In this document: in pieces, positions 1-64,000 of the stretch
Layout: every line of letters begins with the position of its first letter
How positions within the stretch are numbered: the first letter of the stretch is position 1
From: Streptomyces liliiviolaceus
GTDB taxonomy: Bacteria > Actinomycetota > Actinomycetes > Streptomycetales > Streptomycetaceae
Assembly: GCF_018070025.1 (NCBI RefSeq)
Contig: NZ_JAGPYQ010000001.1
Coordinates: 7,750,001-7,814,000 of the forward strand
Reading direction: 5' to 3'
Length of the DNA stretch: 64,000 bases
Made by a program: the position numbers and the translations under genes
Notes under the pieces: model-generated
What the model was told of the DNA's origin: nothing
The model's input: only the letters and a program-made list of their open reading frames with translations
The model's database searches: none

Positions 1-1521
1 CGTGCGCTCGTACCGCTGGACAGCGCGCTCGGCGATCAGGCCGTCGGGCGACACGATCCCGAAGACGAGCACGGTCCCGGCGGCACTGGCCAGCACCGCG
101 CGCGGCAGCCAGCGGGCTCCGAGGGCGCCGGCCGCCATGATGAGCACGATGACCAGGCCGAGCCAGAGTTCGACGGTCACCACGGAGATCCGCAGCCGGG
201 TCAGCCCGTACGCGTCCACGTACATGTCCATACGCCGCACCGCCGAGGCCACGACGACGAGGGCGAGGGCGCAGAGGGTGCCGAGGACGGCGCGCACCAG
301 CGTCCGGTCGCGCGCGTCGTCCCGGGGCGCCCAGCGCAGGGCGAGGACGATGACCAGCAGGGTGAGGAGCGTGACCAGGAGCAACTGCCAGAAGCCCTGA
401 CGCGCGTACTCGGAGTAGGTCTGGCCGGTCTTGTCCAGGACGGCGTCGTATCCACCGAGGAGGACGACTAGCTGGACGGCGTTGAAGACAGCGAAGAGCG
501 CGACGAGCACGACCAGGGGTAGGGCCCACTCGACGCGGCCGCGGGCGCGGCCCGGGGGCACCACGACGCGGTCCCACTGAACGGGTGCCGCGGCCGTGTG
601 CGCTGCCGCCAGGGCGCCGACGACGCCGATCACGAACAGGACGGCGTGCCAGGGGCCGCCGGAGACCGACGCGTCCGGCACGAGGTCCGCCAGGAGGTCG
701 GCGAAGGCCGCGTCCGCGCCGGCGAAGAGGGCGCCGAAGACCACCAGCAGGACGGCGGCCACCGCGATCGCGCGCAGCACCGGGCCCACGTTGCCGCGTG
801 CCCCGCCGGTCCGCTCGCGCAGTCCGCGCCAGCCCCAGCCCGGGCCGGTGACCAGCGAGGTGTAGAGGCCGATCGGGCCGAACAGCATCCCTGTCCAGGT
901 ACGGCCGCCGTGCAGGGCGAGCGAGCCCACCGCCAGAGCGGCGACGACGGCGAGGAAGGACGGCCAGCCGGCGTCACGCAGCGCCGGAACGATCAGCAGG
1001 GCGAGTCCGCCACCACCCCACACCAGCGTCCAGGGGCGTAGCCGTCGGCCCGCTCTCCCGGCCGCGAAGTACACACCGAGCGTGATCGGTATCGCCACCA
1101 GCAGGAGATTGAGCGCCAGGCCCTCTCCGAGCAGAAGCATGCTGAGCAGGCCGGTGGCCATAGCGGCCCAGAGCGTCGCGGTACGGACGGACGCGGGGGT
1201 GTCCGCCTGGATGTCCGCGAACCAGGACTCGACGGCGGGACCGTTCCAGCCTTCGCCCTCGTCCTCGTCCTCGTCGTCGAGGTCCGCCACGGCCGAGCCT
1301 TTCTGGCCCGAACCCGTACCTGTATCCGTACTCGAAGCCGTACCCGAAGCTGAAGCCTTGGCCCTGGCCGCCCCCGCAACCGTGCCCGCGCCCGCGCCCG
1401 TGCCCGTGCCCGTGCCCACGCTCCCCCCGCCGGAGCGGGCCGCCGGAACGGTCTCCTCCGGCTTCTCCGGCTCCTCGGTTTCCGACCCTCTCGGCTCGGC
1501 CTCGGACGGTTTCTCGGACAC
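1..1521 (-). CDS. Multipass membrane protein, DUF4153/DUF4173-like (3' end outside window)
   Basis: Reading the minus strand from a GTG at 1521 gives 507 codons with no stop before the window edge, so the C-terminus is missing. The start follows a GGAGGGGGTCC ribosome-binding site. The first ~100 residues are low complexity: Glu/Pro, then a GTGTGTGAGAG-type run encoded by GCCCGT-like hexamers near 1390-1425, then an acidic DLDDEDEDEGE stretch. Many hydrophobic helices follow, separated by short loops. The segment GYDAVLDKTGQTYSEYARQG lies between membrane helices and is typical of the DUF4153/DUF4173 proteins common in actinomycetes. No catalytic motif is visible and the function is unknown. 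Family assignment is from remembered motifs; the reading frame itself is certain. Confidence 0.75.
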   Translation of the reverse strand, partial: MSEKPSEAEPRGSETEEPEKPEETVPAARSGGGSVGTGTGTGAGAGTVAGAARAKASASGTASSTDTGTGSGQKGSAVADLDDEDEDEGEGWNGPAVESWFADIQADTPASVRTATLWAAMATGLLSMLLLGEGLALNLLLVAIPITLGVYFAAGRAGRRLRPWTLVWGGGGLALLIVPALRDAGWPSFLAVVAALAVGSLALHGGRTWTGMLFGPIGLYTSLVTGPGWGWRGLRERTGGARGNVGPVLRAIAVAAVLLVVFGALFAGADAAFADLLADLVPDASVSGGPWHAVLFVIGVVGALAAAHTAAAPVQWDRVVVPPGRARGRVEWALPLVVLVALFAVFNAVQLVVLLGGYDAVLDKTGQTYSEYARQGFWQLLLVTLLTLLVIVLALRWAPRDDARDRTLVRAVLGTLCALALVVVASAVRRMDMYVDAYGLTRLRISVVTVELWLGLVIVLIMAAGALGARWLPRAVLASAAGTVLVFGIVSPDGLIAERAVQRYERT

Positions 1522-1882
1522 AGGACCCCCTCCCCGACCGGTCCGGGCAGCACGCAGCGCACAGCTGCGGGAGAAGCTCAGGAACCGGTTTCTCGTCGGC
1601 GTCGACTCTTGATGATCAACGATCGGCGTGGCGGAAAGGGTAACCGCGGGACTCTCGGGACAGCGGGGCGCGGCTTCTCTGTGGCAGGGCTGTGACAGGG
1701 ATCAATACGTGGGGCGGACGAAAAGAGGGCACGCGCGCGTGGCCCACGAGCTGAGCCCGGCACCCCGCCGTCAACCGCCGACAGCAGTCCTCAAGGCCGC
1801 AGAAGCCGTCCTCACGGCTACGGAAGCCGTCCTCAAGCCCCGCCGAAACCGCCCTCACGCCCTGCCGAGCGGCCTCCGACTC
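1522..1882. other. Intergenic spacer, promoter region of the membrane protein
   Basis: 361 bp without a convincing gene. It lies upstream of the minus-strand membrane protein and downstream of the ADP-ribosylglycohydrolase. The short ORFs on both strands have no ribosome-binding site or family resemblance. The right third (about 1781-1862) is a degenerate tandem repeat. A promoter for the membrane protein gene must lie here, but I see no clear -35/-10 pair. Confidence 0.5.
1781..1862. repeat. Degenerate ~20-bp tandem repeat
   Basis: About four imperfect copies of a unit resembling GAAGCCGTCCTCACGG follow one another (starting near 1781, 1801, 1822 and 1843). They lie just downstream of the stop codon of the ADP-ribosylglycohydrolase gene. 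No function is evident. Confidence 0.5.
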
Positions 1883-2794
1883 CTAGTGCGCGTCTGCCGG
1901 TGTCAGCCAGCCCGGCAGCGCCTCGGTGCGCTCCAGCCACCCCTCAGGAGGAGCCCCGGCCGACCCGGCGGCCACTACGCCCCCGACGATGGCGCAGGTC
2001 GTGTCCATGTCGCCGCCCACCTGGGCGGTGGCCCAGATGCCCTCTTCGTAGTCGCCGAGGGCCCGCGCCGCCGACCAGAGCGCGAACGGCACCGTGTCGT
2101 GCGCGGTCGTACGTCGGCCGCAGCCGAGGACGGCCGCCACCGTGGTCGTGTCCCCGTAGTCGAGCATGTCCCGGGCGCGCCGCAGACCCGCTCCCACGGC
2201 GCTGCGCGGTACGAGAGCGATGACGCCGTCGAGCAGCGCGTCGGGCCCGGGCGGCCCTCCCGGCGCCGCGGCCAGCGCGGCGGCGGCCGCCACGGCCATG
2301 GCGCCGACGACCGCCTCCCGGTGCTGATGGGTGGGGTACGCCGAGATCTCCGCCTGGTGCGTGGCCTGCTCGGGGTCGTCCGCGTACCAGGCGCCCAGCG
2401 GGGCGATCCGCATCGCCGCGCCGTTGCCCCATGAGCCCTGCCCCTTGAAGAGGGCCGAGGACAGTGCGCGCCAGTCGCCGCCCTCCCGGATCTGTCGCAG
2501 CAGCCGGTCCACCGCGGGACCGTAGTCCCGGTCGGCGTCATGACGCTCGGCGAAGGAGCGGGCCAGTTCGTCCTGGTCGATGCGGTGACGGGCGGCCAAA
2601 GTGGCCACTACGGAGGCGGCCATTTCCGTGTCGTCGGTCCATTTCCAAGGGCCTGGCGGCAGTGCGCGCTCCTGGAGCAGCGGATAGTTCGCGGGCACGA
2701 AGAACTGTGAGCCCAGCGCGTCCCCGACCGCCAGACCGCGCAGGCTGGCCAGGGCGCGGTCGAGGCGCCCGGCGGGAGAGGAGTCAGCGGTCAT
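1883..2794 (-). CDS. ADP-ribosylglycohydrolase family protein
   Basis: 303 aa. The family removes ADP-ribose from proteins or small molecules (DraG/ARH type) with a binuclear Mg site. Visible motifs are GDALGSQF at residues 24-31, WTDDTEM at 52-58 (the first metal-binding Asp pair) and GGDMDTTCAIVGG near 260-272 (the second metal-binding Asp cluster). Length is normal for the family and the all-helical pattern is retained. The ATG at 2794 has only a weak AGGG-type ribosome-binding site. A 13-codon ORF (2784-2822) overlaps the start in another frame. The spacer before it (2795-2899) is unusually AT-rich for this DNA and probably carries the promoter. The substrate is unknown. Confidence 0.9.
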   Translation of the reverse strand: MTADSSPAGRLDRALASLRGLAVGDALGSQFFVPANYPLLQERALPPGPWKWTDDTEMAASVVATLAARHRIDQDELARSFAERHDADRDYGPAVDRLLRQIREGGDWRALSSALFKGQGSWGNGAAMRIAPLGAWYADDPEQATHQAEISAYPTHQHREAVVGAMAVAAAAALAAAPGGPPGPDALLDGVIALVPRSAVGAGLRRARDMLDYGDTTTVAAVLGCGRRTTAHDTVPFALWSAARALGDYEEGIWATAQVGGDMDTTCAIVGGVVAAGSAGAPPEGWLERTEALPGWLTPADAH

Positions 2795-2899
2795 CGCCCT
2801 GCCACTCTAGTTCGTCACTCATGAATTCTGACAAAAGACAACAAATTAGGACGACAGTTGGCGGCAGCCAAGCACCACCCTGGCGCCGCCAAGAGCCCC

Positions 2900-3559
2900 C
2901 TAACCGGTGGCCCCGTACGACTCCGGATCCCGCCAGCGTTCGAAAGGACGGTCGATCGCGTAGCGGCCGTCCTCCCCGAGAACCAGCATCCGCATCTCCG
3001 CGTTCCCGGGGTTCGACAGCGACTCGAACTCGGCGACCGTCCAGTGGAACCAGCGCATGCAGAACAGCCGCATGGCCAGACCGTGGGTCACCAGGAGCAC
3101 GTTGGGCGGGTGATCGGGCGCCTCGAAGCTCCGGAAGAGGCTCTCCAGGAAGTTGCCGACCCGGTCGTACACGTCGGCGCCGGACTCGCCCTGTGCGAAG
3201 CGGTAGAAGAAGTGCCCGTAGGCATCGCGATAGGCCTTCTGGAGACGTACGTCGTCCCGGTCCTGCCAGTTCCCCCAGTCCTGCTCGCGCAGCCGGGGCT
3301 CCTCGCGGACGCGGACCTGCCCGGGGTCGAGATGGAAGGACCTGAAGGTCTCGTGGGTACGGCGGTACGGGGAGACGTAAACGCTTACCTGCTCGCGGCC
3401 GAAGATCTCTCTGAGCCGCTTGCCCGTCTCCTCCGCCTGTCGCCACCCCTTCTCGGTGAGTGCCAGAGCGTGGTCGGGTTCACGCTCGTAGACGGAGTCA
3501 TCGGCATTGCCCACCGACTCGCCGTGCCGGACAAGAACGATGCGCCGTGGACGTGCCAT
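2900..3559 (-). CDS. Histidine phosphatase family protein (phosphoglycerate mutase-like)
   Basis: 219 aa. The N-terminus carries LVRHGES (Arg11-His12-Gly13), where the His is the phosphorylated residue of the histidine phosphatase superfamily. A second catalytic histidine is in LLVTHG (His159). Conserved arginines are present in SPYRRTHET. Members hydrolyse phosphomonoesters; real phosphoglycerate mutases have a longer signature after RHG, so this is more likely a phosphatase of unknown substrate. No signal peptide is present, so it should be cytoplasmic. It points the same way as the ADP-ribosylglycohydrolase but is separated from it by an AT-rich spacer. Confidence 0.9.
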   Translation of the reverse strand: MARPRRIVLVRHGESVGNADDSVYEREPDHALALTEKGWRQAEETGKRLREIFGREQVSVYVSPYRRTHETFRSFHLDPGQVRVREEPRLREQDWGNWQDRDDVRLQKAYRDAYGHFFYRFAQGESGADVYDRVGNFLESLFRSFEAPDHPPNVLLVTHGLAMRLFCMRWFHWTVAEFESLSNPGNAEMRMLVLGEDGRYAIDRPFERWRDPESYGATG

Positions 3560-3708
3560 ACCGGAACCCTAGATCGGGTCACGCCCGATCGAGCACTCGT
3601 ACGGGCTTCATACGTCACAGGTCACACGAATCGCGGCCCTCATGAGACGCCCTCGGGACGCCGTCAGGTCCCCCTCGGGACGCCGCCAGATCAGCGTCAG
3701 GTCGCCGT

Positions 3709-4314
3709 TCAGACGGTCCAGGACGGTTCCAGCTGGACTATGTCCCCCGTGAGCGCCACGACGTCCGCCTCTATCTGGGCCCGCAGGGCGAGCCGCTCCA
3801 CCCGCTCCGCGCGGTATTTGCCGTGCTCGGCGGCCGACTGCCACATGGACAGGACCAGGAACTCGTGGCCGGGCGCCTCGCCGAACAGGCCCCGCACCAT
3901 GCCGGGCGAGCCGGCCATCGCCGGGTTCCAGACCTTTTCCTGCATCAGCGCGAAGTGCTCGGCGCGCTCCTCGTGCACACGGCAGTGCGCCACCCGCACG
4001 AGGTCGGCCTCCGTGAAGCGCGGCTCGAAGCCGGTCTTCACGTCGAAGCGATGGTCGAAGAGCGTGGCGTACTGGTCCTTGAAGGTGCCCGACTGGGACG
4101 CGGCCAGCCGGTCATGGGAGCGCGCCATGAAGGAGTCGTAGAAGGCACGGCTCTCCCAGAAGGCGAAGATGTGGGCGACTCCGGGCCTTCCCCGGCTCCA
4201 GCCCCCGCCCTGCCCCCGGAATCCCGGCTCCCCCAGAAGTCCCGCCCATTTTCGCTGTCCCCGTTCGAAACCGCGGCGGTCCACCACGGTGCAGCGAATC
4301 CACTTGACCAGCAC
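3709..4314 (-). CDS. DUF4937/YdbC-like protein (dimeric alpha-beta barrel)
   Basis: 201 aa from the GTG at 4314, which begins VLVKWIRCTVVDRRGF. The longer frame to 4410 adds an Arg-rich segment without family character, so I prefer the internal start. Two repeats of an antibiotic-biosynthesis-monooxygenase-like barrel can be recognised: a first half around HIFAFWESRAFYDSFM, and a second half around VHEERAEHFALMQEKVWNP and FLVLSMWQSAAEH. This fits the DUF4937 family found in Bacillus and Streptomyces. No cofactor motif or catalytic residue is obvious, and the function is unknown. The first half contains a Gly/Trp-rich loop typical of streptomycete members. Confidence 0.7.
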   Translation of the reverse strand: MLVKWIRCTVVDRRGFERGQRKWAGLLGEPGFRGQGGGWSRGRPGVAHIFAFWESRAFYDSFMARSHDRLAASQSGTFKDQYATLFDHRFDVKTGFEPRFTEADLVRVAHCRVHEERAEHFALMQEKVWNPAMAGSPGMVRGLFGEAPGHEFLVLSMWQSAAEHGKYRAERVERLALRAQIEADVVALTGDIVQLEPSWTV

Positions 4315-4467
4315 GGCGCCATCGTAAGGCCCAGGAACGTGGCGTCGGTCACGGTCGGGCGCACTGCATCCGCGCGAGCGCCCCCGTGTGCGTGGCACGA
4401 TGGACAACACGCCTCACCTGCCCGGCAGTTGAGGCGGCCGACGCAGGGGCACCAGGAAGGATGTGCG

Positions 4468-5001
4468 GTGAACGGCCTCAACAAGGGCATCAGCAAGGTC
4501 GAGGTCTCGGTGAAGTGGGACCCCAGTCCCACCGGCGAACCGGCCATCGATCTCGACATCGTCGCCGCCACCTATCTCGCGACCGACGCGCAGGAAGACC
4601 CCGACTACGTAGTCCACTTCGGCAGCCGCTCCCCGGACGGCACCATCTACCTCAACCGGGACAGCAAGGACGGCAAGGGCTTCGGCTGGGACGAGGTCAT
4701 GACCCTGGAGCTGAGCCGTCTCAACAAGCGCTACGCGCGCGTGATGGTCGGCGTCGCCATACAGCAGGGCACCGGACGGCGCACGTTCGTCGGCGTCACC
4801 AACCCGGCCCTGCGGATCCGCGAGGGCTACACCGTCCTGTCCGAGAACGACTTCGGCGGCGTCCTCGGGGCCACGGCCACGACGGTCGCGGAGTTCGTAC
4901 GTGACGACTCCGGAGAGTGGACTTTCCGTCCCGCGGTCCAGGGCTTCGATGCGGACCCGGCGACCTTCGCGAGGATCATGGGCAACGGCGTCGGGTCCTG
5001 A
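4468..5001 (+). CDS. TerD family protein (tellurium resistance/stress, Ca-binding fold)
   Basis: 177 aa. The GTG at 4468 follows CCAGGAAGGATG, whose AGGAAGG is a suitable ribosome-binding site. The protein begins NGLNKGISKVEVSVKWDP and contains the TerD hallmarks: DLDIVAATY near residue 30, a DGTIYLNRDSKDGKG loop, and the late FGGVLGATATTVAEFVRD and WTFRPAVQGF segments. TerD proteins are cytoplasmic, bind calcium and are linked to tellurite, phage and envelope stress and to development in Streptomyces. It stands alone here, without the TerB/TerC/TerZ neighbours of a full ter cluster, so a specific role cannot be assigned. It converges with nrdJ and shares a terminator hairpin. Confidence 0.92.
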   Translation: MNGLNKGISKVEVSVKWDPSPTGEPAIDLDIVAATYLATDAQEDPDYVVHFGSRSPDGTIYLNRDSKDGKGFGWDEVMTLELSRLNKRYARVMVGVAIQQGTGRRTFVGVTNPALRIREGYTVLSENDFGGVLGATATTVAEFVRDDSGEWTFRPAVQGFDADPATFARIMGNGVGS

Positions 5002-5018
5002 GGCCACACGGCTCCCGC

Positions 5019-5100
5019 GCACGCGCTGAACGTATGCGCAAGCGCTGAACATGCGCGGACGCGCTGGAAGTCCGCGCACGCGCCGGGGGTACGCGCACGC
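5019..5100. repeat. Degenerate 17-21-bp tandem repeat between terD and nrdJ
   Basis: Five imperfect units start with GCGCACGCGC or close variants (GCGCAAGCGC, GCGCGGACGCGC), each followed by TGAA, TGGAAG or CGGGGG. They sit directly before the shared terminator. The variation between units indicates an old or slipping array and not a protein-coding repeat. Confidence 0.55.
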
Positions 5101-5143
5101 GCCGGAGGGGCGGTACAGCTGGTGGCTGTACCGCCCCTCCGGC
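5101..5143. terminator. Bidirectional rho-independent-type terminator (terD / nrdJ)
   Basis: A perfect 18-bp inverted repeat (5101-5118 with 5126-5143) encloses a 7-nt loop. It lies between the convergent terD stop and nrdJ stop, so it can serve both strands. There is no U-tract, as is usual in Streptomyces. Confidence 0.9.
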
Positions 5144-5161
5144 GTGTGGGTCCGTCAGAGA

Positions 5162-8056
<2,895 letters not shown>

Positions 8057-8209
8057 GCCGCCTCCCTGTATCAGGCTAAAACGCCCTGAAGTGCCTCGTT
8101 CTTCCCGGGGCACGGTGTGTGTTCTGGCATTGCGAGCACCGCCTACGCGTCCGCTCGCAACAGGTATGTGGTCGCCGCCGATCGGCAGGGCCTGCGTCGG
8201 CCCTTCTCG

Positions 8210-8761
8210 TCAGTCGGCGGCGTGTGCGGGCACGGGGACTTCGACAGCCTCTCCGGACCCGCGGTCGTTTCCTTGGCACCCCTCGCACACGTCGTCGTCG
8301 GCCGTGGCGGGGCCCTGCGTCTCTTCCCTGAGTTCCGTGATGGCGGACTCGAAGTCCTCCAGCGAGTCGAACGCCCGGTACACGGACGCGAACCGCAGAT
8401 AGGCGACGACGTCCAGCTCCTGCAAGGGGCCGAGTATGGCCAGTCCCACGTCGTGGGTGGTCAGTTCGGCACTCCCGGTGGCCCGCACCGCCTCCTCGAC
8501 CCGCTGGCCGAGCTGGGCGAGTGCGTCCTCCGTGACGGGCCGCCCCTGGCACGCCTTGCGCACGCCGTTGATGACCTTCGTACGGCTGAACGGCTCGGTG
8601 ACTCCGGACCGCTTCACCACCATGAGGGAGCACGTCTCCACGGTCGTGAACCGACGGGAGCAGTCGGGACACTGGCGGCGCCTGCGGATCGACGTGCCGT
8701 CGTCCGTCGTACGACTGTCGACCACACGGCTGTCGGGGTGCCTGCAGAAGGGGCAGTGCAT
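8210..8761 (-). CDS. nrdR: Transcriptional repressor of ribonucleotide reductase genes
   Basis: 183 aa from the ATG at 8761; upstream GAGGAGGG gives an ideal ribosome-binding site, while the longer frame to 8782 does not. The N-terminal zinc ribbon has cysteines at 3, 6, 31 and 34 (CPFC and CPDC), followed by an ATP-cone domain (about residues 49-139) that senses ATP/dATP. The C-terminal ~30 residues (after LREETQGPA) are a variable acidic tail with an extra CEGC pair, longer than in many NrdR proteins. NrdR shuts down nrd operons when dATP is high. It probably autoregulates through the two NrdR boxes about 110-150 bp upstream. Confidence 0.97.
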
Positions 8762-8871
8762 CGAATCCAACCCTCCTCGCACAGCACGACTCGATAGCCT
8801 CGGCGGGCCCTTGAGCCCCTCGAAGCAGCCCCAAGCATAGGCGATGACCTAGGACCTGGAAGACCGGGGGA

Positions 8872-8918
8872 CCACAACTTCTGGGCCGCTGTGGAACTCG
8901 GACCACTATATGTAGGGC
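8872..8918 (-). promoter_or_regulatory. Tandem NrdR boxes upstream of nrdRJ
   Basis: The proximal-to-lexA box has the core CTATATGTAG (8906-8915), a near match to the NrdR consensus CwAtATaTwG. A weaker partner, CAACTTCTGG (8875-8884), is exactly 31 bp away. Paired NrdR boxes separated by about three helical turns are the known arrangement. The strong box overlaps the inferred -10 element. Confidence 0.75.
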
Positions 8919-8934
8919 CTGACCCGAATTTCAC
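8905..8934 (-). promoter_or_regulatory. Likely nrdR promoter
   Basis: On the minus strand GTGAAA (8929-8934) and TATAGT (8905-8910) are separated by 18 bp. The -10 hexamer is a good match and lies inside the strong NrdR box, so binding would block transcription. The -35 match is only moderate. Confidence 0.5.
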
Positions 8935-9213
8935 GCTCTACGCGCGTGTCGCACCCGTATTGGCATGTGCCGCGCGTCCATTCCGGCGGGGAGCGTACGG
9001 GGATACGGTGTGCGGCAGCGGTACGGGGGCCGGTTCCCGATCCAAAGGGCACCTGATGGCAGACTGACCTTCGCCCCGCTCCGACCCACAAGGCCACGGC
9101 ATCGGCGGCGAAGAGTACGAAAAAAGCGGCACCGAGCACCTTCGTCCGCCCCGTGCAGCGGTAGCCATACACCCAGACGCGTGATCACGTAAGGCCATTC
9201 GCGTTTTTTCACT

Positions 9214-9227
9214 CGAACGTGTGTTTG
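9214..9227 (+). promoter_or_regulatory. LexA (SOS) operator of lexA
   Basis: CGAACGTGTGTTTG matches the Gram-positive SOS box CGAACNNNNGTTCG at 12 of 14 positions when the spacer is free. It lies about 60 bp before the lexA start and overlaps the inferred -35 element, fitting autorepression. Confidence 0.85.
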
Positions 9228-9254
9228 GCGCAACCTTTCGAAAGCAACTACCGT
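9225..9254 (+). promoter_or_regulatory. Likely lexA promoter
   Basis: TTGGCG (9225-9230) and TACCGT (9249-9254) with an 18-bp spacer fit the loose Streptomyces vegetative promoter pattern. The operator covers the -35 side. Assigned by inspection only. Confidence 0.5.
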
Positions 9255-9287
9255 TGTCCAGCAGGGAGACGAACGAGAGGGGCCGAC

Positions 9288-10070
9288 GTGACCACCACCG
9301 CAGACAGTGCCACCATCACTGCCCAGGACCGCTCCCAGGGCCGATTTGAGCCGGTGCAAGCCATGAATGAAACCGCGAACCAGGAGGGGCCCAAGCCCGC
9401 CCGCTCCCTGCCGGGCCGACCTCCAGGCATCCGGGCGGACAGCTCCGGACTCACCGACCGGCAACGCCGTGTCATCGAGGTCATCAGGGACTCCGTCCAG
9501 CGGCGGGGATACCCACCGTCCATGCGGGAGATCGGACAGGCCGTCGGCCTCTCCAGCACCTCCTCCGTGGCCCATCAGCTGATGGCACTGGAGCGCAAGG
9601 GCTTCCTGCGCCGCGATCCGCACCGCCCCCGGGCCTACGAGGTCCGCGGATCCGACCAGTCCACGGCGCAGCCCACCGACACCGCGGGCAAGCCGGCGGC
9701 GTCGTACGTCCCGCTCGTCGGCCGGATCGCCGCCGGTGGTCCGATCCTCGCCGAGGAGTCGGTCGAGGACGTCTTCCCGCTGCCCCGGCAGCTGGTCGGC
9801 GACGGTGAGCTGTTCGTGCTGAAGGTCGTCGGCGACTCGATGATCGAAGCCGCGATCTGCGACGGCGACTGGGTGACCGTCCGGCGCCAGCCGGTCGCGG
9901 AGAACGGCGACATCGTGGCGGCCATGCTGGACGGCGAGGCGACGGTCAAGCGCTTCAAGCGCGAGGACGGCCATGTGTGGCTGCTGCCGCACAACGCCGC
10001 CTACCAGCCCATCCCCGGTGACGAGGCGACCATCCTCGGCAAGGTCGTGGCGGTGCTCCGGCGGATCTGA
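9288..10070 (+). CDS. lexA: LexA SOS repressor/self-cleaving protease
   Basis: 260 aa from the GTG at 9288, placed after GAGAGGGG. The N-terminal ~45 residues are a non-conserved extension; the winged-helix DNA-binding domain covers about 55-115 ([12 protein letters not shown] ... [10 protein letters not shown]). The C-terminal S24 peptidase domain has the cleavage bond Ala149-Gly150 (in [10 protein letters not shown]), the nucleophile Ser184 (in [10 protein letters not shown]) and the general base Lys221 (in GEATVKRF). LexA represses DNA-repair genes until RecA filaments on single-stranded DNA trigger self-cleavage. An SOS box precedes this gene and another precedes recA in this window. Confidence 0.98.
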
Positions 10071-10086
10071 GGATCCACCCCTGACC

Positions 10087-10120
10087 GGGCCCCGGGACCT
10101 CTGCGCCGGTTCCGGGGCCC
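10087..10120 (+). terminator. Possible lexA terminator hairpin
   Basis: GGGCCCCGG (10087-10095) can pair with CCGGGGCCC (10112-10120), loop 16 nt, starting 16 bp after the lexA stop. It is weaker than the next hairpin. Confidence 0.5.
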
Positions 10121-10192
10121 TGTGCTGTCCCCGCGCCCCTCAAGGCCCTCAAGGGTTTCCCGCGGGGCGCTGCGCTGCACCGCTGTGCACGT

Positions 10193-10239
10193 CACAGAGG
10201 CTGCTTCCTCCGGCTCGCACCGAGGAGGCAGCCCCTGTG
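10193..10239. terminator. Bidirectional terminator (lexA / helicase)
   Basis: A long, nearly perfect inverted repeat with arms of about 20 nt (CACAG-GGCTGC-TCCTC against GAGGA-GCAGCC-CTGTG) lies between the convergent lexA and helicase genes. It ends 7 bp before the helicase stop. Confidence 0.85.
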
Positions 10240-10246
10240 GCTGTTC

Positions 10247-12250
10247 TCAGGCCTCCTCGGCCTCCACCGCTTCCTGGGCCGCTTCGGCCTTGCGTGCCTT
10301 CTCGTCGATGGCGGCCAACGACCGCCGCACCTGGTTCCGGTCCGTCGTGTACCAGAAGTCGGGCAGCGACGCCTTGAGATAGTTCCCGTAGCGAGCGGTG
10401 GCGAGCCGCTGGTCCAGCACGGCGACCACACCCCGGTCCCCCGTCGCCCGTACGAGGCGGCCGGCGCCCTGGGCCATCAGCAGGGCCGCGTGCGTGGCCG
10501 CGACGGCCATGAAGCCGTTGCCCCCGGCGTCCTCGACCGCCTTCTGGCGGGCACTCATCAGCGGGTCGTCGGGGCGCGGGAAGGGGATCTTGTCCATGAC
10601 GACCAGCTGGCAGCTGGCACCCGGCACGTCCACGCCCTGCCAGAGCGACAGCGTGCCGAACAGACAGGTCTTCGGGTCCGCGGCGAAGTTCTTGATCAGC
10701 TCGCCGAGCGTCTCCTCGCCCTGGAGCAGGATCGGGAACTCCGGGATGCGGGAGCGCAGTTCCTCCGCGGCGAGCTGGGCGGCCCGCATCGAGGAGAACA
10801 GGCCGAGCGTACGGCCGCCGGCCGCCTGGATCAGCTCGGTGAGTTCGTCGAGCATGTCTCCGCGGTCGCTGTCCCGGGCGGGTCTGGCCAGGTGCTTGGC
10901 GACGTACAGGATGCCCTGCTTGCCGTAGTCGAACGGCGAGCCGACGTCGAGGCCCTTCCAGATCGGGATGTCCTCCCCCTGGACGCCTTCCGGGGACAGG
11001 CCGAGGGAGGCGCCCACTCCGTTGAAGTCGCCGCCGAGCTTCAGGGTGGCCGAGGCCAGGACGACGGAGCGGTCCGCGAAGAGCTTCTCGCGCAGCAGGC
11101 CCGCCACGGACATCGGGGCGACCCTCAGGGACGCTCCGAAACGGTCGTGCCGCTCGTACCAGACGACGTCCCACTCGGAGCCGTTCGTGATGCGCTCCGC
11201 CACGTCGTGGACGCTCTCCACGGAGGCGAGGGCCTGCTTGCGGACCGCGTCCTCGTCGGTGACGGACTTGTCGCGGGTCGCCCCGATCCCCGAGATCACC
11301 GTGCGGGCGGCGTCCCGCAGGGCCATCAGCGCGTACCCGAGATCCTCCGGGATCTCCTCAAGGCGGCCGGGCAGGGCCAGCTCCATCAGCCGCTCGAAGC
11401 CCTCGGCGGCCGTCTGCAGCTGATCGGCCGCCTTCTCGTTCACAAGCTTCGCCGCACGGCGCACGGCGCGGTTGACCTGGCCCGGGGTGAGCTCGCCGGT
11501 CGCGACTCCGGTCACCCGGGAGACCAGTTCGTGGGCCTCGTCGACGATCAGCACCTCGTGCTGCGGGAGGACGGGGGCGCCTTCGATGGCGTCGATCGCC
11601 AGGAGCGCGTGGTTGGTGACGACGACATCGGCGAGCTTCGCGCGCTCACGGGCCGCCTCGGCGAAACACTCCGCTCCGTAGGCGCACTTCGAGGCGCCGA
11701 GGCACTCCCTGGAGGAGACGGAGATCTGCGACCAGGCCCGGTCCGAGACACCGGGGGTGAGGTTGTCGCGGTCCCCCGTCTCGGTCTCGTCCGACCACTC
11801 CCGCAGCCGCAGCAGGTCCTGACCCAGCTTGCTGGTGGGCGCGGCCGCCTCGAACTGGTCGAAGAGGCCCTCCTCCTCGTCCTGCGGCGCTCCTTCGTGG
11901 AGCCGGTGCAGACACAGGTAGTTCGACCGGCCCTTGAGCATCGCGAACCCGGGCCGGCGGCGCAGCAGCGGATGCAGGGCGTCCACCGTGCGCGGAAGGT
12001 CCCGCTCCGCGAGCTGCCGCTGGAGCGCCAGGGTGGCGGTCGCCACGACGACCCGCTCCCCGTGCGCCAGCGCGGGAACCAGGTAGCCGAGCGACTTACC
12101 GGTGCCGGTGCCCGCCTGGACCAGCAGATGGGAACCGTCGTCGATGGCCTGCGCGACGGATTCGGCCATGGTCACCTGGCCGGGGCGCTCCGTGCCGCCG
12201 ACGGCTGTGACGGCGGCGTGCAGGAGTTCGGGGAGTGAGGGCTCTGTCAT
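10247..12250 (-). CDS. ATP-dependent DNA helicase, DinG/XPD (Rad3) family
   Basis: 667 aa, superfamily 2 helicase with 5'-3' polarity expected from the family. Walker A is AGTGTGKS (residues 46-53), and the Walker B DEAH box is at 237-240 (VLIVDEAHELV). Four cysteines at 113, 183, 189 and 195 are arranged like the ligands of the 4Fe-4S cluster found in XPD/DinG proteins. The C-terminal helicase motifs are recognisable at LFGTLSLWQGVDVPG and AQGAGRLVRATGDRG. It probably unwinds R-loops, flaps or stalled forks in DNA repair. It converges with lexA, so it is not in the lexA operon, and I see no SOS box directly upstream of its start. Confidence 0.93.
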   Translation of the reverse strand: MTEPSLPELLHAAVTAVGGTERPGQVTMAESVAQAIDDGSHLLVQAGTGTGKSLGYLVPALAHGERVVVATATLALQRQLAERDLPRTVDALHPLLRRRPGFAMLKGRSNYLCLHRLHEGAPQDEEEGLFDQFEAAAPTSKLGQDLLRLREWSDETETGDRDNLTPGVSDRAWSQISVSSRECLGASKCAYGAECFAEAARERAKLADVVVTNHALLAIDAIEGAPVLPQHEVLIVDEAHELVSRVTGVATGELTPGQVNRAVRRAAKLVNEKAADQLQTAAEGFERLMELALPGRLEEIPEDLGYALMALRDAARTVISGIGATRDKSVTDEDAVRKQALASVESVHDVAERITNGSEWDVVWYERHDRFGASLRVAPMSVAGLLREKLFADRSVVLASATLKLGGDFNGVGASLGLSPEGVQGEDIPIWKGLDVGSPFDYGKQGILYVAKHLARPARDSDRGDMLDELTELIQAAGGRTLGLFSSMRAAQLAAEELRSRIPEFPILLQGEETLGELIKNFAADPKTCLFGTLSLWQGVDVPGASCQLVVMDKIPFPRPDDPLMSARQKAVEDAGGNGFMAVAATHAALLMAQGAGRLVRATGDRGVVAVLDQRLATARYGNYLKASLPDFWYTTDRNQVRRSLAAIDEKARKAEAAQEAVEAEEA

Positions 12251-12350
12251 AGCCCGACCACCCTACGGGTCGGCACCGACAACCGGGTGATCGCGGCGGT
12301 GGAGGGGGATGTGATCAGGACGCGTGGACGGGCGGCGGTACTGGGGGTGA

Positions 12351-14555
12351 TCACGACTGGTGGAGGGGGTTCGGGACGGTGCCGTGCACGGCTGCGTGCG
12401 GGCGCTGCGACCGGTCCCGGTAGCCGTCGAGGTGAAGCCGGTTGCGGTTGAGGCAGAGCCGCTCGATACGGGGAGTGAGCAGGTCGAACGTCTCGTAGCG
12501 CTCCTTGAGCTCCGGGAAGAGCCTGTGGTGCCGGAGGATCTCTGCTCGGACGAGTGACCAGAACTCGTCCTCGCGGACGCCCAGTTGCTCCTGGCACAGC
12601 GGGGCCAGATAGCGGAAGACACCGACGAAGAGCCCGGAGTGGATGAACTGGGTGAGGAAGGCGGCCGGTTCCGTGAGCAGCACCGCCCTTACGTCGTCGG
12701 GCATGGAGGCGTGCTCGGGAAGCCGCTCGGCGCTCACGTTCACGTCGTCCACGAAGTCCTTCACCGCGAGCCGCACCGGTACGTCGTGGTCGTCGAAGAC
12801 AACGATCGCGTTCTCGCCGTGTGGGCTGAACACAGTGCCGTAGCGGTAGAGGAAGTGCAGCAGGGGTGGCAGCAGCGCGGCGAAGAGACGGCGCAGCCAG
12901 CTTCGCGGGTCGAGGCCCGAGCGCTCGACCAGCTCCGCCGCGAAGGCACGGCCCTCGGGGTCGGTGTGCAGGAGAGCGGCGAGCGTACGGGCACGTTCGC
13001 CGGGCGCGAGATGCCGGGAGAGCGGCTCGCGCCAGATCGCGCCGAGCAGCTCCCTGTACTGGTACGGGACGTCCGGCAGGGCGTCGTACACCGGGTGTCC
13101 GACCGTCACGGACGCGACCTCGCCCAGCAGGATCACCGCGCAGGTGTCGTGCAGGAAGGGATCGGTGTCCCGCAGCCCGTGCATCCAGGCGGTGACGGCG
13201 GGGGCGGCGAGCGTCCGTTCCGTCGGGAGGCCGCGCCATACCAGGGTGTTGAGGACGGACAGCGGCAGTTTCACCGTGTGCCGGTCCGGGCGTGAGGTGT
13301 TCAGGAACGTACGGATCGACTGCTGGGGCAGACGGAGATCGCCGTCCGGGGGCAGGGGGACGATGGCTCCCGCGGCGACGGAGGGCGCGAAGAGCGGCAG
13401 CACGACGTCGTTCCACTGCCAGGGATGCACGGGCAGATAGAGGTACGACTCCGGAGCGAGCCCCCGCGCGCGCAGTGCGCTGTCGTACGACGTGCGGACG
13501 GCGGGGTCGAGCTCGCGCGCGTAGAGCTGGTCGGCGCTGTCCAGTCCCTGGACACCCCGGTAGGTGGCGAGCGAGGTGTGGACGGCGATCCAGGGCAGGA
13601 CTGTCGCTCTTCGGCCCTCGGGCGCCCACTGGGCGACGTCCGTCGCGGAGAAGCCCAGCCGGCCCTTGTTGAGGACGATCCATGGATGACCTGTCTGGTG
13701 GCCTTCCAGCTCCGCGTACCCGAGATCGGCGAGACGGGCGGCCGGGAGCGCGGTGTGGTCCAGCCGGGCGTCCGCGGCGAGTGTGGTGGACAGTTCGCGG
13801 ATGACGTGCCCGAGGGTGGCACCGTCGAGATGGAGCACGGCGCGGGCGCGGGTGAGGAAGTCGAGGGGGTCGGTGTAGGGCCGCTGGTGTGGGGGTGACT
13901 GCGGCGCGCCGGGGGTCGTCGGGGCGGCGCGTTCGGCCTCGGTCGCGGGCTCGGCCTCGGCGGCGCGTTCGGCTGAGGGGGCTGCGGTTGTTCCGGCCGC
14001 TTCGGTCAGCGTGAGTGACGAAGGGTCCACCCGCCAGCTGTCGTACGCACCACGGCGGGCGCGGAAGGCGAGGATGCCACCGGCGTCAAGGCGCAGGGTG
14101 TAGGAGCGCTCGCCGTCGGGGGCGGCGTCGGCCGGCTCAGGGGCTGAAGGGGACGCGGCCGAGCCCTGGGGTCCGGGAGCGGGCGGTGTGGTGGGGGGTC
14201 GCTGAGCAGTGGTGGGTGGTCGCTGAGCATCCGTCTCGCGTGGCGAATCGTCTCCTCTGGGTTCCCGGGACCCGGCGGAAGCCCCCGCGCTGGAAGTGTT
14301 GAGGGTGCAGGAAGGGCTGGAAGCGTTGAGGGGGCTGGATGTACTGGAGGGGCTGGGCGAAACGCCGGCTGCCGCCGTACCGCCGGTGTGATGCGCAGCC
14401 GGTTCCGGCAGCAGGATCTCCTCGTGCGCGAACTCGCCGATCATCTTCGCGAGCAGGCGGCGCCCCGCCTCCTCCCATCTTTCCCGGCTCAGTTCCGGCG
14501 GGTCGTAGAGACGTGACGGCTCTCCGGGAGCCGGGGCGGCGGACGGGTTCGGCAC
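12351..14555 (-). CDS. IucA/IucC family siderophore synthetase 1
   Basis: 734 aa from a GTG at 14555 with GAGGAG six bases upstream. NRPS-independent siderophore (NIS) synthetases join a carboxylic acid (often citrate) to an amine or alcohol using ATP. The ATP-binding signature is GHQTGHPWIVLNKGRLGF (residues 285-302). The late HGENAIVVFDDHDVPVRLAVKDF region and a FhuF-like C-terminus ending NPLHQS are also typical. Family members are usually about 600 aa; the surplus is two low-complexity segments, Ser/Pro/Thr-rich at about 55-148 and Ala/Glu/Thr-rich at about 187-226. It is the last gene of a four-gene operon, 57 bp after the acyltransferase gene. Substrates cannot be deduced from sequence. 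Confidence 0.93.
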   Translation of the reverse strand: MPNPSAAPAPGEPSRLYDPPELSRERWEEAGRRLLAKMIGEFAHEEILLPEPAAHHTGGTAAAGVSPSPSSTSSPLNASSPSCTLNTSSAGASAGSREPRGDDSPRETDAQRPPTTAQRPPTTPPAPGPQGSAASPSAPEPADAAPDGERSYTLRLDAGGILAFRARRGAYDSWRVDPSSLTLTEAAGTTAAPSAERAAEAEPATEAERAAPTTPGAPQSPPHQRPYTDPLDFLTRARAVLHLDGATLGHVIRELSTTLAADARLDHTALPAARLADLGYAELEGHQTGHPWIVLNKGRLGFSATDVAQWAPEGRRATVLPWIAVHTSLATYRGVQGLDSADQLYARELDPAVRTSYDSALRARGLAPESYLYLPVHPWQWNDVVLPLFAPSVAAGAIVPLPPDGDLRLPQQSIRTFLNTSRPDRHTVKLPLSVLNTLVWRGLPTERTLAAPAVTAWMHGLRDTDPFLHDTCAVILLGEVASVTVGHPVYDALPDVPYQYRELLGAIWREPLSRHLAPGERARTLAALLHTDPEGRAFAAELVERSGLDPRSWLRRLFAALLPPLLHFLYRYGTVFSPHGENAIVVFDDHDVPVRLAVKDFVDDVNVSAERLPEHASMPDDVRAVLLTEPAAFLTQFIHSGLFVGVFRYLAPLCQEQLGVREDEFWSLVRAEILRHHRLFPELKERYETFDLLTPRIERLCLNRNRLHLDGYRDRSQRPHAAVHGTVPNPLHQS

Positions 14556-14612
14556 AGGGACTCCTCGACTGGGAACCTGATCGGCACGAGCGGTGTACTA
14601 AAAGTGACGGCG

Positions 14613-15554
14613 CTACAACAGATCGCGCAGGGCCCGGTCTCGCACCATGAGGGCTGCCTTCTTGTCGGGCAGCTCGACCTCGGCGGAGAACCGGAAGCCG
14701 GCGCTCAGGAAGGCGGACACGGAGGGGGTGTTGCGAAGGTCGGGCTCTGCGACGACTCGTGCGCAGGAGGGACGACGGTCGAGGACGAGGTCGGAGACAG
14801 CACGGAGCAGGACCGTGCCGAGTCCCCGCCCGCGATGGGCGACGCCGCCGATGAGGAGGTGGATTCCGGTGTCGTGCGGGCGGGCCGGGTAGTGGCGGGC
14901 CAGGGGGTCGAGATCCGCGCGGTAGATCTCCCAGTAGCTCATCGGTGTGCCGTCCAGCACGCCGAGACAGGGGACGCTGCGTCCGTCCCCGTCGAGTTGG
15001 GCGCGCAGGTGCTCCTCGGTCGCCGTGTCCGGACCGGCGAGCTCCCAGAAGGCAGCCACGGCAGGGTCGTTCATCCAGCGACTGATCAGCGGAACGTCAC
15101 GGGTCAGGTGTACGGGGACCAGGTGGAAGGCGCCCACGGCGGTGGCCGTCTGCCCCCAGCCACCGACCCGGTCGAGCAGGTCCTCATCGGCGGGGGCTAG
15201 GGGGCGGGCGGGTCTCGTCCTGCGTGGGGCAGGGTGCTCCCTCCTGCCGTGTTGTTCGCCGCTGTCCTGTTCTCCGCCGACCGGCTCTCCGGTGTTCTGT
15301 TCCCCGTCGGCGGTCCCGACTGTCCCAGCTGTCGTGGCTGTCCCGGCTGTCCCGGCTGCTTCAGGGTCCGCTGCGAAGAGCGCGAGGAATTCGTCGGGCA
15401 GGCGCAGGTCGAGGGTGTCCGCGTTGCCCGGGCCGCCCACGGCGTCCGGACGGTCCGGGCTGCCCGCAGCGGGGACCGATCCGCTCCGGGCGCCGGCTCG
15501 GGGGGCGGTAGCGGCGTCGGCGTCGGCGTCGGTGCTCGCATCGGGGGGAGGCAC
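14613..15554 (-). CDS. GNAT acyltransferase of siderophore biosynthesis (IucB/RhbD-like)
   Basis: 313 aa. The catalytic half (about residue 140 onward) matches the lysine/amine N-acyltransferases seen next to IucA/IucC genes: FHLVPVHLTRDVPLISRWMND at its start, then FWELAGP, MSYWEIYRADLDPLARHY and the acetyl-CoA loop GGVAHRGRGLGTVLLRAV. The first ~115 residues are low complexity (Ala/Gly/Thr and GEQ repeats) and probably disordered. The GTG at 15554 has GAGGAG upstream and lies 39 bp below the end of synthetase 2, implying co-transcription. It probably acylates the amine arm (acetyl, succinyl or another acyl-CoA) before or after condensation. Confidence 0.88.
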   Translation of the reverse strand: MPPPDASTDADADAATAPRAGARSGSVPAAGSPDRPDAVGGPGNADTLDLRLPDEFLALFAADPEAAGTAGTATTAGTVGTADGEQNTGEPVGGEQDSGEQHGRREHPAPRRTRPARPLAPADEDLLDRVGGWGQTATAVGAFHLVPVHLTRDVPLISRWMNDPAVAAFWELAGPDTATEEHLRAQLDGDGRSVPCLGVLDGTPMSYWEIYRADLDPLARHYPARPHDTGIHLLIGGVAHRGRGLGTVLLRAVSDLVLDRRPSCARVVAEPDLRNTPSVSAFLSAGFRFSAEVELPDKKAALMVRDRALRDLL

Positions 15555-15593
15555 GGCGACGCTCCTCTCAGGAGACGGGGTGGGGCATGTTCC

Positions 15594-17804
15594 TCAGGAG
15601 TGCAGGGGGTTGGCGATGGTGACGTAGACGGACTGGGTGTCGACGGGGCCGACGAGTTCGTCGAGGCCGTGCAGGCGGGTCAGCAGGTTGGCCTTGCAGC
15701 GCAGGACGGGAGAGTCGAGCAGGAGGGAGGGCAGGTTGGTTCGCGGCAGGCGGGCCGGACCGGAGGCGACGGTGGTGAGGAAGCGGCGGAAGGCGGCCAG
15801 CAACAGGCGTTCGTCAGCCAGGCGTTGGGAGCCGAAGGCGCCGATGAGGCCGAGCACGTTGTTGATGGCGAGGTAGTAGGCGAACCGTTCGTCCGTGACC
15901 GCGTCGGAGACGAAGGTGTCGCTGTGCTCGCCGATGCCGGGCAGTCGCTTGTCCAGTTCCGCGCGCCGGGACTCGCGGAAGTAGTAGCCCTGGTTGTCGC
16001 GGTAGCGGCCGCCCCTGGGCCAGCCTTCCGCGTCCAGCAGGAGCAGGGTGTTCTGCTGGTGTGCCTCCAGCGCGATGCCGGCTTCGCTGTCCAGCCAGAG
16101 GACAGGGCGGACGACGTGTTCGAGGTAGCGCAGGAACCACTCCGCGGCGACGGCTCCACGCGGCCGGCCCGTGCGGCCGGCGAGCCGGGTGACGATCTCG
16201 GTGAGCCGGGACCGAGTCGCGGACCGGGGCGGCTCGGGCTGCCGCTGTCCGGTGGACGTGCTTCCGGGCCGGGGCGAGACGAGCCCGGCGATGCAGGAGA
16301 CATCGTCGGTCGGCGTGAACGGGTTGTGGCGGATCATCACGTCGAGGCCGGTCACCGGGGTGCCGTCGGGTTCGTTCACCGCGAGCCACGCGGGGTCGCG
16401 CACGATGTCGAAGCCCGGGTGGGCCGCCTGCCACTGTTCGGCGAGGCCGGCACGCAGCAGGCGGTGGACCTCGACCCCGCGGTGGAATTCCTTGCGGAGG
16501 TTCTCCCGGCGGGAGTTGGTGATACGCAGGCCCAGGGACAGCTTCAGCATCGCGGGGGCACCGGAGCGGTAGAGGGTACGGACGGAGGAGGTGGGGTGCC
16601 ACGGGGAGCCGTGGGGGCCGAGGTCCCGGAGCAGTCCGGCGGTCAGGAGTTTCGCGGTCTCCGGGCGTCGGTGGACCTCTCGAAGCTGCCAGGGGTGCAT
16701 CGGCAGCGCGGCGTAGCCCTCGGGCAGGTGCAGTCCCGCACCGGCGAGCCGGGAGGTGAGCTGTTCCGCGGGTACGGGGCGGCCTCGCTCGGTCCACGCC
16801 GAGTCGGTGGCGAGCACGGAGGGGGCGACGGCCATCCAGTGCAGGGCGAAGGAGCCCCTCAACTCCGGGGAGTAGAGCAGGTTCTCGGCGACCGAGAGCC
16901 CTTCGCGGCTCTTCGGGGTGGGGTGGAGCGGGTGGCCGAGCAGCAGTGACTGTTCGGCGGAGAGGAAGAGGTCGGGGCCGTCGGCGGGGTTCTGCCTGCG
17001 GTCCGCGATGAACACGACGGTCCGTCGCAGGGAGTCCGCGACCCGGCCGACCAGGTCACCGTCGTCGACCGGGGCGCGGAACCCGGCGGTCGCCGCGGAG
17101 GTGGCGTGGGTGCTCGCTTCGGCGGGGGTCGCACCCGGTACGGCCGGGGTCGTTCCCGGCGCGGCGGGAGTCGCACCCGGTGCGACGGCGGTCGTCACGT
17201 CGGCGGACGCGTGCGCCGACGCGGACTCTACGGACGCTGTCGGGCCCCCGTGCGTCGCGGCGTCGTTCGTCACGGCCCCGTACGCCGGAGCCCCGTGCGC
17301 GGGGGTCTCGTGCATCGCGGCCCCATGGGCAGGAGACCCATGCGCCGGAGCCCTGTACGTCGGAGCCCCCTGCGTCGGGGTCTCGCGGCCCAGCAGGGCC
17401 GCGAGTGTGACGGCGTCGGTGGGAGGGGCCTGGTCCGGGGCGCTGGCGAGGTGCGGAGGGCCCAGTCGGTGCCACCCCGTGGGGGACCAGTACTGGACCG
17501 GGACGACGAGGGCCGTACCACTGGCGGGGAGGGGGATGCGCAGGGCGCCGTCGGCCGGAGCGGGGAGGTCGTGTTCGCGTACCCAGCAGCGCAGCAGGTT
17601 CTCCACGGCCGCGGCCTGGGCGGCGGTGTGCGGGTCGGGGTGTTCCAGCAGGTCGGTGGTGGCGCCGTACAGTCCTTCGGACTTCCTGGCCCCTCCCTTC
17701 TGCCGGGGGACCGATTCGGTCCCCGGCCCGAGCGGGATCTGCGGGCGGCAGGCTGCTCGCTCGTGGGGCTGGGGGCGTCCGTCGGATGCGGGCGTGGCGT
17801 TCAA
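15594..17804 (-). CDS. IucA/IucC family siderophore synthetase 2
   Basis: 736 aa if translation starts at the TTG at 17804, which is preceded by AAGGA at good spacing and gives a length almost equal to synthetase 1. An open frame runs much further upstream through the next gene but antisense-like in composition. The signature GHPLHPTPKSREGLS (290-304), the region ALPMHPWQLREV, and ALEAHQQNTLLLLD near the ATP site are typical. Residues ~141-240 are an inserted Pro/Ala/His/Gly-rich repeat (APAHG-like pentads, then APGATPA-like units). Together with synthetase 1 it should carry out two successive condensations on a di- or tricarboxylic acid. The start codon is the least certain point. Confidence 0.9.
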   Translation of the reverse strand: MNATPASDGRPQPHERAACRPQIPLGPGTESVPRQKGGARKSEGLYGATTDLLEHPDPHTAAQAAAVENLLRCWVREHDLPAPADGALRIPLPASGTALVVPVQYWSPTGWHRLGPPHLASAPDQAPPTDAVTLAALLGRETPTQGAPTYRAPAHGSPAHGAAMHETPAHGAPAYGAVTNDAATHGGPTASVESASAHASADVTTAVAPGATPAAPGTTPAVPGATPAEASTHATSAATAGFRAPVDDGDLVGRVADSLRRTVVFIADRRQNPADGPDLFLSAEQSLLLGHPLHPTPKSREGLSVAENLLYSPELRGSFALHWMAVAPSVLATDSAWTERGRPVPAEQLTSRLAGAGLHLPEGYAALPMHPWQLREVHRRPETAKLLTAGLLRDLGPHGSPWHPTSSVRTLYRSGAPAMLKLSLGLRITNSRRENLRKEFHRGVEVHRLLRAGLAEQWQAAHPGFDIVRDPAWLAVNEPDGTPVTGLDVMIRHNPFTPTDDVSCIAGLVSPRPGSTSTGQRQPEPPRSATRSRLTEIVTRLAGRTGRPRGAVAAEWFLRYLEHVVRPVLWLDSEAGIALEAHQQNTLLLLDAEGWPRGGRYRDNQGYYFRESRRAELDKRLPGIGEHSDTFVSDAVTDERFAYYLAINNVLGLIGAFGSQRLADERLLLAAFRRFLTTVASGPARLPRTNLPSLLLDSPVLRCKANLLTRLHGLDELVGPVDTQSVYVTIANPLHS

Positions 17805-18004
17805 AAGGGTTCCTTGGAGGTGGTTCAGGCTCGTACGGCGACGAGCCGGGGCTGTTCCGGCATGGGTGACACCTGTGCGTTTCCTGGTCGGCGCGGGGAG
17901 AGGGAGGGGGCCACCGGGTGGCCCTGGCGCTTGTAGCCGAGGCCGTCGGCAGAGAGGCGCTCGCCTCCCGGTCCCGGGCCCAGATCCCCCATCGGTTCGC
18001 CGCC
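17805..18004. other. Spacer inside the siderophore operon
   Basis: 200 bp between the aminotransferase stop and synthetase 2. No gene or strong hairpin is visible. The gap is large compared with the other intergenic distances in the operon (39 and 57 bp), so an internal promoter or processing site is possible. Confidence 0.4.
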
Positions 18005-19564
18005 CTACCCTGCGTGCTCGGTTCGTACGGCCTGTTCGGTGCGCCCGGTCGGCAGCTCGCGGGCGCCCGGGACGCGTCGGCCGGTGGGGGCCTTCGCCAC
18101 CTCCGCCACCGCGTCGGCGAGCCGGTCCAGTACCGCGGTCGTCTGCTCGTCGGTGATCGTGAGGGGTGGAAGCAGGCGCACCACGCCGGCGTGCCGGCCG
18201 CCCAGTTCCACGATCAGTCCGCGTCGCAGGCACTCCCGCTGCACGGCGGCGGCCAGTTCGGGCGCGGCGGGAGGAGGCCCTCCGGCGGTCGCGGGCGGCT
18301 TCTCGGGCTCCACGAACTCGACGCCGATCATCAGTCCTCGGCCGCGCACCTCCCCGACACAGTCGAAGTCCGACTCCAGAGAGCGGAGTTGGCCGATCAT
18401 GCGGTCGCCCAGGGCGGCGGCGCGCTCGGCGAGCCGGTTCTCGCGGACGTACGCGAGGGTCGCGGCGCCCGCCGCCATGGCGAGTTGGTTGCCGCGGAAC
18501 GTGCCGGCGTGGGCGCCCGGTTCCCATACGTCGAGGTCGTCGCGGTAGACGACGACGGCCAGCGGCAAGCTGCCGCCGATGGCCTTGGACAGGACCATCA
18601 CGTCGGGGGTGACGCCGCTGTGCTCGACCGCCCAGAAGGTGCCGGTCCGGCCGACCCCCGTCTGCACCTCGTCGGCGATCAGTGGAATGGAGCGTGCCGC
18701 GGTGATCTCCCGTATCCGCCGCATCCAGTCGTCGCGGGCCGGGATCACCCCGCCCTCGCCCTGCACGGGTTCGAGGATCATGGCCGCGGGACTCGTCACC
18801 CCGGATTTCGTGTCGTCGAGGAGGGACTGCGTCCAGCGGGCGGCGAGTTCGGCCCCTTGCTCTCCGCCGACCCCGAACGGGCAGCGGTAGTCCTGCGGAT
18901 AGGGCAGGCGGGTGACTCGTACGTCCGGGGCGCCTCCGGATGCTGCGAGCGCCCCCTCTGTCATCCCGTGATAGGCACCCGTGAAGGCGAGGATTCCGTT
19001 GCGTCCGGTCGCGGTGCGTACCAGTTTCAGCGCCGCCTCCACGGCGTCCGTGCCCGCGGGGCCGCAGAACTGCACACGCGCGCGGTCGGCGAGACCGGGC
19101 GGCAGCGTGCGGAACAGCTCGGTGGTGAAGGCGTCCTTGACGGGGGTGGCCAGGTCCAGGACGTGCAGCGGGGCTCCCGAGTCGAGGACCTTGCGGACGG
19201 CCTCCAGGACGACGGGGTGGTTGTGGCCGAGGGCCAGGGTGCCGGCGCCCGAGAGGCAGTCGAGATAGCGGCTCCCGTCGGCGCCCTCGATGGTCAGCCC
19301 GCGCGCCCGTACGGGGACGATCGGCAGGGAGCGCGCGTAGGTGCGGGCCGCCGACTCGCGCGCCGACTGCCTTCGCAGAATGCCTTCCTGCGCCGCGCGC
19401 GCCGTCGCGTTCTCGTGCACCGTGCGCACGGTCGCGGTTTCGTACGCCGTGCGCGCCGTCGGGTTCTGTTGCCTGCGCGCCCCCGCCGCCTCGTGCGTCG
19501 TACCCGCCCCCGCCGCTTCCTGAGTCGCGGGCGCCGCCCCGGGCGCGGACTCCGTCACAGCCAC
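18005..19564 (-). CDS. Diaminobutyrate--2-oxoglutarate aminotransferase (siderophore)
   Basis: 519 aa from the GTG at 19564, chosen because GGGAGGA lies nine bases upstream; a longer open frame to 19894 has no such site. It is a class III PLP enzyme: ADEVQTGVGRTG contains the PLP-contacting Asp298, VLSKAIGG contains the Schiff-base Lys327, and GPAGTDAVEAALKL and GAYHGMTEG are conserved. The closest remembered relatives are RhbA/DABA aminotransferases, which make L-2,4-diaminobutyrate from aspartate semialdehyde and glutamate. About 65 N-terminal residues are Ala/Thr/Glu-rich and look disordered. It is the first gene of the siderophore operon. No diaminobutyrate decarboxylase gene follows, in contrast to the rhizobactin operon. 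Confidence 0.92.
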   Translation of the reverse strand: MAVTESAPGAAPATQEAAGAGTTHEAAGARRQQNPTARTAYETATVRTVHENATARAAQEGILRRQSARESAARTYARSLPIVPVRARGLTIEGADGSRYLDCLSGAGTLALGHNHPVVLEAVRKVLDSGAPLHVLDLATPVKDAFTTELFRTLPPGLADRARVQFCGPAGTDAVEAALKLVRTATGRNGILAFTGAYHGMTEGALAASGGAPDVRVTRLPYPQDYRCPFGVGGEQGAELAARWTQSLLDDTKSGVTSPAAMILEPVQGEGGVIPARDDWMRRIREITAARSIPLIADEVQTGVGRTGTFWAVEHSGVTPDVMVLSKAIGGSLPLAVVVYRDDLDVWEPGAHAGTFRGNQLAMAAGAATLAYVRENRLAERAAALGDRMIGQLRSLESDFDCVGEVRGRGLMIGVEFVEPEKPPATAGGPPPAAPELAAAVQRECLRRGLIVELGGRHAGVVRLLPPLTITDEQTTAVLDRLADAVAEVAKAPTGRRVPGARELPTGRTEQAVRTEHAG

Positions 19565-19913
19565 GTCTGTCGTCCTCCCGCTGTTCACGCCGTGCATGCC
19601 ACGCTGTGCAGAGGCGAGTTGCCGGTCCGCCCGATGAGGCGGCAGGGGGATGAACGCAGCCGGAACGTCCCCCGTACGTACCAACGACGAGGACCGCGCG
19701 GGGCAACGGCGGACCTGAGATCCTTGCCGTGACGGAACCGTTGCGGGTCTGTCGGAAGTCCCCCACAGCAACGGCATAGTCTGTGGTGCCGTTCGGCGAT
19801 CCTCGCTGATCAGCACCCACGGTCCACGTCGGGTACGCACGGGTCCCCGGATCCGTACGAAGTCCCGTGTGCCGGCACAGAGTTGTTCGTTCACCTCCAG
19901 GGGGATTCACACC
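19565..19913. other. Divergent regulatory region: siderophore operon / protease genes
   Basis: 349 bp. I searched by eye for the actinobacterial iron box (TTAGGTTAGGCTAACC-like) and found none. A small perfect inverted repeat, AACGGCA...TGCCGTT (19770-19776 with 19787-19793), lies mid-spacer and could be an operator. The frame open through here on the minus strand lacks a ribosome-binding site. Confidence 0.5.
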
Positions 19914-21143
19914 ATGCGACCGATACGCCCGCTCTTCGCCGCCCGTCGAGGGAGGAGCCCGCGCCGCAGAATCTCCCCCGTGCTGGCAGCGGTAGGCATG
20001 GCCACCGCGCTGGCCCTGACCACCACCGCCTGCGGCTCCGGTGAGGACGCCGACGCGGCTGCCGAGACGTCCGCGGCGGCGGCCGGTGACGGCAAGATCC
20101 AGATCCCGGACGACATCAAGGACAGGCTCAAAGAGCACGGCATCGACATCGACAAGTGGAAGGGCGGTGAGTGGAAGAACTGGGACAAGGACGACTGGCT
20201 GCGCGAGGCCGGCGACTACATCAACCCGATCATCGCGGACCTGTGGGACCCGGACCGCATGCGCGAGGCCGAGGACCCGGACCAGGGCAAGGGCGTCGAC
20301 GAGAACGACCTCTCGGGTGATCAGGGCGTGACCGACCCCGAGCCGGCGCCGGTGGAGGCACAGGCCGTTCCGGCGGCGTACCACGAGAACGTGCCCGAGG
20401 CGGGCAAGGTGTTCTTCGACTCCCCCGAGGGCACGATGGTCTGCTCGGCGACCGTGGTCCAGGACCCGGCCCACCCGGGCAAGTCCAACCTCGTGTGGAC
20501 CGCGGGCCACTGCGTGCACGCGGGCAAGAAGGGCGGCTGGTACCGCAACATCGCCTTCGTGCCCTCGTACAACGACAGCGCCATGTCGGCGGCCGAGAGC
20601 GCGAACGCCACCAAGGAGCAGGTCGCTCCGTACGGCGTCTGGTGGGGCAACTGGGCGCAGACCTCGGACCAGTGGATCGAGCAGGGCGGCCCGACGGGCG
20701 GCGAGGGTGCCTCGTACGACTTCGCCGTGATCCATGTGACGCCGGAGAAGGGTGGCGACGGCAAGTCCCTGGAGGAGACCGTCGGTTCGGCTCTCCCGGT
20801 CGACTTCAACTCGCCGACCGTGTCCGAGGTCGGGGACATCACCGCGACCGGCTACCCGGCGGCGAAGCCGTTCGACGGCGAGACCATGTACCAGTGCACG
20901 GACAAGCCGGGCCGGCTCTCGCTCGTCAAGTCCAATCCGACGATGTACCGCATCGGTTGCACCATGACCGGTGGTTCCTCGGGCGGTGGCTGGGTGGCGA
21001 CGGGCTCGGACGGCGAGCCCGCGCTGGTCTCCAACACCTCGATCGGCCCGGTGACCGCGGGCTGGCTGGCGGGTCCGCACCTGGGCACGGAGGCCAAGGG
21101 GATCTACGACGCGGTGAGCAAGAAGTACGCGGCACAGCAGTAG
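19914..21143 (+). CDS. Secreted lipoprotein serine protease, trypsin/V8-like (copy 1)
   Basis: 409 aa. The N-terminus is a lipoprotein signal peptide: an Arg-rich n-region, the hydrophobic core VLAAVGMATALALTTTAC and a lipidated Cys40. A conserved helical segment (about residues 60-120; RLKEHGIDIDKWKGGEWKNW) precedes the protease domain and may be a propeptide. The catalytic triad is readable as His199 (VWTAGHC), Asp269 (YDFAVIHV) and Ser356 (GGSSGGGW). The ATG at 19914 follows AGGGGGAT. A close paralogue follows in tandem. The enzyme should act outside the membrane; the substrate is unknown. Confidence 0.9.
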   Translation: MRPIRPLFAARRGRSPRRRISPVLAAVGMATALALTTTACGSGEDADAAAETSAAAAGDGKIQIPDDIKDRLKEHGIDIDKWKGGEWKNWDKDDWLREAGDYINPIIADLWDPDRMREAEDPDQGKGVDENDLSGDQGVTDPEPAPVEAQAVPAAYHENVPEAGKVFFDSPEGTMVCSATVVQDPAHPGKSNLVWTAGHCVHAGKKGGWYRNIAFVPSYNDSAMSAAESANATKEQVAPYGVWWGNWAQTSDQWIEQGGPTGGEGASYDFAVIHVTPEKGGDGKSLEETVGSALPVDFNSPTVSEVGDITATGYPAAKPFDGETMYQCTDKPGRLSLVKSNPTMYRIGCTMTGGSSGGGWVATGSDGEPALVSNTSIGPVTAGWLAGPHLGTEAKGIYDAVSKKYAAQQ

Positions 21144-21285
21144 CGGCACGGGGAGGGACGGCGGCAGGGTGGGCCTGACGGAAACATTCACCGCCCGCCC
21201 GCCGTTCGTCCTCGATTCGCCGGGCACAGTGGGGTGTCGCGGTCGCACAGGGTCCGCGGAGGATGTCATCGGCGTCCTCCACGGC

Positions 21286-21377
21286 TGATCCACGGGCGCC
21301 TGATCCGCGGACACATGATCCGCGGGTGCCTGGGATCCACAGGTGCCCGACCCGCATGTGCTCGACCCGCAGGTCGG
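21286..21377. repeat. Six degenerate 15-bp tandem repeats between the protease genes
   Basis: Units begin at 21286, 21301, 21316, 21331 (17 bp), 21348 and 21363, resembling TGATCCGCGGGTGCC or CGACCCGCAGGTGCT. They end about 30 bp before the second protease start, within its probable 5' leader. Confidence 0.75.
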
Positions 21378-21408
21378 AAATACACGTTCTATCGGGGGTA
21401 ACAACACC

Positions 21409-22608
21409 ATGCGTTCCACACGTCCGTCCTTCGCGGAAAGTCGCGGGCGGGGCCGCCTCCTCGCCGCCGCCGGACTCGCCGCGGCTCTGGCCCTCACCGC
21501 CACCGCCTGTGACTCGGGGGACGACACGGCCGCCGACAAGCCGGCTGCCAGGGGTTCCGAGTCCTCCGGTTCAGACAAGATCGAAATTCCGGCCGACATC
21601 GCCGACAGGCTCAAGGAGCACGGCATCGATGTCGACGACTGGAAGGACGGCGAGTGGAAGAACTGGGACAAGGACAAGTGGCTCAGTGAGGCCCAGGACT
21701 TCGTGAACCCGGTGATCGAGGACCTCTGGAAGCCCGAGCGGATGACATCCGCCGAGGACCCGGAGAAGACGCTCTCCACGAAGGACGCGGCGGCCGAGCA
21801 GGGCGTCAGCGACCCGGCGCCCGCCCCGGTCACGGCGACGCGCGAGAAGACGCCGTACCACGAGAACGCCGCGCCGGTCGGGAAGGTCTTCTTCGACTCC
21901 CCCGAGGGTTCGATGGTCTGCTCCGGCACGGTCGTCACGGATCCGCGCAACCCGGGCAGGTCCAACCTCGTGTGGACCGCGGGCCACTGCGTGCACGCCG
22001 GCGGTGGCGGCGGCTGGTACCGCAACATCGCCTTCGTGCCCGCCTACAACGACCTCGGCAAGTCCGAGGCCCAGCTGGGCAACGCCACGCAGCAGGAGAT
22101 CGCCCCGTACGGCCAGTTCTGGGCGGACTGGGCCTCGACCTCCGACGAGTGGATCGAGGGCGGCTCGGAGTCGGGCGGCGCGGGTGCCCCGTACGACTAC
22201 GCGGTGCTGCACGTGAAGCCGGAGTCCGGTTCCAAGTCCCTTGAGGAGACGGTCGGCAACGCGCTGGACGTCGACTTCTCCACGCCCGCCGCACGGAACG
22301 CGGGCGCGATGGGCGCGTGGGGCTACCCGGCGGCGGCACCCTTCGACGGTCTGATCATGCACAAGTGCGTCGACCGGCCGGGCAGGCTCTCGCTCCAGGC
22401 GGCGCTGCCGACCATGTACCGCATCGGGTGCACGATGACCGGTGGTTCGTCCGGCGGCGGCTGGTTCCGGGTGGTCGACGGCAAGACCGTGCTCGTCTCG
22501 AACACGTCGATCGGCCCGTCCGACAGCACCTGGCTGGCCGGCCCGCAGCTGGGCCAGGGCGCCAAGGCCATCTACGACAACATGAGCAAGGAGTACGGCT
22601 CCAAGTAG
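21409..22608 (+). CDS. Secreted lipoprotein serine protease, trypsin/V8-like (copy 2)
   Basis: 399 aa, clearly paralogous to the preceding gene over its whole length after the signal peptide. The lipobox is ALTATAC with lipidated Cys34. The pre-protease helical segment (RLKEHGIDVDDWKDGEWKNW) is conserved, as are VWTAGHC, YDYAVLHV and GGSSGGGW, so the triad is complete. The ATG at 21409 has GGGGGT upstream. The 265-bp gap between the two genes holds a tandem repeat and possibly a separate promoter. A strong terminator follows 14 bp after the stop. Divergence of the acidic linkers while the catalytic core stays constant suggests duplication with retained activity. Confidence 0.9.
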   Translation: MRSTRPSFAESRGRGRLLAAAGLAAALALTATACDSGDDTAADKPAARGSESSGSDKIEIPADIADRLKEHGIDVDDWKDGEWKNWDKDKWLSEAQDFVNPVIEDLWKPERMTSAEDPEKTLSTKDAAAEQGVSDPAPAPVTATREKTPYHENAAPVGKVFFDSPEGSMVCSGTVVTDPRNPGRSNLVWTAGHCVHAGGGGGWYRNIAFVPAYNDLGKSEAQLGNATQQEIAPYGQFWADWASTSDEWIEGGSESGGAGAPYDYAVLHVKPESGSKSLEETVGNALDVDFSTPAARNAGAMGAWGYPAAAPFDGLIMHKCVDRPGRLSLQAALPTMYRIGCTMTGGSSGGGWFRVVDGKTVLVSNTSIGPSDSTWLAGPQLGQGAKAIYDNMSKEYGSK

Positions 22609-22622
22609 GACACGACGACGAA

Positions 22623-22661
22623 CCGGAAGGCCCGCCCCTGCGAGAGGGGCGGGCCTTCCGG
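22623..22661. terminator. Bidirectional terminator (protease 2 / hflX)
   Basis: A perfect 17-bp inverted repeat (22623-22639 with 22645-22661) with a 5-nt loop lies between the convergent protease and hflX genes. Confidence 0.92.
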
Positions 22662-22692
22662 TGTGCGGGGCCTTCTGGTTCGTCTGCGCGGA

Positions 22693-24186
22693 TCAGGCCG
22701 CCGGAGCCGGCACGTACGGAGCGAGCTCCGCCGCCAGTTCCTCGTGGACCCGCACCTTCAGCAGGGTGCCCTCCGGGGTGTGCTCCTCGGAGAGGACCTC
22801 GCCGTCGGCGTGGGCGCGCGCCACCAGCCGGCCGAGCGTGTAGGGCACGAGGGCCTCCAGCTCGACCGAGGGGTGCGGCAGCTCGACGTCGATGAGCGCG
22901 AGCAGCTCCGCGATGCCCTGGCCGGTACGGGCCGAGACCGCGATGGAGCGCTTCTCGTTCCGCATCAGCCGCTGGAGCACCAGCGGGTCGGCCGCGTCCG
23001 CCTTGTTGATCACCACGATCTCGGGCACCTTGGTGGCGCCCACGTCACGGACGACCTCGCGCACGGCGGCCAGCTGCTCCTCCGGCGCCGGGTGCGAACC
23101 GTCCACCACGTGCAGGATCAGGTCGGAGTCGCCGACCTCCTCCATCGTGGAGCGGAACGCCTCGACGAGGTGGTGCGGCAGATGCCGTACGAAGCCGACG
23201 GTGTCCGCCAGTGTGTACAGCCGCCCGCTCGGGGTCTCGGCCCGGCGCACGGTCGGGTCGAGGGTCGCGAACAGTGAGTTCTCGACGAGTACGCCCGCGC
23301 CCGTGAGGCGGTTGAGCAGCGAGGACTTGCCGGCGTTGGTGTATCCGGCGATCGCGACCGAGGGCACCTTGTTCCGGCGGCGCTCCTGGCGCTTGATGTC
23401 GCGGCCGGTCTTCATGTCCGCGATCTCCCGGCGCATCTTCGCCATCTTCTCGCGGATACGGCGCCGGTCGGTCTCGATCTTGGTCTCACCGGGACCACGG
23501 GTGGCGAGGCCGCCGCCCGAGCCGCCGCCCATCTGACGGGACAGCGACTGCCCCCAGCCGCGGAGCCTCGGCAGCATGTACTGCATCTGCGCGAGAGCGA
23601 CCTGCGCCTTGCCCTCTCGGGACTTGGCGTGCTGGGCGAAGATGTCGAGGATCAGGGCCGTCCGGTCGATGACCTTGACCTTGACGACGTCTTCGAGGTG
23701 GATGAGCTGGCCCGGAGACAGTTCACCGTCGCAGATGACCGTGTCCGCGCCCGTTTCGAGCACGATGTCCCGCAGCTCGTTGGCCTTGCCGGAACCGATG
23801 TACGTGGCCGCGTCCGGCTTGTCCCGGCGCTGGATGACCCCGTCGAGCACGAGCGCTCCCGCGGTCTCCGCGAGGGCGGCCAGCTCGGCCAGGGAGTTGT
23901 CCGCGTCGGTCGCGGTCCCCGAGGTCCACACACCGACGAGTACCACGCGCTCCAGACGGAGCTGTCGGTACTCGACCTCGGTGACGTCCTCAAGCTCGGT
24001 GGAGAGGCCCGCGACGCGGCGCAGGGCCGCACGCTCGGAGCGGTCGAACTGGTCGCCGTCCCGCTCTCCGTCGATCTCGTGGCTCCAGGCGACGTCCTCT
24101 TCCATCAGGGCATCGGCCCGAAGACCGTCGGGGTGGTTCTGCGCAACGCTCTGGGTGTCCTGGGAAGGGGAAGAAGAGGAGGTCAT
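22693..24186 (-). CDS. hflX: Ribosome-associated GTPase HflX
   Basis: 497 aa. The N-terminal HflX domain includes ATYIGSGKANELRDI and QMQYMLPRLRGWGQSLSRQ, followed by GGLATRGPGETKIETDRR. The GTPase domain has G1 GYTNAGKSSLLN (281-292), G3 DTVGF (328-332) and G4 NKAD. HflX splits or rescues stalled 70S and 100S ribosomes under stress. The first ~65 residues are an acidic, non-conserved extension. It ends at the strong terminator shared with the protease operon. Confidence 0.97.
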   Translation of the reverse strand: MTSSSSPSQDTQSVAQNHPDGLRADALMEEDVAWSHEIDGERDGDQFDRSERAALRRVAGLSTELEDVTEVEYRQLRLERVVLVGVWTSGTATDADNSLAELAALAETAGALVLDGVIQRRDKPDAATYIGSGKANELRDIVLETGADTVICDGELSPGQLIHLEDVVKVKVIDRTALILDIFAQHAKSREGKAQVALAQMQYMLPRLRGWGQSLSRQMGGGSGGGLATRGPGETKIETDRRRIREKMAKMRREIADMKTGRDIKRQERRRNKVPSVAIAGYTNAGKSSLLNRLTGAGVLVENSLFATLDPTVRRAETPSGRLYTLADTVGFVRHLPHHLVEAFRSTMEEVGDSDLILHVVDGSHPAPEEQLAAVREVVRDVGATKVPEIVVINKADAADPLVLQRLMRNEKRSIAVSARTGQGIAELLALIDVELPHPSVELEALVPYTLGRLVARAHADGEVLSEEHTPEGTLLKVRVHEELAAELAPYVPAPAA

Positions 24187-24413
24187 TGGGTCCTTACGTC
24201 GATGGGGATACCGGGGTGACGGACTCCTCGCCCGTCACCAGCTCAACGCCCGGGGCCGCCGGGAGATTCCCGCCCGGGGCCACGGGGCCGTGCCGCCGAC
24301 CCGAAGTGTCGTCGACGTGAAGATGTTCGCACGGCACGCCCCGTCTCGTCACTCGAATTCCCGGGGGTCGCGGGGCACGCCCTGCGGGAATCACCGGGCG
24401 CGCCGCGCCGGGG

Positions 24414-25946
24414 TCAGCCGGCGCGTTTCGCGGCCTTCTCGGCGGGCGCCGCGCTCTTCCAGTCCGGGTGTCCGGGCATGGGCGGGGTCTTCTCCGCGTA
24501 GAGCCACGCCTTGAAGAAGCCGCTCAGCTCGCGGCCGGCGATGCCCGTGGCCAGGCGCTCGAAGTCTGCGGTGTCGGCGACACCGTCGTGGTGGGTGCTG
24601 ACCCAGGCGCGCTCCAGCTGCTCGAAGGCGGGGCGGCCGATCTCCTCGCGCAGCGCGTACAGGACGAGGGCGCTGCCGTCGTAGACGTTCGGGCGGAAGA
24701 TGCTGAGCTTCTCGCCGGGCTCGGCCTCCTTCGGGGCGGCAGGCGGGCCGCCGGCCCTGCGCCAGGTGTCGGACGACCGGTAGGCGGCCTTCATCCGGGC
24801 CTCCATGGGCCGGTCGGCCTTCTCCTCGGCGAAGAGTGCCTCGTACCAGGTGGCGTGTCCTTCGTTGAGCCACAGGTCGGACCAGGTGCGCGGGGAGACG
24901 CTGTCGCCGAACCACTGGTGGGCCAGTTCGTGCACCATGATCGACTCGACGTACCACTTCGGGTACTCGGACCGGGCGAAGAGTTCCCTCTCGAAGAGGG
25001 AGAGCGTCTGCGTCTCCAGTTCGAAGCCGGTACGTGCCTCTGCGATGAGCAGCCCGTACGTCTCGAAGGGGTACTCGCCGACCTTCTCCTGCATCCAGGC
25101 GATCTGGTCGGGGGTCTTCTTGAGCCAGGGCTCCAGGAGCTCGCGGTCCTTGGTGGGGACCACGTCGCGTACGGGGAGACCGCCGGGGCCGTTGCGGCGC
25201 ACCACGGAGGAGCGGCCGATGGACACCTGGGCCAGCTCGGTGGCCATGGGGTGCTCGGTGCGGTAGGTCCAGGTGGTGCCCGCGGCCCGGCGGGTCGCCC
25301 CTACGGGGAGTCCGTTGGCGACCGCCGTGTAACCGTCGGGGACGGTGACCCGGACGGTGAACATCGCCTTGTCCGAAGGGTGGTCGTTACCGGGGAAGAC
25401 GCGGTGTCCGGCGTCGGCCTGGTTGGCCATCGCCAGCCCGTCCTTCGTCTGCACCCAGCCGCTCTGCTGGTCCTCCGTGGAGACCGGGTTGCTGTCGTGG
25501 TGCACGGTGACGCGCATCGGGATGCCGGGCGGCAGAGCTTCGGCGGGCGTGACGACCAGGTCCTCGCCGGCGCTGCGGAACTCCGCGGGCTCGCCGTCGA
25601 CCTCGACGGACCGCACTGTTCCGTGCGAGTAGTCAAGATTGAACTGCTCCAGCCAGTCCGTCGTACGGGCCTCGATGACCGTCACGGCCGGCAGCGGCTT
25701 GGTGTTGCTTCCCGAATAGGTGAAGGCCAGGTCGTACGCCGTGACGTCGTACCCGGGATTGCCCAGGTGGGGGAAGAGACGGTCGCCGATACCAAGCGGT
25801 GACGGTGCGGGGGCACTCGCGGCGATGAGGCAGACGGACGCGGCGGAGGCGAGCAGCGCGGTACTGAACCGCCGCTGTCGTCGCTGTCGGGGGGCCGTGG
25901 GGACCGGCGTCCCGGCGCTGTGGGGGGTGGTGCGGGTGCGCAGCAT
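24414..25946 (-). CDS. Secreted M1 family zinc aminopeptidase
   Basis: 510 aa. An Arg-rich start followed by the hydrophobic segment TALLASAASVCLIAASAPAP looks like a signal peptide. The zinc site is HELAHQWFGD (His339, Glu340, His343) with the third ligand Glu362 in WLNEGHATW. The usual exopeptidase motif GAMEN is replaced by TGFELETQT, as in the short streptomycete secreted M1 proteins; this leaves true aminopeptidase activity likely but not proven. It lacks the large C-terminal helical domain of ~850-aa PepN enzymes. The gene stands alone, 227 bp before hflX on the same strand. Confidence 0.9.
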   Translation of the reverse strand: MLRTRTTPHSAGTPVPTAPRQRRQRRFSTALLASAASVCLIAASAPAPSPLGIGDRLFPHLGNPGYDVTAYDLAFTYSGSNTKPLPAVTVIEARTTDWLEQFNLDYSHGTVRSVEVDGEPAEFRSAGEDLVVTPAEALPPGIPMRVTVHHDSNPVSTEDQQSGWVQTKDGLAMANQADAGHRVFPGNDHPSDKAMFTVRVTVPDGYTAVANGLPVGATRRAAGTTWTYRTEHPMATELAQVSIGRSSVVRRNGPGGLPVRDVVPTKDRELLEPWLKKTPDQIAWMQEKVGEYPFETYGLLIAEARTGFELETQTLSLFERELFARSEYPKWYVESIMVHELAHQWFGDSVSPRTWSDLWLNEGHATWYEALFAEEKADRPMEARMKAAYRSSDTWRRAGGPPAAPKEAEPGEKLSIFRPNVYDGSALVLYALREEIGRPAFEQLERAWVSTHHDGVADTADFERLATGIAGRELSGFFKAWLYAEKTPPMPGHPDWKSAAPAEKAAKRAG

Positions 25947-26262
25947 GGACCACGGCTATCAGCGCGTGGCGCGCCCACGGCGCCGACTCGCACCGGAGCC
26001 ACCCGAACGGCCGCGTTCAGGGACGCGAAGAACGGCGCGGCCTCGCGTCTTCAGGGGCGCGGGGAACGGCGCACTCCTTTGCCTTCAGGCCCGCGGGCAA
26101 CGACGCAGCCTTGCGTCCTCAGGGGCGCGGGGAACGGCGCAATCTTTTTGCTTTTAGGGGCGCGGGGAACTGCGCGACCAGCCACGACGCACCCGCACCC
26201 ACCCTGCGACCCGCCCGCCTCCCCCGCCCCCTGAAGGGACCTGAAAAGGCTGCGACGGCCCG
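25947..26262. other. Repeat-rich spacer between rshA and the M1 peptidase
   Basis: 316 bp with no credible gene. Most of it (26016-26186) is a five-copy 34-bp tandem array described separately; the remainder on the right is C-rich and reaches the rshA stop. The peptidase promoter should lie in the left 70 bp. Confidence 0.6.
26016..26186. repeat. 34-bp tandem array of a dispersed Streptomyces repeat
   Basis: Five units start at 26016, 26050, 26084, 26118 and 26153, an almost constant 34-bp period. The core is GGGGCGCGGGGAACTGCGC or a variant with AACGGCGC. Flanks alternate: units 1 and 3 carry GCCT(C/T)GCGTC, while units 2 and 4 carry a T-rich CTTTGCC/TTTTTGC, implying a 68-bp higher-order period. 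Single copies recur at 31970-32190. Confidence 0.85.
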
Positions 26263-28416
26263 CTACGAAGCCGTCGACTGATGATGAGCCCGGCTGACGT
26301 CGAAGACGCCCGGGACATTGCGCATCGCACGCATAAGCGCGGGCAGATGCGCGGCGTCCGGAAGCTGAAGCGTGTACGTATGGCGTACACGCTGCTGGCT
26401 GGGCGGTTCGACGGTCGCCGAGACGATGGCGACCCCCTCCAAGGCGATCGCTTCGGTGAGGTCGGCGAGGAGATGGGGCCGCCCGAAGGACTCCGCGAAG
26501 AGCGTGACCCGGCACTCGCTGCTGTCACCCCAGTGCACCTCGACCTCCGCGCGCCCCACGCCCTTCATGCGCTCCACCGCGGCGCACTCCACGCGGTGCA
26601 CGGTCACCACTCCCCCGCGTACGGAGAACCCGGTGATCGCGTCGGGCGGTACGGGCGTGCAGCAGCCCGCGAGACGTACGGTCGCGCCGGGCCGGTCGAC
26701 GACGACGTCCGCGGCGGCCGGGCGGGCGGCGGGCCCGTCCGCGGCCGGGCGGCGGGTCTCGGCGGGGGCTTCGGACGGTGCGGCGGACGCCGGGTGCGCG
26801 GCCAGCCAGCGGGTGATGGCGATGCGGGCGACGGGCGTGTGCGCGTGCTCCAGCCACTCCCTGGAGGGCTCCGAGGCCGGATCCTGGCCCATGAGCAGTT
26901 GAACGGTGTCGCCGTCGCTCAGAACGGTGCTCAGCCTCGCCAGGCGGCCGTTGACGCGTACGCCGATACAGGCGTGCGCGTCCTCGCCGTACTGGGCGTA
27001 GGCGGCGTCCACACAGCTGGCGCCCGCGGGCAGTCCGAGTGTGCCTCCGTCGGGACGGAAGACCGTGATCTCCCGGTCCTGGGCGAGGTCCTCACGGAGC
27101 GTGGACCAGAACGTGTCGGGGTCCGGCGCGGCCTCCTGCCAGTCGAGAAGGCGGGACAGCCAGCCGGGGCGGGTGGGGTCGGCGCGCTCGCCGTCGGCGG
27201 CGCGGGAGCCGTCGGCCTGCTCCTCGGCGGACTCCACGGAATCCACGGACTCCGTGGGAGAGGCGTAGGGATTGCCGAGCGCGATGACGCCGGCCTCTGC
27301 GACCTTGTGCATCTGGTGCGTACGGATGAGGACTTCGGCGACCTGTCCGTCGGGGCGGGCCACGGCCGTGTGCAGCGACTGGTACAGGTTGAACTTGGGA
27401 ACGGCGATGAAGTCCTTGAACTCCGAGACCACCGGGGTGAGACAGGTGTGCAGTTCGCCGAGGACCCCGTAGCAGTCGGCGTCCTCGTTCACGAGGACCA
27501 GCAGGCGGCCGAAGTCGGCGCCGCGCAGCTCGCCGCGTTTGCGCGAGACGCGGTGCACGGAGACGAAGTGCCGTGGCCGGATGAGGACTTCGGCCTGCAG
27601 ACCGGCCTCGCGCAGGACCCCGCGCACCTCTTCGGCGATCTCGGCGAGGGGATCGTCGGTGCGCGAGGAGTTCTTGACGATGAGTTCGCGGGTGTGGGCG
27701 TACTCCTCGGGGCGCAGGATCGCGAAGACCAGGTCCTCAAGCTCGGTCTTGAGCGCCTGGACGCCCAGGCGCTCGGCGAGCGGGATGAGGACGTCACTGG
27801 TGACCTTGGCGATGCGTTCCTGCTTCTCGGGCCGCATGACTCCGAGGGTGCGCATGTTGTGCAGCCGGTCGGCGAGTTTGATCGACATCACCCGGACGTC
27901 ACTGCCGGTGGCGACGAGCATCTTGCGGAACGTCTCGGGCTCGGCGGCCGCTCCGTAGTCGACCTTTTCGAGCTTCGTCACGCCGTCGACGAGATAGCGG
28001 ACCTCCTCGCCGAACTCCGCGCGCACCTGATCGAGCGTCACTTCCGTGTCCTCGACGGTGTCGTGGAGCAGGGAGGCGGTCAACGTCGTGGTCTCCGCGC
28101 CCAGTTCGGCGAGGATCAGCGTCACGGCGAGCGGGTGCGTGATGTACGGCTCGCCGCTCTTGCGCATCTGACCGCGGTGCGAGGACTCGGCGAGGACGTA
28201 GGCGCGGCGCAGCGGGTCGAGGTCGGCGTCGGGGTGGTGGGCCCGGTGGGCCTCGACCACATGGCCGATCGCGTCGGGCAGCCGGTCGCGGCCCGCGGGC
28301 CCCAGCAGAGCGGCCCGGCCCAGGCGCCGCAGATCGATCCGGGGGCGGCCCCGCCTGCGCTGTACCGCGGGCGTGATGGGGCCGGGCGTCGCGGGGTTCG
28401 TGGCCTCCGCACTCAT
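26263..28416 (-). CDS. rshA: RelA/SpoT homologue with intact hydrolase and divergent synthetase
   Basis: 717 aa from the ATG at 28416, which has GGAGGTG upstream; the longer frame to 28626 lacks one. Order of domains: HD hydrolase (His80, His118-Asp119 in LLHDTVEDTE, Asp183 in KLADRLHNMRT, all the expected metal ligands); RelA_SpoT synthetase-like region (about 275-385, with AVPKFNLYQSLHTAV and EVLIRT); TGS (about 475-535); C-terminal ACT (about 640-717). In the synthetase region the usual YSI-K and DL--IR nucleotide-binding motifs are not recognisable, so (p)ppGpp synthesis may be weak or lost. In S. coelicolor the gene in this position is the second RelA/SpoT homologue, distinct from the main RelA. 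Confidence 0.88.
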   Translation of the reverse strand: MSAEATNPATPGPITPAVQRRRGRPRIDLRRLGRAALLGPAGRDRLPDAIGHVVEAHRAHHPDADLDPLRRAYVLAESSHRGQMRKSGEPYITHPLAVTLILAELGAETTTLTASLLHDTVEDTEVTLDQVRAEFGEEVRYLVDGVTKLEKVDYGAAAEPETFRKMLVATGSDVRVMSIKLADRLHNMRTLGVMRPEKQERIAKVTSDVLIPLAERLGVQALKTELEDLVFAILRPEEYAHTRELIVKNSSRTDDPLAEIAEEVRGVLREAGLQAEVLIRPRHFVSVHRVSRKRGELRGADFGRLLVLVNEDADCYGVLGELHTCLTPVVSEFKDFIAVPKFNLYQSLHTAVARPDGQVAEVLIRTHQMHKVAEAGVIALGNPYASPTESVDSVESAEEQADGSRAADGERADPTRPGWLSRLLDWQEAAPDPDTFWSTLREDLAQDREITVFRPDGGTLGLPAGASCVDAAYAQYGEDAHACIGVRVNGRLARLSTVLSDGDTVQLLMGQDPASEPSREWLEHAHTPVARIAITRWLAAHPASAAPSEAPAETRRPAADGPAARPAAADVVVDRPGATVRLAGCCTPVPPDAITGFSVRGGVVTVHRVECAAVERMKGVGRAEVEVHWGDSSECRVTLFAESFGRPHLLADLTEAIALEGVAIVSATVEPPSQQRVRHTYTLQLPDAAHLPALMRAMRNVPGVFDVSRAHHQSTAS

Positions 28417-28585
28417 GGGCACCTCCGGCTGCGTTGACCGGCGGACGGGGCGCCCCATGGCGTACGCGGCTCTGGGGATGGCGTCGTTCCCCCGTCCGGG
28501 CCGGTCCTTGATGCTACCGAGCCCACCACGCCCGACTGACCGCCTCTCGCCGAGCGTGAAACGGATCACCCATTCGAGCGAAGGT

Positions 28586-29455
28586 TCAGGGGGTCGTGTT
28601 TTCGAGCCATTCGGTGTCGATCTCACCCTCTGCGACGATCACCGCGGGCCCGGTCATCTCGATCTCGCCGTCGGGGCGCTCGGTGATCACGAGCCGGCCG
28701 CCGGGCACGTCGACGGTGTATGTGGCCGGAGTGCCGGTCACCGCGGGGTCTGCGCCGTCCCTGCGCGCGGCGGCCACGGCCACGGCGCACGCGCCCGTGC
28801 CGCACGAACGGGTCTCGCCCGAGCCGCGCTCATGGACACGCAGAGCAACGTGACGAAGGCCACGGTCGACGACGAACTCGACGTTCACGCCGTCCGGGTA
28901 CGCGGACAGTGGGCTGAACGGCGGTGGGGCGTACAGATGTCCGGCGTGGTCGAGGTCCTCGACGAAGGCGACGGCGTGGGGGTTGCCCATGTTCACGTTG
29001 CGGGCGGGCCAGCTCCGGTCTCCGACGGTCACGGTGACGTCGCCCTCGGGGAGGACCGCCTTGCCCATGCCGACGGTGATGTCGCCCTCCTTGGCGAGAT
29101 GCACGGCCTTCACGCCCGCGCGCGTGGCGACCGCGATGTCACCTTCGGCCACATGGCCGGCGCGCTGGAGGTAGCGCGCGAACACACGCACTCCGTTGCC
29201 GCACATCTCCGCGATCGAGCCGTCGCCGTTGCGGTAGTCCATGAACCATTCCGCTTCGGCCGCCATCGAGCGGGCCTCGGGGTGCGCGGCGGACCGCACG
29301 ACATGCAGCAGGCCGTCCCCGCCGATGCCCGCGCGGCGGTCGCACAGGGCCGCGGCGGTGGCCGGGGGCAGGTCGATGGTGTTCTCGGGATCCGGAACGA
29401 TCACGAAGTCGTTCTCGGTCCCGTGCCCCTTGAGGAAGGCGATCCGCGTGCTCAT
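28586..29455 (-). CDS. dapF: Diaminopimelate epimerase
   Basis: 289 aa from the ATG at 29455; the longer frame to 29560 is Arg-rich and non-conserved. It interconverts LL- and meso-diaminopimelate for peptidoglycan and lysine synthesis, although Streptomyces cell walls mainly use the LL form. The paired catalytic cysteines are Cys85 in EMCGNGVR and Cys218 in ETRSCGTGACA. NDFVIV near the N-terminus and RNVNMGNPHAV are also conserved. It lies between rshA and miaA, the known streptomycete order, followed by 169 bp before rshA. Confidence 0.97.
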   Translation of the reverse strand: MSTRIAFLKGHGTENDFVIVPDPENTIDLPPATAAALCDRRAGIGGDGLLHVVRSAAHPEARSMAAEAEWFMDYRNGDGSIAEMCGNGVRVFARYLQRAGHVAEGDIAVATRAGVKAVHLAKEGDITVGMGKAVLPEGDVTVTVGDRSWPARNVNMGNPHAVAFVEDLDHAGHLYAPPPFSPLSAYPDGVNVEFVVDRGLRHVALRVHERGSGETRSCGTGACAVAVAAARRDGADPAVTGTPATYTVDVPGGRLVITERPDGEIEMTGPAVIVAEGEIDTEWLENTTP

Positions 29456-29578
29456 TCCTCGATCGTAAGGGGTCGGTACGACAGCCCGGCATGCCCGCCG
29501 GTCGCGGCAGCCCGGCCGAGCGGTCCCGCAGATGGCCGCGCGGGCACGAGGCCGTGCCACGAGGGGGCCCTGGGCGCC

Positions 29579-30100
29579 TCAGCGCAGGCGGGCCACGCGC
29601 CACACCGCGAGCACCACGACGGCGGCGACGAGGACCGCGTACGCGATCGCGACGCGCCAGTCGGGGCGGCGGCCGGAACCGCGCTGCGGCAGGCCGGGCC
29701 ACGTGTAACCGACCCGACGGGCCGCCATCATGCCCCAGCCCGCGGCGCACGAGCAGATCAGCAGGCCGAGCATGGCGATCATGGCTCCGCTGTCGCCGAA
29801 GTCGAAGGCCAGCGGGAAGGCGAACATCAGGGAGCCGAGAGCGGCGAGGCTCACGATGGGAGCGAGCTGCCAGATGCGCATGCGGCGCTGCGGGCGCAGC
29901 TCCACCTCGACCTCGGGCCCCGGATACATCTCATCGGGCTCGGGACCGTCCTCGGTCACCCCGCCGATGATCTCGTCGGGGCCGTCGGGGCTCAGCCGGT
30001 CCCCGTCGGGGTCCTGCTGGTCCCGCGCGGTGTCGTGCACCCCGCCGGTGACGGTGTCCTGCTCCGCGCCTGGTGCGGTGTCACGAGGGCCGGCCTCCAT
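29579..30100 (-). CDS. Small membrane protein of unknown function
   Basis: 173 aa from the ATG at 30100; GTG starts at 30106 or 30130 are also possible, and GGGGAGGG upstream favours 30106 or 30100. The first half is hydrophilic and acidic (Asp/Gly/Pro-rich). Three predicted membrane helices follow: IWQLAPIVSLAALGSLMFAF, an AMIAMLGLLICSCAAGWGMM segment, and a C-terminal AIAYAVLVAAVVVLAVW. There is no motif I can link to a function. The position between miaA and dapF appears conserved in Streptomyces as I remember it. Confidence 0.75.
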   Translation of the reverse strand: MEAGPRDTAPGAEQDTVTGGVHDTARDQQDPDGDRLSPDGPDEIIGGVTEDGPEPDEMYPGPEVEVELRPQRRMRIWQLAPIVSLAALGSLMFAFPLAFDFGDSGAMIAMLGLLICSCAAGWGMMAARRVGYTWPGLPQRGSGRRPDWRVAIAYAVLVAAVVVLAVWRVARLR

Positions 30101-30208
30101 CGCCACGCGCCCTCCCCACTCGGACTCCACTTGGTCGATCGAAGCTCGATGATGGCACGGCGCCAGAGGCCCGGATGACGGCCGGAGCGTCCCGATGCCA
30201 GGACGTGA

Positions 30209-31153
30209 TCAGGCTGTGACCGGTCGTTCGACCAACGCCAGCGCAAGCTGCGGAAGTTCTGTGAGATCCGCCGCGGCCCCACTCAGCCAATGCACCCGCG
30301 GATCGCGCCTGAACCACGAATCCTGACGGCGCGCGAAGCGCTTGGTGGCACGTACGGTCTCGGCCCGCGCCTCGTCGTCGGTGCACTCTCCGGAGAGCGC
30401 CGTGAGCATCTGCTGGTAGCCGAGCGCGCGCGACGCCGTACGCCCCTCGCGCAACCCTTGCGCCTCCAGTGCGCGCACTTCCTCGCCGAGGCCCCCCTCC
30501 CACATGCGGTCCACACGGCGGGCGATGCGCTCGTCGAGCTCGGGGCGCGCCACGTCGACACCGATCTGCAGGGTGTCGTAGACGGAGTCGTGGCCCGGGA
30601 GGTTGGCGGTGAAGGGTTTGCCGGTGATCTCGATGACTTCGAGGGCCCGGACGATACGGCGGCCGTTGCTCGGCAGGATCGCGTGGGCGGCCTCGGGGTC
30701 GGCGACGGCCAGCCGGGCGTGCAGGGCGCCGGAGCCACGCAGGGTGAGCTCCTCCTCCAGACGGGCCCGCACCTCGGGATCCGTACCGGGGAATTCGAGG
30801 TTGTCGACGGCGCCTCGGACGTACAGGCCGGAGCCGCCGACGAGGATGGGCCAGCGGTCCTCCGCGAGCAGCGCGTCGATGCGGATGCGCGCGAGGCGCT
30901 GGTACTCGGCGACGCTCGCCGTCACCGTGACGTCCCAGATGTCCAGCAGGTGATGGGGAACACCGCCGCGCTCCTCGGGCGTCAGCTTGGCGGTGCCGAT
31001 GTCCATCCCCCGGTAGAGCTGCATCGAGTCTGCGTTGACGACCTCACCGCCGAGGCGCTGGGCGAGATGGACGCCGAGATCGGACTTTCCGGCCGCGGTG
31101 GGACCCACGACGGCGATGACCCGCGGAACGGGAGCTGCTCTACTCACCGTCAC
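30209..31153 (-). CDS. miaA: tRNA dimethylallyltransferase
   Basis: 314 aa from the GTG at 31153 (GAGG eleven bases upstream; a second GTG at 31147 is possible). It transfers a dimethylallyl group to A37 of tRNAs that read UNN codons. The P-loop GPTAAGKS is at 17-24, DSMQLYRGMDIGTAK near 42-56, and VGGSGLYVRG and ALGYQQ further on. Downstream action of MiaB (also in this window) methylthiolates the product. In Streptomyces, miaA modification is known to matter for bldA tRNA function and development. The open frame continues far upstream but without family resemblance. Confidence 0.96.
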   Translation of the reverse strand: MTVSRAAPVPRVIAVVGPTAAGKSDLGVHLAQRLGGEVVNADSMQLYRGMDIGTAKLTPEERGGVPHHLLDIWDVTVTASVAEYQRLARIRIDALLAEDRWPILVGGSGLYVRGAVDNLEFPGTDPEVRARLEEELTLRGSGALHARLAVADPEAAHAILPSNGRRIVRALEVIEITGKPFTANLPGHDSVYDTLQIGVDVARPELDERIARRVDRMWEGGLGEEVRALEAQGLREGRTASRALGYQQMLTALSGECTDDEARAETVRATKRFARRQDSWFRRDPRVHWLSGAAADLTELPQLALALVERPVTA

Positions 31154-31330
31154 AGTCTCGCAAACCTCGGGCCCACTTCTCGAACGAGCTACGTGACGGT
31201 ACGGGTCCGGGGTCGTTGCCTGTTGCGAGGTTCCAGCCGCCGGTTTCGAGGACCGGTGACCCCGGGCGACGCAATGGGACGCACCGGGCGACGCGGAATT
31301 TCGCCCACACGAGCAGGTTATGGAGACGAA

Positions 31331-31693
31331 ATGGGCGTTTTTGCATGGCTTCTTCGCAAAGAGAGGTCTGAATCCCAAGGGACCGAGGAGGCGGCGGCCG
31401 CCGAGGCGCAGACGGACGGGCTGAAGGCCGGGTCCGAGACGGAGAAGCAGACGGAAGCGGGGGCTGAGCCGGTTTCGGCCGACGCGGACGCCGGGGCCGG
31501 GCCGGAGGCCGCGGCCGTCGACGCCGACGCCGCTCCCGCCGCCGAGGCCGCTTCTTCGAGCGCGTCCGCGGCGGAGAGCACGGCTGCGGAGGCCGCCGGG
31601 AGCGGCGAGGCCGCGGCGGAGGTCGTCGAGATCCCCAAGCAGCAGTCCGCCGAGGAGGCGGCCGACAGCGAGGTCGGCGAGAACGCCCGGTAG
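31331..31693 (+). CDS. Small Ala/Glu-rich protein, unknown function
   Basis: 120 aa from the ATG at 31331, with GGAGA four bases upstream. The start MGVFAWLLRKERSESQ resembles a short amphipathic or basic N-terminal anchor seen in a small streptomycete protein that databases have called gliding motility protein; I would not rely on that name. The rest is a disordered Ala/Glu/Ser/Asp-rich tail without hydrophobic segments. It is divergent from miaA. Composition alone would not prove coding, but the ribosome-binding site and the conserved-looking start support it. Confidence 0.6.
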   Translation: MGVFAWLLRKERSESQGTEEAAAAEAQTDGLKAGSETEKQTEAGAEPVSADADAGAGPEAAAVDADAAPAAEAASSSASAAESTAAEAAGSGEAAAEVVEIPKQQSAEEAADSEVGENAR

Positions 31694-31834
31694 CGACGGC
31701 GTGACGCCTTCGCCGCCCGCGCGGGTGCCGCGTTCGGCGTGCGGCGTTCGGCGTGACCACACTTCGGCGGACGGCCCCGGAGCGATGGTGGCTCCGGGGC
31801 GTCCGCCGTGTTCGCACGGACGCGGGGCCCTGCG

Positions 31835-31973
31835 GGCTGCGTGGGCCGCGAGGGGTGCCTTTCGGCTGCGGGCGCGCTGCGGCTGGGCGCGGTTTGGCAG
31901 GCGCTCGGCACTTTGGGCTGCGCGGGCCGCGAGGGGCGCTTTTCGGCTGCGGCTGCGCTGTGGCTGGGCGCGC
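31835..31973. repeat. Two-copy 80-bp tandem duplication
   Basis: A ~59-bp segment starting GGGCTGCGTGGGCCGCGAGG at 31835 recurs at 31915 with about 10% changes, giving an 80-bp period. The second copy runs directly into the inverted repeat unit at 31970. Confidence 0.7.
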
Positions 31974-32190
31974 AGTTCCCCGCGCCCCTGAGGGGCCCGG
32001 CGGGGCTGGCAGGCGCTTGGCGCGGTCGCCCCCCAGCCCCGTCCCCCAGCCCTGCCTTGCCCCCTGAACCCTCGCGCAGTCTTTTCGCCTTTAGGGGCGC
32101 GGGGAACTGCGCGAGCAACCCCCACCGGCCCGCAGATTCCATGGGCGCGCGGCCCCCAGGGGCGCGGGGAACTGCGCAATCTTTTGGCTT
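31970..32190. repeat. Dispersed repeat units (one inverted, two direct)
   Basis: The core GGGGCGCGGGGAACTGCGC occurs inverted at 31970-31988 and direct at 32094-32112 and 32159-32177. The T-rich flank (CTTTTCGCCTTT before 32093, AATCTTTTGGCTT after 32177) matches the flanks of units 4 and 5 in the array at 26016-26186, so the mobile or copied unit is longer than the core. Confidence 0.8.
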
Positions 32191-32217
32191 CACCCTGACC
32201 CACGCACCGTCCCGCCC

Positions 32218-32258
32218 CAGGCCCCAGCCCCAGCCCCAGCCCCAGCCCCAGCCCCAGC
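32218..32258. repeat. Hexanucleotide (CAGCCC)n microsatellite
   Basis: Six to seven near-perfect copies of CAGCCC lie immediately before the stop codon of the next minus-strand gene. Slippage-prone and probably variable between strains. Confidence 0.85.
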
Positions 32259-32262
32259 AACG

Positions 32263-33021
32263 CTACGACCAGGTCGCGACCACGTAGCCGACGCCGTAAG
32301 GGGCGTCCTCGTACAGCAGCGTGCCATGGAGGGCCGCTTCCTCGGCCGCGCCCGCCAACACCTGCCACGGCGCCCGCCCCGACACCTTCAGTTCGTACGC
32401 CAGCTCCGCGTCCAGGGACTTGAGCGCGGCCACGTCCGCCGTGCCCAGCGCACGCGCGGCCTCCGCGTCGAAGCCCGCCGCCCGCTCGTCCAGATAGCCC
32501 GGCGCCTTGAGCGTGCGGCACGCGCTGGAGTCGCCCATCACCAGCAGCGCCACTCGCCCGGGGCCGGCGGCGATCTGCCGCCCGACTTGGATACACCGCT
32601 CGGCGGCGAGCGGTTCCCCCACGCCGATGCCCTCGACGGGAGCGTCGGACCAGTCCGTACGGCCGAGCAGCCAGGCGGCGACGGCCAGCGAGGCCGGCAG
32701 CATCCGTCCGGCGACCGCGGCGGAGGGCTCGGCGGGGCCCTCGGACGCCCCGGTCCCGTTCCGGCGCCCGTTCCCGCCGAGCCGCACGTCGAGGTCGACA
32801 CCGAAGCCGCGGAACGAACCGTGCGAGCCCTCCGGATGCGGCCCGCGCCCACTCTCCTCGGCGGGTCCGACGACCACCAGCCGGTCCGGGCGGGCGGCGG
32901 CCAGTACCCCCAGGGCGTCCGTGCAGGCGGCACGTGCGGCGTCGAGTTCGGGCGCGGCCCCCGCGGCCACGTCGGGCACGAGCAGGGGCGGACAGGGGCA
33001 CACGGCGGCGGCGACAAGCAT
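32263..33021 (-). CDS. Class III extradiol dioxygenase-like protein
   Basis: 252 aa. The start MLVAAAVCPCPPLLVPDVAAGAA, the ALGVLAAARPDRLVVVGPAEES strand-helix unit and the central VALLVMGDSSACRTLKAPGY segment match the LigB-like proteins that sit next to miaA/miaB in Streptomyces. The classic iron ligands of LigB (an early His-His pair) are not obvious here, so enzymatic ring cleavage is doubtful. The insertion GGNGRRNGTGASEGPAEPS is low complexity. Function is unknown, and its position between miaB and miaA is the main clue to a conserved housekeeping role. Confidence 0.75.
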   Translation of the reverse strand: MLVAAAVCPCPPLLVPDVAAGAAPELDAARAACTDALGVLAAARPDRLVVVGPAEESGRGPHPEGSHGSFRGFGVDLDVRLGGNGRRNGTGASEGPAEPSAAVAGRMLPASLAVAAWLLGRTDWSDAPVEGIGVGEPLAAERCIQVGRQIAAGPGRVALLVMGDSSACRTLKAPGYLDERAAGFDAEAARALGTADVAALKSLDAELAYELKVSGRAPWQVLAGAAEEAALHGTLLYEDAPYGVGYVVATWS

Positions 33022-33055
33022 GATCGGCAGCGTAACCCCGCGCGGCGGCCGGGTG

Positions 33056-33325
33056 TCAGTCCTCGATCAGCACGTCGGTGAGGTCGATGAGGGTGAGCAC
33101 GAGAACGACCAGTTTCCCGTCGCTGATCACGTACTCCACGAACAGGTTGCGCGACAACGCGATCTCGCGCGTCGCCTCGTCACCGCGAACGGAATGGGAG
33201 AGCTTGTGCCGCGGCTCGGTCACCAGTATGGCCAGGCCCCGCTCCAGCACGTCGCGCCGGTCGGCGGGCAGGCTGTCGCGCACCTGGGCAGCCTCTTCGG
33301 TGAACGCAACTCTGTAGGGCAGCAC
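33056..33325 (-). CDS. RelE/ParE-like small protein, possible orphan toxin
   Basis: 89 aa from the GTG at 33325, preceded by GGAAGGAG. Sequence LPYRVAFTEEAAQVRDSLPADRRDVLERGLAIL, then REIALSRNLFVEYVISDGKLVVLVLTLIDL, follows the helix-helix-sheet order of RelE/ParE toxins, including a late beta strand pair. RelE-like toxins cleave mRNA at the ribosome; ParE poisons gyrase. No antitoxin gene is adjacent on either side: miaB starts upstream and a dioxygenase-like gene lies downstream. It may therefore be domesticated or work with a distant partner. Family call is from pattern only. Confidence 0.6.
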   Translation of the reverse strand: MLPYRVAFTEEAAQVRDSLPADRRDVLERGLAILVTEPRHKLSHSVRGDEATREIALSRNLFVEYVISDGKLVVLVLTLIDLTDVLIED

Positions 33326-33360
33326 GTCATGCTCCTTCCCACCCGTAATGTGCCAGGCCG

Positions 33361-34881
33361 TCAGTCCAGACCGCAACCACTGCCCGTGACGGCCGGCAGC
33401 GGCTCCGGGACGCCGATCTGCGGCAGCCCCAGCATGACGCCGGCCGGCTTCGCGGCCTCAGCGGTGTTGCGCTTCTCCCAGGCGTCCCCCGCGCGCGTGC
33501 GACGGACGTCCAGCGGGGCGCCCTCGGCGAGGAGGTGGTGCGGGGCGGCGTACGTGATCTCCACGGTGACGACGTCCCCGGGGCGGACCTCGGTGTCGGG
33601 CTTGGTGAAGTGCACCAGGCGGTTGTCGGGAGCGCGCCCGGAGAGGCGGTGCGTGGCGCCGTCCTTGCGGCCCTCGCCCTCGGCGACCATCAGCTCCAGG
33701 GTGCGGCCGACCTGCTTCTTGTTCTCGTCCCAGGAGATCTCCTCCTGGAGGGCCGACAGGCGCATGTAGCGCTCCTGCACGACCTCCTTGGGGATCTGCC
33801 CCTCCATCGTGGCCGCCGGGGTACCGGGACGCTTGGAGTACTGGAACGTGAACGCCTGCGCGAAGCGGGCCTCGCGGACCGCGTGGAGGGTCTGCTCGAA
33901 GTCCTCCTCGGTCTCGCCGGGGAAGCCCACGATGATGTCGGTGGTGATCGCGGCGTGCGGGATCGAGGCGCGCACCTTGTCGATGATCCCGAGGAACCGC
34001 TCCTGCCGGTACGAGCGGCGCATCGCCTTCAGGACGGTGTCCGAACCGGACTGCATCGGCATGTGGAGCTGCGGCATGACGTTCGGTGTCTCGGCCATCG
34101 CGGCGATGACGTCGTCCGTGAAGTCGCGCGGGTGCGGCGAGGTGAAGCGCACGCGCTCCAGGCCGTCGATCTTCCCGCAGGCCCGCAGGAGCTTGCTGAA
34201 GGCCTCACGGTCGCCGATGTCGGAGCCGTAGGCGTTGACGTTCTGGCCGAGCAGGGTGATCTCGGAGACGCCCTCGCCGACGAGGGCCTCGATCTCGGCG
34301 AGGATGTCGCCGGTCCTGCGGTCCTTCTCCTTGCCGCGCAGCGCCGGGACGATGCAGAAGGTGCACGTGTTGTTGCAGCCGACGGAGATGGACACCCAGG
34401 CCGCGTACGCGCTCTCGCGGCGGGTCGGCAGTGTCGACGGGAACGCCTCCAGCGACTCGGCGATCTCTACCTGCGCCTCTTCCTGGACGCGGGCGCGCTC
34501 CAGGAGGACGGGGAGTTTGCCGATGTTGTGCGTCCCGAAGACGACGTCCACCCAGGGCGCCCTCTTCACGATGGTGTCGCGGTCCTTCTGGGCGAGACAG
34601 CCGCCGACGGCGATCTGCATGCCGGGCCGCTTCGTCTTCATCGGCGCGAGCCTGCCGAGGTTCCCGTAGAGGCGGTTGTCGGCGTTCTCCCGCACCGCGC
34701 AGGTGTTGAAGACGACGACGTCGGCGTCACCGTCGGAGCCTTCGGGAGCACGTACGTAACCGGCACCCTCCAGCAGCCCGGACAGCCGCTCGGAGTCGTG
34801 GACGTTCATCTGACATCCGTAAGTACGCACTTCATACGTTCTGGTCAGGTCCACTGCCCGGCTCCGGTCACTGCTGCTCAT
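33361..34881 (-). CDS. miaB: tRNA-2-methylthio-N6-dimethylallyladenosine synthase
   Basis: 506 aa from the ATG at 34881; the longer frame to 34986 is not conserved. It is a radical-SAM methylthiotransferase acting on i6A37 made by MiaA. The N-terminal cluster cysteines are Cys23 (TYGCQMN), Cys61 (NTCAVRENA) and Cys95 (GGCLAQ); the radical SAM cluster is Cys169-Cys173-Cys176 in [14 protein letters not shown] domain follows at the C-terminus (about 385-455), then an extended tail ending GSGCGLD. Normal length is ~440-505 aa. Confidence 0.97.
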
Positions 34882-35016
34882 GTGACAAGGGTAGGCGGTG
34901 CCCGGAGTGCACCCCGCCCCATGGGTACCGCGTGCGCCCCACCCGATGGAGCCCCGCGTGCGCTCCGTAGCCACCGCCCTGGTCATCCGGGCCGGTGAGC
35001 TGGCAGGATCGCGCGC

Positions 35017-36012
35017 ATGTTCCAGGCACTCTCCCCCCTCGGCCGACGCCGGGCCCTGCAGGGTTCGGCCGCCGCCTTCGTGGCCTTCGGGCTGCTCCTG
35101 TGGTGGCTGCTGCCGCTGGGCGAGAGCTCACCGGGCGGGAAGGTCGTCTTCAGTACGGGGACACGGACCGGCGTGTACCAGCTGTACGGAAACCTGCTGC
35201 AGGACGCGCTCGCCAAGGACATGCCGCGCCTGGACGTGGACCTGGAACAGAGCGAGGGCTCCCAGGAGAACGTGGAACGGGTGGCCACCGGAAAGGCCGA
35301 CTTCACCATCGCCGCGGCCGACGCGGTCGAGAAGTACATGGACAGCGGCAAACCCGGCGCGGACCAGCTGCGCGGCTGCGCGCGGCTGTACGACGACTAC
35401 GTGCACGTGGTCGTTCCCGAGGACTCCCGCGTGGACTCCATCGCGGACCTGAAGGGCAAGCGGGTGGCGATGGGACAGCCGGGCTCCGGGGTGCTCCTGA
35501 TCGCGGAGCACGTGCTGGCGGCGGCCGACCTCGGCCCGAAGGACGTCAAACCGGTGTACGCCGGTATCTCGGACATGCCGGAGATGCTGGAAGAGAAGAA
35601 GATCGACGCGTTCTTCTGGTCCGGCGGACTCCCGACCGGCGCCGTGAGCGAGCTCTCCAAGCGTTTCGACATCAAGCTGGTCCCGATCACGGCCGATCTG
35701 GTCGCGAGGCTGCACAAGCCGGGCGCGGGGTCCAGCTACTACCGGTCGGCCCTCATGCCGGCGGACACGTACCACGGGGAACGCAACAACGCCGCGGTCC
35801 AGACGGTGGCGGTGGCGAACCTCCTGGTGACGCGGGCCGGAACGGACGCGACGCTCACCGAGGGCATGACCAGGACAGTGATCAACAGCCGCGACCGCAT
35901 CGGCAAGCAGGTGCACGCCGCACAGCGCGTGGACCTGAGGACCGCCATCTACACCGACCCCCTGGACCTGCACGAGGGCGCACAGCGCTACTACCGCTCG
36001 AACAAGCCGTAG
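35017..36012 (+). CDS. TAXI-family periplasmic-type solute-binding protein
   Basis: 331 aa. One N-terminal hydrophobic segment ([17 protein letters not shown]) anchors or exports it. The body matches TAXI TRAP-associated binding proteins: [20 protein letters not shown] at the start, [35 protein letters not shown], and [21 protein letters not shown] proteins usually feed a fused DctQM permease and often bind glutamate or other carboxylates. No TRAP permease gene is present nearby; instead it converges with gluK, a glutamate-responsive kinase. A role as ligand-binding sensor subunit is an inference from position. There is no lipobox, which is unusual for a Gram-positive binding protein. Confidence 0.9.
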
Positions 36013-36090
36013 CCGCCCGGCCGGAGACGGGCTCCCGAGCACACCCTCCCCCGGCCCCTGGAGGCCTCCTGGAGGCCCCTGTACGCCCTC

Positions 36091-37497
36091 TCAGGCCCCG
36101 AGCACCGTCCGGGGGACCGTGACGGTCACCTTCAGCCCGTGCGGCTCGTGGTGGGCGTACGCGATGGAGCCGCCGCCCGCGGAGAGCAGCGCCCGGGAGA
36201 TCGACAGGCCGAGTCCCGAGCCCTTGATGTTCTGGTGGCCCGCGCTGCGCCAGAAGCGGTCACCGACGCGGGCCAGGTCCTCGTCGCTCAGACCGGGGCC
36301 GTGATCGGTGACGACGATCGTCGAGACCTCGCCGTTCGAGGCCACCGCGACCCCGACGGACTCCCCCTCGGGCGTGAACTTCAGCGCGTTGTCGATGACC
36401 GCGTCCAGGGCGCTGGACAGCGCGACGGCATCGACCCAGGCGGTCGTGGCGGGGCACGTCCCCACGAGCCGTACGCCCTTGTCGTCGGCGACCGGCGACC
36501 AGGACGCCACGCGTTCGGCGGTGAGCTCGCCGATGTCGGTGAGCCGCAGGTCCGCGTCGGCGTGCTCGGCGAGGGCGAGGTCCAGGAGGTCGTCCAGGAC
36601 ATGGGCCAGGCGCTTGCCCTCCGTACGGACGGCGCCGATCTCCTCGTTGCCCTCGGGCAGTTCCAGCGCGAGCAGTTCGATGCGCAGCAGCAGGGCGGAC
36701 AGGGGGTTGCGCAGTTGGTGGGAGGCGTCGGCGACAAAGGCGCGCTGCTGCTCCAGGACTTCCTGGACGTTGTCGGCCATCTCGTTGAACGACCGGGCCA
36801 GCCGCCTGAGTTCCGGCGGTCCGCCGGCGGCGGCGACCCGGGACTTCAGACGGCCGGTCGCGATGTCGTGGGTGGTGGCGTCCAGGACGCGCACGGGCCG
36901 CAGCACCCAGCCGGTCAGACGCAGCGCGGCGCCCAGCGCGAGGAGCATCGCGCCGATCTCGCCGGCGCCGATGACGAGCCAGCCGTGCAGGATCCTGGAC
37001 CGCATCTGTCCGGTGGGCGAGTCGGTGACCACCACCGCGACGACGTCACCGTCCCGGATGACGGGGGACGCGACCACGAGACGGTCCCGCTGCCACGGCC
37101 AGACCTGCTCCGGATCATGACTGCGGCGGCTCTGGAGCGCTTCGTCGAAGGCGGCGCGGACCTCGCCCTTCCTGGGGATGGTCCAGTCCTCGGGCGCGTT
37201 GGCCATGATGTCGTCGTCGCGGTAGAAGACACCCGCGTTGATCCCGTACAGCTTCTGGTACGTGTGCAGTTCCTGCCGGAGCGTCTCGCCGCGCTGTTCG
37301 GTGGCGCTGACCCGTGAGCCCTCCGGGCGGTCGGCCACGAACTGCGCCAGGGACGCGAAGCGTGCCGTGTCGTCGATGCGGTCGACGACGACCTTCTGCT
37401 GCTGGGCGGCCGCCAGGCTCGCGGCGAGGGGGATGCCCAGGGCGAGCAGGATGGCCGCCATCAGCACGATGAGCAGCGGAAGAAGGCGTGTGCGCAC
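36091..37497 (-). CDS. gluK: Glutamate-sensing histidine kinase
   Basis: 468 aa. Membrane helices at about 7-30 and 172-196 flank an extracellular sensor of ~140 residues. A HAMP domain follows, then the phosphoacceptor His260 in DASHQLRNPLSALL, the N-box IDNALKFTPEG and the G-box DHGPGLS and GSGLGLSISRALL. In S. coelicolor GluK/GluR flank gluABCD and induce glutamate uptake when extracellular glutamate is present; the same gene order here supports the symbol. The start is only 10 bp from the gluR stop, so the two are co-transcribed. Confidence 0.9.
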   Translation of the reverse strand: MRTRLLPLLIVLMAAILLALGIPLAASLAAAQQQKVVVDRIDDTARFASLAQFVADRPEGSRVSATEQRGETLRQELHTYQKLYGINAGVFYRDDDIMANAPEDWTIPRKGEVRAAFDEALQSRRSHDPEQVWPWQRDRLVVASPVIRDGDVVAVVVTDSPTGQMRSRILHGWLVIGAGEIGAMLLALGAALRLTGWVLRPVRVLDATTHDIATGRLKSRVAAAGGPPELRRLARSFNEMADNVQEVLEQQRAFVADASHQLRNPLSALLLRIELLALELPEGNEEIGAVRTEGKRLAHVLDDLLDLALAEHADADLRLTDIGELTAERVASWSPVADDKGVRLVGTCPATTAWVDAVALSSALDAVIDNALKFTPEGESVGVAVASNGEVSTIVVTDHGPGLSDEDLARVGDRFWRSAGHQNIKGSGLGLSISRALLSAGGGSIAYAHHEPHGLKVTVTVPRTVLGA

Positions 37498-37506
37498 CGG
37501 GGCCCG

Positions 37507-38193
37507 CTACGCGGCGGGCGCGACGAGCCGGTAGCCGACGCCGCGCACGGTCTCGATCAGGGCGGGCATGCGCAGCTTGGAACGCAGTGACGCGACATGC
37601 ACCTCCAGGGTGCGGCCGGTCCCCTCCCAGCTGGTGCGCCAGACCTCGCTGATGATCTGCTCCCGCCGGAACACCACTCCGGGCCGCTGGGCGAGAAGCG
37701 CCAGCAGGTCGAACTCCTTGCGGGTCAGCTGGACGACCGAACCGTCGACGCTGACCTGCCGGGTGGGCAGCTCGATGCGTACGGACCCGAGGTGCAGCGC
37801 GTCGTCGGCGGGGGCCGCCGTGTCGTCGGGGACGGTGCGCCGGGCGACGGCGTGGATACGGGCGAGGAGTTCCCCGGTGTCGTAGGGCTTCACCACGTAG
37901 TCGTCGGCGCCGAGGTTGAGTCCGTGGATCCGCGAGCGTACGTCCGCGCGCGCGGTGACCATGATCACGGGCGTACTGGTCCGCTTGCGGATCTTGCCGC
38001 AGACCTCGTATCCGTCCTGGTCGGGCAGCCCGAGGTCGAGGAGTACCACTCCGAAGCCGTTGCCCTCCGGGACGAGTGCCTGGAGTGCCTCCTCGCCACT
38101 GCGGGCGTGGGTGACGGCGAAGCCGTGGCGGGCGAGGACCGCGGACAGAGCGGCTGCGACGTGGTTGTCGTCCTCGACGAGGAGCAGTCTCAT
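37507..38193 (-). CDS. gluR: OmpR-type response regulator for glutamate uptake
   Basis: 228 aa from the ATG at 38193; the longer frame to 38331 is not conserved. Receiver domain with acidic pocket Glu8-Asp9, phosphoacceptor Asp53 (LLDLGLP) and the switch Lys in VVKPYD; winged-helix DNA-binding domain from about 135 (VQLTRKEFDLLALLAQ to VRGVGYRLV). It is transcribed away from gluA across a 313-bp region, which should contain its binding sites. Annotated by synteny with the S. coelicolor GluR-GluK system. Confidence 0.9.
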   Translation of the reverse strand: MRLLLVEDDNHVAAALSAVLARHGFAVTHARSGEEALQALVPEGNGFGVVLLDLGLPDQDGYEVCGKIRKRTSTPVIMVTARADVRSRIHGLNLGADDYVVKPYDTGELLARIHAVARRTVPDDTAAPADDALHLGSVRIELPTRQVSVDGSVVQLTRKEFDLLALLAQRPGVVFRREQIISEVWRTSWEGTGRTLEVHVASLRSKLRMPALIETVRGVGYRLVAPAA

Positions 38194-38506
38194 TTCGGCC
38201 CCCTTCAGTTCATCGTGCGTACGTTGTCGGTGCATAGACAGTGGATAGACATGCGTTCCCGGTGGTCGGACACGGCCACGCGCGCGTGTTCCCTGGCAGT
38301 CAGGCCGATGGACGCGGACGGCGTCAAGCATGTTCGGGGCGCGGCCCGCATCCGTTACGCAGCCGGTACGCGCCCGAGGCGGCCTTCACGAAGAGTGTCT
38401 GTTTGCCGCCGGATCGTTATGCTCAATTTCCCCTCAGATGTAATGACGCTGATCGTGCGGCGTTACTACTGTCCTCCGCAACCGAGGAGGACGGAGCTAG
38501 AGGCCG
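38194..38506. promoter_or_regulatory. Divergent gluR / gluA control region
   Basis: 313 bp between divergent genes. It contains two direct copies of ATAGACA (38234-38240 and 38245-38251) exactly 11 bp apart, one helical turn, as expected for an OmpR-family dimer on tandem half-sites. The gluA start (38507) is preceded by AGGAGGACGGAGC. A promoter for gluA is not clear; AT-richer DNA at about 38415-38450 is a likely place. Confidence 0.55.
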
Positions 38507-39283
38507 ATGACCGAAGTATCGGTGACCAAGGACGCCCTGCCCGCGGCCGATGATCTGGTCGTGCTGAAGAACGTGAACAAGCACTTCGGTGCGTTGCATG
38601 TACTTCAGGACATCGATCTGACCATCGCCCGTGGTGAGGTTGTCGTGGTCATCGGACCCTCCGGGTCCGGAAAGTCCACCCTGTGTCGCGCGATCAACCG
38701 TCTGGAGTCGATCGAGTCGGGATCCATCACGATCGACGGGAAGCCACTGCCCGAGGAGGGCAAGGCACTCGCCCGTCTGCGTGCGGACGTCGGCATGGTG
38801 TTCCAGTCGTTCAATCTGTTCGCGCACAAGACAGTGCTCGAAAACGTGATGCTGGGCCAGCTCAAGGTTCGCAAGGCGGACAAGAAGGAAGCCGAGGAGA
38901 AGGCCCGCGGCCTGCTCGACCGGGTCGGTGTCGCCGCCCAGGCCGACAAGTACCCCGCGCAGCTCTCCGGCGGACAGCAGCAGCGTGTCGCGATCGCCCG
39001 GGCGCTGGCGATGGGCCCCAAGGTCATGCTCTTCGACGAGCCGACGTCGGCTCTCGACCCGGAGATGATCAACGAGGTCCTGGAAGTCATGCAGCAGCTC
39101 GCGCGTGACGGGATGACGATGGTCGTAGTCACCCACGAGATGGGATTCGCCCGTTCGGCGGCCAACCGCGTCGTCTTCATGGCGGACGGACGCATCGTCG
39201 AAGAGGCTGTGCCGGACCAGTTCTTCAGCAATCCGCGCAGTGACCGGGCGAAGGACTTCCTGTCGAAGATCCTGCACCACTGA
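38507..39283 (+). CDS. gluA: Glutamate ABC importer, ATPase subunit
   Basis: 258 aa. Walker A is [10 protein letters not shown]-loop [13 protein letters not shown], signature [15 protein letters not shown], Walker [13 protein letters not shown] and switch His in VVTHEM. This is the polar amino acid (GlnQ-type) ATPase class. It is the first gene of gluABCD; gluB follows after 58 bp. Confidence 0.97.
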
Positions 39284-39341
39284 CGACCTACGGCACCCGC
39301 ACGCCGGATCGCACTTCTTCACCACTCAAAGGATGTTCACC

Positions 39342-40184
39342 ATGAAGCTCCGCAGGGTCACCGCCGCCTCGGCCGCCGTCCTCGCACTCGCTGTCGCCGC
39401 CACCGCGTGCGGTTCCGACGACAAGGACGACAGCAGCAGCTCCTCCGGGGGTGGCAACAAGAAGATCACCATCGGCATCAAGTTCGACCAGCCCGGCATC
39501 GGCCAGAAAACGCCGGACGGCTACGCGGGCTTCGACGTCGACGTCGCGACGTACGTCGCCAAGGAGCTCGGCTACAGCGAGGACCAGATCCAGTGGAAGG
39601 AAGCGAAGAGCGCCGACCGCGAGACCATGCTCCAGCGTGGTGACGTCGACTTCATCGCCGCCTCCTACTCGATCAACGACGAGCGCGCCGCGAAGGTCGA
39701 CTTCGCCGGCCCGTACCTCCTCGCCCACCAGGACGTGCTGGTCCGCGCCGACGACAAGGACATCAAGTCGCCGGAGGACCTCAACAGCAAGAAGCTGTGT
39801 TCGGTCACCGGCTCGACCTCGGCGCAGAACGTCAAGGACAAGCTCGCCCCGAAGGCCCAGCTGCAGCAGTACCCGACGTACTCCGCGTGTCTGACCGGTC
39901 TGCAGAGCGGCGCCATCGACGCGCTGACCACGGACGACTCGATCCTCGCGGGTTACGCCTCGCAGTCGAACTTCAAGGGCAAGTTCAAGCTCGGCGGCTT
40001 CAAGATGACCAACGAGAACTACGGCATCGGCGTCAAGAAGGGCAGCGACCTCAAGGCGAAGATCGACAGCGCCCTGGAGAAGATGGTCTCCGACAAGTCG
40101 TGGGACAAGGCCGTCGAGGCCAACTTCGGTCCGGCCGACTACAAGAACGAGCCGGCGCCGAAGATCGGCAACGTCGTCAAGTAA
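39342..40184 (+). CDS. gluB: Glutamate-binding lipoprotein
   Basis: 280 aa from the ATG at 39342 (AAAGGA upstream; an in-frame ATG at 39333 is less well spaced). Lipoprotein signal peptide with lipidated Cys23 (AATACGSDD), then a Ser/Asp/Gly linker. The SBP_bac_3 fold is shown by KITIGIKFDQPGIGQKTPDG, GFDVDVATYVAKELGY, RADDKDIKSPEDLNSKKLC and NYGIGVKKGSDLK. It captures glutamate outside the membrane for GluCD. Two cysteines (SKKLCSVTGS and YSACLTG) could form a disulfide. Confidence 0.96.
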   Translation: MKLRRVTAASAAVLALAVAATACGSDDKDDSSSSSGGGNKKITIGIKFDQPGIGQKTPDGYAGFDVDVATYVAKELGYSEDQIQWKEAKSADRETMLQRGDVDFIAASYSINDERAAKVDFAGPYLLAHQDVLVRADDKDIKSPEDLNSKKLCSVTGSTSAQNVKDKLAPKAQLQQYPTYSACLTGLQSGAIDALTTDDSILAGYASQSNFKGKFKLGGFKMTNENYGIGVKKGSDLKAKIDSALEKMVSDKSWDKAVEANFGPADYKNEPAPKIGNVVK

Positions 40185-40273
40185 AGCGGGATCCGACCTG
40201 ACCGGTGCGTCGTCCCCTCGGGGCGGCGCGCCCGTCAGGAGGGCCCTCCCCACACGCGGAAGCACGGGAGATC

Positions 40274-40939
40274 GTGTTCGATTTTCTTGAAGGTTACAAC
40301 CTGTGGGAAGCCTTCTGGACGACGGTGCAGCTGACCGTCCTGTCCGCCGTCGGCTCCCTGATCTGGGGAACTCTGCTGGCCGCCATGCGGGTCGGTCCGG
40401 TGCCTCTCATGCGCGGTTTCGGTACCGCCTATGTCAATGTCGTGCGGAACATTCCGCTGACGGTCATCATCCTGTTCACGTCTTTGGGTCTCAACCAGAC
40501 GTTCGGGGTCGAACTCGGCTCGAACGTGACCGACACCACCAACTTCCGGCTCGCGGTGCTCGGTCTGATCGCGTACACCTCGGCGTTCGTGTGTGAGGCG
40601 CTGCGGTCGGGCATCAACACGGTGCCCGTCGGCCAGGCCGAGGCCGCACGTGCCCTCGGTCTGAACTTCACGCAGGTGCTCACTCTGGTCGTGCTGCCGC
40701 AGGCGTTCCGTTCGGTCGTCGGTCCGCTGGCCAACGTCCTGATCGCATTGACGAAGAACACCACGGTGGCCGCCGCCATCGGCGTCGCCGAGGCCGCGCT
40801 GCTGATGAAGGAGATGATCGAGAACGAGGCTCAACTCGTCCTGATCTCCGCGGTCTTCGCGTTCGGATTCGTCTGTCTGACACTGCCGACCGGTCTGATC
40901 CTCGGCTGGGTGAGCAAGAAGGTGGCGGTGAAACGATGA
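40274..40939 (+). CDS. gluC: Glutamate ABC importer, permease subunit
   Basis: 221 aa from the GTG at 40274, beginning VFDFLEGYNLWEAFWTTVQL; upstream GGGAG. Five or six membrane helices and the EAA loop QAEAARALGLNFTQVLTLVVLPQAFR place it in the HisM/GlnP permease class. It overlaps gluD by 4 bp (ATGA), showing translational coupling. The longer frame to 40205 is Pro/Gly-rich and not part of the family. Confidence 0.95.
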   Translation: MFDFLEGYNLWEAFWTTVQLTVLSAVGSLIWGTLLAAMRVGPVPLMRGFGTAYVNVVRNIPLTVIILFTSLGLNQTFGVELGSNVTDTTNFRLAVLGLIAYTSAFVCEALRSGINTVPVGQAEAARALGLNFTQVLTLVVLPQAFRSVVGPLANVLIALTKNTTVAAAIGVAEAALLMKEMIENEAQLVLISAVFAFGFVCLTLPTGLILGWVSKKVAVKR

Positions 40940-41829
40940 GCTCGGTCCTCTACGACTCGCAGGGCCCCAAAGCCAAGCGGCGGAACCTCGTCATCTCGGT
41001 GGTGTTCGTCGCCGTCCTCGCCGCGCTGCTGTGGTGGATGTACGGCGTGCTGGACGAGAAGGGCCAGCTCGCGTGGGAGCTGTGGAAGCCCTTCTTCCAC
41101 GGGGAGGCCTGGAGCACCTACCTCTGGCCGGGGCTGCAGAACACCCTGAAGGCTGCGGCGCTCGCCATGATCATCGCCCTGCCGCTCGGAGCGGTCCTCG
41201 GTATCGCCCGGCTGTCCGACCACGTGTGGGTGCGTGGTACGGCCGGTGTGGTGGTCGAGTTCTTCCGCTCCATCCCGGTGCTGGTCCTGATGATCTTCGG
41301 TCTGGCGCTGTTCGCGGAGTACACGAACGTCAGCACGGACGACCGTCCGCTGTACGCGGTCGTCACGGGTCTGGTGCTCTACAACGCCTCGGTCCTCGCC
41401 GAGATCGTCCGGGCGGGCATCCTGTCGCTGCCCAGGGGCCAGGCCGAGGCCGCGTCGGCCATCGGTCTGCGCAAGAACCAGACCATGCGGTTCATCCTGC
41501 TGCCGCAGGCGGTCACGGCGATGCTGCCGGCGATCGTCAGCCAGCTCGTGGTGATCGTGAAGGACACCGCCCTCGGTGGCGCGGTCCTCACCTTCTCCGA
41601 GCTGATGGCCTCCGTCAGCCCGATGAGCGCGTACTACGGCGCCAACACCCTCGCCAGCTTCACGGTCGTGGCGCTGATCTTCATCGCGATCAACTTCTCG
41701 CTCACGAGCTTCGCGAGCTGGCTGGAACGCCGGCTGCGCCAGGGCAAGAGGTCCACCGGCGCGGTCGTCACCGCGGACGCGGTGGAGGAGCTCAGCACGC
41801 CGGGTGAGCACGTGGGCGGCCAGAAGTAG
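40936..41829 (+). CDS. gluD: Glutamate ABC importer, permease subunit
   Basis: 297 aa, starting with the ATG that overlaps the gluC stop. It is longer than GluC, with an extra N-terminal membrane helix (NLVISVVFVAVLAALLWWM) and a cytoplasmic C-terminal tail of ~30 residues (after LERRLRQGKRSTG). The EAA loop is QAEAASAIGLRKNQTMRFILLPQAVT. GluC and GluD together form the channel driven by GluA. A strong hairpin follows 55 bp after the stop and probably ends the operon. Confidence 0.95.
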   Translation: MSSVLYDSQGPKAKRRNLVISVVFVAVLAALLWWMYGVLDEKGQLAWELWKPFFHGEAWSTYLWPGLQNTLKAAALAMIIALPLGAVLGIARLSDHVWVRGTAGVVVEFFRSIPVLVLMIFGLALFAEYTNVSTDDRPLYAVVTGLVLYNASVLAEIVRAGILSLPRGQAEAASAIGLRKNQTMRFILLPQAVTAMLPAIVSQLVVIVKDTALGGAVLTFSELMASVSPMSAYYGANTLASFTVVALIFIAINFSLTSFASWLERRLRQGKRSTGAVVTADAVEELSTPGEHVGGQK

Positions 41830-41883
41830 GCAAGCCCTGCGAACAGGGCACGCCCGGCGCAGAACTGACGAGATGTGAGCAAC

Positions 41884-41915
41884 CGGAGGCAGTGGCGTCG
41901 TCGCCACTGCCTCCG
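41884..41915 (+). terminator. gluABCD terminator
   Basis: A perfect 14-bp inverted repeat (41884-41897 with 41902-41915), loop TCGT, lies downstream of gluD. Confidence 0.9.
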
Positions 41916-42032
41916 TCACTTGACGCAAGCACCGGCAATAGGTTGCATACGTTCTGTGATCGTGTACCCCGCTCCACCTGCAAGTCCCGGTAGGACACCC
42001 AGTACGCCTCTCCGGGCAGGGGGCACCGCGCC

Positions 42033-43628
42033 GTGGACCCGGTGATCATCGTCGGAGCGGGGCCCGTAGGACTCACGCTCGCCCTGGCGCTCGCGCGCCA
42101 GGAGGTCCCCTCGGTCGTCCTGGACGAGGGCCCCGGCAAGGACGAACAGCGGCTCGCGCGTACGGCCGTCCTGCGCGAGGACACGGCCGCGCTGATCGGG
42201 CGGCTGACGGGCTTCCCCGTCGCAGAGACGGGCTTCCGTTGGTCCGGATGGCGGTCGATGCGGCGCAAGCAGGTGATGCGGGAGATCACGTTCGGCGAGG
42301 ACGATCCCGCACTGCTGCACCTCCCCCAGCACGTGCTGACCGCCGCCCTGCGCGAGGCGATCGGGACCGAACGCCTGGTCAGGGTCGCCGCGGAGAGCCG
42401 TCTCGACTCTCTTGAGCAGGAGGCCGCAGGCGTCACCGCGCACACCCGGGGCCCCAAGGGCACCTGGTGGCGCGGCAGCTACCTGGTCGGCTGCGACGGA
42501 CCCCGCTCGACGGTCCGCAAGCTCCAGGACATCCGTTTCCCGGGACGTACGGCCGTGGAACGCCACGCCGTCGCCGCGCTGCGTACGGAACTCCCCTGGC
42601 CCGGCGAAGCGTTGCTGCACCGCACACCGCCGTGGCGGACCTCGGGCCCCCCGGTCTCCGAGGTGACCGCGCGCCCCCTCGCCGACGACGTGTGGCGCAT
42701 GGACTGGCTGCTGCCGCCCGGCAAGGACCTGGTCACACCGGACCTCCTGGTGGCACGCGTCCGGGAGACCCTCGCGGGCTGGAGCGGGGGCACCACCCCG
42801 CCGTACGAGCTGCTCGACACCGGGGTTCACACGGTCCACCACCGGCTGGCGCGGCGCTGGCGGGCGGGCCGGGTCTTCCTCGCCGGGGACTCGGCGCATC
42901 TGCTCGGCGCACTGGGCACCCAGGGCCTCGACGAGGGTCTGCGGGACGCCGACAACCTCGCGTGGAAGCTGGCCCTCGCCTGGCACCACGGCCCGCACGA
43001 GGCACTGCTCGACAGCTACCAGGTGGAACGGCGCGCGATCGTCGCCGCGCGCCTGCGCGCCGCCGACCAGGCACTGCCTCTGCTACGCGGCGGAGGACTG
43101 CGTTCCGCGGTGCCCGGGGCGGCCCGCGGCCATGACGCCCTCCTCACTGACGGGCACCTGGGGCGCGGACCACTGGGCGCGCCGGGGGCGCACACCTATT
43201 CACCGCTCGCACCTCCGCACGCCGAGTCCGCGGTCGAGGTCGACACGGCGCCGGGTGCCGCGATCTCCGATGTACGGGTGACCGCGGAGGACGGTTCGTC
43301 CGTGGCCTTGCGCGACCGGCTGGGCCGGGGCGCGCTGCTCGTGCTGCTGATCGCGCCGGGGACCGTGGTGTGGGACCGCAAGCACTGGGTGACGGCCGGG
43401 ATCATGCCGCGGCTCGCCGCCGCCGTGACCGCGCTGCCGCACCGGGCCGAGCTGCTGGTCGCCGAGAGCTACCCGGGCGCGGCCGCGCACACCGTGCTGC
43501 TGATCCGCCCGGACGGGCACCTGGTCACGGCGTTCGGCGGGGTCCGTCCCGCCGACCTGTACGAGGCCGCGGAGGCGGCTCTGGGCGGCCCCCGGACCAC
43601 GGCGGAGGCGCCCGCGAGCAAGTCCTGA
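42033..43628 (+). CDS. FAD-dependent aromatic monooxygenase-like protein
   Basis: 531 aa from a GTG at 42033 with CAGGGGG upstream. The Rossmann motif is IIVGAGPVGLTLALALAR (5-22), the NAD(P)H/FAD DG motif is GCDGPRSTVRK, and the FAD pyrophosphate/ribityl GD motif is VFLAGDSAHLLGALGTQGLDEGL. The C-terminal ~150 residues resemble the thioredoxin-like domain of phenol hydroxylase-type enzymes, without CxxC. Such enzymes hydroxylate aromatic or polyketide substrates, including rifamycins. The GD loop lacks the usual Pro (normally HxxxP), a small deviation. It stands alone after the glu operon, so the substrate is unknown. Confidence 0.85.
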   Translation: MDPVIIVGAGPVGLTLALALARQEVPSVVLDEGPGKDEQRLARTAVLREDTAALIGRLTGFPVAETGFRWSGWRSMRRKQVMREITFGEDDPALLHLPQHVLTAALREAIGTERLVRVAAESRLDSLEQEAAGVTAHTRGPKGTWWRGSYLVGCDGPRSTVRKLQDIRFPGRTAVERHAVAALRTELPWPGEALLHRTPPWRTSGPPVSEVTARPLADDVWRMDWLLPPGKDLVTPDLLVARVRETLAGWSGGTTPPYELLDTGVHTVHHRLARRWRAGRVFLAGDSAHLLGALGTQGLDEGLRDADNLAWKLALAWHHGPHEALLDSYQVERRAIVAARLRAADQALPLLRGGGLRSAVPGAARGHDALLTDGHLGRGPLGAPGAHTYSPLAPPHAESAVEVDTAPGAAISDVRVTAEDGSSVALRDRLGRGALLVLLIAPGTVVWDRKHWVTAGIMPRLAAAVTALPHRAELLVAESYPGAAAHTVLLIRPDGHLVTAFGGVRPADLYEAAEAALGGPRTTAEAPASKS

Positions 43629-43681
43629 AGGGCGCCTGTTTCCCCTGTGACAAGGGCCGCTGTCCAACCAATGACACTGAG

Positions 43682-43710
43682 TTGACCGGCCCGCACCGTC
43701 ATGGTGTACT
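43682..43710 (+). promoter_or_regulatory. Promoter of the Cys leader / cysteine dioxygenase transcript
   Basis: TTGACC (43682-43687) and TGTACT (43705-43710) are separated by 17 bp, with TGG extending the -10 element. Transcription should start at about 43716-43718, at the GTG of the small ORF, making it leaderless or nearly so. Confidence 0.65.
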
Positions 43711-43717
43711 CCGGATC

Positions 43718-43804
43718 GTGACCGACACCTGTGTGCGCCTGTGGCGGCGAGTCCATATGGACCTCGTCCGCTATGCGGGCTGCGTGTGTCGCCCGTCCTG
43801 CTGA
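43718..43804 (+). CDS. Putative cysteine-rich leader peptide (28 codons)
   Basis: GTG ACC GAC ACC opens a 28-residue ORF ending YAGCVCRPSC before TGA. The RLWRRVHMDLVRYAGC segment resembles the small actinobacterial leader peptides with an R-x-H-x-D-L-x-R core that precede sulfur-metabolism genes. Cysteines occupy positions 5, 22, 24 and 28, so translation would stall when Cys-tRNA is scarce. The start coincides with the inferred transcription start, and there is no ribosome-binding site, as in leaderless mycobacterial Cys attenuators. An internal ATG at 43757 would give a 15-residue version. It lies 82 bp before cysteine dioxygenase. Confidence 0.7.
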   Translation: MTDTCVRLWRRVHMDLVRYAGCVCRPSC

Positions 43805-43885
43805 ATTCGCATCCTCTGCAATCTCGCGCGTGAGGCCCCTCGGCTGCCGCGCGCACCCACGCGAACGCTCATCAGGACGGTACCC

Positions 43886-44437
43886 GTGTCTGTGTCACCT
43901 TCTGTTCCCGCTTCCGCCGGTTCCGCCGCCTCCACCGAGGCCCGTACTCCCACCCAGGCCGAACTGCTGGACTTCGTACGGCGCACGGCCGCCGACGCCG
44001 AACTGATCGCCTCCCTGCCGCTCGATCCCGAGGGACGTACGTGGGTACGCCTCGAAGGTCCTGGCGGCAGCGAGGCCTGGCTCATCGGCTGGCCGCCCGG
44101 TACGGGTACCGGCTGGCACGACCACGCCGAGTCGGTGGGCGCGTTCCTCACCGCGTCCGGCGAACTCAAGGAGAACTCGCTCGTCGCACGGCTGCCCACC
44201 GACGGCTGGAAGACCCTCGAACTCAACGAGGGAATCGACCGTGAGCGCCGCCTGTCGGCCGGCAAGGGCCGCTCGTTCGGCCAGCACCATGTGCACGAGG
44301 TGCTCAACGAGTCCACCGAGGAGCACGCCGTCTCCGTGCACGCGTACTACCCGCCGCTCCCCCGGATCAGCCGCTACAGCCGCACCGGCCAGATCCTGCG
44401 CCTGGAGCAGGTCGAGCGCCCCGAGGACTGGCAGTGA
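43886..44437 (+). CDS. Cysteine dioxygenase (cupin)
   Basis: 183 aa. The non-haem iron enzyme oxidises cysteine to cysteine sulfinate. Metal ligands are in WHDHAES (His78, His80) and QHHVHEVLN (His135 or His137), matching the 3-His site of bacterial CDOs. The first ~25 residues are Ser/Ala-rich and variable; in-frame GTGs at 43886 and 43892 both could start it. It overlaps the rhodanese gene by 4 bp. The upstream leader peptide suggests control by cysteine level. Confidence 0.9.
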   Translation: MSVSPSVPASAGSAASTEARTPTQAELLDFVRRTAADAELIASLPLDPEGRTWVRLEGPGGSEAWLIGWPPGTGTGWHDHAESVGAFLTASGELKENSLVARLPTDGWKTLELNEGIDRERRLSAGKGRSFGQHHVHEVLNESTEEHAVSVHAYYPPLPRISRYSRTGQILRLEQVERPEDWQ

Positions 44438-44844
44438 CGGCCGAACTCCCCGTGGGGATCGACGAGTTGCTGGAGCGGGTCCGCGCGGACCTGGCCCGGG
44501 TCGAGGCGGAGGCCGCCCACGACGCGGCACAGGCGGGCGACGCCCTGCTCGTCGACATCCGGTACGCGGCACTGCGTGAGCGCGACGGCCTGATCCCTGG
44601 CGCGCTCGTCGTCGAGCGCAACGAACTGGAGTGGCGGCTCGACCCGCAGGGCAGCCATCGCGCGCCCGAGGCCACGAGTCACGACCTGCGCGTCGTGATC
44701 GTCTGCAACGAGGGCTACGCGTCGAGCCTCGCCGCCGTCTCTCTGCGGCAGCTGGGACTGCACCGGGCCACGGACCTGGTGGGAGGCTTCCAGGCCTGGC
44801 GAACGGCGGGCCTGCCGGTGGAAACGACTACGGCTACGGCCTAG
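44434..44844 (+). CDS. Rhodanese-like sulfurtransferase
   Basis: 136 aa with one rhodanese domain: VDIRYAALRERDGLIPGALVV and the active-site loop VCNEGYASSLAAVSL with Cys91 as sulfur carrier, ending GGFQAWRTAGLPV. The loop CNEGYASS is not the CRxGxR type of classical thiosulfate sulfurtransferases. Coupling to cysteine dioxygenase by a GTGA overlap suggests handling of sulfur released from cysteine sulfinate or persulfides. Confidence 0.9.
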   Translation: MTAELPVGIDELLERVRADLARVEAEAAHDAAQAGDALLVDIRYAALRERDGLIPGALVVERNELEWRLDPQGSHRAPEATSHDLRVVIVCNEGYASSLAAVSLRQLGLHRATDLVGGFQAWRTAGLPVETTTATA

Positions 44845-44868
44845 GAGACATCGGCCTCGGCCTACGGC

Positions 44869-44902
44869 ACCGTCTGTGCACAGGTATCTGCACACAGACG
44901 GT
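44869..44902 (+). terminator. Terminator after the cysteine dioxygenase operon
   Basis: ACCGTCTGTG (44869-44878) pairs perfectly with CACAGACGGT (44893-44902) around a 14-nt loop, 25 bp after the rhodanese stop. Confidence 0.7.
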
Positions 44903-45056
44903 CACCCAGCTTCCTGAGGGGGGGGGACACCCACCCCCACCTCACGCTCCGGGGCCGGGCCCGAGCGCGATGGGCGCCCCCGCGCGTCCACCGTGCCCGG
45001 ACCCTGCCTCGGAATCGCAGGGACCGAAATCCCCCTGGTGAAGCCTCTCGGCTCCT

Positions 45057-46085
45057 TCAGAACTCCTCGTCGCCGAGGAACTCCGCGTCCTCGCCCTCTT
45101 CTTCAAGCGCCTGGCGGACCACGCGCAGGGCGATGCCCTGGGAGTAGCCCTTGCGGGCGAGCATGCCCGCGAGGCGCCGAATGCGCTTGTCACGGTCGAG
45201 ACCGCGTGTGGCACGCAGCTTGCGCTCCACGAGTGCGCGTGCGGTCTCCTCCTCCTGGTCGGAGTCGAGTTGCGCGACCGCCTCGTCGATCAACGTGGGG
45301 TCCACGCCCTTGGTCCGCAGCTCCTGGGCGAGTGCCCGCCGGGCGAGACCCCTGCCGTGATGGCGGGACTCCACCCAGGCCTCCGCGAAGGCGCTGTCGT
45401 TGATCAGCCCGACCTCTTCGAAGCGTGACAGCACCTCGTCCGCCACGTCGTCCGGGATCTCGCGCTTGCTCAACGCGTCCGCCAGCTGCTTGCGCGTCCG
45501 CGCGGTCCCGGTGAGCAGGCGCAGACAGATCGCCCGCGCCTGCTCAGCCGGGTCCTTTGGCTGCTCCGCCTTCTCGGCCCTCGACGAGGAAGGGGCGCCT
45601 CCGTCCTGTGCGTCGCCGGACGACTCTCCGAAGCCACTGCGCCGGCCCCGCCCCCGCCGGGCGCGGCCTCCACGCCCCGGAGCGCCCTCGTCCCGCGCCC
45701 CGTCCCGGTCTCCTCCGTCCCCGTCCCCGCCCCCGTACGGCCACTCGCCGGCGCCGGGCCCTGAGCCGACGCCCGATGAACCGCCGCTTTCCCGCGAGCC
45801 GTCACCGCGCGACCTACCACGGCCGCCTCGCCGACCATCTACAGACCGGTGATCCCCGCGCTCGCCGTATCCCCCGTTCGTGCCCGCGCCCGTGCCCGAT
45901 CCCGATCCCGAGGCGCCGGGACCGAACGGCTCATCCCCGCCGTACGGTCCACCGTCCTCGTACCCACTGCCGTCTTCGTCCTCGCCACCTCTGCCGGCAG
46001 AGCCGAAGTCTCCCCCGCGACCCTGGCCCTGCCCTTCAGGGGCTGCGGGGTAGACGTACTCGGCCCAGTCCGTTCGTCGTGTCAC
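45057..46085 (-). CDS. recX: RecX, RecA regulator, with long low-complexity N-terminus
   Basis: 342 aa; typical RecX proteins are 150-220 aa. The RecX domain occupies about residues 180-342 (ARAICLRLLTGTARTRKQLADAL, then RHHGRGLARRALAQELRTKG, then RLAGMLARKGYSQGIALRVVRQAL), with three three-helix repeats. Residues ~15-170 are Gly/Asp/Ser/Arg-rich and surely disordered. RecX binds RecA filaments and inhibits or modulates them. Its GTG lies 3 bp after the recA stop, so it is co-transcribed with recA from the SOS promoter. Confidence 0.95.
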   Translation of the reverse strand: MTRRTDWAEYVYPAAPEGQGQGRGGDFGSAGRGGEDEDGSGYEDGGPYGGDEPFGPGASGSGSGTGAGTNGGYGERGDHRSVDGRRGGRGRSRGDGSRESGGSSGVGSGPGAGEWPYGGGDGDGGDRDGARDEGAPGRGGRARRGRGRRSGFGESSGDAQDGGAPSSSRAEKAEQPKDPAEQARAICLRLLTGTARTRKQLADALSKREIPDDVADEVLSRFEEVGLINDSAFAEAWVESRHHGRGLARRALAQELRTKGVDPTLIDEAVAQLDSDQEEETARALVERKLRATRGLDRDKRIRRLAGMLARKGYSQGIALRVVRQALEEEGEDAEFLGDEEF

Positions 46086-46088
46086 GGA

Positions 46089-47216
46089 CTAGCTCTTGGC
46101 CGCCGCGGCCTTGGGCTTGACGGTCTTGGCCGCGGGAGCGGGAACAGTCTTCGCGCCCTCTCCTGCCGCGACCGCCGCCGCGTCCGCGCCCGGCTCGGCA
46201 GCGGGCTTGTCCTTCTCCGCCTTCACACCGACGCCCAGCTTCTCCAGGATCTTCTTCTCGATCTCGTTGGCGAGGTCGGGGTTGTCCTTCAGGAAGTTGC
46301 GCGCGTTCTCCTTGCCCTGGCCGAGCTGGTCGCCCTCGTACGTGTACCAGGCGCCGGCCTTGCGGACGAAGCCGTTCTCCACGCCCATGTCGATCAGGCC
46401 GCCCTCGCGGCTGATGCCCTGTCCGTAGAGGATGTCGAACTCGGCCTGCTTGAAGGGCGGTGCGACCTTGTTCTTGACGACCTTGACGCGGGTGCGGTTG
46501 CCGACCGCGTCGGTGCCGTCCTTCAGGGTCTCGATACGACGGATGTCGAGGCGCACCGAGGCGTAGAACTTCAGCGCCCGGCCACCGGTCGTGGTCTCCG
46601 GCGAGCCGAACATCACGCCGATCTTCTCGCGGAGCTGGTTGATGAAGATCGCGGTGGTCTTCGACTGGTTGAGCGCGCTGGTGATCTTCCGCAGTGCCTG
46701 GCTCATCAGACGGGCCTGCAGACCCACGTGCGAGTCGCCCATCTCGCCCTCGATCTCCGCGCGCGGCACGAGGGCCGCGACGGAGTCGATGACGATGAGG
46801 TCGAGCGCGCCGGAGCGGATCAGCATGTCCACGATCTCCAGAGCCTGCTCGCCGTTGTCCGGCTGCGACAGGATCAGGTTCTCGATGTCGACGCCGAGCT
46901 TTTTCGCGTACTCGGGGTCGAGGGCGTGCTCCGCGTCCACGAAGGCCACCTGGCCGCCGGCCTTCTGCGCGTTCGCCACGGCGTGCAGCGTCAGGGTCGT
47001 CTTGCCGGAGGACTCCGGTCCGTACACCTCCACCACTCGGCCACGCGGCAGGCCGCCGACGCCGAGTGCGACGTCGAGGGCCGTCGAGCCGGTGGGGATG
47101 ACCTCGACGGGCTCGTTCGGCCGCTCGCCGAGGCGCATCACCGCGCCCTTGCCGAATTGCCGTTCAATTTGTGCGAGCGCGGCGTCGAGCGCCTTCTCGC
47201 GGTCGGTTCCTGCCAT
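46089..47216 (-). CDS. recA: Recombinase RecA
   Basis: 375 aa from the ATG at 47216 (GGTGGA upstream). Walker [11 protein letters not shown] begins at residue 66; [22 protein letters not shown] covers Walker B and loop L1; [22 protein letters not shown] covers loop L2. The Lys/Ala-rich C-terminal tail (after ILEKLGVGV) is the actinobacterial extension that modulates DNA binding. RecA catalyses strand exchange and LexA cleavage. A LexA box overlaps its promoter. Confidence 0.98.
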
Positions 47217-47375
47217 GGGTTCCACCCGATTTGCTTGTGTCGATCGCTTCACGTCAAAGACGCTAACGCCTGCCACTGACAATCCGCCCCGACGCCCGTC
47301 CAGCCTGTGGATAACTCGGGCACTTCCGCATGAAATCCCCGCCCGCATCCCGTTCCGGGCTTCGCCAGAGCCTCC

Positions 47376-47405
47376 ATAAGAATGGATGTTCGATTTTGAT
47401 GTCAA
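47376..47405 (-). promoter_or_regulatory. recA promoter with overlapping LexA box
   Basis: On the minus strand TTGACA (47400-47405, perfect consensus) and TCTTAT (47376-47381) are 18 bp apart. The operator CGAACATCCATTCT (47379-47392) fills the spacer and overlaps the -10, so LexA binding would exclude RNA polymerase. The GAACATCCATTC core is the recA operator I know from Streptomyces. It is about 165 bp before the recA start. Confidence 0.88.
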
Positions 47406-47487
47406 GCGCATCAGGCACCAGGGTGAGGGTGTGTCGCGCCCGTGCCGCCGGACCGTTCCGGGGCCTCGCGGGCAGCCCGCAACGACC

Positions 47488-48774
47488 TCAGGATGAAGCG
47501 CGGGGCCCGTCACCCTCACCCGGCAGCGGCCCGTCGCCCTCACCCGGCGGCGCCCCCTGGGAACCTCCGCGCAGCAGCTGCCGTACACGCTTCAGGAGGG
47601 TTCCTGAGCCCCGTTCCCGGCGCCCGTGCACCCGCGGGTCGTCCGTGACGGCGTACCGCTTCACGTACGCACCCAGGAAGGCCTGGAGGGTGGCGACCGC
47701 GGGGATGGCGATCAGTGCGCCGACGGCTCCGAGCAGGGCGGTGCCCGCGATGACCGACCCGAAGGCGACCGCAGGGTGGATGTCCACGGTCCTCGCGGTC
47801 AGCTTGGGCTGCAGCACATAGTTCTCGAACTGCTGGTAGACCACGACGAAGACCAGCACCCACAGCGCGTACCAGGGGTTGACCGTGAAGGCGATCAGCA
47901 TCGGCAGGGCGCCCGCGAGATACGTGCCGATGGTGGGGATGAACTGCGAGACCAGTCCCACCCAGACGGCGAGCACGGGCGCGTAGTCCACGCCGAGGAA
48001 CTCCAGCAGGACGTAGTGCGCCAGGCCGGAGACGAGCGCCATCAGGCCGCGCGAGTAGAGATACCCGCCGGTCTTGTTGACGGCGATCTCCCACGCACGC
48101 AGGACCTCCGCCTGCCGGGACGGAGGCAGCACCGAGCACAGCGCGCGCCGCAGCCGCGGGCCGTCGGCGGCGAAGTAGAACGCGAACAGGGTGATCGTCA
48201 GGAGCTGGAAGAGGCCGCCCAGCACCTGCGCGGACACGTCCAGGACGCCGGTGGCGCTGTTCTGCACGTACTTCCGGAGCCAGTCGGAGCGCAGCAGGCT
48301 GTCCTGGATGTCGACGCGGCTCAGCTCGGTGTGGAAGGTGGTGTTGATCCAGCTGATCACCGATTCGACGTACTTCGGGAAGTCCTCGACGATGTCGATG
48401 ATCTGCCCGGCGAGCATCGAGCCGAGCAGCGTGACGAAGCCCGCGCTCACGATCATCGTGATGAGGAACACGAGGCCGGTGGCCAGCCCTCTGCGCATGC
48501 CGAATGAGGACATCCAGCTCACCGCGGGCTCTATGGCGAGGGCCAGGAAGAACGCGATCAGGATGTTGATCAGCAGCCCGGTCAGCTGGTGAAAGGCCCA
48601 ACTGCCCAGTTGGAAACAGGCGATGAGGGCAAGGGCGAGCACCATGGCCCGCGGCAACCAGCGCGGCATGCGGGCGCCCCCCTCGGCCGCACCTCCGGCC
48701 GGGGGCCTGGGAGGTGTCGTGCCGAGCGGTGATGCGTGCTGTCCGACCTGGGCGGTCTCGTCTGTCGATGCCAC
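47488..48774 (-). CDS. AI-2E family transporter (PerM/TqsA-like)
   Basis: 428 aa from the GTG at 48774, or 441 aa from the GTG at 48813; no strong ribosome-binding site settles it. Eight hydrophobic helices follow the family plan: [20 protein letters not shown] near the N-terminus, then the soluble segment [21 protein letters not shown], then [20 protein letters not shown] and [26 protein letters not shown], the family signature. Members export small molecules or ions; the autoinducer name is historical. The C-terminus ends in a [12 protein letters not shown] repeat. It is unrelated to recA functionally, 271 bp upstream of it on the same strand. Confidence 0.9.
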
Positions 48775-48835
48775 GGGCCAAGTCTCGCCCACGTCACAGG
48801 CGATCGACCCCACTCCCCCGGATCTTCGTGAGCGC

Positions 48836-49030
48836 TCAGCGCGATTCGTGGGGAACGTTCACCGCCGTACACACCGCGCGCCACACGTCCTTCGCCTCCC
48901 AGCCCGCGTCCAGCGCCTGCCGCACCGTACGTCCGCCGAGTTCCGACATCACATGATCGCGCGCGAAGGTGTCGGCGTACTCCGTACCGAAGTGCTCCGA
49001 CATCCGCTCCCAGAAGACCGTCAACCGCAT
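48836..49030 (-). CDS. DUF3046 family protein
   Basis: 64 aa: MRLTVFWERMSEHFGTEYADTF ... GGRTVRQALDAGWEAKDVWRAVC. This matches the small actinobacterial DUF3046 family, usually encoded near recA/recX. All-helical, cytoplasmic, function unknown. It lies just upstream of the AI-2E transporter on the same strand. Confidence 0.88.
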   Translation of the reverse strand: MRLTVFWERMSEHFGTEYADTFARDHVMSELGGRTVRQALDAGWEAKDVWRAVCTAVNVPHESR

Positions 49031-49110
49031 GAATCCATTATCCCGCCCCTGAGGGTGGGCCCGAGCCGGGACCGCTCGCCGAGAACGCTTTCCGTCCTAC
49101 GGTCTGACCC

Positions 49111-50055
49111 ATGGCCGAAACAGGAGCATCCCCACTCCCCCCGACGCCCCCGGCGCACACCCCCGTCGCCCGCGCCGAGCATTTCGTCTGGCTCACTGCG
49201 CGCGTACTGGAGCAGCGGCGTTTCGCGTACCACTTCCTGGGCGGTGGAGCGGACGCGGTCGAGACCGCGCTGTCCGCCTACCGCAACGAGGACGACGGGT
49301 ACGGCCACGCGCTGGAACCCGATCTGCGCGGCCCGGTCAGCCAGCCCCTGCACGTCGGGCACGCGCTGCGCGTCCTGGACTCGATCGGGCGCTGCGGCGG
49401 CCAGCGGGTGGAACGCGTGTGCCGTTATCTGACCTCCGTGTCGACGCAGGACGGGGCGCTTCCGGCGATCCGTCCCAGCCAGCGGGCCTATCCGGCGGCC
49501 CCCTTCGTCCCGATCGTGGACGACCCGCCCAGCGAACTGCTCGCCACCGGCCCCGTGGTGGGCCTGCTGCACCGCAACGAGGTGTGGCACGCCTGGCTGT
49601 TCCGGGCCACCGACTTCTGCTGGCAGGCGGTGGAGTCCCTGGAGAAGACACATCCGTACGAGATCGAGGCAGCCGTGGCCTTCCTGGACTCCGCCCCCGA
49701 CCGGCCGCGCGCGGAGGCGGCCGCCGACCGGCTCGGCCGCCTGGTGCGCGAACAACGACTCGCGGTGCTGGATCCGGACCACCTCGACGCGTTCCCCGTG
49801 GCACCCGGTTACGCGCCGGGGGAACACCACCTGCCGCACGACTACGCGAAGACGCCGGGCTCACTCGCGCGCGCGTGGTTCACCGACGAGGAGATGACCC
49901 GCTCCCTGGGCTTCCTGAGAGCACAGCAGCAGGAGGACGGCGGCTGGCCGATCCGCTGGCGCCAATGGGCCCCGGGGACGGCCCTGGAGGCCCGCCCCAT
50001 GGTCACGATCGAGGCACTGCGCACCCTGAGGGCACACGGCCTGCCAATCACCTGA
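49111..50055 (+). CDS. Protein with prenyltransferase/squalene-cyclase-like toroid fold
   Basis: 314 aa. Several repeats have the alternating helix plan of alpha/alpha toroids: AYRNEDDGYGHALEPDLRGP, LTSVSTQDGALPAIRPSQ, and near the end FLRAQQQEDGGWPIRW, a QW-like motif. No DxDD or metal-binding DDxxD motif is present, so it is not an obvious terpene cyclase; it may be a toroid protein binding another ligand or partner. No signal peptide. It diverges from DUF3046 across an 80-bp gap. Function is unknown. Confidence 0.75.
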   Translation: MAETGASPLPPTPPAHTPVARAEHFVWLTARVLEQRRFAYHFLGGGADAVETALSAYRNEDDGYGHALEPDLRGPVSQPLHVGHALRVLDSIGRCGGQRVERVCRYLTSVSTQDGALPAIRPSQRAYPAAPFVPIVDDPPSELLATGPVVGLLHRNEVWHAWLFRATDFCWQAVESLEKTHPYEIEAAVAFLDSAPDRPRAEAAADRLGRLVREQRLAVLDPDHLDAFPVAPGYAPGEHHLPHDYAKTPGSLARAWFTDEEMTRSLGFLRAQQQEDGGWPIRWRQWAPGTALEARPMVTIEALRTLRAHGLPIT

Positions 50056-50070
50056 CGCCCCCTCGGCCCC

Positions 50071-50379
50071 TCAACCAGTCATGACCCGCACCCCTGCCGT
50101 GACCAGCACAGCCGCAGCGACGACCAACAGGAAGGGAGCACGCAGCAACAGCGCCACGGCGGCCGCGGCAAGCCCCGCGGCCCTCGCGTCCAGCACCAGC
50201 AGACGACCGTCGGCGAAGGTCTGCTGAGCGGTCAGGGCGGCCAGCAGGGCGACGGGCAGCAGAGCGGCCAGCCGCTGGACGAGGGGCCGCTCCAGAGCGC
50301 CCGCGGGAATCATCAGCCCGATGAGTTTCACCGCATAACAACCGACGGCGGTCACACCGATGGCGATCCAGACGTTCAA
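50071..50379 (-). CDS. azlD: AzlD-type branched-chain amino acid exporter subunit
   Basis: 102 aa with four short membrane helices (MNVWIAIGVTAVGCYAVKLIG at the start). AzlD is the small partner of AzlC; together they export branched-chain amino acids or analogues. The start overlaps the azlC stop by 4 bp (ATGA). Confidence 0.9.
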   Translation of the reverse strand: MNVWIAIGVTAVGCYAVKLIGLMIPAGALERPLVQRLAALLPVALLAALTAQQTFADGRLLVLDARAAGLAAAAVALLLRAPFLLVVAAAVLVTAGVRVMTG

Positions 50380-51167
50380 CGCTTCTCCTCCGCCACATCA
50401 CGCCCGGCCTCCGTACGCACCCTGCGGCGGCCATCGACCCAGAGGGCGACCGGGGCGGCCAGCGCAGCCACCAGCACGGGAACGCCACCGGGCAGTACGG
50501 GCAGCAACCCGAGCCCCAGAACGACCGCAAGCCCCGCGACGACCCGCTCCAGGGCCGTCCTGACCATCGGCGCGAGCAACGCCAGGAAAACGGCCGGCCC
50601 GGCCGCGTCGAGCCCCCAAGCATCGGTATCACCGATGGCCTCGGCACCCAGCGCGCCAAGCAGTGTGGTCAGGTTCCACAACACATAGAGGGACAGTCCG
50701 GTGACGGTGAACCCGATCCGCACGCTGCGCCGCGTGGGCTGCGCGAGAGCCACAGCCGTGGTCTCGTCGATGACCCACTGAGCGGCGAACGGCCGCACCG
50801 CGCGCGGGAGAGCCAACAACTGCGACAACCGAAGTCCGTAGAAAGCGTTGCGCACCCCGAGAAAGAACGCGCCCGCCGCGGCGGCGAACGGATTCCCGCC
50901 ACCCGCCAGCGCCCCCACAAGGGCGAACTGCGAGGCACCGGTGAACACCAGAAGACTGAGAGCACAGGTCTGCAGGACGGTGAGCCCACTCCCCGCGGAG
51001 GTCACCCCAAAGGCAAACCCGGAAAGCCCGACGGCCACCCCAACCCCAAGAGCATCCCGCACAACGGCGGCATCGGCCTTCCCACCGCCACCACTGGGCA
51101 CACCCGCCCGTAGACCTCTTCCATCTCTTCTGCCTGCTATGTCCGCGGAAACTGTTTCTTCTGCCAC
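50376..51167 (-). CDS. azlC: AzlC-type branched-chain amino acid exporter subunit
   Basis: 263 aa from the GTG at 51167 (VAEETVSADIAGRRDGRG); the longer frame to 51377 lies in the AraC gene and is a shadow. Core AzlC motifs: GVAVGLSGFAFGVTSAGSGL, FTGASQFALVGALAGGGNP and FFLGVRNAFYGLRLS. Six to seven membrane helices. The start lies 30 bp inside the end of the AraC-type regulator gene, so all three genes form one unit. Confidence 0.9.
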   Translation of the reverse strand: MAEETVSADIAGRRDGRGLRAGVPSGGGGKADAAVVRDALGVGVAVGLSGFAFGVTSAGSGLTVLQTCALSLLVFTGASQFALVGALAGGGNPFAAAAGAFFLGVRNAFYGLRLSQLLALPRAVRPFAAQWVIDETTAVALAQPTRRSVRIGFTVTGLSLYVLWNLTTLLGALGAEAIGDTDAWGLDAAGPAVFLALLAPMVRTALERVVAGLAVVLGLGLLPVLPGGVPVLVAALAAPVALWVDGRRRVRTEAGRDVAEEKR

Positions 51168-52033
51168 GCCGGGGACCGTAGACCGGTGTCGGACCACGAA
51201 TCTTGTACGTTCTTGCGCTCGCGCTGGTAGGCCCCGGGCGGCACACCCACGATCCGGGTGAAATGCCGACTGAGGTGCGACTGATCGGTGAAGCCCACGG
51301 TCAGCGCCACCTCGGCGGGCAGGACCCCCGCGTCCAGCAACCGCCGCGCGCGCCGCACACGGACATCGGTGAGCCACGTATGAGGCGGCATGCCGTAGGC
51401 GTCCCGAAAGGCCCGCAGCAAGGCAAAGCTGCTGGTCCCCAGATCCCCGGCGAGCCGTTCCAGCGTGGGCGGCCGCACGATCCGCTCTTCGAGAACCGCA
51501 CGCGCGCGTGCCGCCACCCGGGCCCCCGCGGTCCGCGGATCCCGCTGCGGCAGAGTCCCCCCGTTGATCCTCAGCAGCCGGGTCACGGCCACCCGCAACA
51601 ACGTGTCGGCGGCCAGCGCATTGCCCTCGTCGGCGGCACGCAACACCTGATGCACCAGCCCCACGGTGTACGGATCATCGACGACAGGGCTCATAAAGCC
51701 AGGCGCACCACGAAGAACGGTGGTCTCGGCGGCAATCTCCGCCACCAGCCCGGGCGACGGATAGACCGCCCCGTACCGCCACCCCTCGGGAACACCGGCA
51801 CGCCCCGTGTGCGGGGTATCGGGATTGACCAGCGCGAGAGCCCCGGCCCCGGCGTACTGATCGGCCCCACCGTGATGGAAGACCTCCACCCCGTCCGAGA
51901 TGGCGGCGATGACGAAGTTCTCATGCGTATGCCGCACAAAGGTCTTGCGGACATACCGAGCACGCAGCAGATCGACACCGGGCAGCTCCGCAAACTGCCA
52001 GTGCCGAGCCCGCTCCAGCCCCACACCCACCAC
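51137..52033 (-). CDS. AraC family transcriptional regulator
   Basis: 298 aa from the GTG at 52033; 306 aa if the GTG at 52057 is used, but GGGAG lies nine bases before 52033. N-terminal cupin sensor (VRHTHENFVIAAISDGVEVFHHGG) and C-terminal double HTH (LERLAGDLGTSSFALLRAFRDAYG and VALTVGFTDQSHLSRHFTRIVGVPPGAY). It likely controls its own operon with azlC and azlD in response to an amino acid or related ligand; such regulator-exporter pairs are common. Confidence 0.92.
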   Translation of the reverse strand: MVGVGLERARHWQFAELPGVDLLRARYVRKTFVRHTHENFVIAAISDGVEVFHHGGADQYAGAGALALVNPDTPHTGRAGVPEGWRYGAVYPSPGLVAEIAAETTVLRGAPGFMSPVVDDPYTVGLVHQVLRAADEGNALAADTLLRVAVTRLLRINGGTLPQRDPRTAGARVAARARAVLEERIVRPPTLERLAGDLGTSSFALLRAFRDAYGMPPHTWLTDVRVRRARRLLDAGVLPAEVALTVGFTDQSHLSRHFTRIVGVPPGAYQRERKNVQDSWSDTGLRSPAWQKKQFPRT

Positions 52034-52350
52034 ACAGCAATTCTCCCACCACACCACACAGCCCCCACCTGCCCCCAGCCCTCCAGCCGCTCAACTCTCT
52101 GCTTGACCACTCTCTGTCTGACCACTCTCTGTCTGACCACTCTCGGCCGCGGCCGCCGGACGACCGAAGGGGCCGGTCCGGGGGTATCCGCCCGCAGCGG
52201 CTGGCGCACAACGGGAGCACTCAAAAAGCAAACAGCCTCGCGCCAGACCGAGGACGGATACCCCGGACCGGCCCCGCCCCCTCCTCCTCTCTCTCTCCCC
52301 CCCCCCCGCAGGTCAGCACCATTGTCAGTGCCCGGGTGCAGGATGGACGC
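52034..52350. other. Spacer between the araC-azlCD operon and lhr
   Basis: 317 bp between divergent genes, without a supported gene. It contains a 15-bp tandem repeat (52094-52146) and a polypyrimidine tract at about 52275-52310 (CT then C runs), which could form unusual DNA structure and precedes the lhr start. Promoters for both genes should lie here but none is clear. Confidence 0.55.
52094..52146. repeat. 15-bp tandem repeat, three and a half copies
   Basis: ACTCTCTGCTTGACC (52094), then two identical ACTCTCTGTCTGACC units (52109 and 52124), then a partial ACTCTCGG. Identity of two units suggests recent slippage. Confidence 0.85.
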
Positions 52351-57318
<4,968 letters not shown>

Positions 57319-57463
57319 AAGCCCCCACCCCCCACCCCCAACGACCGGACACCCCACCCATACCCGTCCCCCGGCCGCCCCACCCCCAGACCACCACCCA
57401 CCACCCACCACCCCCTCCCCACCCGCACGACACCCCCACCCGCCCCATGCCACCCTGGATCCC

Positions 57464-58312
57464 ATGCCCGAAGGAGACACCGTCTGGCAGGCCACCCGGC
57501 GCCTGCACAACGCCCTCGCGGGCCACGTGCTGACCGTTTCCGACCTCCGGGTCCCCAAGTACGCCCTGACCGACCTCACCGGGCGCACGGTCCTGAGCGT
57601 CGTCCCGCGCGGGAAGCACCTGCTCACCCGCGTCGAGGGCGGCCTCACCCTCCACTCGCACCTGCGCATGGACGGTTCCTGGAAGATCTACGCCCCGGGC
57701 GAGCGCTGGCGCGGCGGCCCCGCCCACCAGATCCGCGCGATCCTCGGCACCGAGGAACGGACGGCCGTCGGCTACCGGCTCCCCGTCCTGGAACTGCTCC
57801 ACACCGCCGACGAGGACCGCGCGGTAGGCCATCTCGGCCCCGACCTCCTGGGCCCCGACTGGGACCCCGACAAGGCCTTGGCGAACCTCCTCGGCGACCC
57901 TGACCGCGCGCTCGGCGAAGCCCTCCTTGACCAGCGCAATCTCGCCGGAATCGGCAACGTCTTCAAGAGCGAGATCTGCTTCCTGCTCCGCGTCACCCCC
58001 TGGCTGCCCGTCGGCGCGCTCCCGACCGAGTACGCCGCCCACCTGCCGGCGGTCTCCAAGAAGCTCCTGGAGTTCAACCGCGAGCGCCCCACCCGCGTCA
58101 CCACCGGCCGCAGCGACCAGACCCTGTTCGTCTACGGCCGCGCGGGCCGCCCCTGTCTGCGCTGCGGCACCCGGATCCGCGTGGCGAACCAGGGCGACGG
58201 CTCCCGCGAGCGCCCCACGTACTGGTGCCCGTCCTGCCAGCCGGGCCCGTCCCCACGGCCCGGCACGTCCCAACGGCCCAGTGGGACATCGGCATCCCGC
58301 AAGACCAATTGA
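57464..58312 (+). CDS. nei: Endonuclease VIII-like (Fpg/Nei family) DNA glycosylase
   Basis: 282 aa. The catalytic N-terminus PEGDTVWQATRRL is preserved (Pro after Met removal and Glu). Middle H2TH region contains DQRNLAGIGNVFKSEICF; the zinc finger is CLRCGT ... YWCPSC near residues 224-255. It removes oxidised pyrimidines and similar lesions and nicks DNA. The ~25 residues after the zinc finger are a Ser/Pro/Arg tail. The spacer before it (57319-57463) is C-rich with CCCCCA runs. Confidence 0.94.
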   Translation: MPEGDTVWQATRRLHNALAGHVLTVSDLRVPKYALTDLTGRTVLSVVPRGKHLLTRVEGGLTLHSHLRMDGSWKIYAPGERWRGGPAHQIRAILGTEERTAVGYRLPVLELLHTADEDRAVGHLGPDLLGPDWDPDKALANLLGDPDRALGEALLDQRNLAGIGNVFKSEICFLLRVTPWLPVGALPTEYAAHLPAVSKKLLEFNRERPTRVTTGRSDQTLFVYGRAGRPCLRCGTRIRVANQGDGSRERPTYWCPSCQPGPSPRPGTSQRPSGTSASRKTN

Positions 58313-58343
58313 CGACCCGTCAGATCGCTCGTACGGTCCCAGC

Positions 58344-59108
58344 ATGCCCGTCACGGCGTACGACCTCACCGGACGCACCGCTTTCGTCACCGGCGCGGCG
58401 AGCGGCATCGGCCGCGCCTGCGCCGTGCTGCTCGCTCGGGCGGGCGCGACCGTCCACTGCGCGGACCTGGACGTCCAGGGTCTGGACGAGACGGCGGCCC
58501 TGATCAAGGACGCGGGCGGTACGGCCCGTACCCACCCCCTCGATGTCACCGACCGCGCCCGGCTCGACGAGGCGGTCGCGACCTGCGCGCGCCTGGACGT
58601 CATGGCCGCCGTCGCGGGGATCATGCACAGCAGCCCGGTCCTGGAGACCCGCGACGAGGATCTCGACCGGGTCCTGGCGGTCAATTTCAAGGGCGTCCTG
58701 TACGCCTGCCAGACGGCGGCCCGTTCGATGCTGGACTCCAGGACATCCGGCAGCATCATCACGATGGCGTCGGGGGCCGTGGACACCGGCGGGCCGGGAC
58801 TGCTCTGCTACGGAGCCGCGAAGGCGGCCGTCGTGCAGCTGACGAAGACCCTGGCGACCGAGATGGGCCCGCACGGCATCCGGGTCAACGCGGTCGCGCC
58901 GGGTTGGATCCGTACGCCCATGACCGACCGCCACGACGGCGAGGCCCAGGCACGGACGGAGGCGTTGATGTCACGGATGTCGCCGCTGGGCCGGGTCGGC
59001 GAGCCCGAGGACATCGCCCACGCGGTCCTGCACCTCGCCTCCGACGCCTCGGCGTTCACGACGGGCCAGATCCTCCGCCCCAATGGGGGTGTGGCGATGC
59101 CTTGGTGA
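58344..59108 (+). CDS. Short-chain dehydrogenase/reductase
   Basis: 254 aa from the ATG at 58344. Cofactor loop TGAASGIG (16-23), Asp41 after the second strand suggests NAD(H) preference; catalytic Ser143, Tyr156 and Lys160 (YGAAK), and structural Asn114. The PGWIRTPM loop and GQILRPNGG C-terminus are classical. The substrate is unknown. It is 31 bp after nei on the same strand and may be co-transcribed. Confidence 0.93.
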   Translation: MPVTAYDLTGRTAFVTGAASGIGRACAVLLARAGATVHCADLDVQGLDETAALIKDAGGTARTHPLDVTDRARLDEAVATCARLDVMAAVAGIMHSSPVLETRDEDLDRVLAVNFKGVLYACQTAARSMLDSRTSGSIITMASGAVDTGGPGLLCYGAAKAAVVQLTKTLATEMGPHGIRVNAVAPGWIRTPMTDRHDGEAQARTEALMSRMSPLGRVGEPEDIAHAVLHLASDASAFTTGQILRPNGGVAMPW

Positions 59109-59176
59109 AACCGAACGACGACCCGCACCCCCATCCCGACGAGCACCACAGATCCGGAAGGCCCACACCGGGCACC

Positions 59177-59473
59177 TCAATAAGGCTCACCCGACCCCAC
59201 CAACGGCCCACGCCACCTCCGCCAAGCCCCGGAAGCCCGCCGCATCCACCGATCGGACCCCGCCGCCCCCGCGGCCCGTCCCTTGGGCACACAGTGCACC
59301 GGAAGCAGGCTCAGCCCCCACCCGCCGGCCGCGACCGCCCCCTCCAGCACACCGGCGTCGGCGGCGAAGGCGAGCCGTATCACCGCCCACCACCACAGCC
59401 CTCCGGCGCCCAGGGCAAACCCCCACCTGCCTATTCGCCCGATCCGCCCCGTCCGTTTCATCCGCCCAGCCAT
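59177..59473 (-). CDS. Small membrane protein of unknown function
   Basis: 98 aa from the ATG at 59473, with an excellent CTGGAGG ribosome-binding site seven bases upstream. A basic N-terminus (GRMKRTGRIGRIGRW) precedes one hydrophobic helix (GFALGAGGLWWWAVIRLAFA) and a second hydrophobic segment (EGAVAAGGWGLSLLPVHCVP). The tail is basic and variable. Convergent with the SDR gene. No known domain recognised; large ORFs on the opposite strand at this place are shadows. Confidence 0.65.
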   Translation of the reverse strand: MAGRMKRTGRIGRIGRWGFALGAGGLWWWAVIRLAFAADAGVLEGAVAAGGWGLSLLPVHCVPKGRAAGAAGSDRWMRRASGAWRRWRGPLVGSGEPY

Positions 59474-59607
59474 GGCACCGCCTCCAGCCCGACGCTAGAC
59501 CGCCGCGTTTCCCTCTCGACAGGGCGCACCGGCACAACAGGAGCGCACCGGCGCACCAAGGGCTCCCGCCCCACCGCGGCACGCCCCGAGCACAAGCAGC
59601 CCCGCCG

Positions 59608-60078
59608 CTACCCGTTCTCCGCCTGGAACATCCAGTGGTGCTTCTCAAGGTCCGCGGTGATCTGGATGAAGATGTCCTGGCTCACCGGGTCCGCCTCCCC
59701 CGTCGCCTCCACCCGTTGCCGCATCCGTCCGATCACGGCTCCGAGGGCGTCCACGAGGGCGGCCACCGCGTCGGTGTCCTTGACCCATCCGTCCTTCACG
59801 GGCCCGATCCCGCTGCTCTGCGCGACGGTCGCGGCACGTCCGTCCGGCGAGACACCGAGCGTGGATGCGCGCTCCGCCACGGTGTCGGAGTGCAGCCGGG
59901 CGGTGTCGACGACCTCGTCGAGCTGGAGGTGGACGGACCGGAAGCGCGGGCCGACCACGTTCCAGTGGACCTGTTTCGCCACGAGCGACAGATCCACCAG
60001 GTCGACCAGAGCGCCCTGCAGCGCCTCGGAGACGGTCTTCAGATCGGCATCGGACAGCGGGCTCTTCACGACGTACAT
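59608..60078 (-). CDS. dps: Dps family ferritin-like DNA-protection protein
   Basis: 156 aa from the ATG at 60078, which has GGAGG six bases upstream; an in-frame ATG at 60084 overlaps that site and is unlikely. Ferroxidase residues of the dimer interface are visible: His38 (KQVHWNVVG), His50 and Asp54 (SVHLQLDEV) and Glu69 (DTVAERASTLG). Dps dodecamers store iron and shield DNA in stress or stationary phase. No long DNA-binding tails, as in one of the Streptomyces Dps types. Confidence 0.93.
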   Translation of the reverse strand: MYVVKSPLSDADLKTVSEALQGALVDLVDLSLVAKQVHWNVVGPRFRSVHLQLDEVVDTARLHSDTVAERASTLGVSPDGRAATVAQSSGIGPVKDGWVKDTDAVAALVDALGAVIGRMRQRVEATGEADPVSQDIFIQITADLEKHHWMFQAENG

Positions 60079-60211
60079 CGGCATCCTCCGGTCAGCAGCA
60101 CCCCCGGGCCTTGCGCCCGCCCTCCACCATCGCCGCCCCAGCCGATACCGGCAAACGCGACAAACTTCACTCGCGCGGGAGGTCGCACCGAGGTCGCACC
60201 CTTGACGCAAC

Positions 60212-60272
60212 GCGAGAGCCCCGGCCGCACTCCTCCGGATCTCCCCGGAGAAGCCCCGGCCGGGGCTCTCGC
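60212..60272 (-). terminator. Strong hairpin downstream of clgR
   Basis: A perfect 16-bp inverted repeat (60212-60227 with 60257-60272) encloses a second small hairpin, CTCCGGATCTCCCCGGAG. It lies about 120 bp after the clgR stop, beyond the palindromic repeats. Confidence 0.8.
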
Positions 60273-60319
60273 ACAGTTCTTCTCAGTGCCGCTGTCGGCG
60301 CTGCGAACGGCGCTCTTCT

Positions 60320-60388
60320 CAGCTCACGGACGTGGGCTGATTCACCTCACGGATGTGAGCCGATTCAGCTCACGGGCGTGAGCCGACG
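60320..60388. repeat. Three 23-bp tandem repeats, each a small palindrome
   Basis: Units begin at 60320, 60343 and 60366, resembling CAGCTCACGGGCGTGAGCCG. Each contains CTCAC-N4-GTGAG or a one-base variant, so the array gives three evenly spaced inverted repeats two helical turns apart, ending 4 bp before the clgR stop codon. Confidence 0.8.
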
Positions 60389-60392
60389 AGCG

Positions 60393-60767
60393 TTACGCGG
60401 CGACGACGTCGACCGCCTCCGCAGGCGCCTTGATGGTCACCCGTTCCGGCGGCACACTGCTCACCGAGACGGAGTTGAGCCTCGGGCGTACCGGTGTGGG
60501 TACGGGCTCGGTGGCTGCTGCCGAACGGGCCAGCTCGGCCAGAGCGAGTTCGTCGCTCACTTCCCGCATGAGTTCGGACATCCGTACGTCCAGCGCGTCG
60601 CAGATCGCGGAGAGCAGTTCGGAGGAAGCCTCTTTCTGCCCCCGCTCCACCTCGGAGAGATAGCCGAGTGAAACTCGGGCGGACGAGGAGACTTCGCGCA
60701 GAGTACGGCCCTGGCGCTGGCGCTGCCGACGCAGCACGTCACCAAGCAGGCGACGGAGCAGAATCAT
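60393..60767 (-). CDS. clgR: Clp gene regulator ClgR (HTH-XRE family)
   Basis: 124 aa from the ATG at 60767 (GGGAG upstream; the longer frame to 60800 is not conserved). The HTH region is [21 protein letters not shown] then [21 protein letters not shown]. This wording is characteristic of ClgR, which activates clpP1P2, lon and other genes in Streptomyces. The protein ends VDVVAA; a C-terminal Ala-Ala is the known recognition signal for its ClpP-dependent degradation, closing a feedback loop. Downstream of cinA and on the same strand. Confidence 0.9.
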
Positions 60768-60876
60768 CGGTGGCTCCCTCCTCGGTCCGCGTAGCCGCAT
60801 CCTTCTCGCCCCACCGTACCGCCTTGCGCCGCGGCCGTGCGGGGAGCGATGTCGTGTTCACTCAGGGCTGCAAACA

Positions 60877-61422
60877 TCAAAACCCCCCGTTCTGTTCCGT
60901 ATCCTGTGCCCGATCATTCCCAGGGTGTTCGCTCACAAGCCGCTCCAGAAGCAGGGCGAGCACGCTCCGTACACTCTCCATACGGATTTCCGTCCGGGAG
61001 CCGTTCAACCGCAGCGCGGACACTTTCCCGCCAAGAGCGCGTTCATGCGTCGCTTCGGACGGCCCGTCCACGGCGATGAAAACCGTGCCGACCGGCTGCC
61101 CGTCCTGGGGCTCCGGACCCGCGACCCCGGTGGTCGATATTCCCCAGTCCGCGCCGAGCACCTTGCGGGCGCCGACCGCCATCTGGGCCGCGACCTGCGG
61201 ATCCACCGCTCCGCGCTGATCCAGCAGAGTGGCGTCGACTCCCAGTACGTCGCGCTTGAGGTCGGTGGCGTACGCGGTCACCGAGCCGCGGAAGGCCTTG
61301 GAGGCCCCGGGCACCGCGGCGAGTTCCGCGGCCACCAGACCGCCGGTCAGCGACTCGGCGACGGCAAGGGTCTCGCCCCTCACCGTCAGTAGTCGCAGCA
61401 CTTCGGCGGCCGTGGAGGTCAC
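60877..61422 (-). CDS. cinA: CinA C-terminal-type nicotinamide-nucleotide amidase
   Basis: 181 aa from the GTG at 61422, which overlaps the pgsA stop by 4 bp (GTGA). It contains only the CinA_C domain: VAESLTGGLVAAELAAVPGASKAFRGSVTAYA, GAVDPQVAAQMAVGARKVLGADWGISTTGVAGP and GTVFIAV. This domain deamidates nicotinamide mononucleotide in the pyridine nucleotide salvage cycle (PncC activity). The N-terminal molybdopterin-like domain of full-length CinA is absent, as usual in Streptomyces. Confidence 0.93.
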   Translation of the reverse strand: MTSTAAEVLRLLTVRGETLAVAESLTGGLVAAELAAVPGASKAFRGSVTAYATDLKRDVLGVDATLLDQRGAVDPQVAAQMAVGARKVLGADWGISTTGVAGPEPQDGQPVGTVFIAVDGPSEATHERALGGKVSALRLNGSRTEIRMESVRSVLALLLERLVSEHPGNDRAQDTEQNGGF

Positions 61423-62249
61423 GCTTCCGCCTCCCCGGCGGCGGCCTTCCGCTCGGCCCTTCCCTCGCGCCGCAGCACAATGGCCTGTCTCACATAGTCG
61501 GCGCCGGTGACGACGGTCAGGGCGACCGCCCCGGCCATCACCCAGAACCTCAGGGTCGCCAGTGGCCCCGTCAGCGCCAGGACGTACATCCCGACGGCGA
61601 TGCCCTGGGTCAGGGTCTTCAGCTTGCCGCCGCGGCTGGCCGGGATCACGCCGTAGCGGATCACCCAGAAGCGCAGCAGGGTGATCCCGAGCTCCCGCCC
61701 GAGGATCACCGCCGTCACCCACCACGGCAGATCGCCGAGGTAGGAGAGACAGATCAGCGCCGCCCCCATGATCGCTTTGTCGGCGATCGGGTCGGCGATC
61801 TTCCCGAAGTCGGTGACGAGGTTGTACGTCCGCGCGAGATGTCCGTCGAAGACGTCCGTGATCATGGCGACGGCGAAGGCCGCCCAGGCCCAGGCCCGCC
61901 ACACGGGGTCGTATCCGCCGTCGGCGAGCATCAGCGCCACGAAGCCCGGCACGAGGACGAGCCGGAGCATGGTGAGCAGATTGGCGACGTTCCACACGCT
62001 GGCCTGGTTGACGGCCGCGTCGATCAGCTTGCCGCCGCGGGGCGTCTTCGGCCCCTGGCCACCCGATACGCCCGCACCGGACACACCCGTGCTGGTTACG
62101 CCCGTACCGGAAGCGCTCGTACCGGAGACTCCCGAACCGGTGGTTCCCGTACCGGAGACTCCCGCCCCAGGGGCCTCGGGAGCACCGGCGGCACCGCGTG
62201 TACCGGGCGCACCTGAGCCGCCCGCCGCAGGTGCCGGGACTCCGGTCAT
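61419..62249 (-). CDS. pgsA: CDP-diacylglycerol--glycerol-3-phosphate 3-phosphatidyltransferase
   Basis: 276 aa. The start ATG overlaps the rimO stop by 4 bp with GAGGAGG upstream, so the unusual N-terminus is likely translated: residues 10-66 are Gly/Ser/Thr/Val repeats (SGTG, SGAG units). The CDP-alcohol phosphotransferase signature is intact: Asp132, Asp135-Gly136, Ala139-Arg140, Gly149, Asp153 and Asp157 in [19 protein letters not shown] and following. Five or six membrane helices. It makes phosphatidylglycerophosphate for membrane lipids; annotation as PgsA (not another CDP-alcohol enzyme) rests on the [17 protein letters not shown] segment. Confidence 0.93.
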
Positions 62250-63727
62250 CTGGCCGCCTCCTCAGTACACACGAGCGAGCCCGGGAGCGGCTCGGCCACC
62301 AGGTCGACACCTTCCGTACCGACCACCTTCGCCTCGACCATACGGCCGACGGTCAGTCCTTCGCCGCTCGTGAACACCACCTGGCCGTCGGTCTCGGGCG
62401 CCTGGTGCGCGGCGCGCCCGTACGCCGGCTCGCCCTCCGCGGCCGATCCGAGGGACTCGACCAGCACCTGGAGGGTCTCGCCGACGCGCTCCTCCGCCCG
62501 CTGGGAGACGAGCTCCTCGGCGAGCCGGGACACGCGCGCGAGGCGCTCGGCGACGACGTCCTCGTCCAGCTTGTTCTCGTACGTGGCGGCCTCGGTGCCG
62601 TCCTCGTCGGAGTAGCCGAAGACACCGATGGCGTCCAGGCGCGCGGCGGTCAGGAAGCGCTCCAGCTCCGCCAGGTCGTCCGCGGTCTCGCCGGGGAAGC
62701 CCACGATGAAGTTCGACCGCACGCCGGCCTGCGGGGCCTTGGAGCGGATCGTGTCGAGGAGCCCCAGGAACTGCTCGGTGTTCCCGAAGCGCCGCATCGC
62801 GCGCAGCACCCCGGGGGCGGAGTGCTGGAAGGACAGGTCGAAGTAGGGGGCGACGTTCGGCGTGGAGGTCAGTACGTCGATGAGCCCGGGGCGCATCTCG
62901 GCGGGCTGCAGGTAGCTGACCCGCACCCGCTCGATGCCCTCGACCCCGGCCAGTTCGGGCAGCAGTGTCTCCAGGAGGCGGATGTCGCCCAGGTCCTTGC
63001 CGTACGACGTGTTGTTCTCGGAGACCAGCATGACCTCCTTCACGCCCTGCTCGGCGAGCCAGCGCGTCTCGCCCAGGACATCGCTGGGGCGGCGCGAGAT
63101 GAAGGAGCCGCGGAAGGACGGGATGGCGCAGAAGGAGCAGCGCCGGTCGCAGCCGGAGGCGAGCTTCACGGAGGCCACCGGTGAGCCGTCGAGCCGCCGG
63201 CGCAGGGGCGCGCGGGGGCCCGATTCGGGGGCGAGTCCTTCGGGGAGGTCGGCGGGCCCGTGTCCCGGAAGGGCGACCTCCGCTCCGGCGTCCTGGCGCT
63301 CGGCGGGGCTGATCGGCAGCAGCTTGCGCCGGTCGCGCGGGGTGTGGGCGGCGTGGATCCCGCCGTTCAGGATGGTCTGGAGCCGGTCGGAGATGTCGGC
63401 GTAGTCGTCGAAGCCGAGTACGCCGTCGGCCTCGGGCAGGGCCTCGGCCAGTTCCTTGCCGTACCGCTCGGCCATGCAGCCGACGGCGACGACCGCCTGG
63501 GTTCTGCCGTGCCCCTTGAGGTCATTGGCTTCCAGGAGGGCGTCGACGGAGTCCTTCTTGGCGGCTTCGACGAAGCCACAGGTGTTGACGACGGCGACGT
63601 CCGCGTTCTCGGCGTCCTCCACGAGGTGCCAGCCGTCCGCCTCCAAGCGGCCTGCGAGCTCCTCCGAGTCCACCTCGTTACGGGCGCAGCCAAGGGTGAC
63701 GAGTGCGACGGTACGGCGTTCAGGCAT
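62246..63727 (-). CDS. rimO: Ribosomal protein S12 methylthiotransferase
   Basis: 493 aa from the ATG at 63727 (the longer frame to 63790 is not conserved). A radical-SAM enzyme that methylthiolates an aspartate of ribosomal protein S12. UPF0004 domain cysteines 14 (TLGCARN), 50 (NTCGF) and 84 (VGCMAE); radical [11 protein letters not shown] (193, 197, 200). C-terminal TRAM domain. The insertion at about 140-180, before the radical SAM core, is Pro/Ala-rich. First gene of rimO-pgsA-cinA. Confidence 0.96.
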
Positions 63728-63766
63728 GGGCTCAAGACTACTTCGTCCCAGTGACAGCCCACGTCG

Positions 63767-63796
63767 ACGGGGTTGGCCGATCCTGGCCAACCCCGT
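63767..63796 (-). terminator. Terminator between the RodZ-like gene and rimO
   Basis: ACGGGGTTGGCC (63767-63778) pairs perfectly with GGCCAACCCCGT (63785-63796) around a 6-nt loop, 60 bp downstream of the RodZ-like stop. Confidence 0.8.
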
Positions 63797-63855
63797 TCCC
63801 GCCTGCCCGAGAGGCCGGGCGGATGTGCGAACACGTGCCTGTCGGCACGTCCGGT

Positions 63856-64000
63856 TCAGCCGACCTCGGGGTCGCCCTTCGTGTACGTCAGGCGCTCCAC
63901 CTGGCCGGGCTGGAACTCGTCGTCGATCTTCTTGCCGTTCACGTACAGCTGGATGGCGCCCGCGTCGCCGAGGACGAGGTCGACCTTCTCCTTGTCCTGG
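63856..64000 (-). CDS. RodZ-like HTH/DUF4115 protein, C-terminal fragment
   Basis: Only the last 48 codons lie in the window; the gene continues beyond base 64000. The translated end, [20 protein letters not shown], then [13 protein letters not shown], is the beta-rich DUF4115 ending of RodZ-type cytoskeletal or HTH membrane proteins that precede rimO in Streptomyces. The identification rests on this short piece and on gene order. Confidence 0.7.

Follow-up and report, generated by a model that had tools for sequence, protein, structure and literature searches.

Mycobacterial attenuators built on leaderless small open reading frames (sORFs) with polycysteine stretches were reportedly described by Canestrari et al. 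in 2020; in these, an RNA structure is said to sequester the downstream ribosome-binding site, and a stalled ribosome to block that structure. The TnaC leader peptide, by comparison, is of the arrest type and responds to excess free tryptophan. Passages of three papers cite the mycobacterial polycysteine attenuators (PMC9094748, PMC9031893, PMC13236596). For the LEU element of actinobacterial leuA, the relevant part of one paper proposes that leader codons pair with the downstream Shine-Dalgarno (SD) sequence, and cites evidence that changed Leu codons leave regulation unaffected (PMC1262725).

We analysed a 64,000-nt stretch of contig NZ_JAGPYQ010000001.1 of Streptomyces liliiviolaceus (hereafter, the window), in which a cysteine-codon leader precedes a gene for cysteine dioxygenase (cdo). 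The occurrence of this leader before cdo is real and beyond chance. Like the mycobacterial attenuators, it is a short ORF, here inferred to be leaderless, with Cys codons near its stop, and it is predicted to act by translational attenuation with the same sign. It is unusual among such elements in that its target is catabolic, degrading cysteine, in that the final codons of the leader itself make up the anti-SD sequence, and in that one UGU codon is fixed; furthermore, unlike the polycysteine type, it has no run of Cys codons, these being spaced instead. So far as computation and inference go, the leader works like the mycobacterial Cys attenuators, and we do not file it as a polycysteine member. 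With the LEU element it shares a proposed pairing between leader-peptide codons and the SD of the downstream gene, and it differs from it in that the LEU element carries Leu codons and a pseudoknot. Like TnaC, it is a leader peptide that precedes an operon for breaking down one of its own amino acids; in TnaC, the response is to excess free tryptophan.

Leader, promoter and operon

We identified the following features at the 5' end of the locus and in the operon (positions are those of the window).

43682..43710, + strand: promoter-like sequence in the window, TTGACC (43682-43687), 17 nt, TGTACT (43705-43710)
43717..43718, + strand: putative transcription start, at or beside the leader GTG, placed from a distance of 6-7 nt
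43718..43804, + strand: 28-codon Cys leader ORF of the NF042934 family, from its translation and a profile match
43737..43780, + strand: hairpin within the leader ORF, inner stem GUCC AUAU GGAC, from RNA folding
43886..44437, + strand: cdo, cysteine dioxygenase type I (PF05995 CDO_I, 165 bits)
44434..44844, + strand: gene for a rhodanese-domain protein (PF00581), with a 4-nt overlap with the end of cdo

The initial annotation had proposed a TTGACC-17-TGTACT promoter and a GTG-started 28-codon leader, and both are present as described, whereas the gap from the leader stop to the cdo GTG (43886), given there as 82 bp, is 81 bp. The assignment of the downstream gene to cysteine dioxygenase is borne out by the PF05995 match, and the cdo product also matches solved cysteine dioxygenases (8qfl_A, E 7e-14). 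An enzyme of the 3-mercaptopropionate type was considered as an alternative identity on the basis of motifs. The leader translates as VTDTCVRLWRRVHMDLVRYAGCVCRPSC followed by the stop codon, with Cys residues spaced at positions 22, 24 and 28 (CVCRPSC).

The leader GTG (43718-43720) lies 7 nt 3' of TGTACT, and the mean distance from the -10 element to the transcription start in S. lividans is given as 6.3 nt in the corresponding part of a transcription start site study, whose passage on leader peptides gives eight, none of them for cdo (PMC8079986). In 135 of 138 cdo leaders, TTGA is located upstream of the start codon, at a distance of 36 nt in 104 loci and of 37 nt in 31; the exceptions are L154 and L157, which have no TTGA, and L042, which has no clear start. 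Likewise, TTGA lies 23 nt (63 rows) or 24 nt (17 rows) 5' of the -10 T in all 80 aligned rows, L042 being left out. The constant distance between TTGA and the start codon fits the need of a leaderless start, and thus we infer that the transcript is leaderless or nearly so and starts at the leader GTG. A standard sigma-70 scan of positions 43600-45000 reported no promoter; that scan demands A at the second -10 position, which is G here. The curated Rfam models gave no match up to an E value of 5 in 43600-44000.

A block of the form GTCC-N6-TGAC-N3-GAG at 43662-43681 adjoins the -35 box and is kept in relatives; it may represent an operator. Within the ORF, the 43737-43780 hairpin is a strong one; at the five loci compared, between 8 and 78 synonymous shuffles in 1000 attained its energy. 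The rare codon AGG occupies position 11, in the stem of this hairpin, in 72 of the 80 rows, and the window has CGA instead. In the relatives with AGG at codon 11, the ORF hairpin would mask a GGAGG located 5' of an in-frame ATG or CTG.

Conservation and distribution of the leader

Conservation was assessed on 80 named cdo loci, the best 80 of 437 and all but one of them (79) titled Streptomyces. The whole leader is located 5' of cdo in 79 of these 80, the remaining locus (L042) carrying its 3' half only, and the pairing of leader and cdo is therefore not due to chance. In two of the leaders (L021 and L052), Ile takes the place of Val. In a class-wide sample, the leader was found at the locus itself and at 21 of 21 other fetched cdo orthologues of the same genus (at least 70% identity). 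The leader pattern was not found at a cdo fragment (L135), at the second cdo of the same genome (L112) or at seven distant actinobacterial cysteine dioxygenases (L136-L142); it was also unmatched in 3 of the 39 cdo regions from the family (L156, L163 and L164), in genomes that the leader search did match.

Across 297 genomes of the family, the leader was matched in 188 (E 0.01) and cdo in 197 (E 1e-30). Co-occurrence was counted by hand, and weak leader matches in these counts may be sister leaders: a leader match anywhere in the genome accompanied cdo in 134 of 136 cdo-bearing genomes in the genus and in 51 of 61 in other genera of the family, and was present in 3 of the 100 genomes without a cdo match at E 1e-30. 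Adjacency of leader and cdo was read directly in the fetched loci, 138 in total, some of which are probably one genome met twice. One of the genomes with no cdo match (G519, locus L182) has the leader followed by what appears, by eye, to be the end of a rhodanese frame, and this arrangement looks like the remnant of an operon that lost cdo.

Leader family and the fixed UGU codon

Against NF042934 ('cis_reg_atten'), the leader ORF scores 37.2 bits, over the cut-off of 27, and is the best-scoring match of the genome to this model, which is descriptive and comes without a target, codon or mechanism. Against NF042933, the model of the Ms5788A Cys-rich leader, it scores 17.9 bits, below the cut-off of 45. 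These scores agree with the earlier proposal of a regulatory, near-leaderless Cys-codon leader akin to the mycobacterial kind. Within the class, 57 out of 79 genomes have NF042934 matches. The polycysteine leaders L183 and L185 fall into the same HMM family, with which they share both the fixed TGT codon and the motif VDLxR; the gene 3' of L183 resembles, by eye, the sulphurtransferase that follows another leader, L089.

One codon of the leader stands out.

43787..43789, + strand: Cys24 UGU, the proposed sensor codon (TGT in 138 of 138 cdo leaders)

The neighbouring Cys22 is TGC in 131 of the 138 cdo leaders, and Cys28 is replaced in some relatives. For a comparison across the family, we used 43 leaders, comprising 13 from this genome and 30 from the fetched best loci, one of which (L192) is misregistered. 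The equivalent of Cys24 is TGT in all 42 family leaders in register, and a Cys codon seven positions before the fixed TGT is TGC in 23 of 24, while TGT makes up 19.5% of the 133 Cys codons in the 33 gene-like frames of the window. UGU is thus fixed in all 42 while neighbouring codons drift, a pattern left unexplained by codon hunger alone. In addition, the motif RxHVDLxRV precedes the Cys codons across leaders of unrelated genes, with its residues kept and its codons varying. Both the decoding of a single UGU and the nascent peptide appear, from these comparisons, to be under selection. Among the literature matches listed, none dealt with a cdo leader and none with the UGU codon in such leaders.

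A further arrangement was observed in another family of the class (G064), where a Cys leader (L210) lies approximately 315 nt from a cdo on the opposite strand and points at a gene that resembles, by eye, a flavin reductase.

Predicted sequestration of the cdo Shine-Dalgarno region

The elements of the predicted sequestering fold lie between the end of the leader and the start of cdo.

43793..43800, + strand: anti-SD CCGTCCTG, spanning codons 26-27 plus two bases of codon 28, exact complement of CAGGACGG
43802..43810, + strand: stop codon plus TTCGC, which would lengthen the sequestering helix, from clade covariation
43825..43853, + strand: spacer hairpin CGCGC..GAGG/CCTC..GCGCG, from the minimum free energy (MFE) structure of the window
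43861..43871, + strand: pre-SD segment GCGAACGCTCA, predicted partner of the stop plus TTCGC, from folding and covariation
43873..43880, + strand: cdo Shine-Dalgarno region CAGGACGG, read in the window sequence and near-invariant in relatives

RNA folding was done at the 125 loci with GGACGG after the leader, on a segment that begins with the leader and ends 45 nt beyond the first base of the SD; in two of these loci (L143 and L152), the GGACGG in question is a sequence other than the SD. The SD heptamer was paired with a mean probability of 0.96 across the 125 loci, and with the last 15 nt of the leader plus the stop at 0.85, compared with 0.82 and 0.08, respectively, for dinucleotide-shuffled leaders. 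Pairing between the leader end and the SD exceeded 0.5 in 113 of the 125 loci and was below 0.3 in 10, L143 and L152 among them. In the window, the probability of this pairing is 0.96, and the GCGCG/CGCGC stem enclosing GAGG/CCTC, which the initial annotation had pointed out in the spacer, is present in the MFE structure, at the apex of the fold that sequesters the SD.

To represent a translating ribosome, positions -13 to +15 relative to the P site were masked. The probability of an unpaired SD was 0.04 in the free RNA, stayed at 0.04-0.07 for A-site positions from codon 4 to codon 21, and rose to 0.12 at codon 22, 0.23 at codon 24 and 0.23-0.27 from codon 25 to the stop. In energy terms, the SD heptamer needed 11.2 kcal/mol to open in the free RNA, and 9.7, 10.3, 9.4, 6.5 and 5.7 kcal/mol with the ribosome at codons 16, 20, 22 and 24 and at the stop, respectively; for the 17-nt stretch that runs from the SD to the start codon, the corresponding values were 14.3, 13.5, 13.7, 12.9, 10.1 and 9.8 kcal/mol. 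With L143 and L152 out, the opening cost at codon 24 was more than 1 kcal/mol below that of the free RNA in 106 of 123 loci for the SD and in 104 of 123 for the 17 nt. The drop for the 17 nt at codon 24 amounts to 4.2 kcal/mol, with about 10 kcal/mol still needed.

Under the mask, the SD of the shuffled leaders was unpaired at 0.19, against 0.23 for the real ones; given that the shuffles are 82% paired when free, it is the closed state that is special, and the open state is ordinary. Mean unpairedness over the 17 nt showed no rise when the upstream leader was left free (0.30 unmasked versus 0.29-0.31 from codon 22 to the stop). When the mask also took in the upstream leader, the mean increased from 0.28 to approximately 0.39, and in the window itself it dropped from approximately 0.55 to 0.40. 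When four footprint edges were compared on half of the loci (63), codon 24 showed its effect with every one of them (0.14-0.23), and codon 22 only with the two larger footprints. In these models, a stall at Cys22, the first of the C-terminal Cys codons, thus has little effect, and one that depends on the footprint. Taken as a whole, the computations indicate that the switch is likely translational, with the cdo SD sequestered by the leader's own last codons.

For pair counts, 10 of the 138 leaders were set aside as having no GGACGG and 2 as being of other length; 118 were distinct, and after removal of L143, L152 and L042, 115 were used. The octamer helix was 95.4% paired in these 115 rows, against 95.1% in shuffles, with 2 double-change cells; the anti-SD octamer is near invariant, so that its own covariation is weak and uninformative. 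The flanking helix is formed by TGAATTCGC or similar with GCGAA in one clade and mostly by TGATC with GATCA in the other, to which L004 and L019 were assigned by a crude rule. Exchanging the partners between clades gave helix energies of -5.8 and -4.7 kcal/mol, versus -7.2 and -7.1 for the native combinations, and the native mean was reached by none of 5000 permutations, in which kinship is ignored. Judged from the aligned sequences, the flanking helix covaries between the clades.

Proposed mechanism

On balance, we favour the reading that the locus is a cysteine-responsive translational attenuator, in which cdo would be switched on when charged tRNA-Cys is short. A leaderless transcript would start at the leader GTG. 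In the free RNA, the last leader codons CCGUCCUG, the stop and the next bases are computed to pair with the segment that holds the SD, and as long as this lock is closed, cdo and the overlapping rhodanese gene would be little translated. When charged tRNA-Cys runs short, the ribosome would wait at UGC22 or UGU24; a ribosome at UGU24 would cover the anti-SD, which, by our computations, makes the SD and the start much cheaper to open. With ample cysteine, the ribosome would complete the leader and depart, and the lock would reclose. The operon would join a Cys-starvation set of sulphur-supply genes with sister leaders. The model gives clear predictions for laboratory Streptomyces of what should follow when either the codon UGU24 or the helix between codons 26-28 and the SD is changed.

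The genus g120 has kept the leader and UGU24; however, the pairing of leader end and SD is missing in 11 of 11 loci there, and opening is inconsistent. These loci would suit a different scheme, in our estimation an unlikely one, in which the position of the ribosome decides between termination (intrinsic or Rho-dependent) and read-through, and the SD pairing is incidental. Two folds examined for the genus bear on it unequally: in L155, the Cys codons are enclosed in a GC-rich hairpin formed by the leader end, and in L147 they are not. Rho has been suggested for mycobacterial cys leaders in a passage of the LEU element paper (PMC1262725), and the change reported for the cdo homologue SCO5772, in the relevant part of its source, is at the mRNA level (PMC4991794). 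Against this scheme, no U-tract (intrinsic) terminator was found in positions 43600-45000, and a pairing of leader end and SD is predicted across most loci and flanked by a helix covarying between clades. Translational attenuation remains our preferred reading.

Sister leaders and the sign of regulation

Ten sister leaders of this genome were examined (L086, L087 and L091 were left out), six of which score over the NF042934 cut-off and four (L090, L092, L095 and L096) under it. The best NCBIfam matches of the genes that follow them are a MoaD-like carrier, two monooxygenases of the NtaA/DmoA type, SfnG, a nitrite/sulphite reductase, an ABC ATPase of the aliphatic-sulphonate type, a sulphurtransferase, an OAH/OAS sulphhydrylase, a sugar-binding protein and a ROK-type regulator; the NCBIfam cut-off is passed only by SfnG and the sulphhydrylase. 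By our reading of these best matches, up to 8 of the 10 targets fit sulphur supply. A cysteine-degrading operon would thus be under a sensor that elsewhere in the genome sits mostly on sulphur-supply-like genes. A lock of the SD by the leader end was predicted for 2 of the 10, L090 (0.89) and L084 (0.65), with start sites chosen by hand, and SD locking was rejected as a general trait of the sister leaders.

SCO3035 is taken here to be a second cysteine dioxygenase. For the expression data, SCO5772 of S. coelicolor and cdo1 and cdo2 of Streptomyces SCUT-3 (CP046907) enter the comparison as cdo homologues, with or without a leader. In the part of the S. coelicolor study concerned, SCO5772 was up 8.0-fold and SCO3035 6.5-fold after H2O2, ssuABC, cysNDCH, cysI, cysA and cysM were induced along with SCO5772, and the induction of SCO5772 and SCO3035 was missing in an hbpS-senS-senR mutant (PMC4991794). 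A passage on S. venezuelae has SCO5772 as the homologue of a putative cysteine dioxygenase gene that is GlnR-dependent and more than 5-fold up on nitrogen starvation (PMC3087709), and an excerpt on SCUT-3 gives a 50-fold rise of cdo1 and an 8-fold rise of cdo2 on feather versus LB (PMC7181669).

Since, in silico, the SD is freed once the ribosome has reached Cys24, and only slightly when it sits at Cys22, scarce cysteinyl-tRNA should, on the model, turn cdo on. The initial annotation had held that the logic must be opposite to that of the mycobacterial leaders, with expression at plentiful cysteine, and this is not supported by a sequestration that is computed to be relieved at Cys24, which predicts expression when cysteinyl-tRNA is scarce. 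Physiology nevertheless argues for the opposite sign, as breakdown of cysteine during a shortage makes little metabolic sense.

The catabolic logic would be satisfied by an arrest peptide, that is, a leader that stalls at or near its end at plentiful cysteine or a derived signal, as TnaC does with tryptophan, so that the anti-SD stays covered and cdo is on. The RxHVDLxRV residues, kept despite codon drift, point to a role of the peptide and not of the RNA alone, the computations show much the same release of the SD for every ribosome position between codon 24 and the stop, and the two SCUT-3 genes, either of which may bear a leader, rise on feather (PMC7181669). We nonetheless regard an arrest peptide as quite unlikely: sister leaders with the same motif precede sulphur-supply-like genes, for which expression at high cysteine would be perverse, the fixed UGU points to Cys decoding as the sensed step, and SCO5772 is, in the passage concerned, co-induced with cysteine synthesis under H2O2 (PMC4991794).

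A more specific and rather doubtful possibility is that NF042934 represents a dedicated sensor of cysteine decoding instead of a plain counter of hungry codons, in which the arrest-prone RxHVDLxRV would hold the ribosome on a wobble-read UGU, the pause would report the charging or a sulphur-dependent modification of tRNA-Cys, and cdo would be wired into this response. If so, cdo would be made under an apparent cysteine shortage, e.g. during oxidative stress, and the aim would be the removal of sulphite or thiols and not the supply of cysteine. The locus makes the role of a bacterial cysteine dioxygenase, waste disposal versus stress response, testable. That the small ORF simply encodes a functional peptide and stands before cdo for merely operonic reasons is, despite its high sequence conservation, highly improbable, given that the motif recurs before several unrelated genes, that the UGU codon is fixed and that the last codons are exactly complementary to the SD.

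Additionally, the window contains miaB (33526-34836, over the cut-off) approximately 9 kb from the locus, which carries no weight here, and a second methylthiotransferase-like match at 62300-63703.
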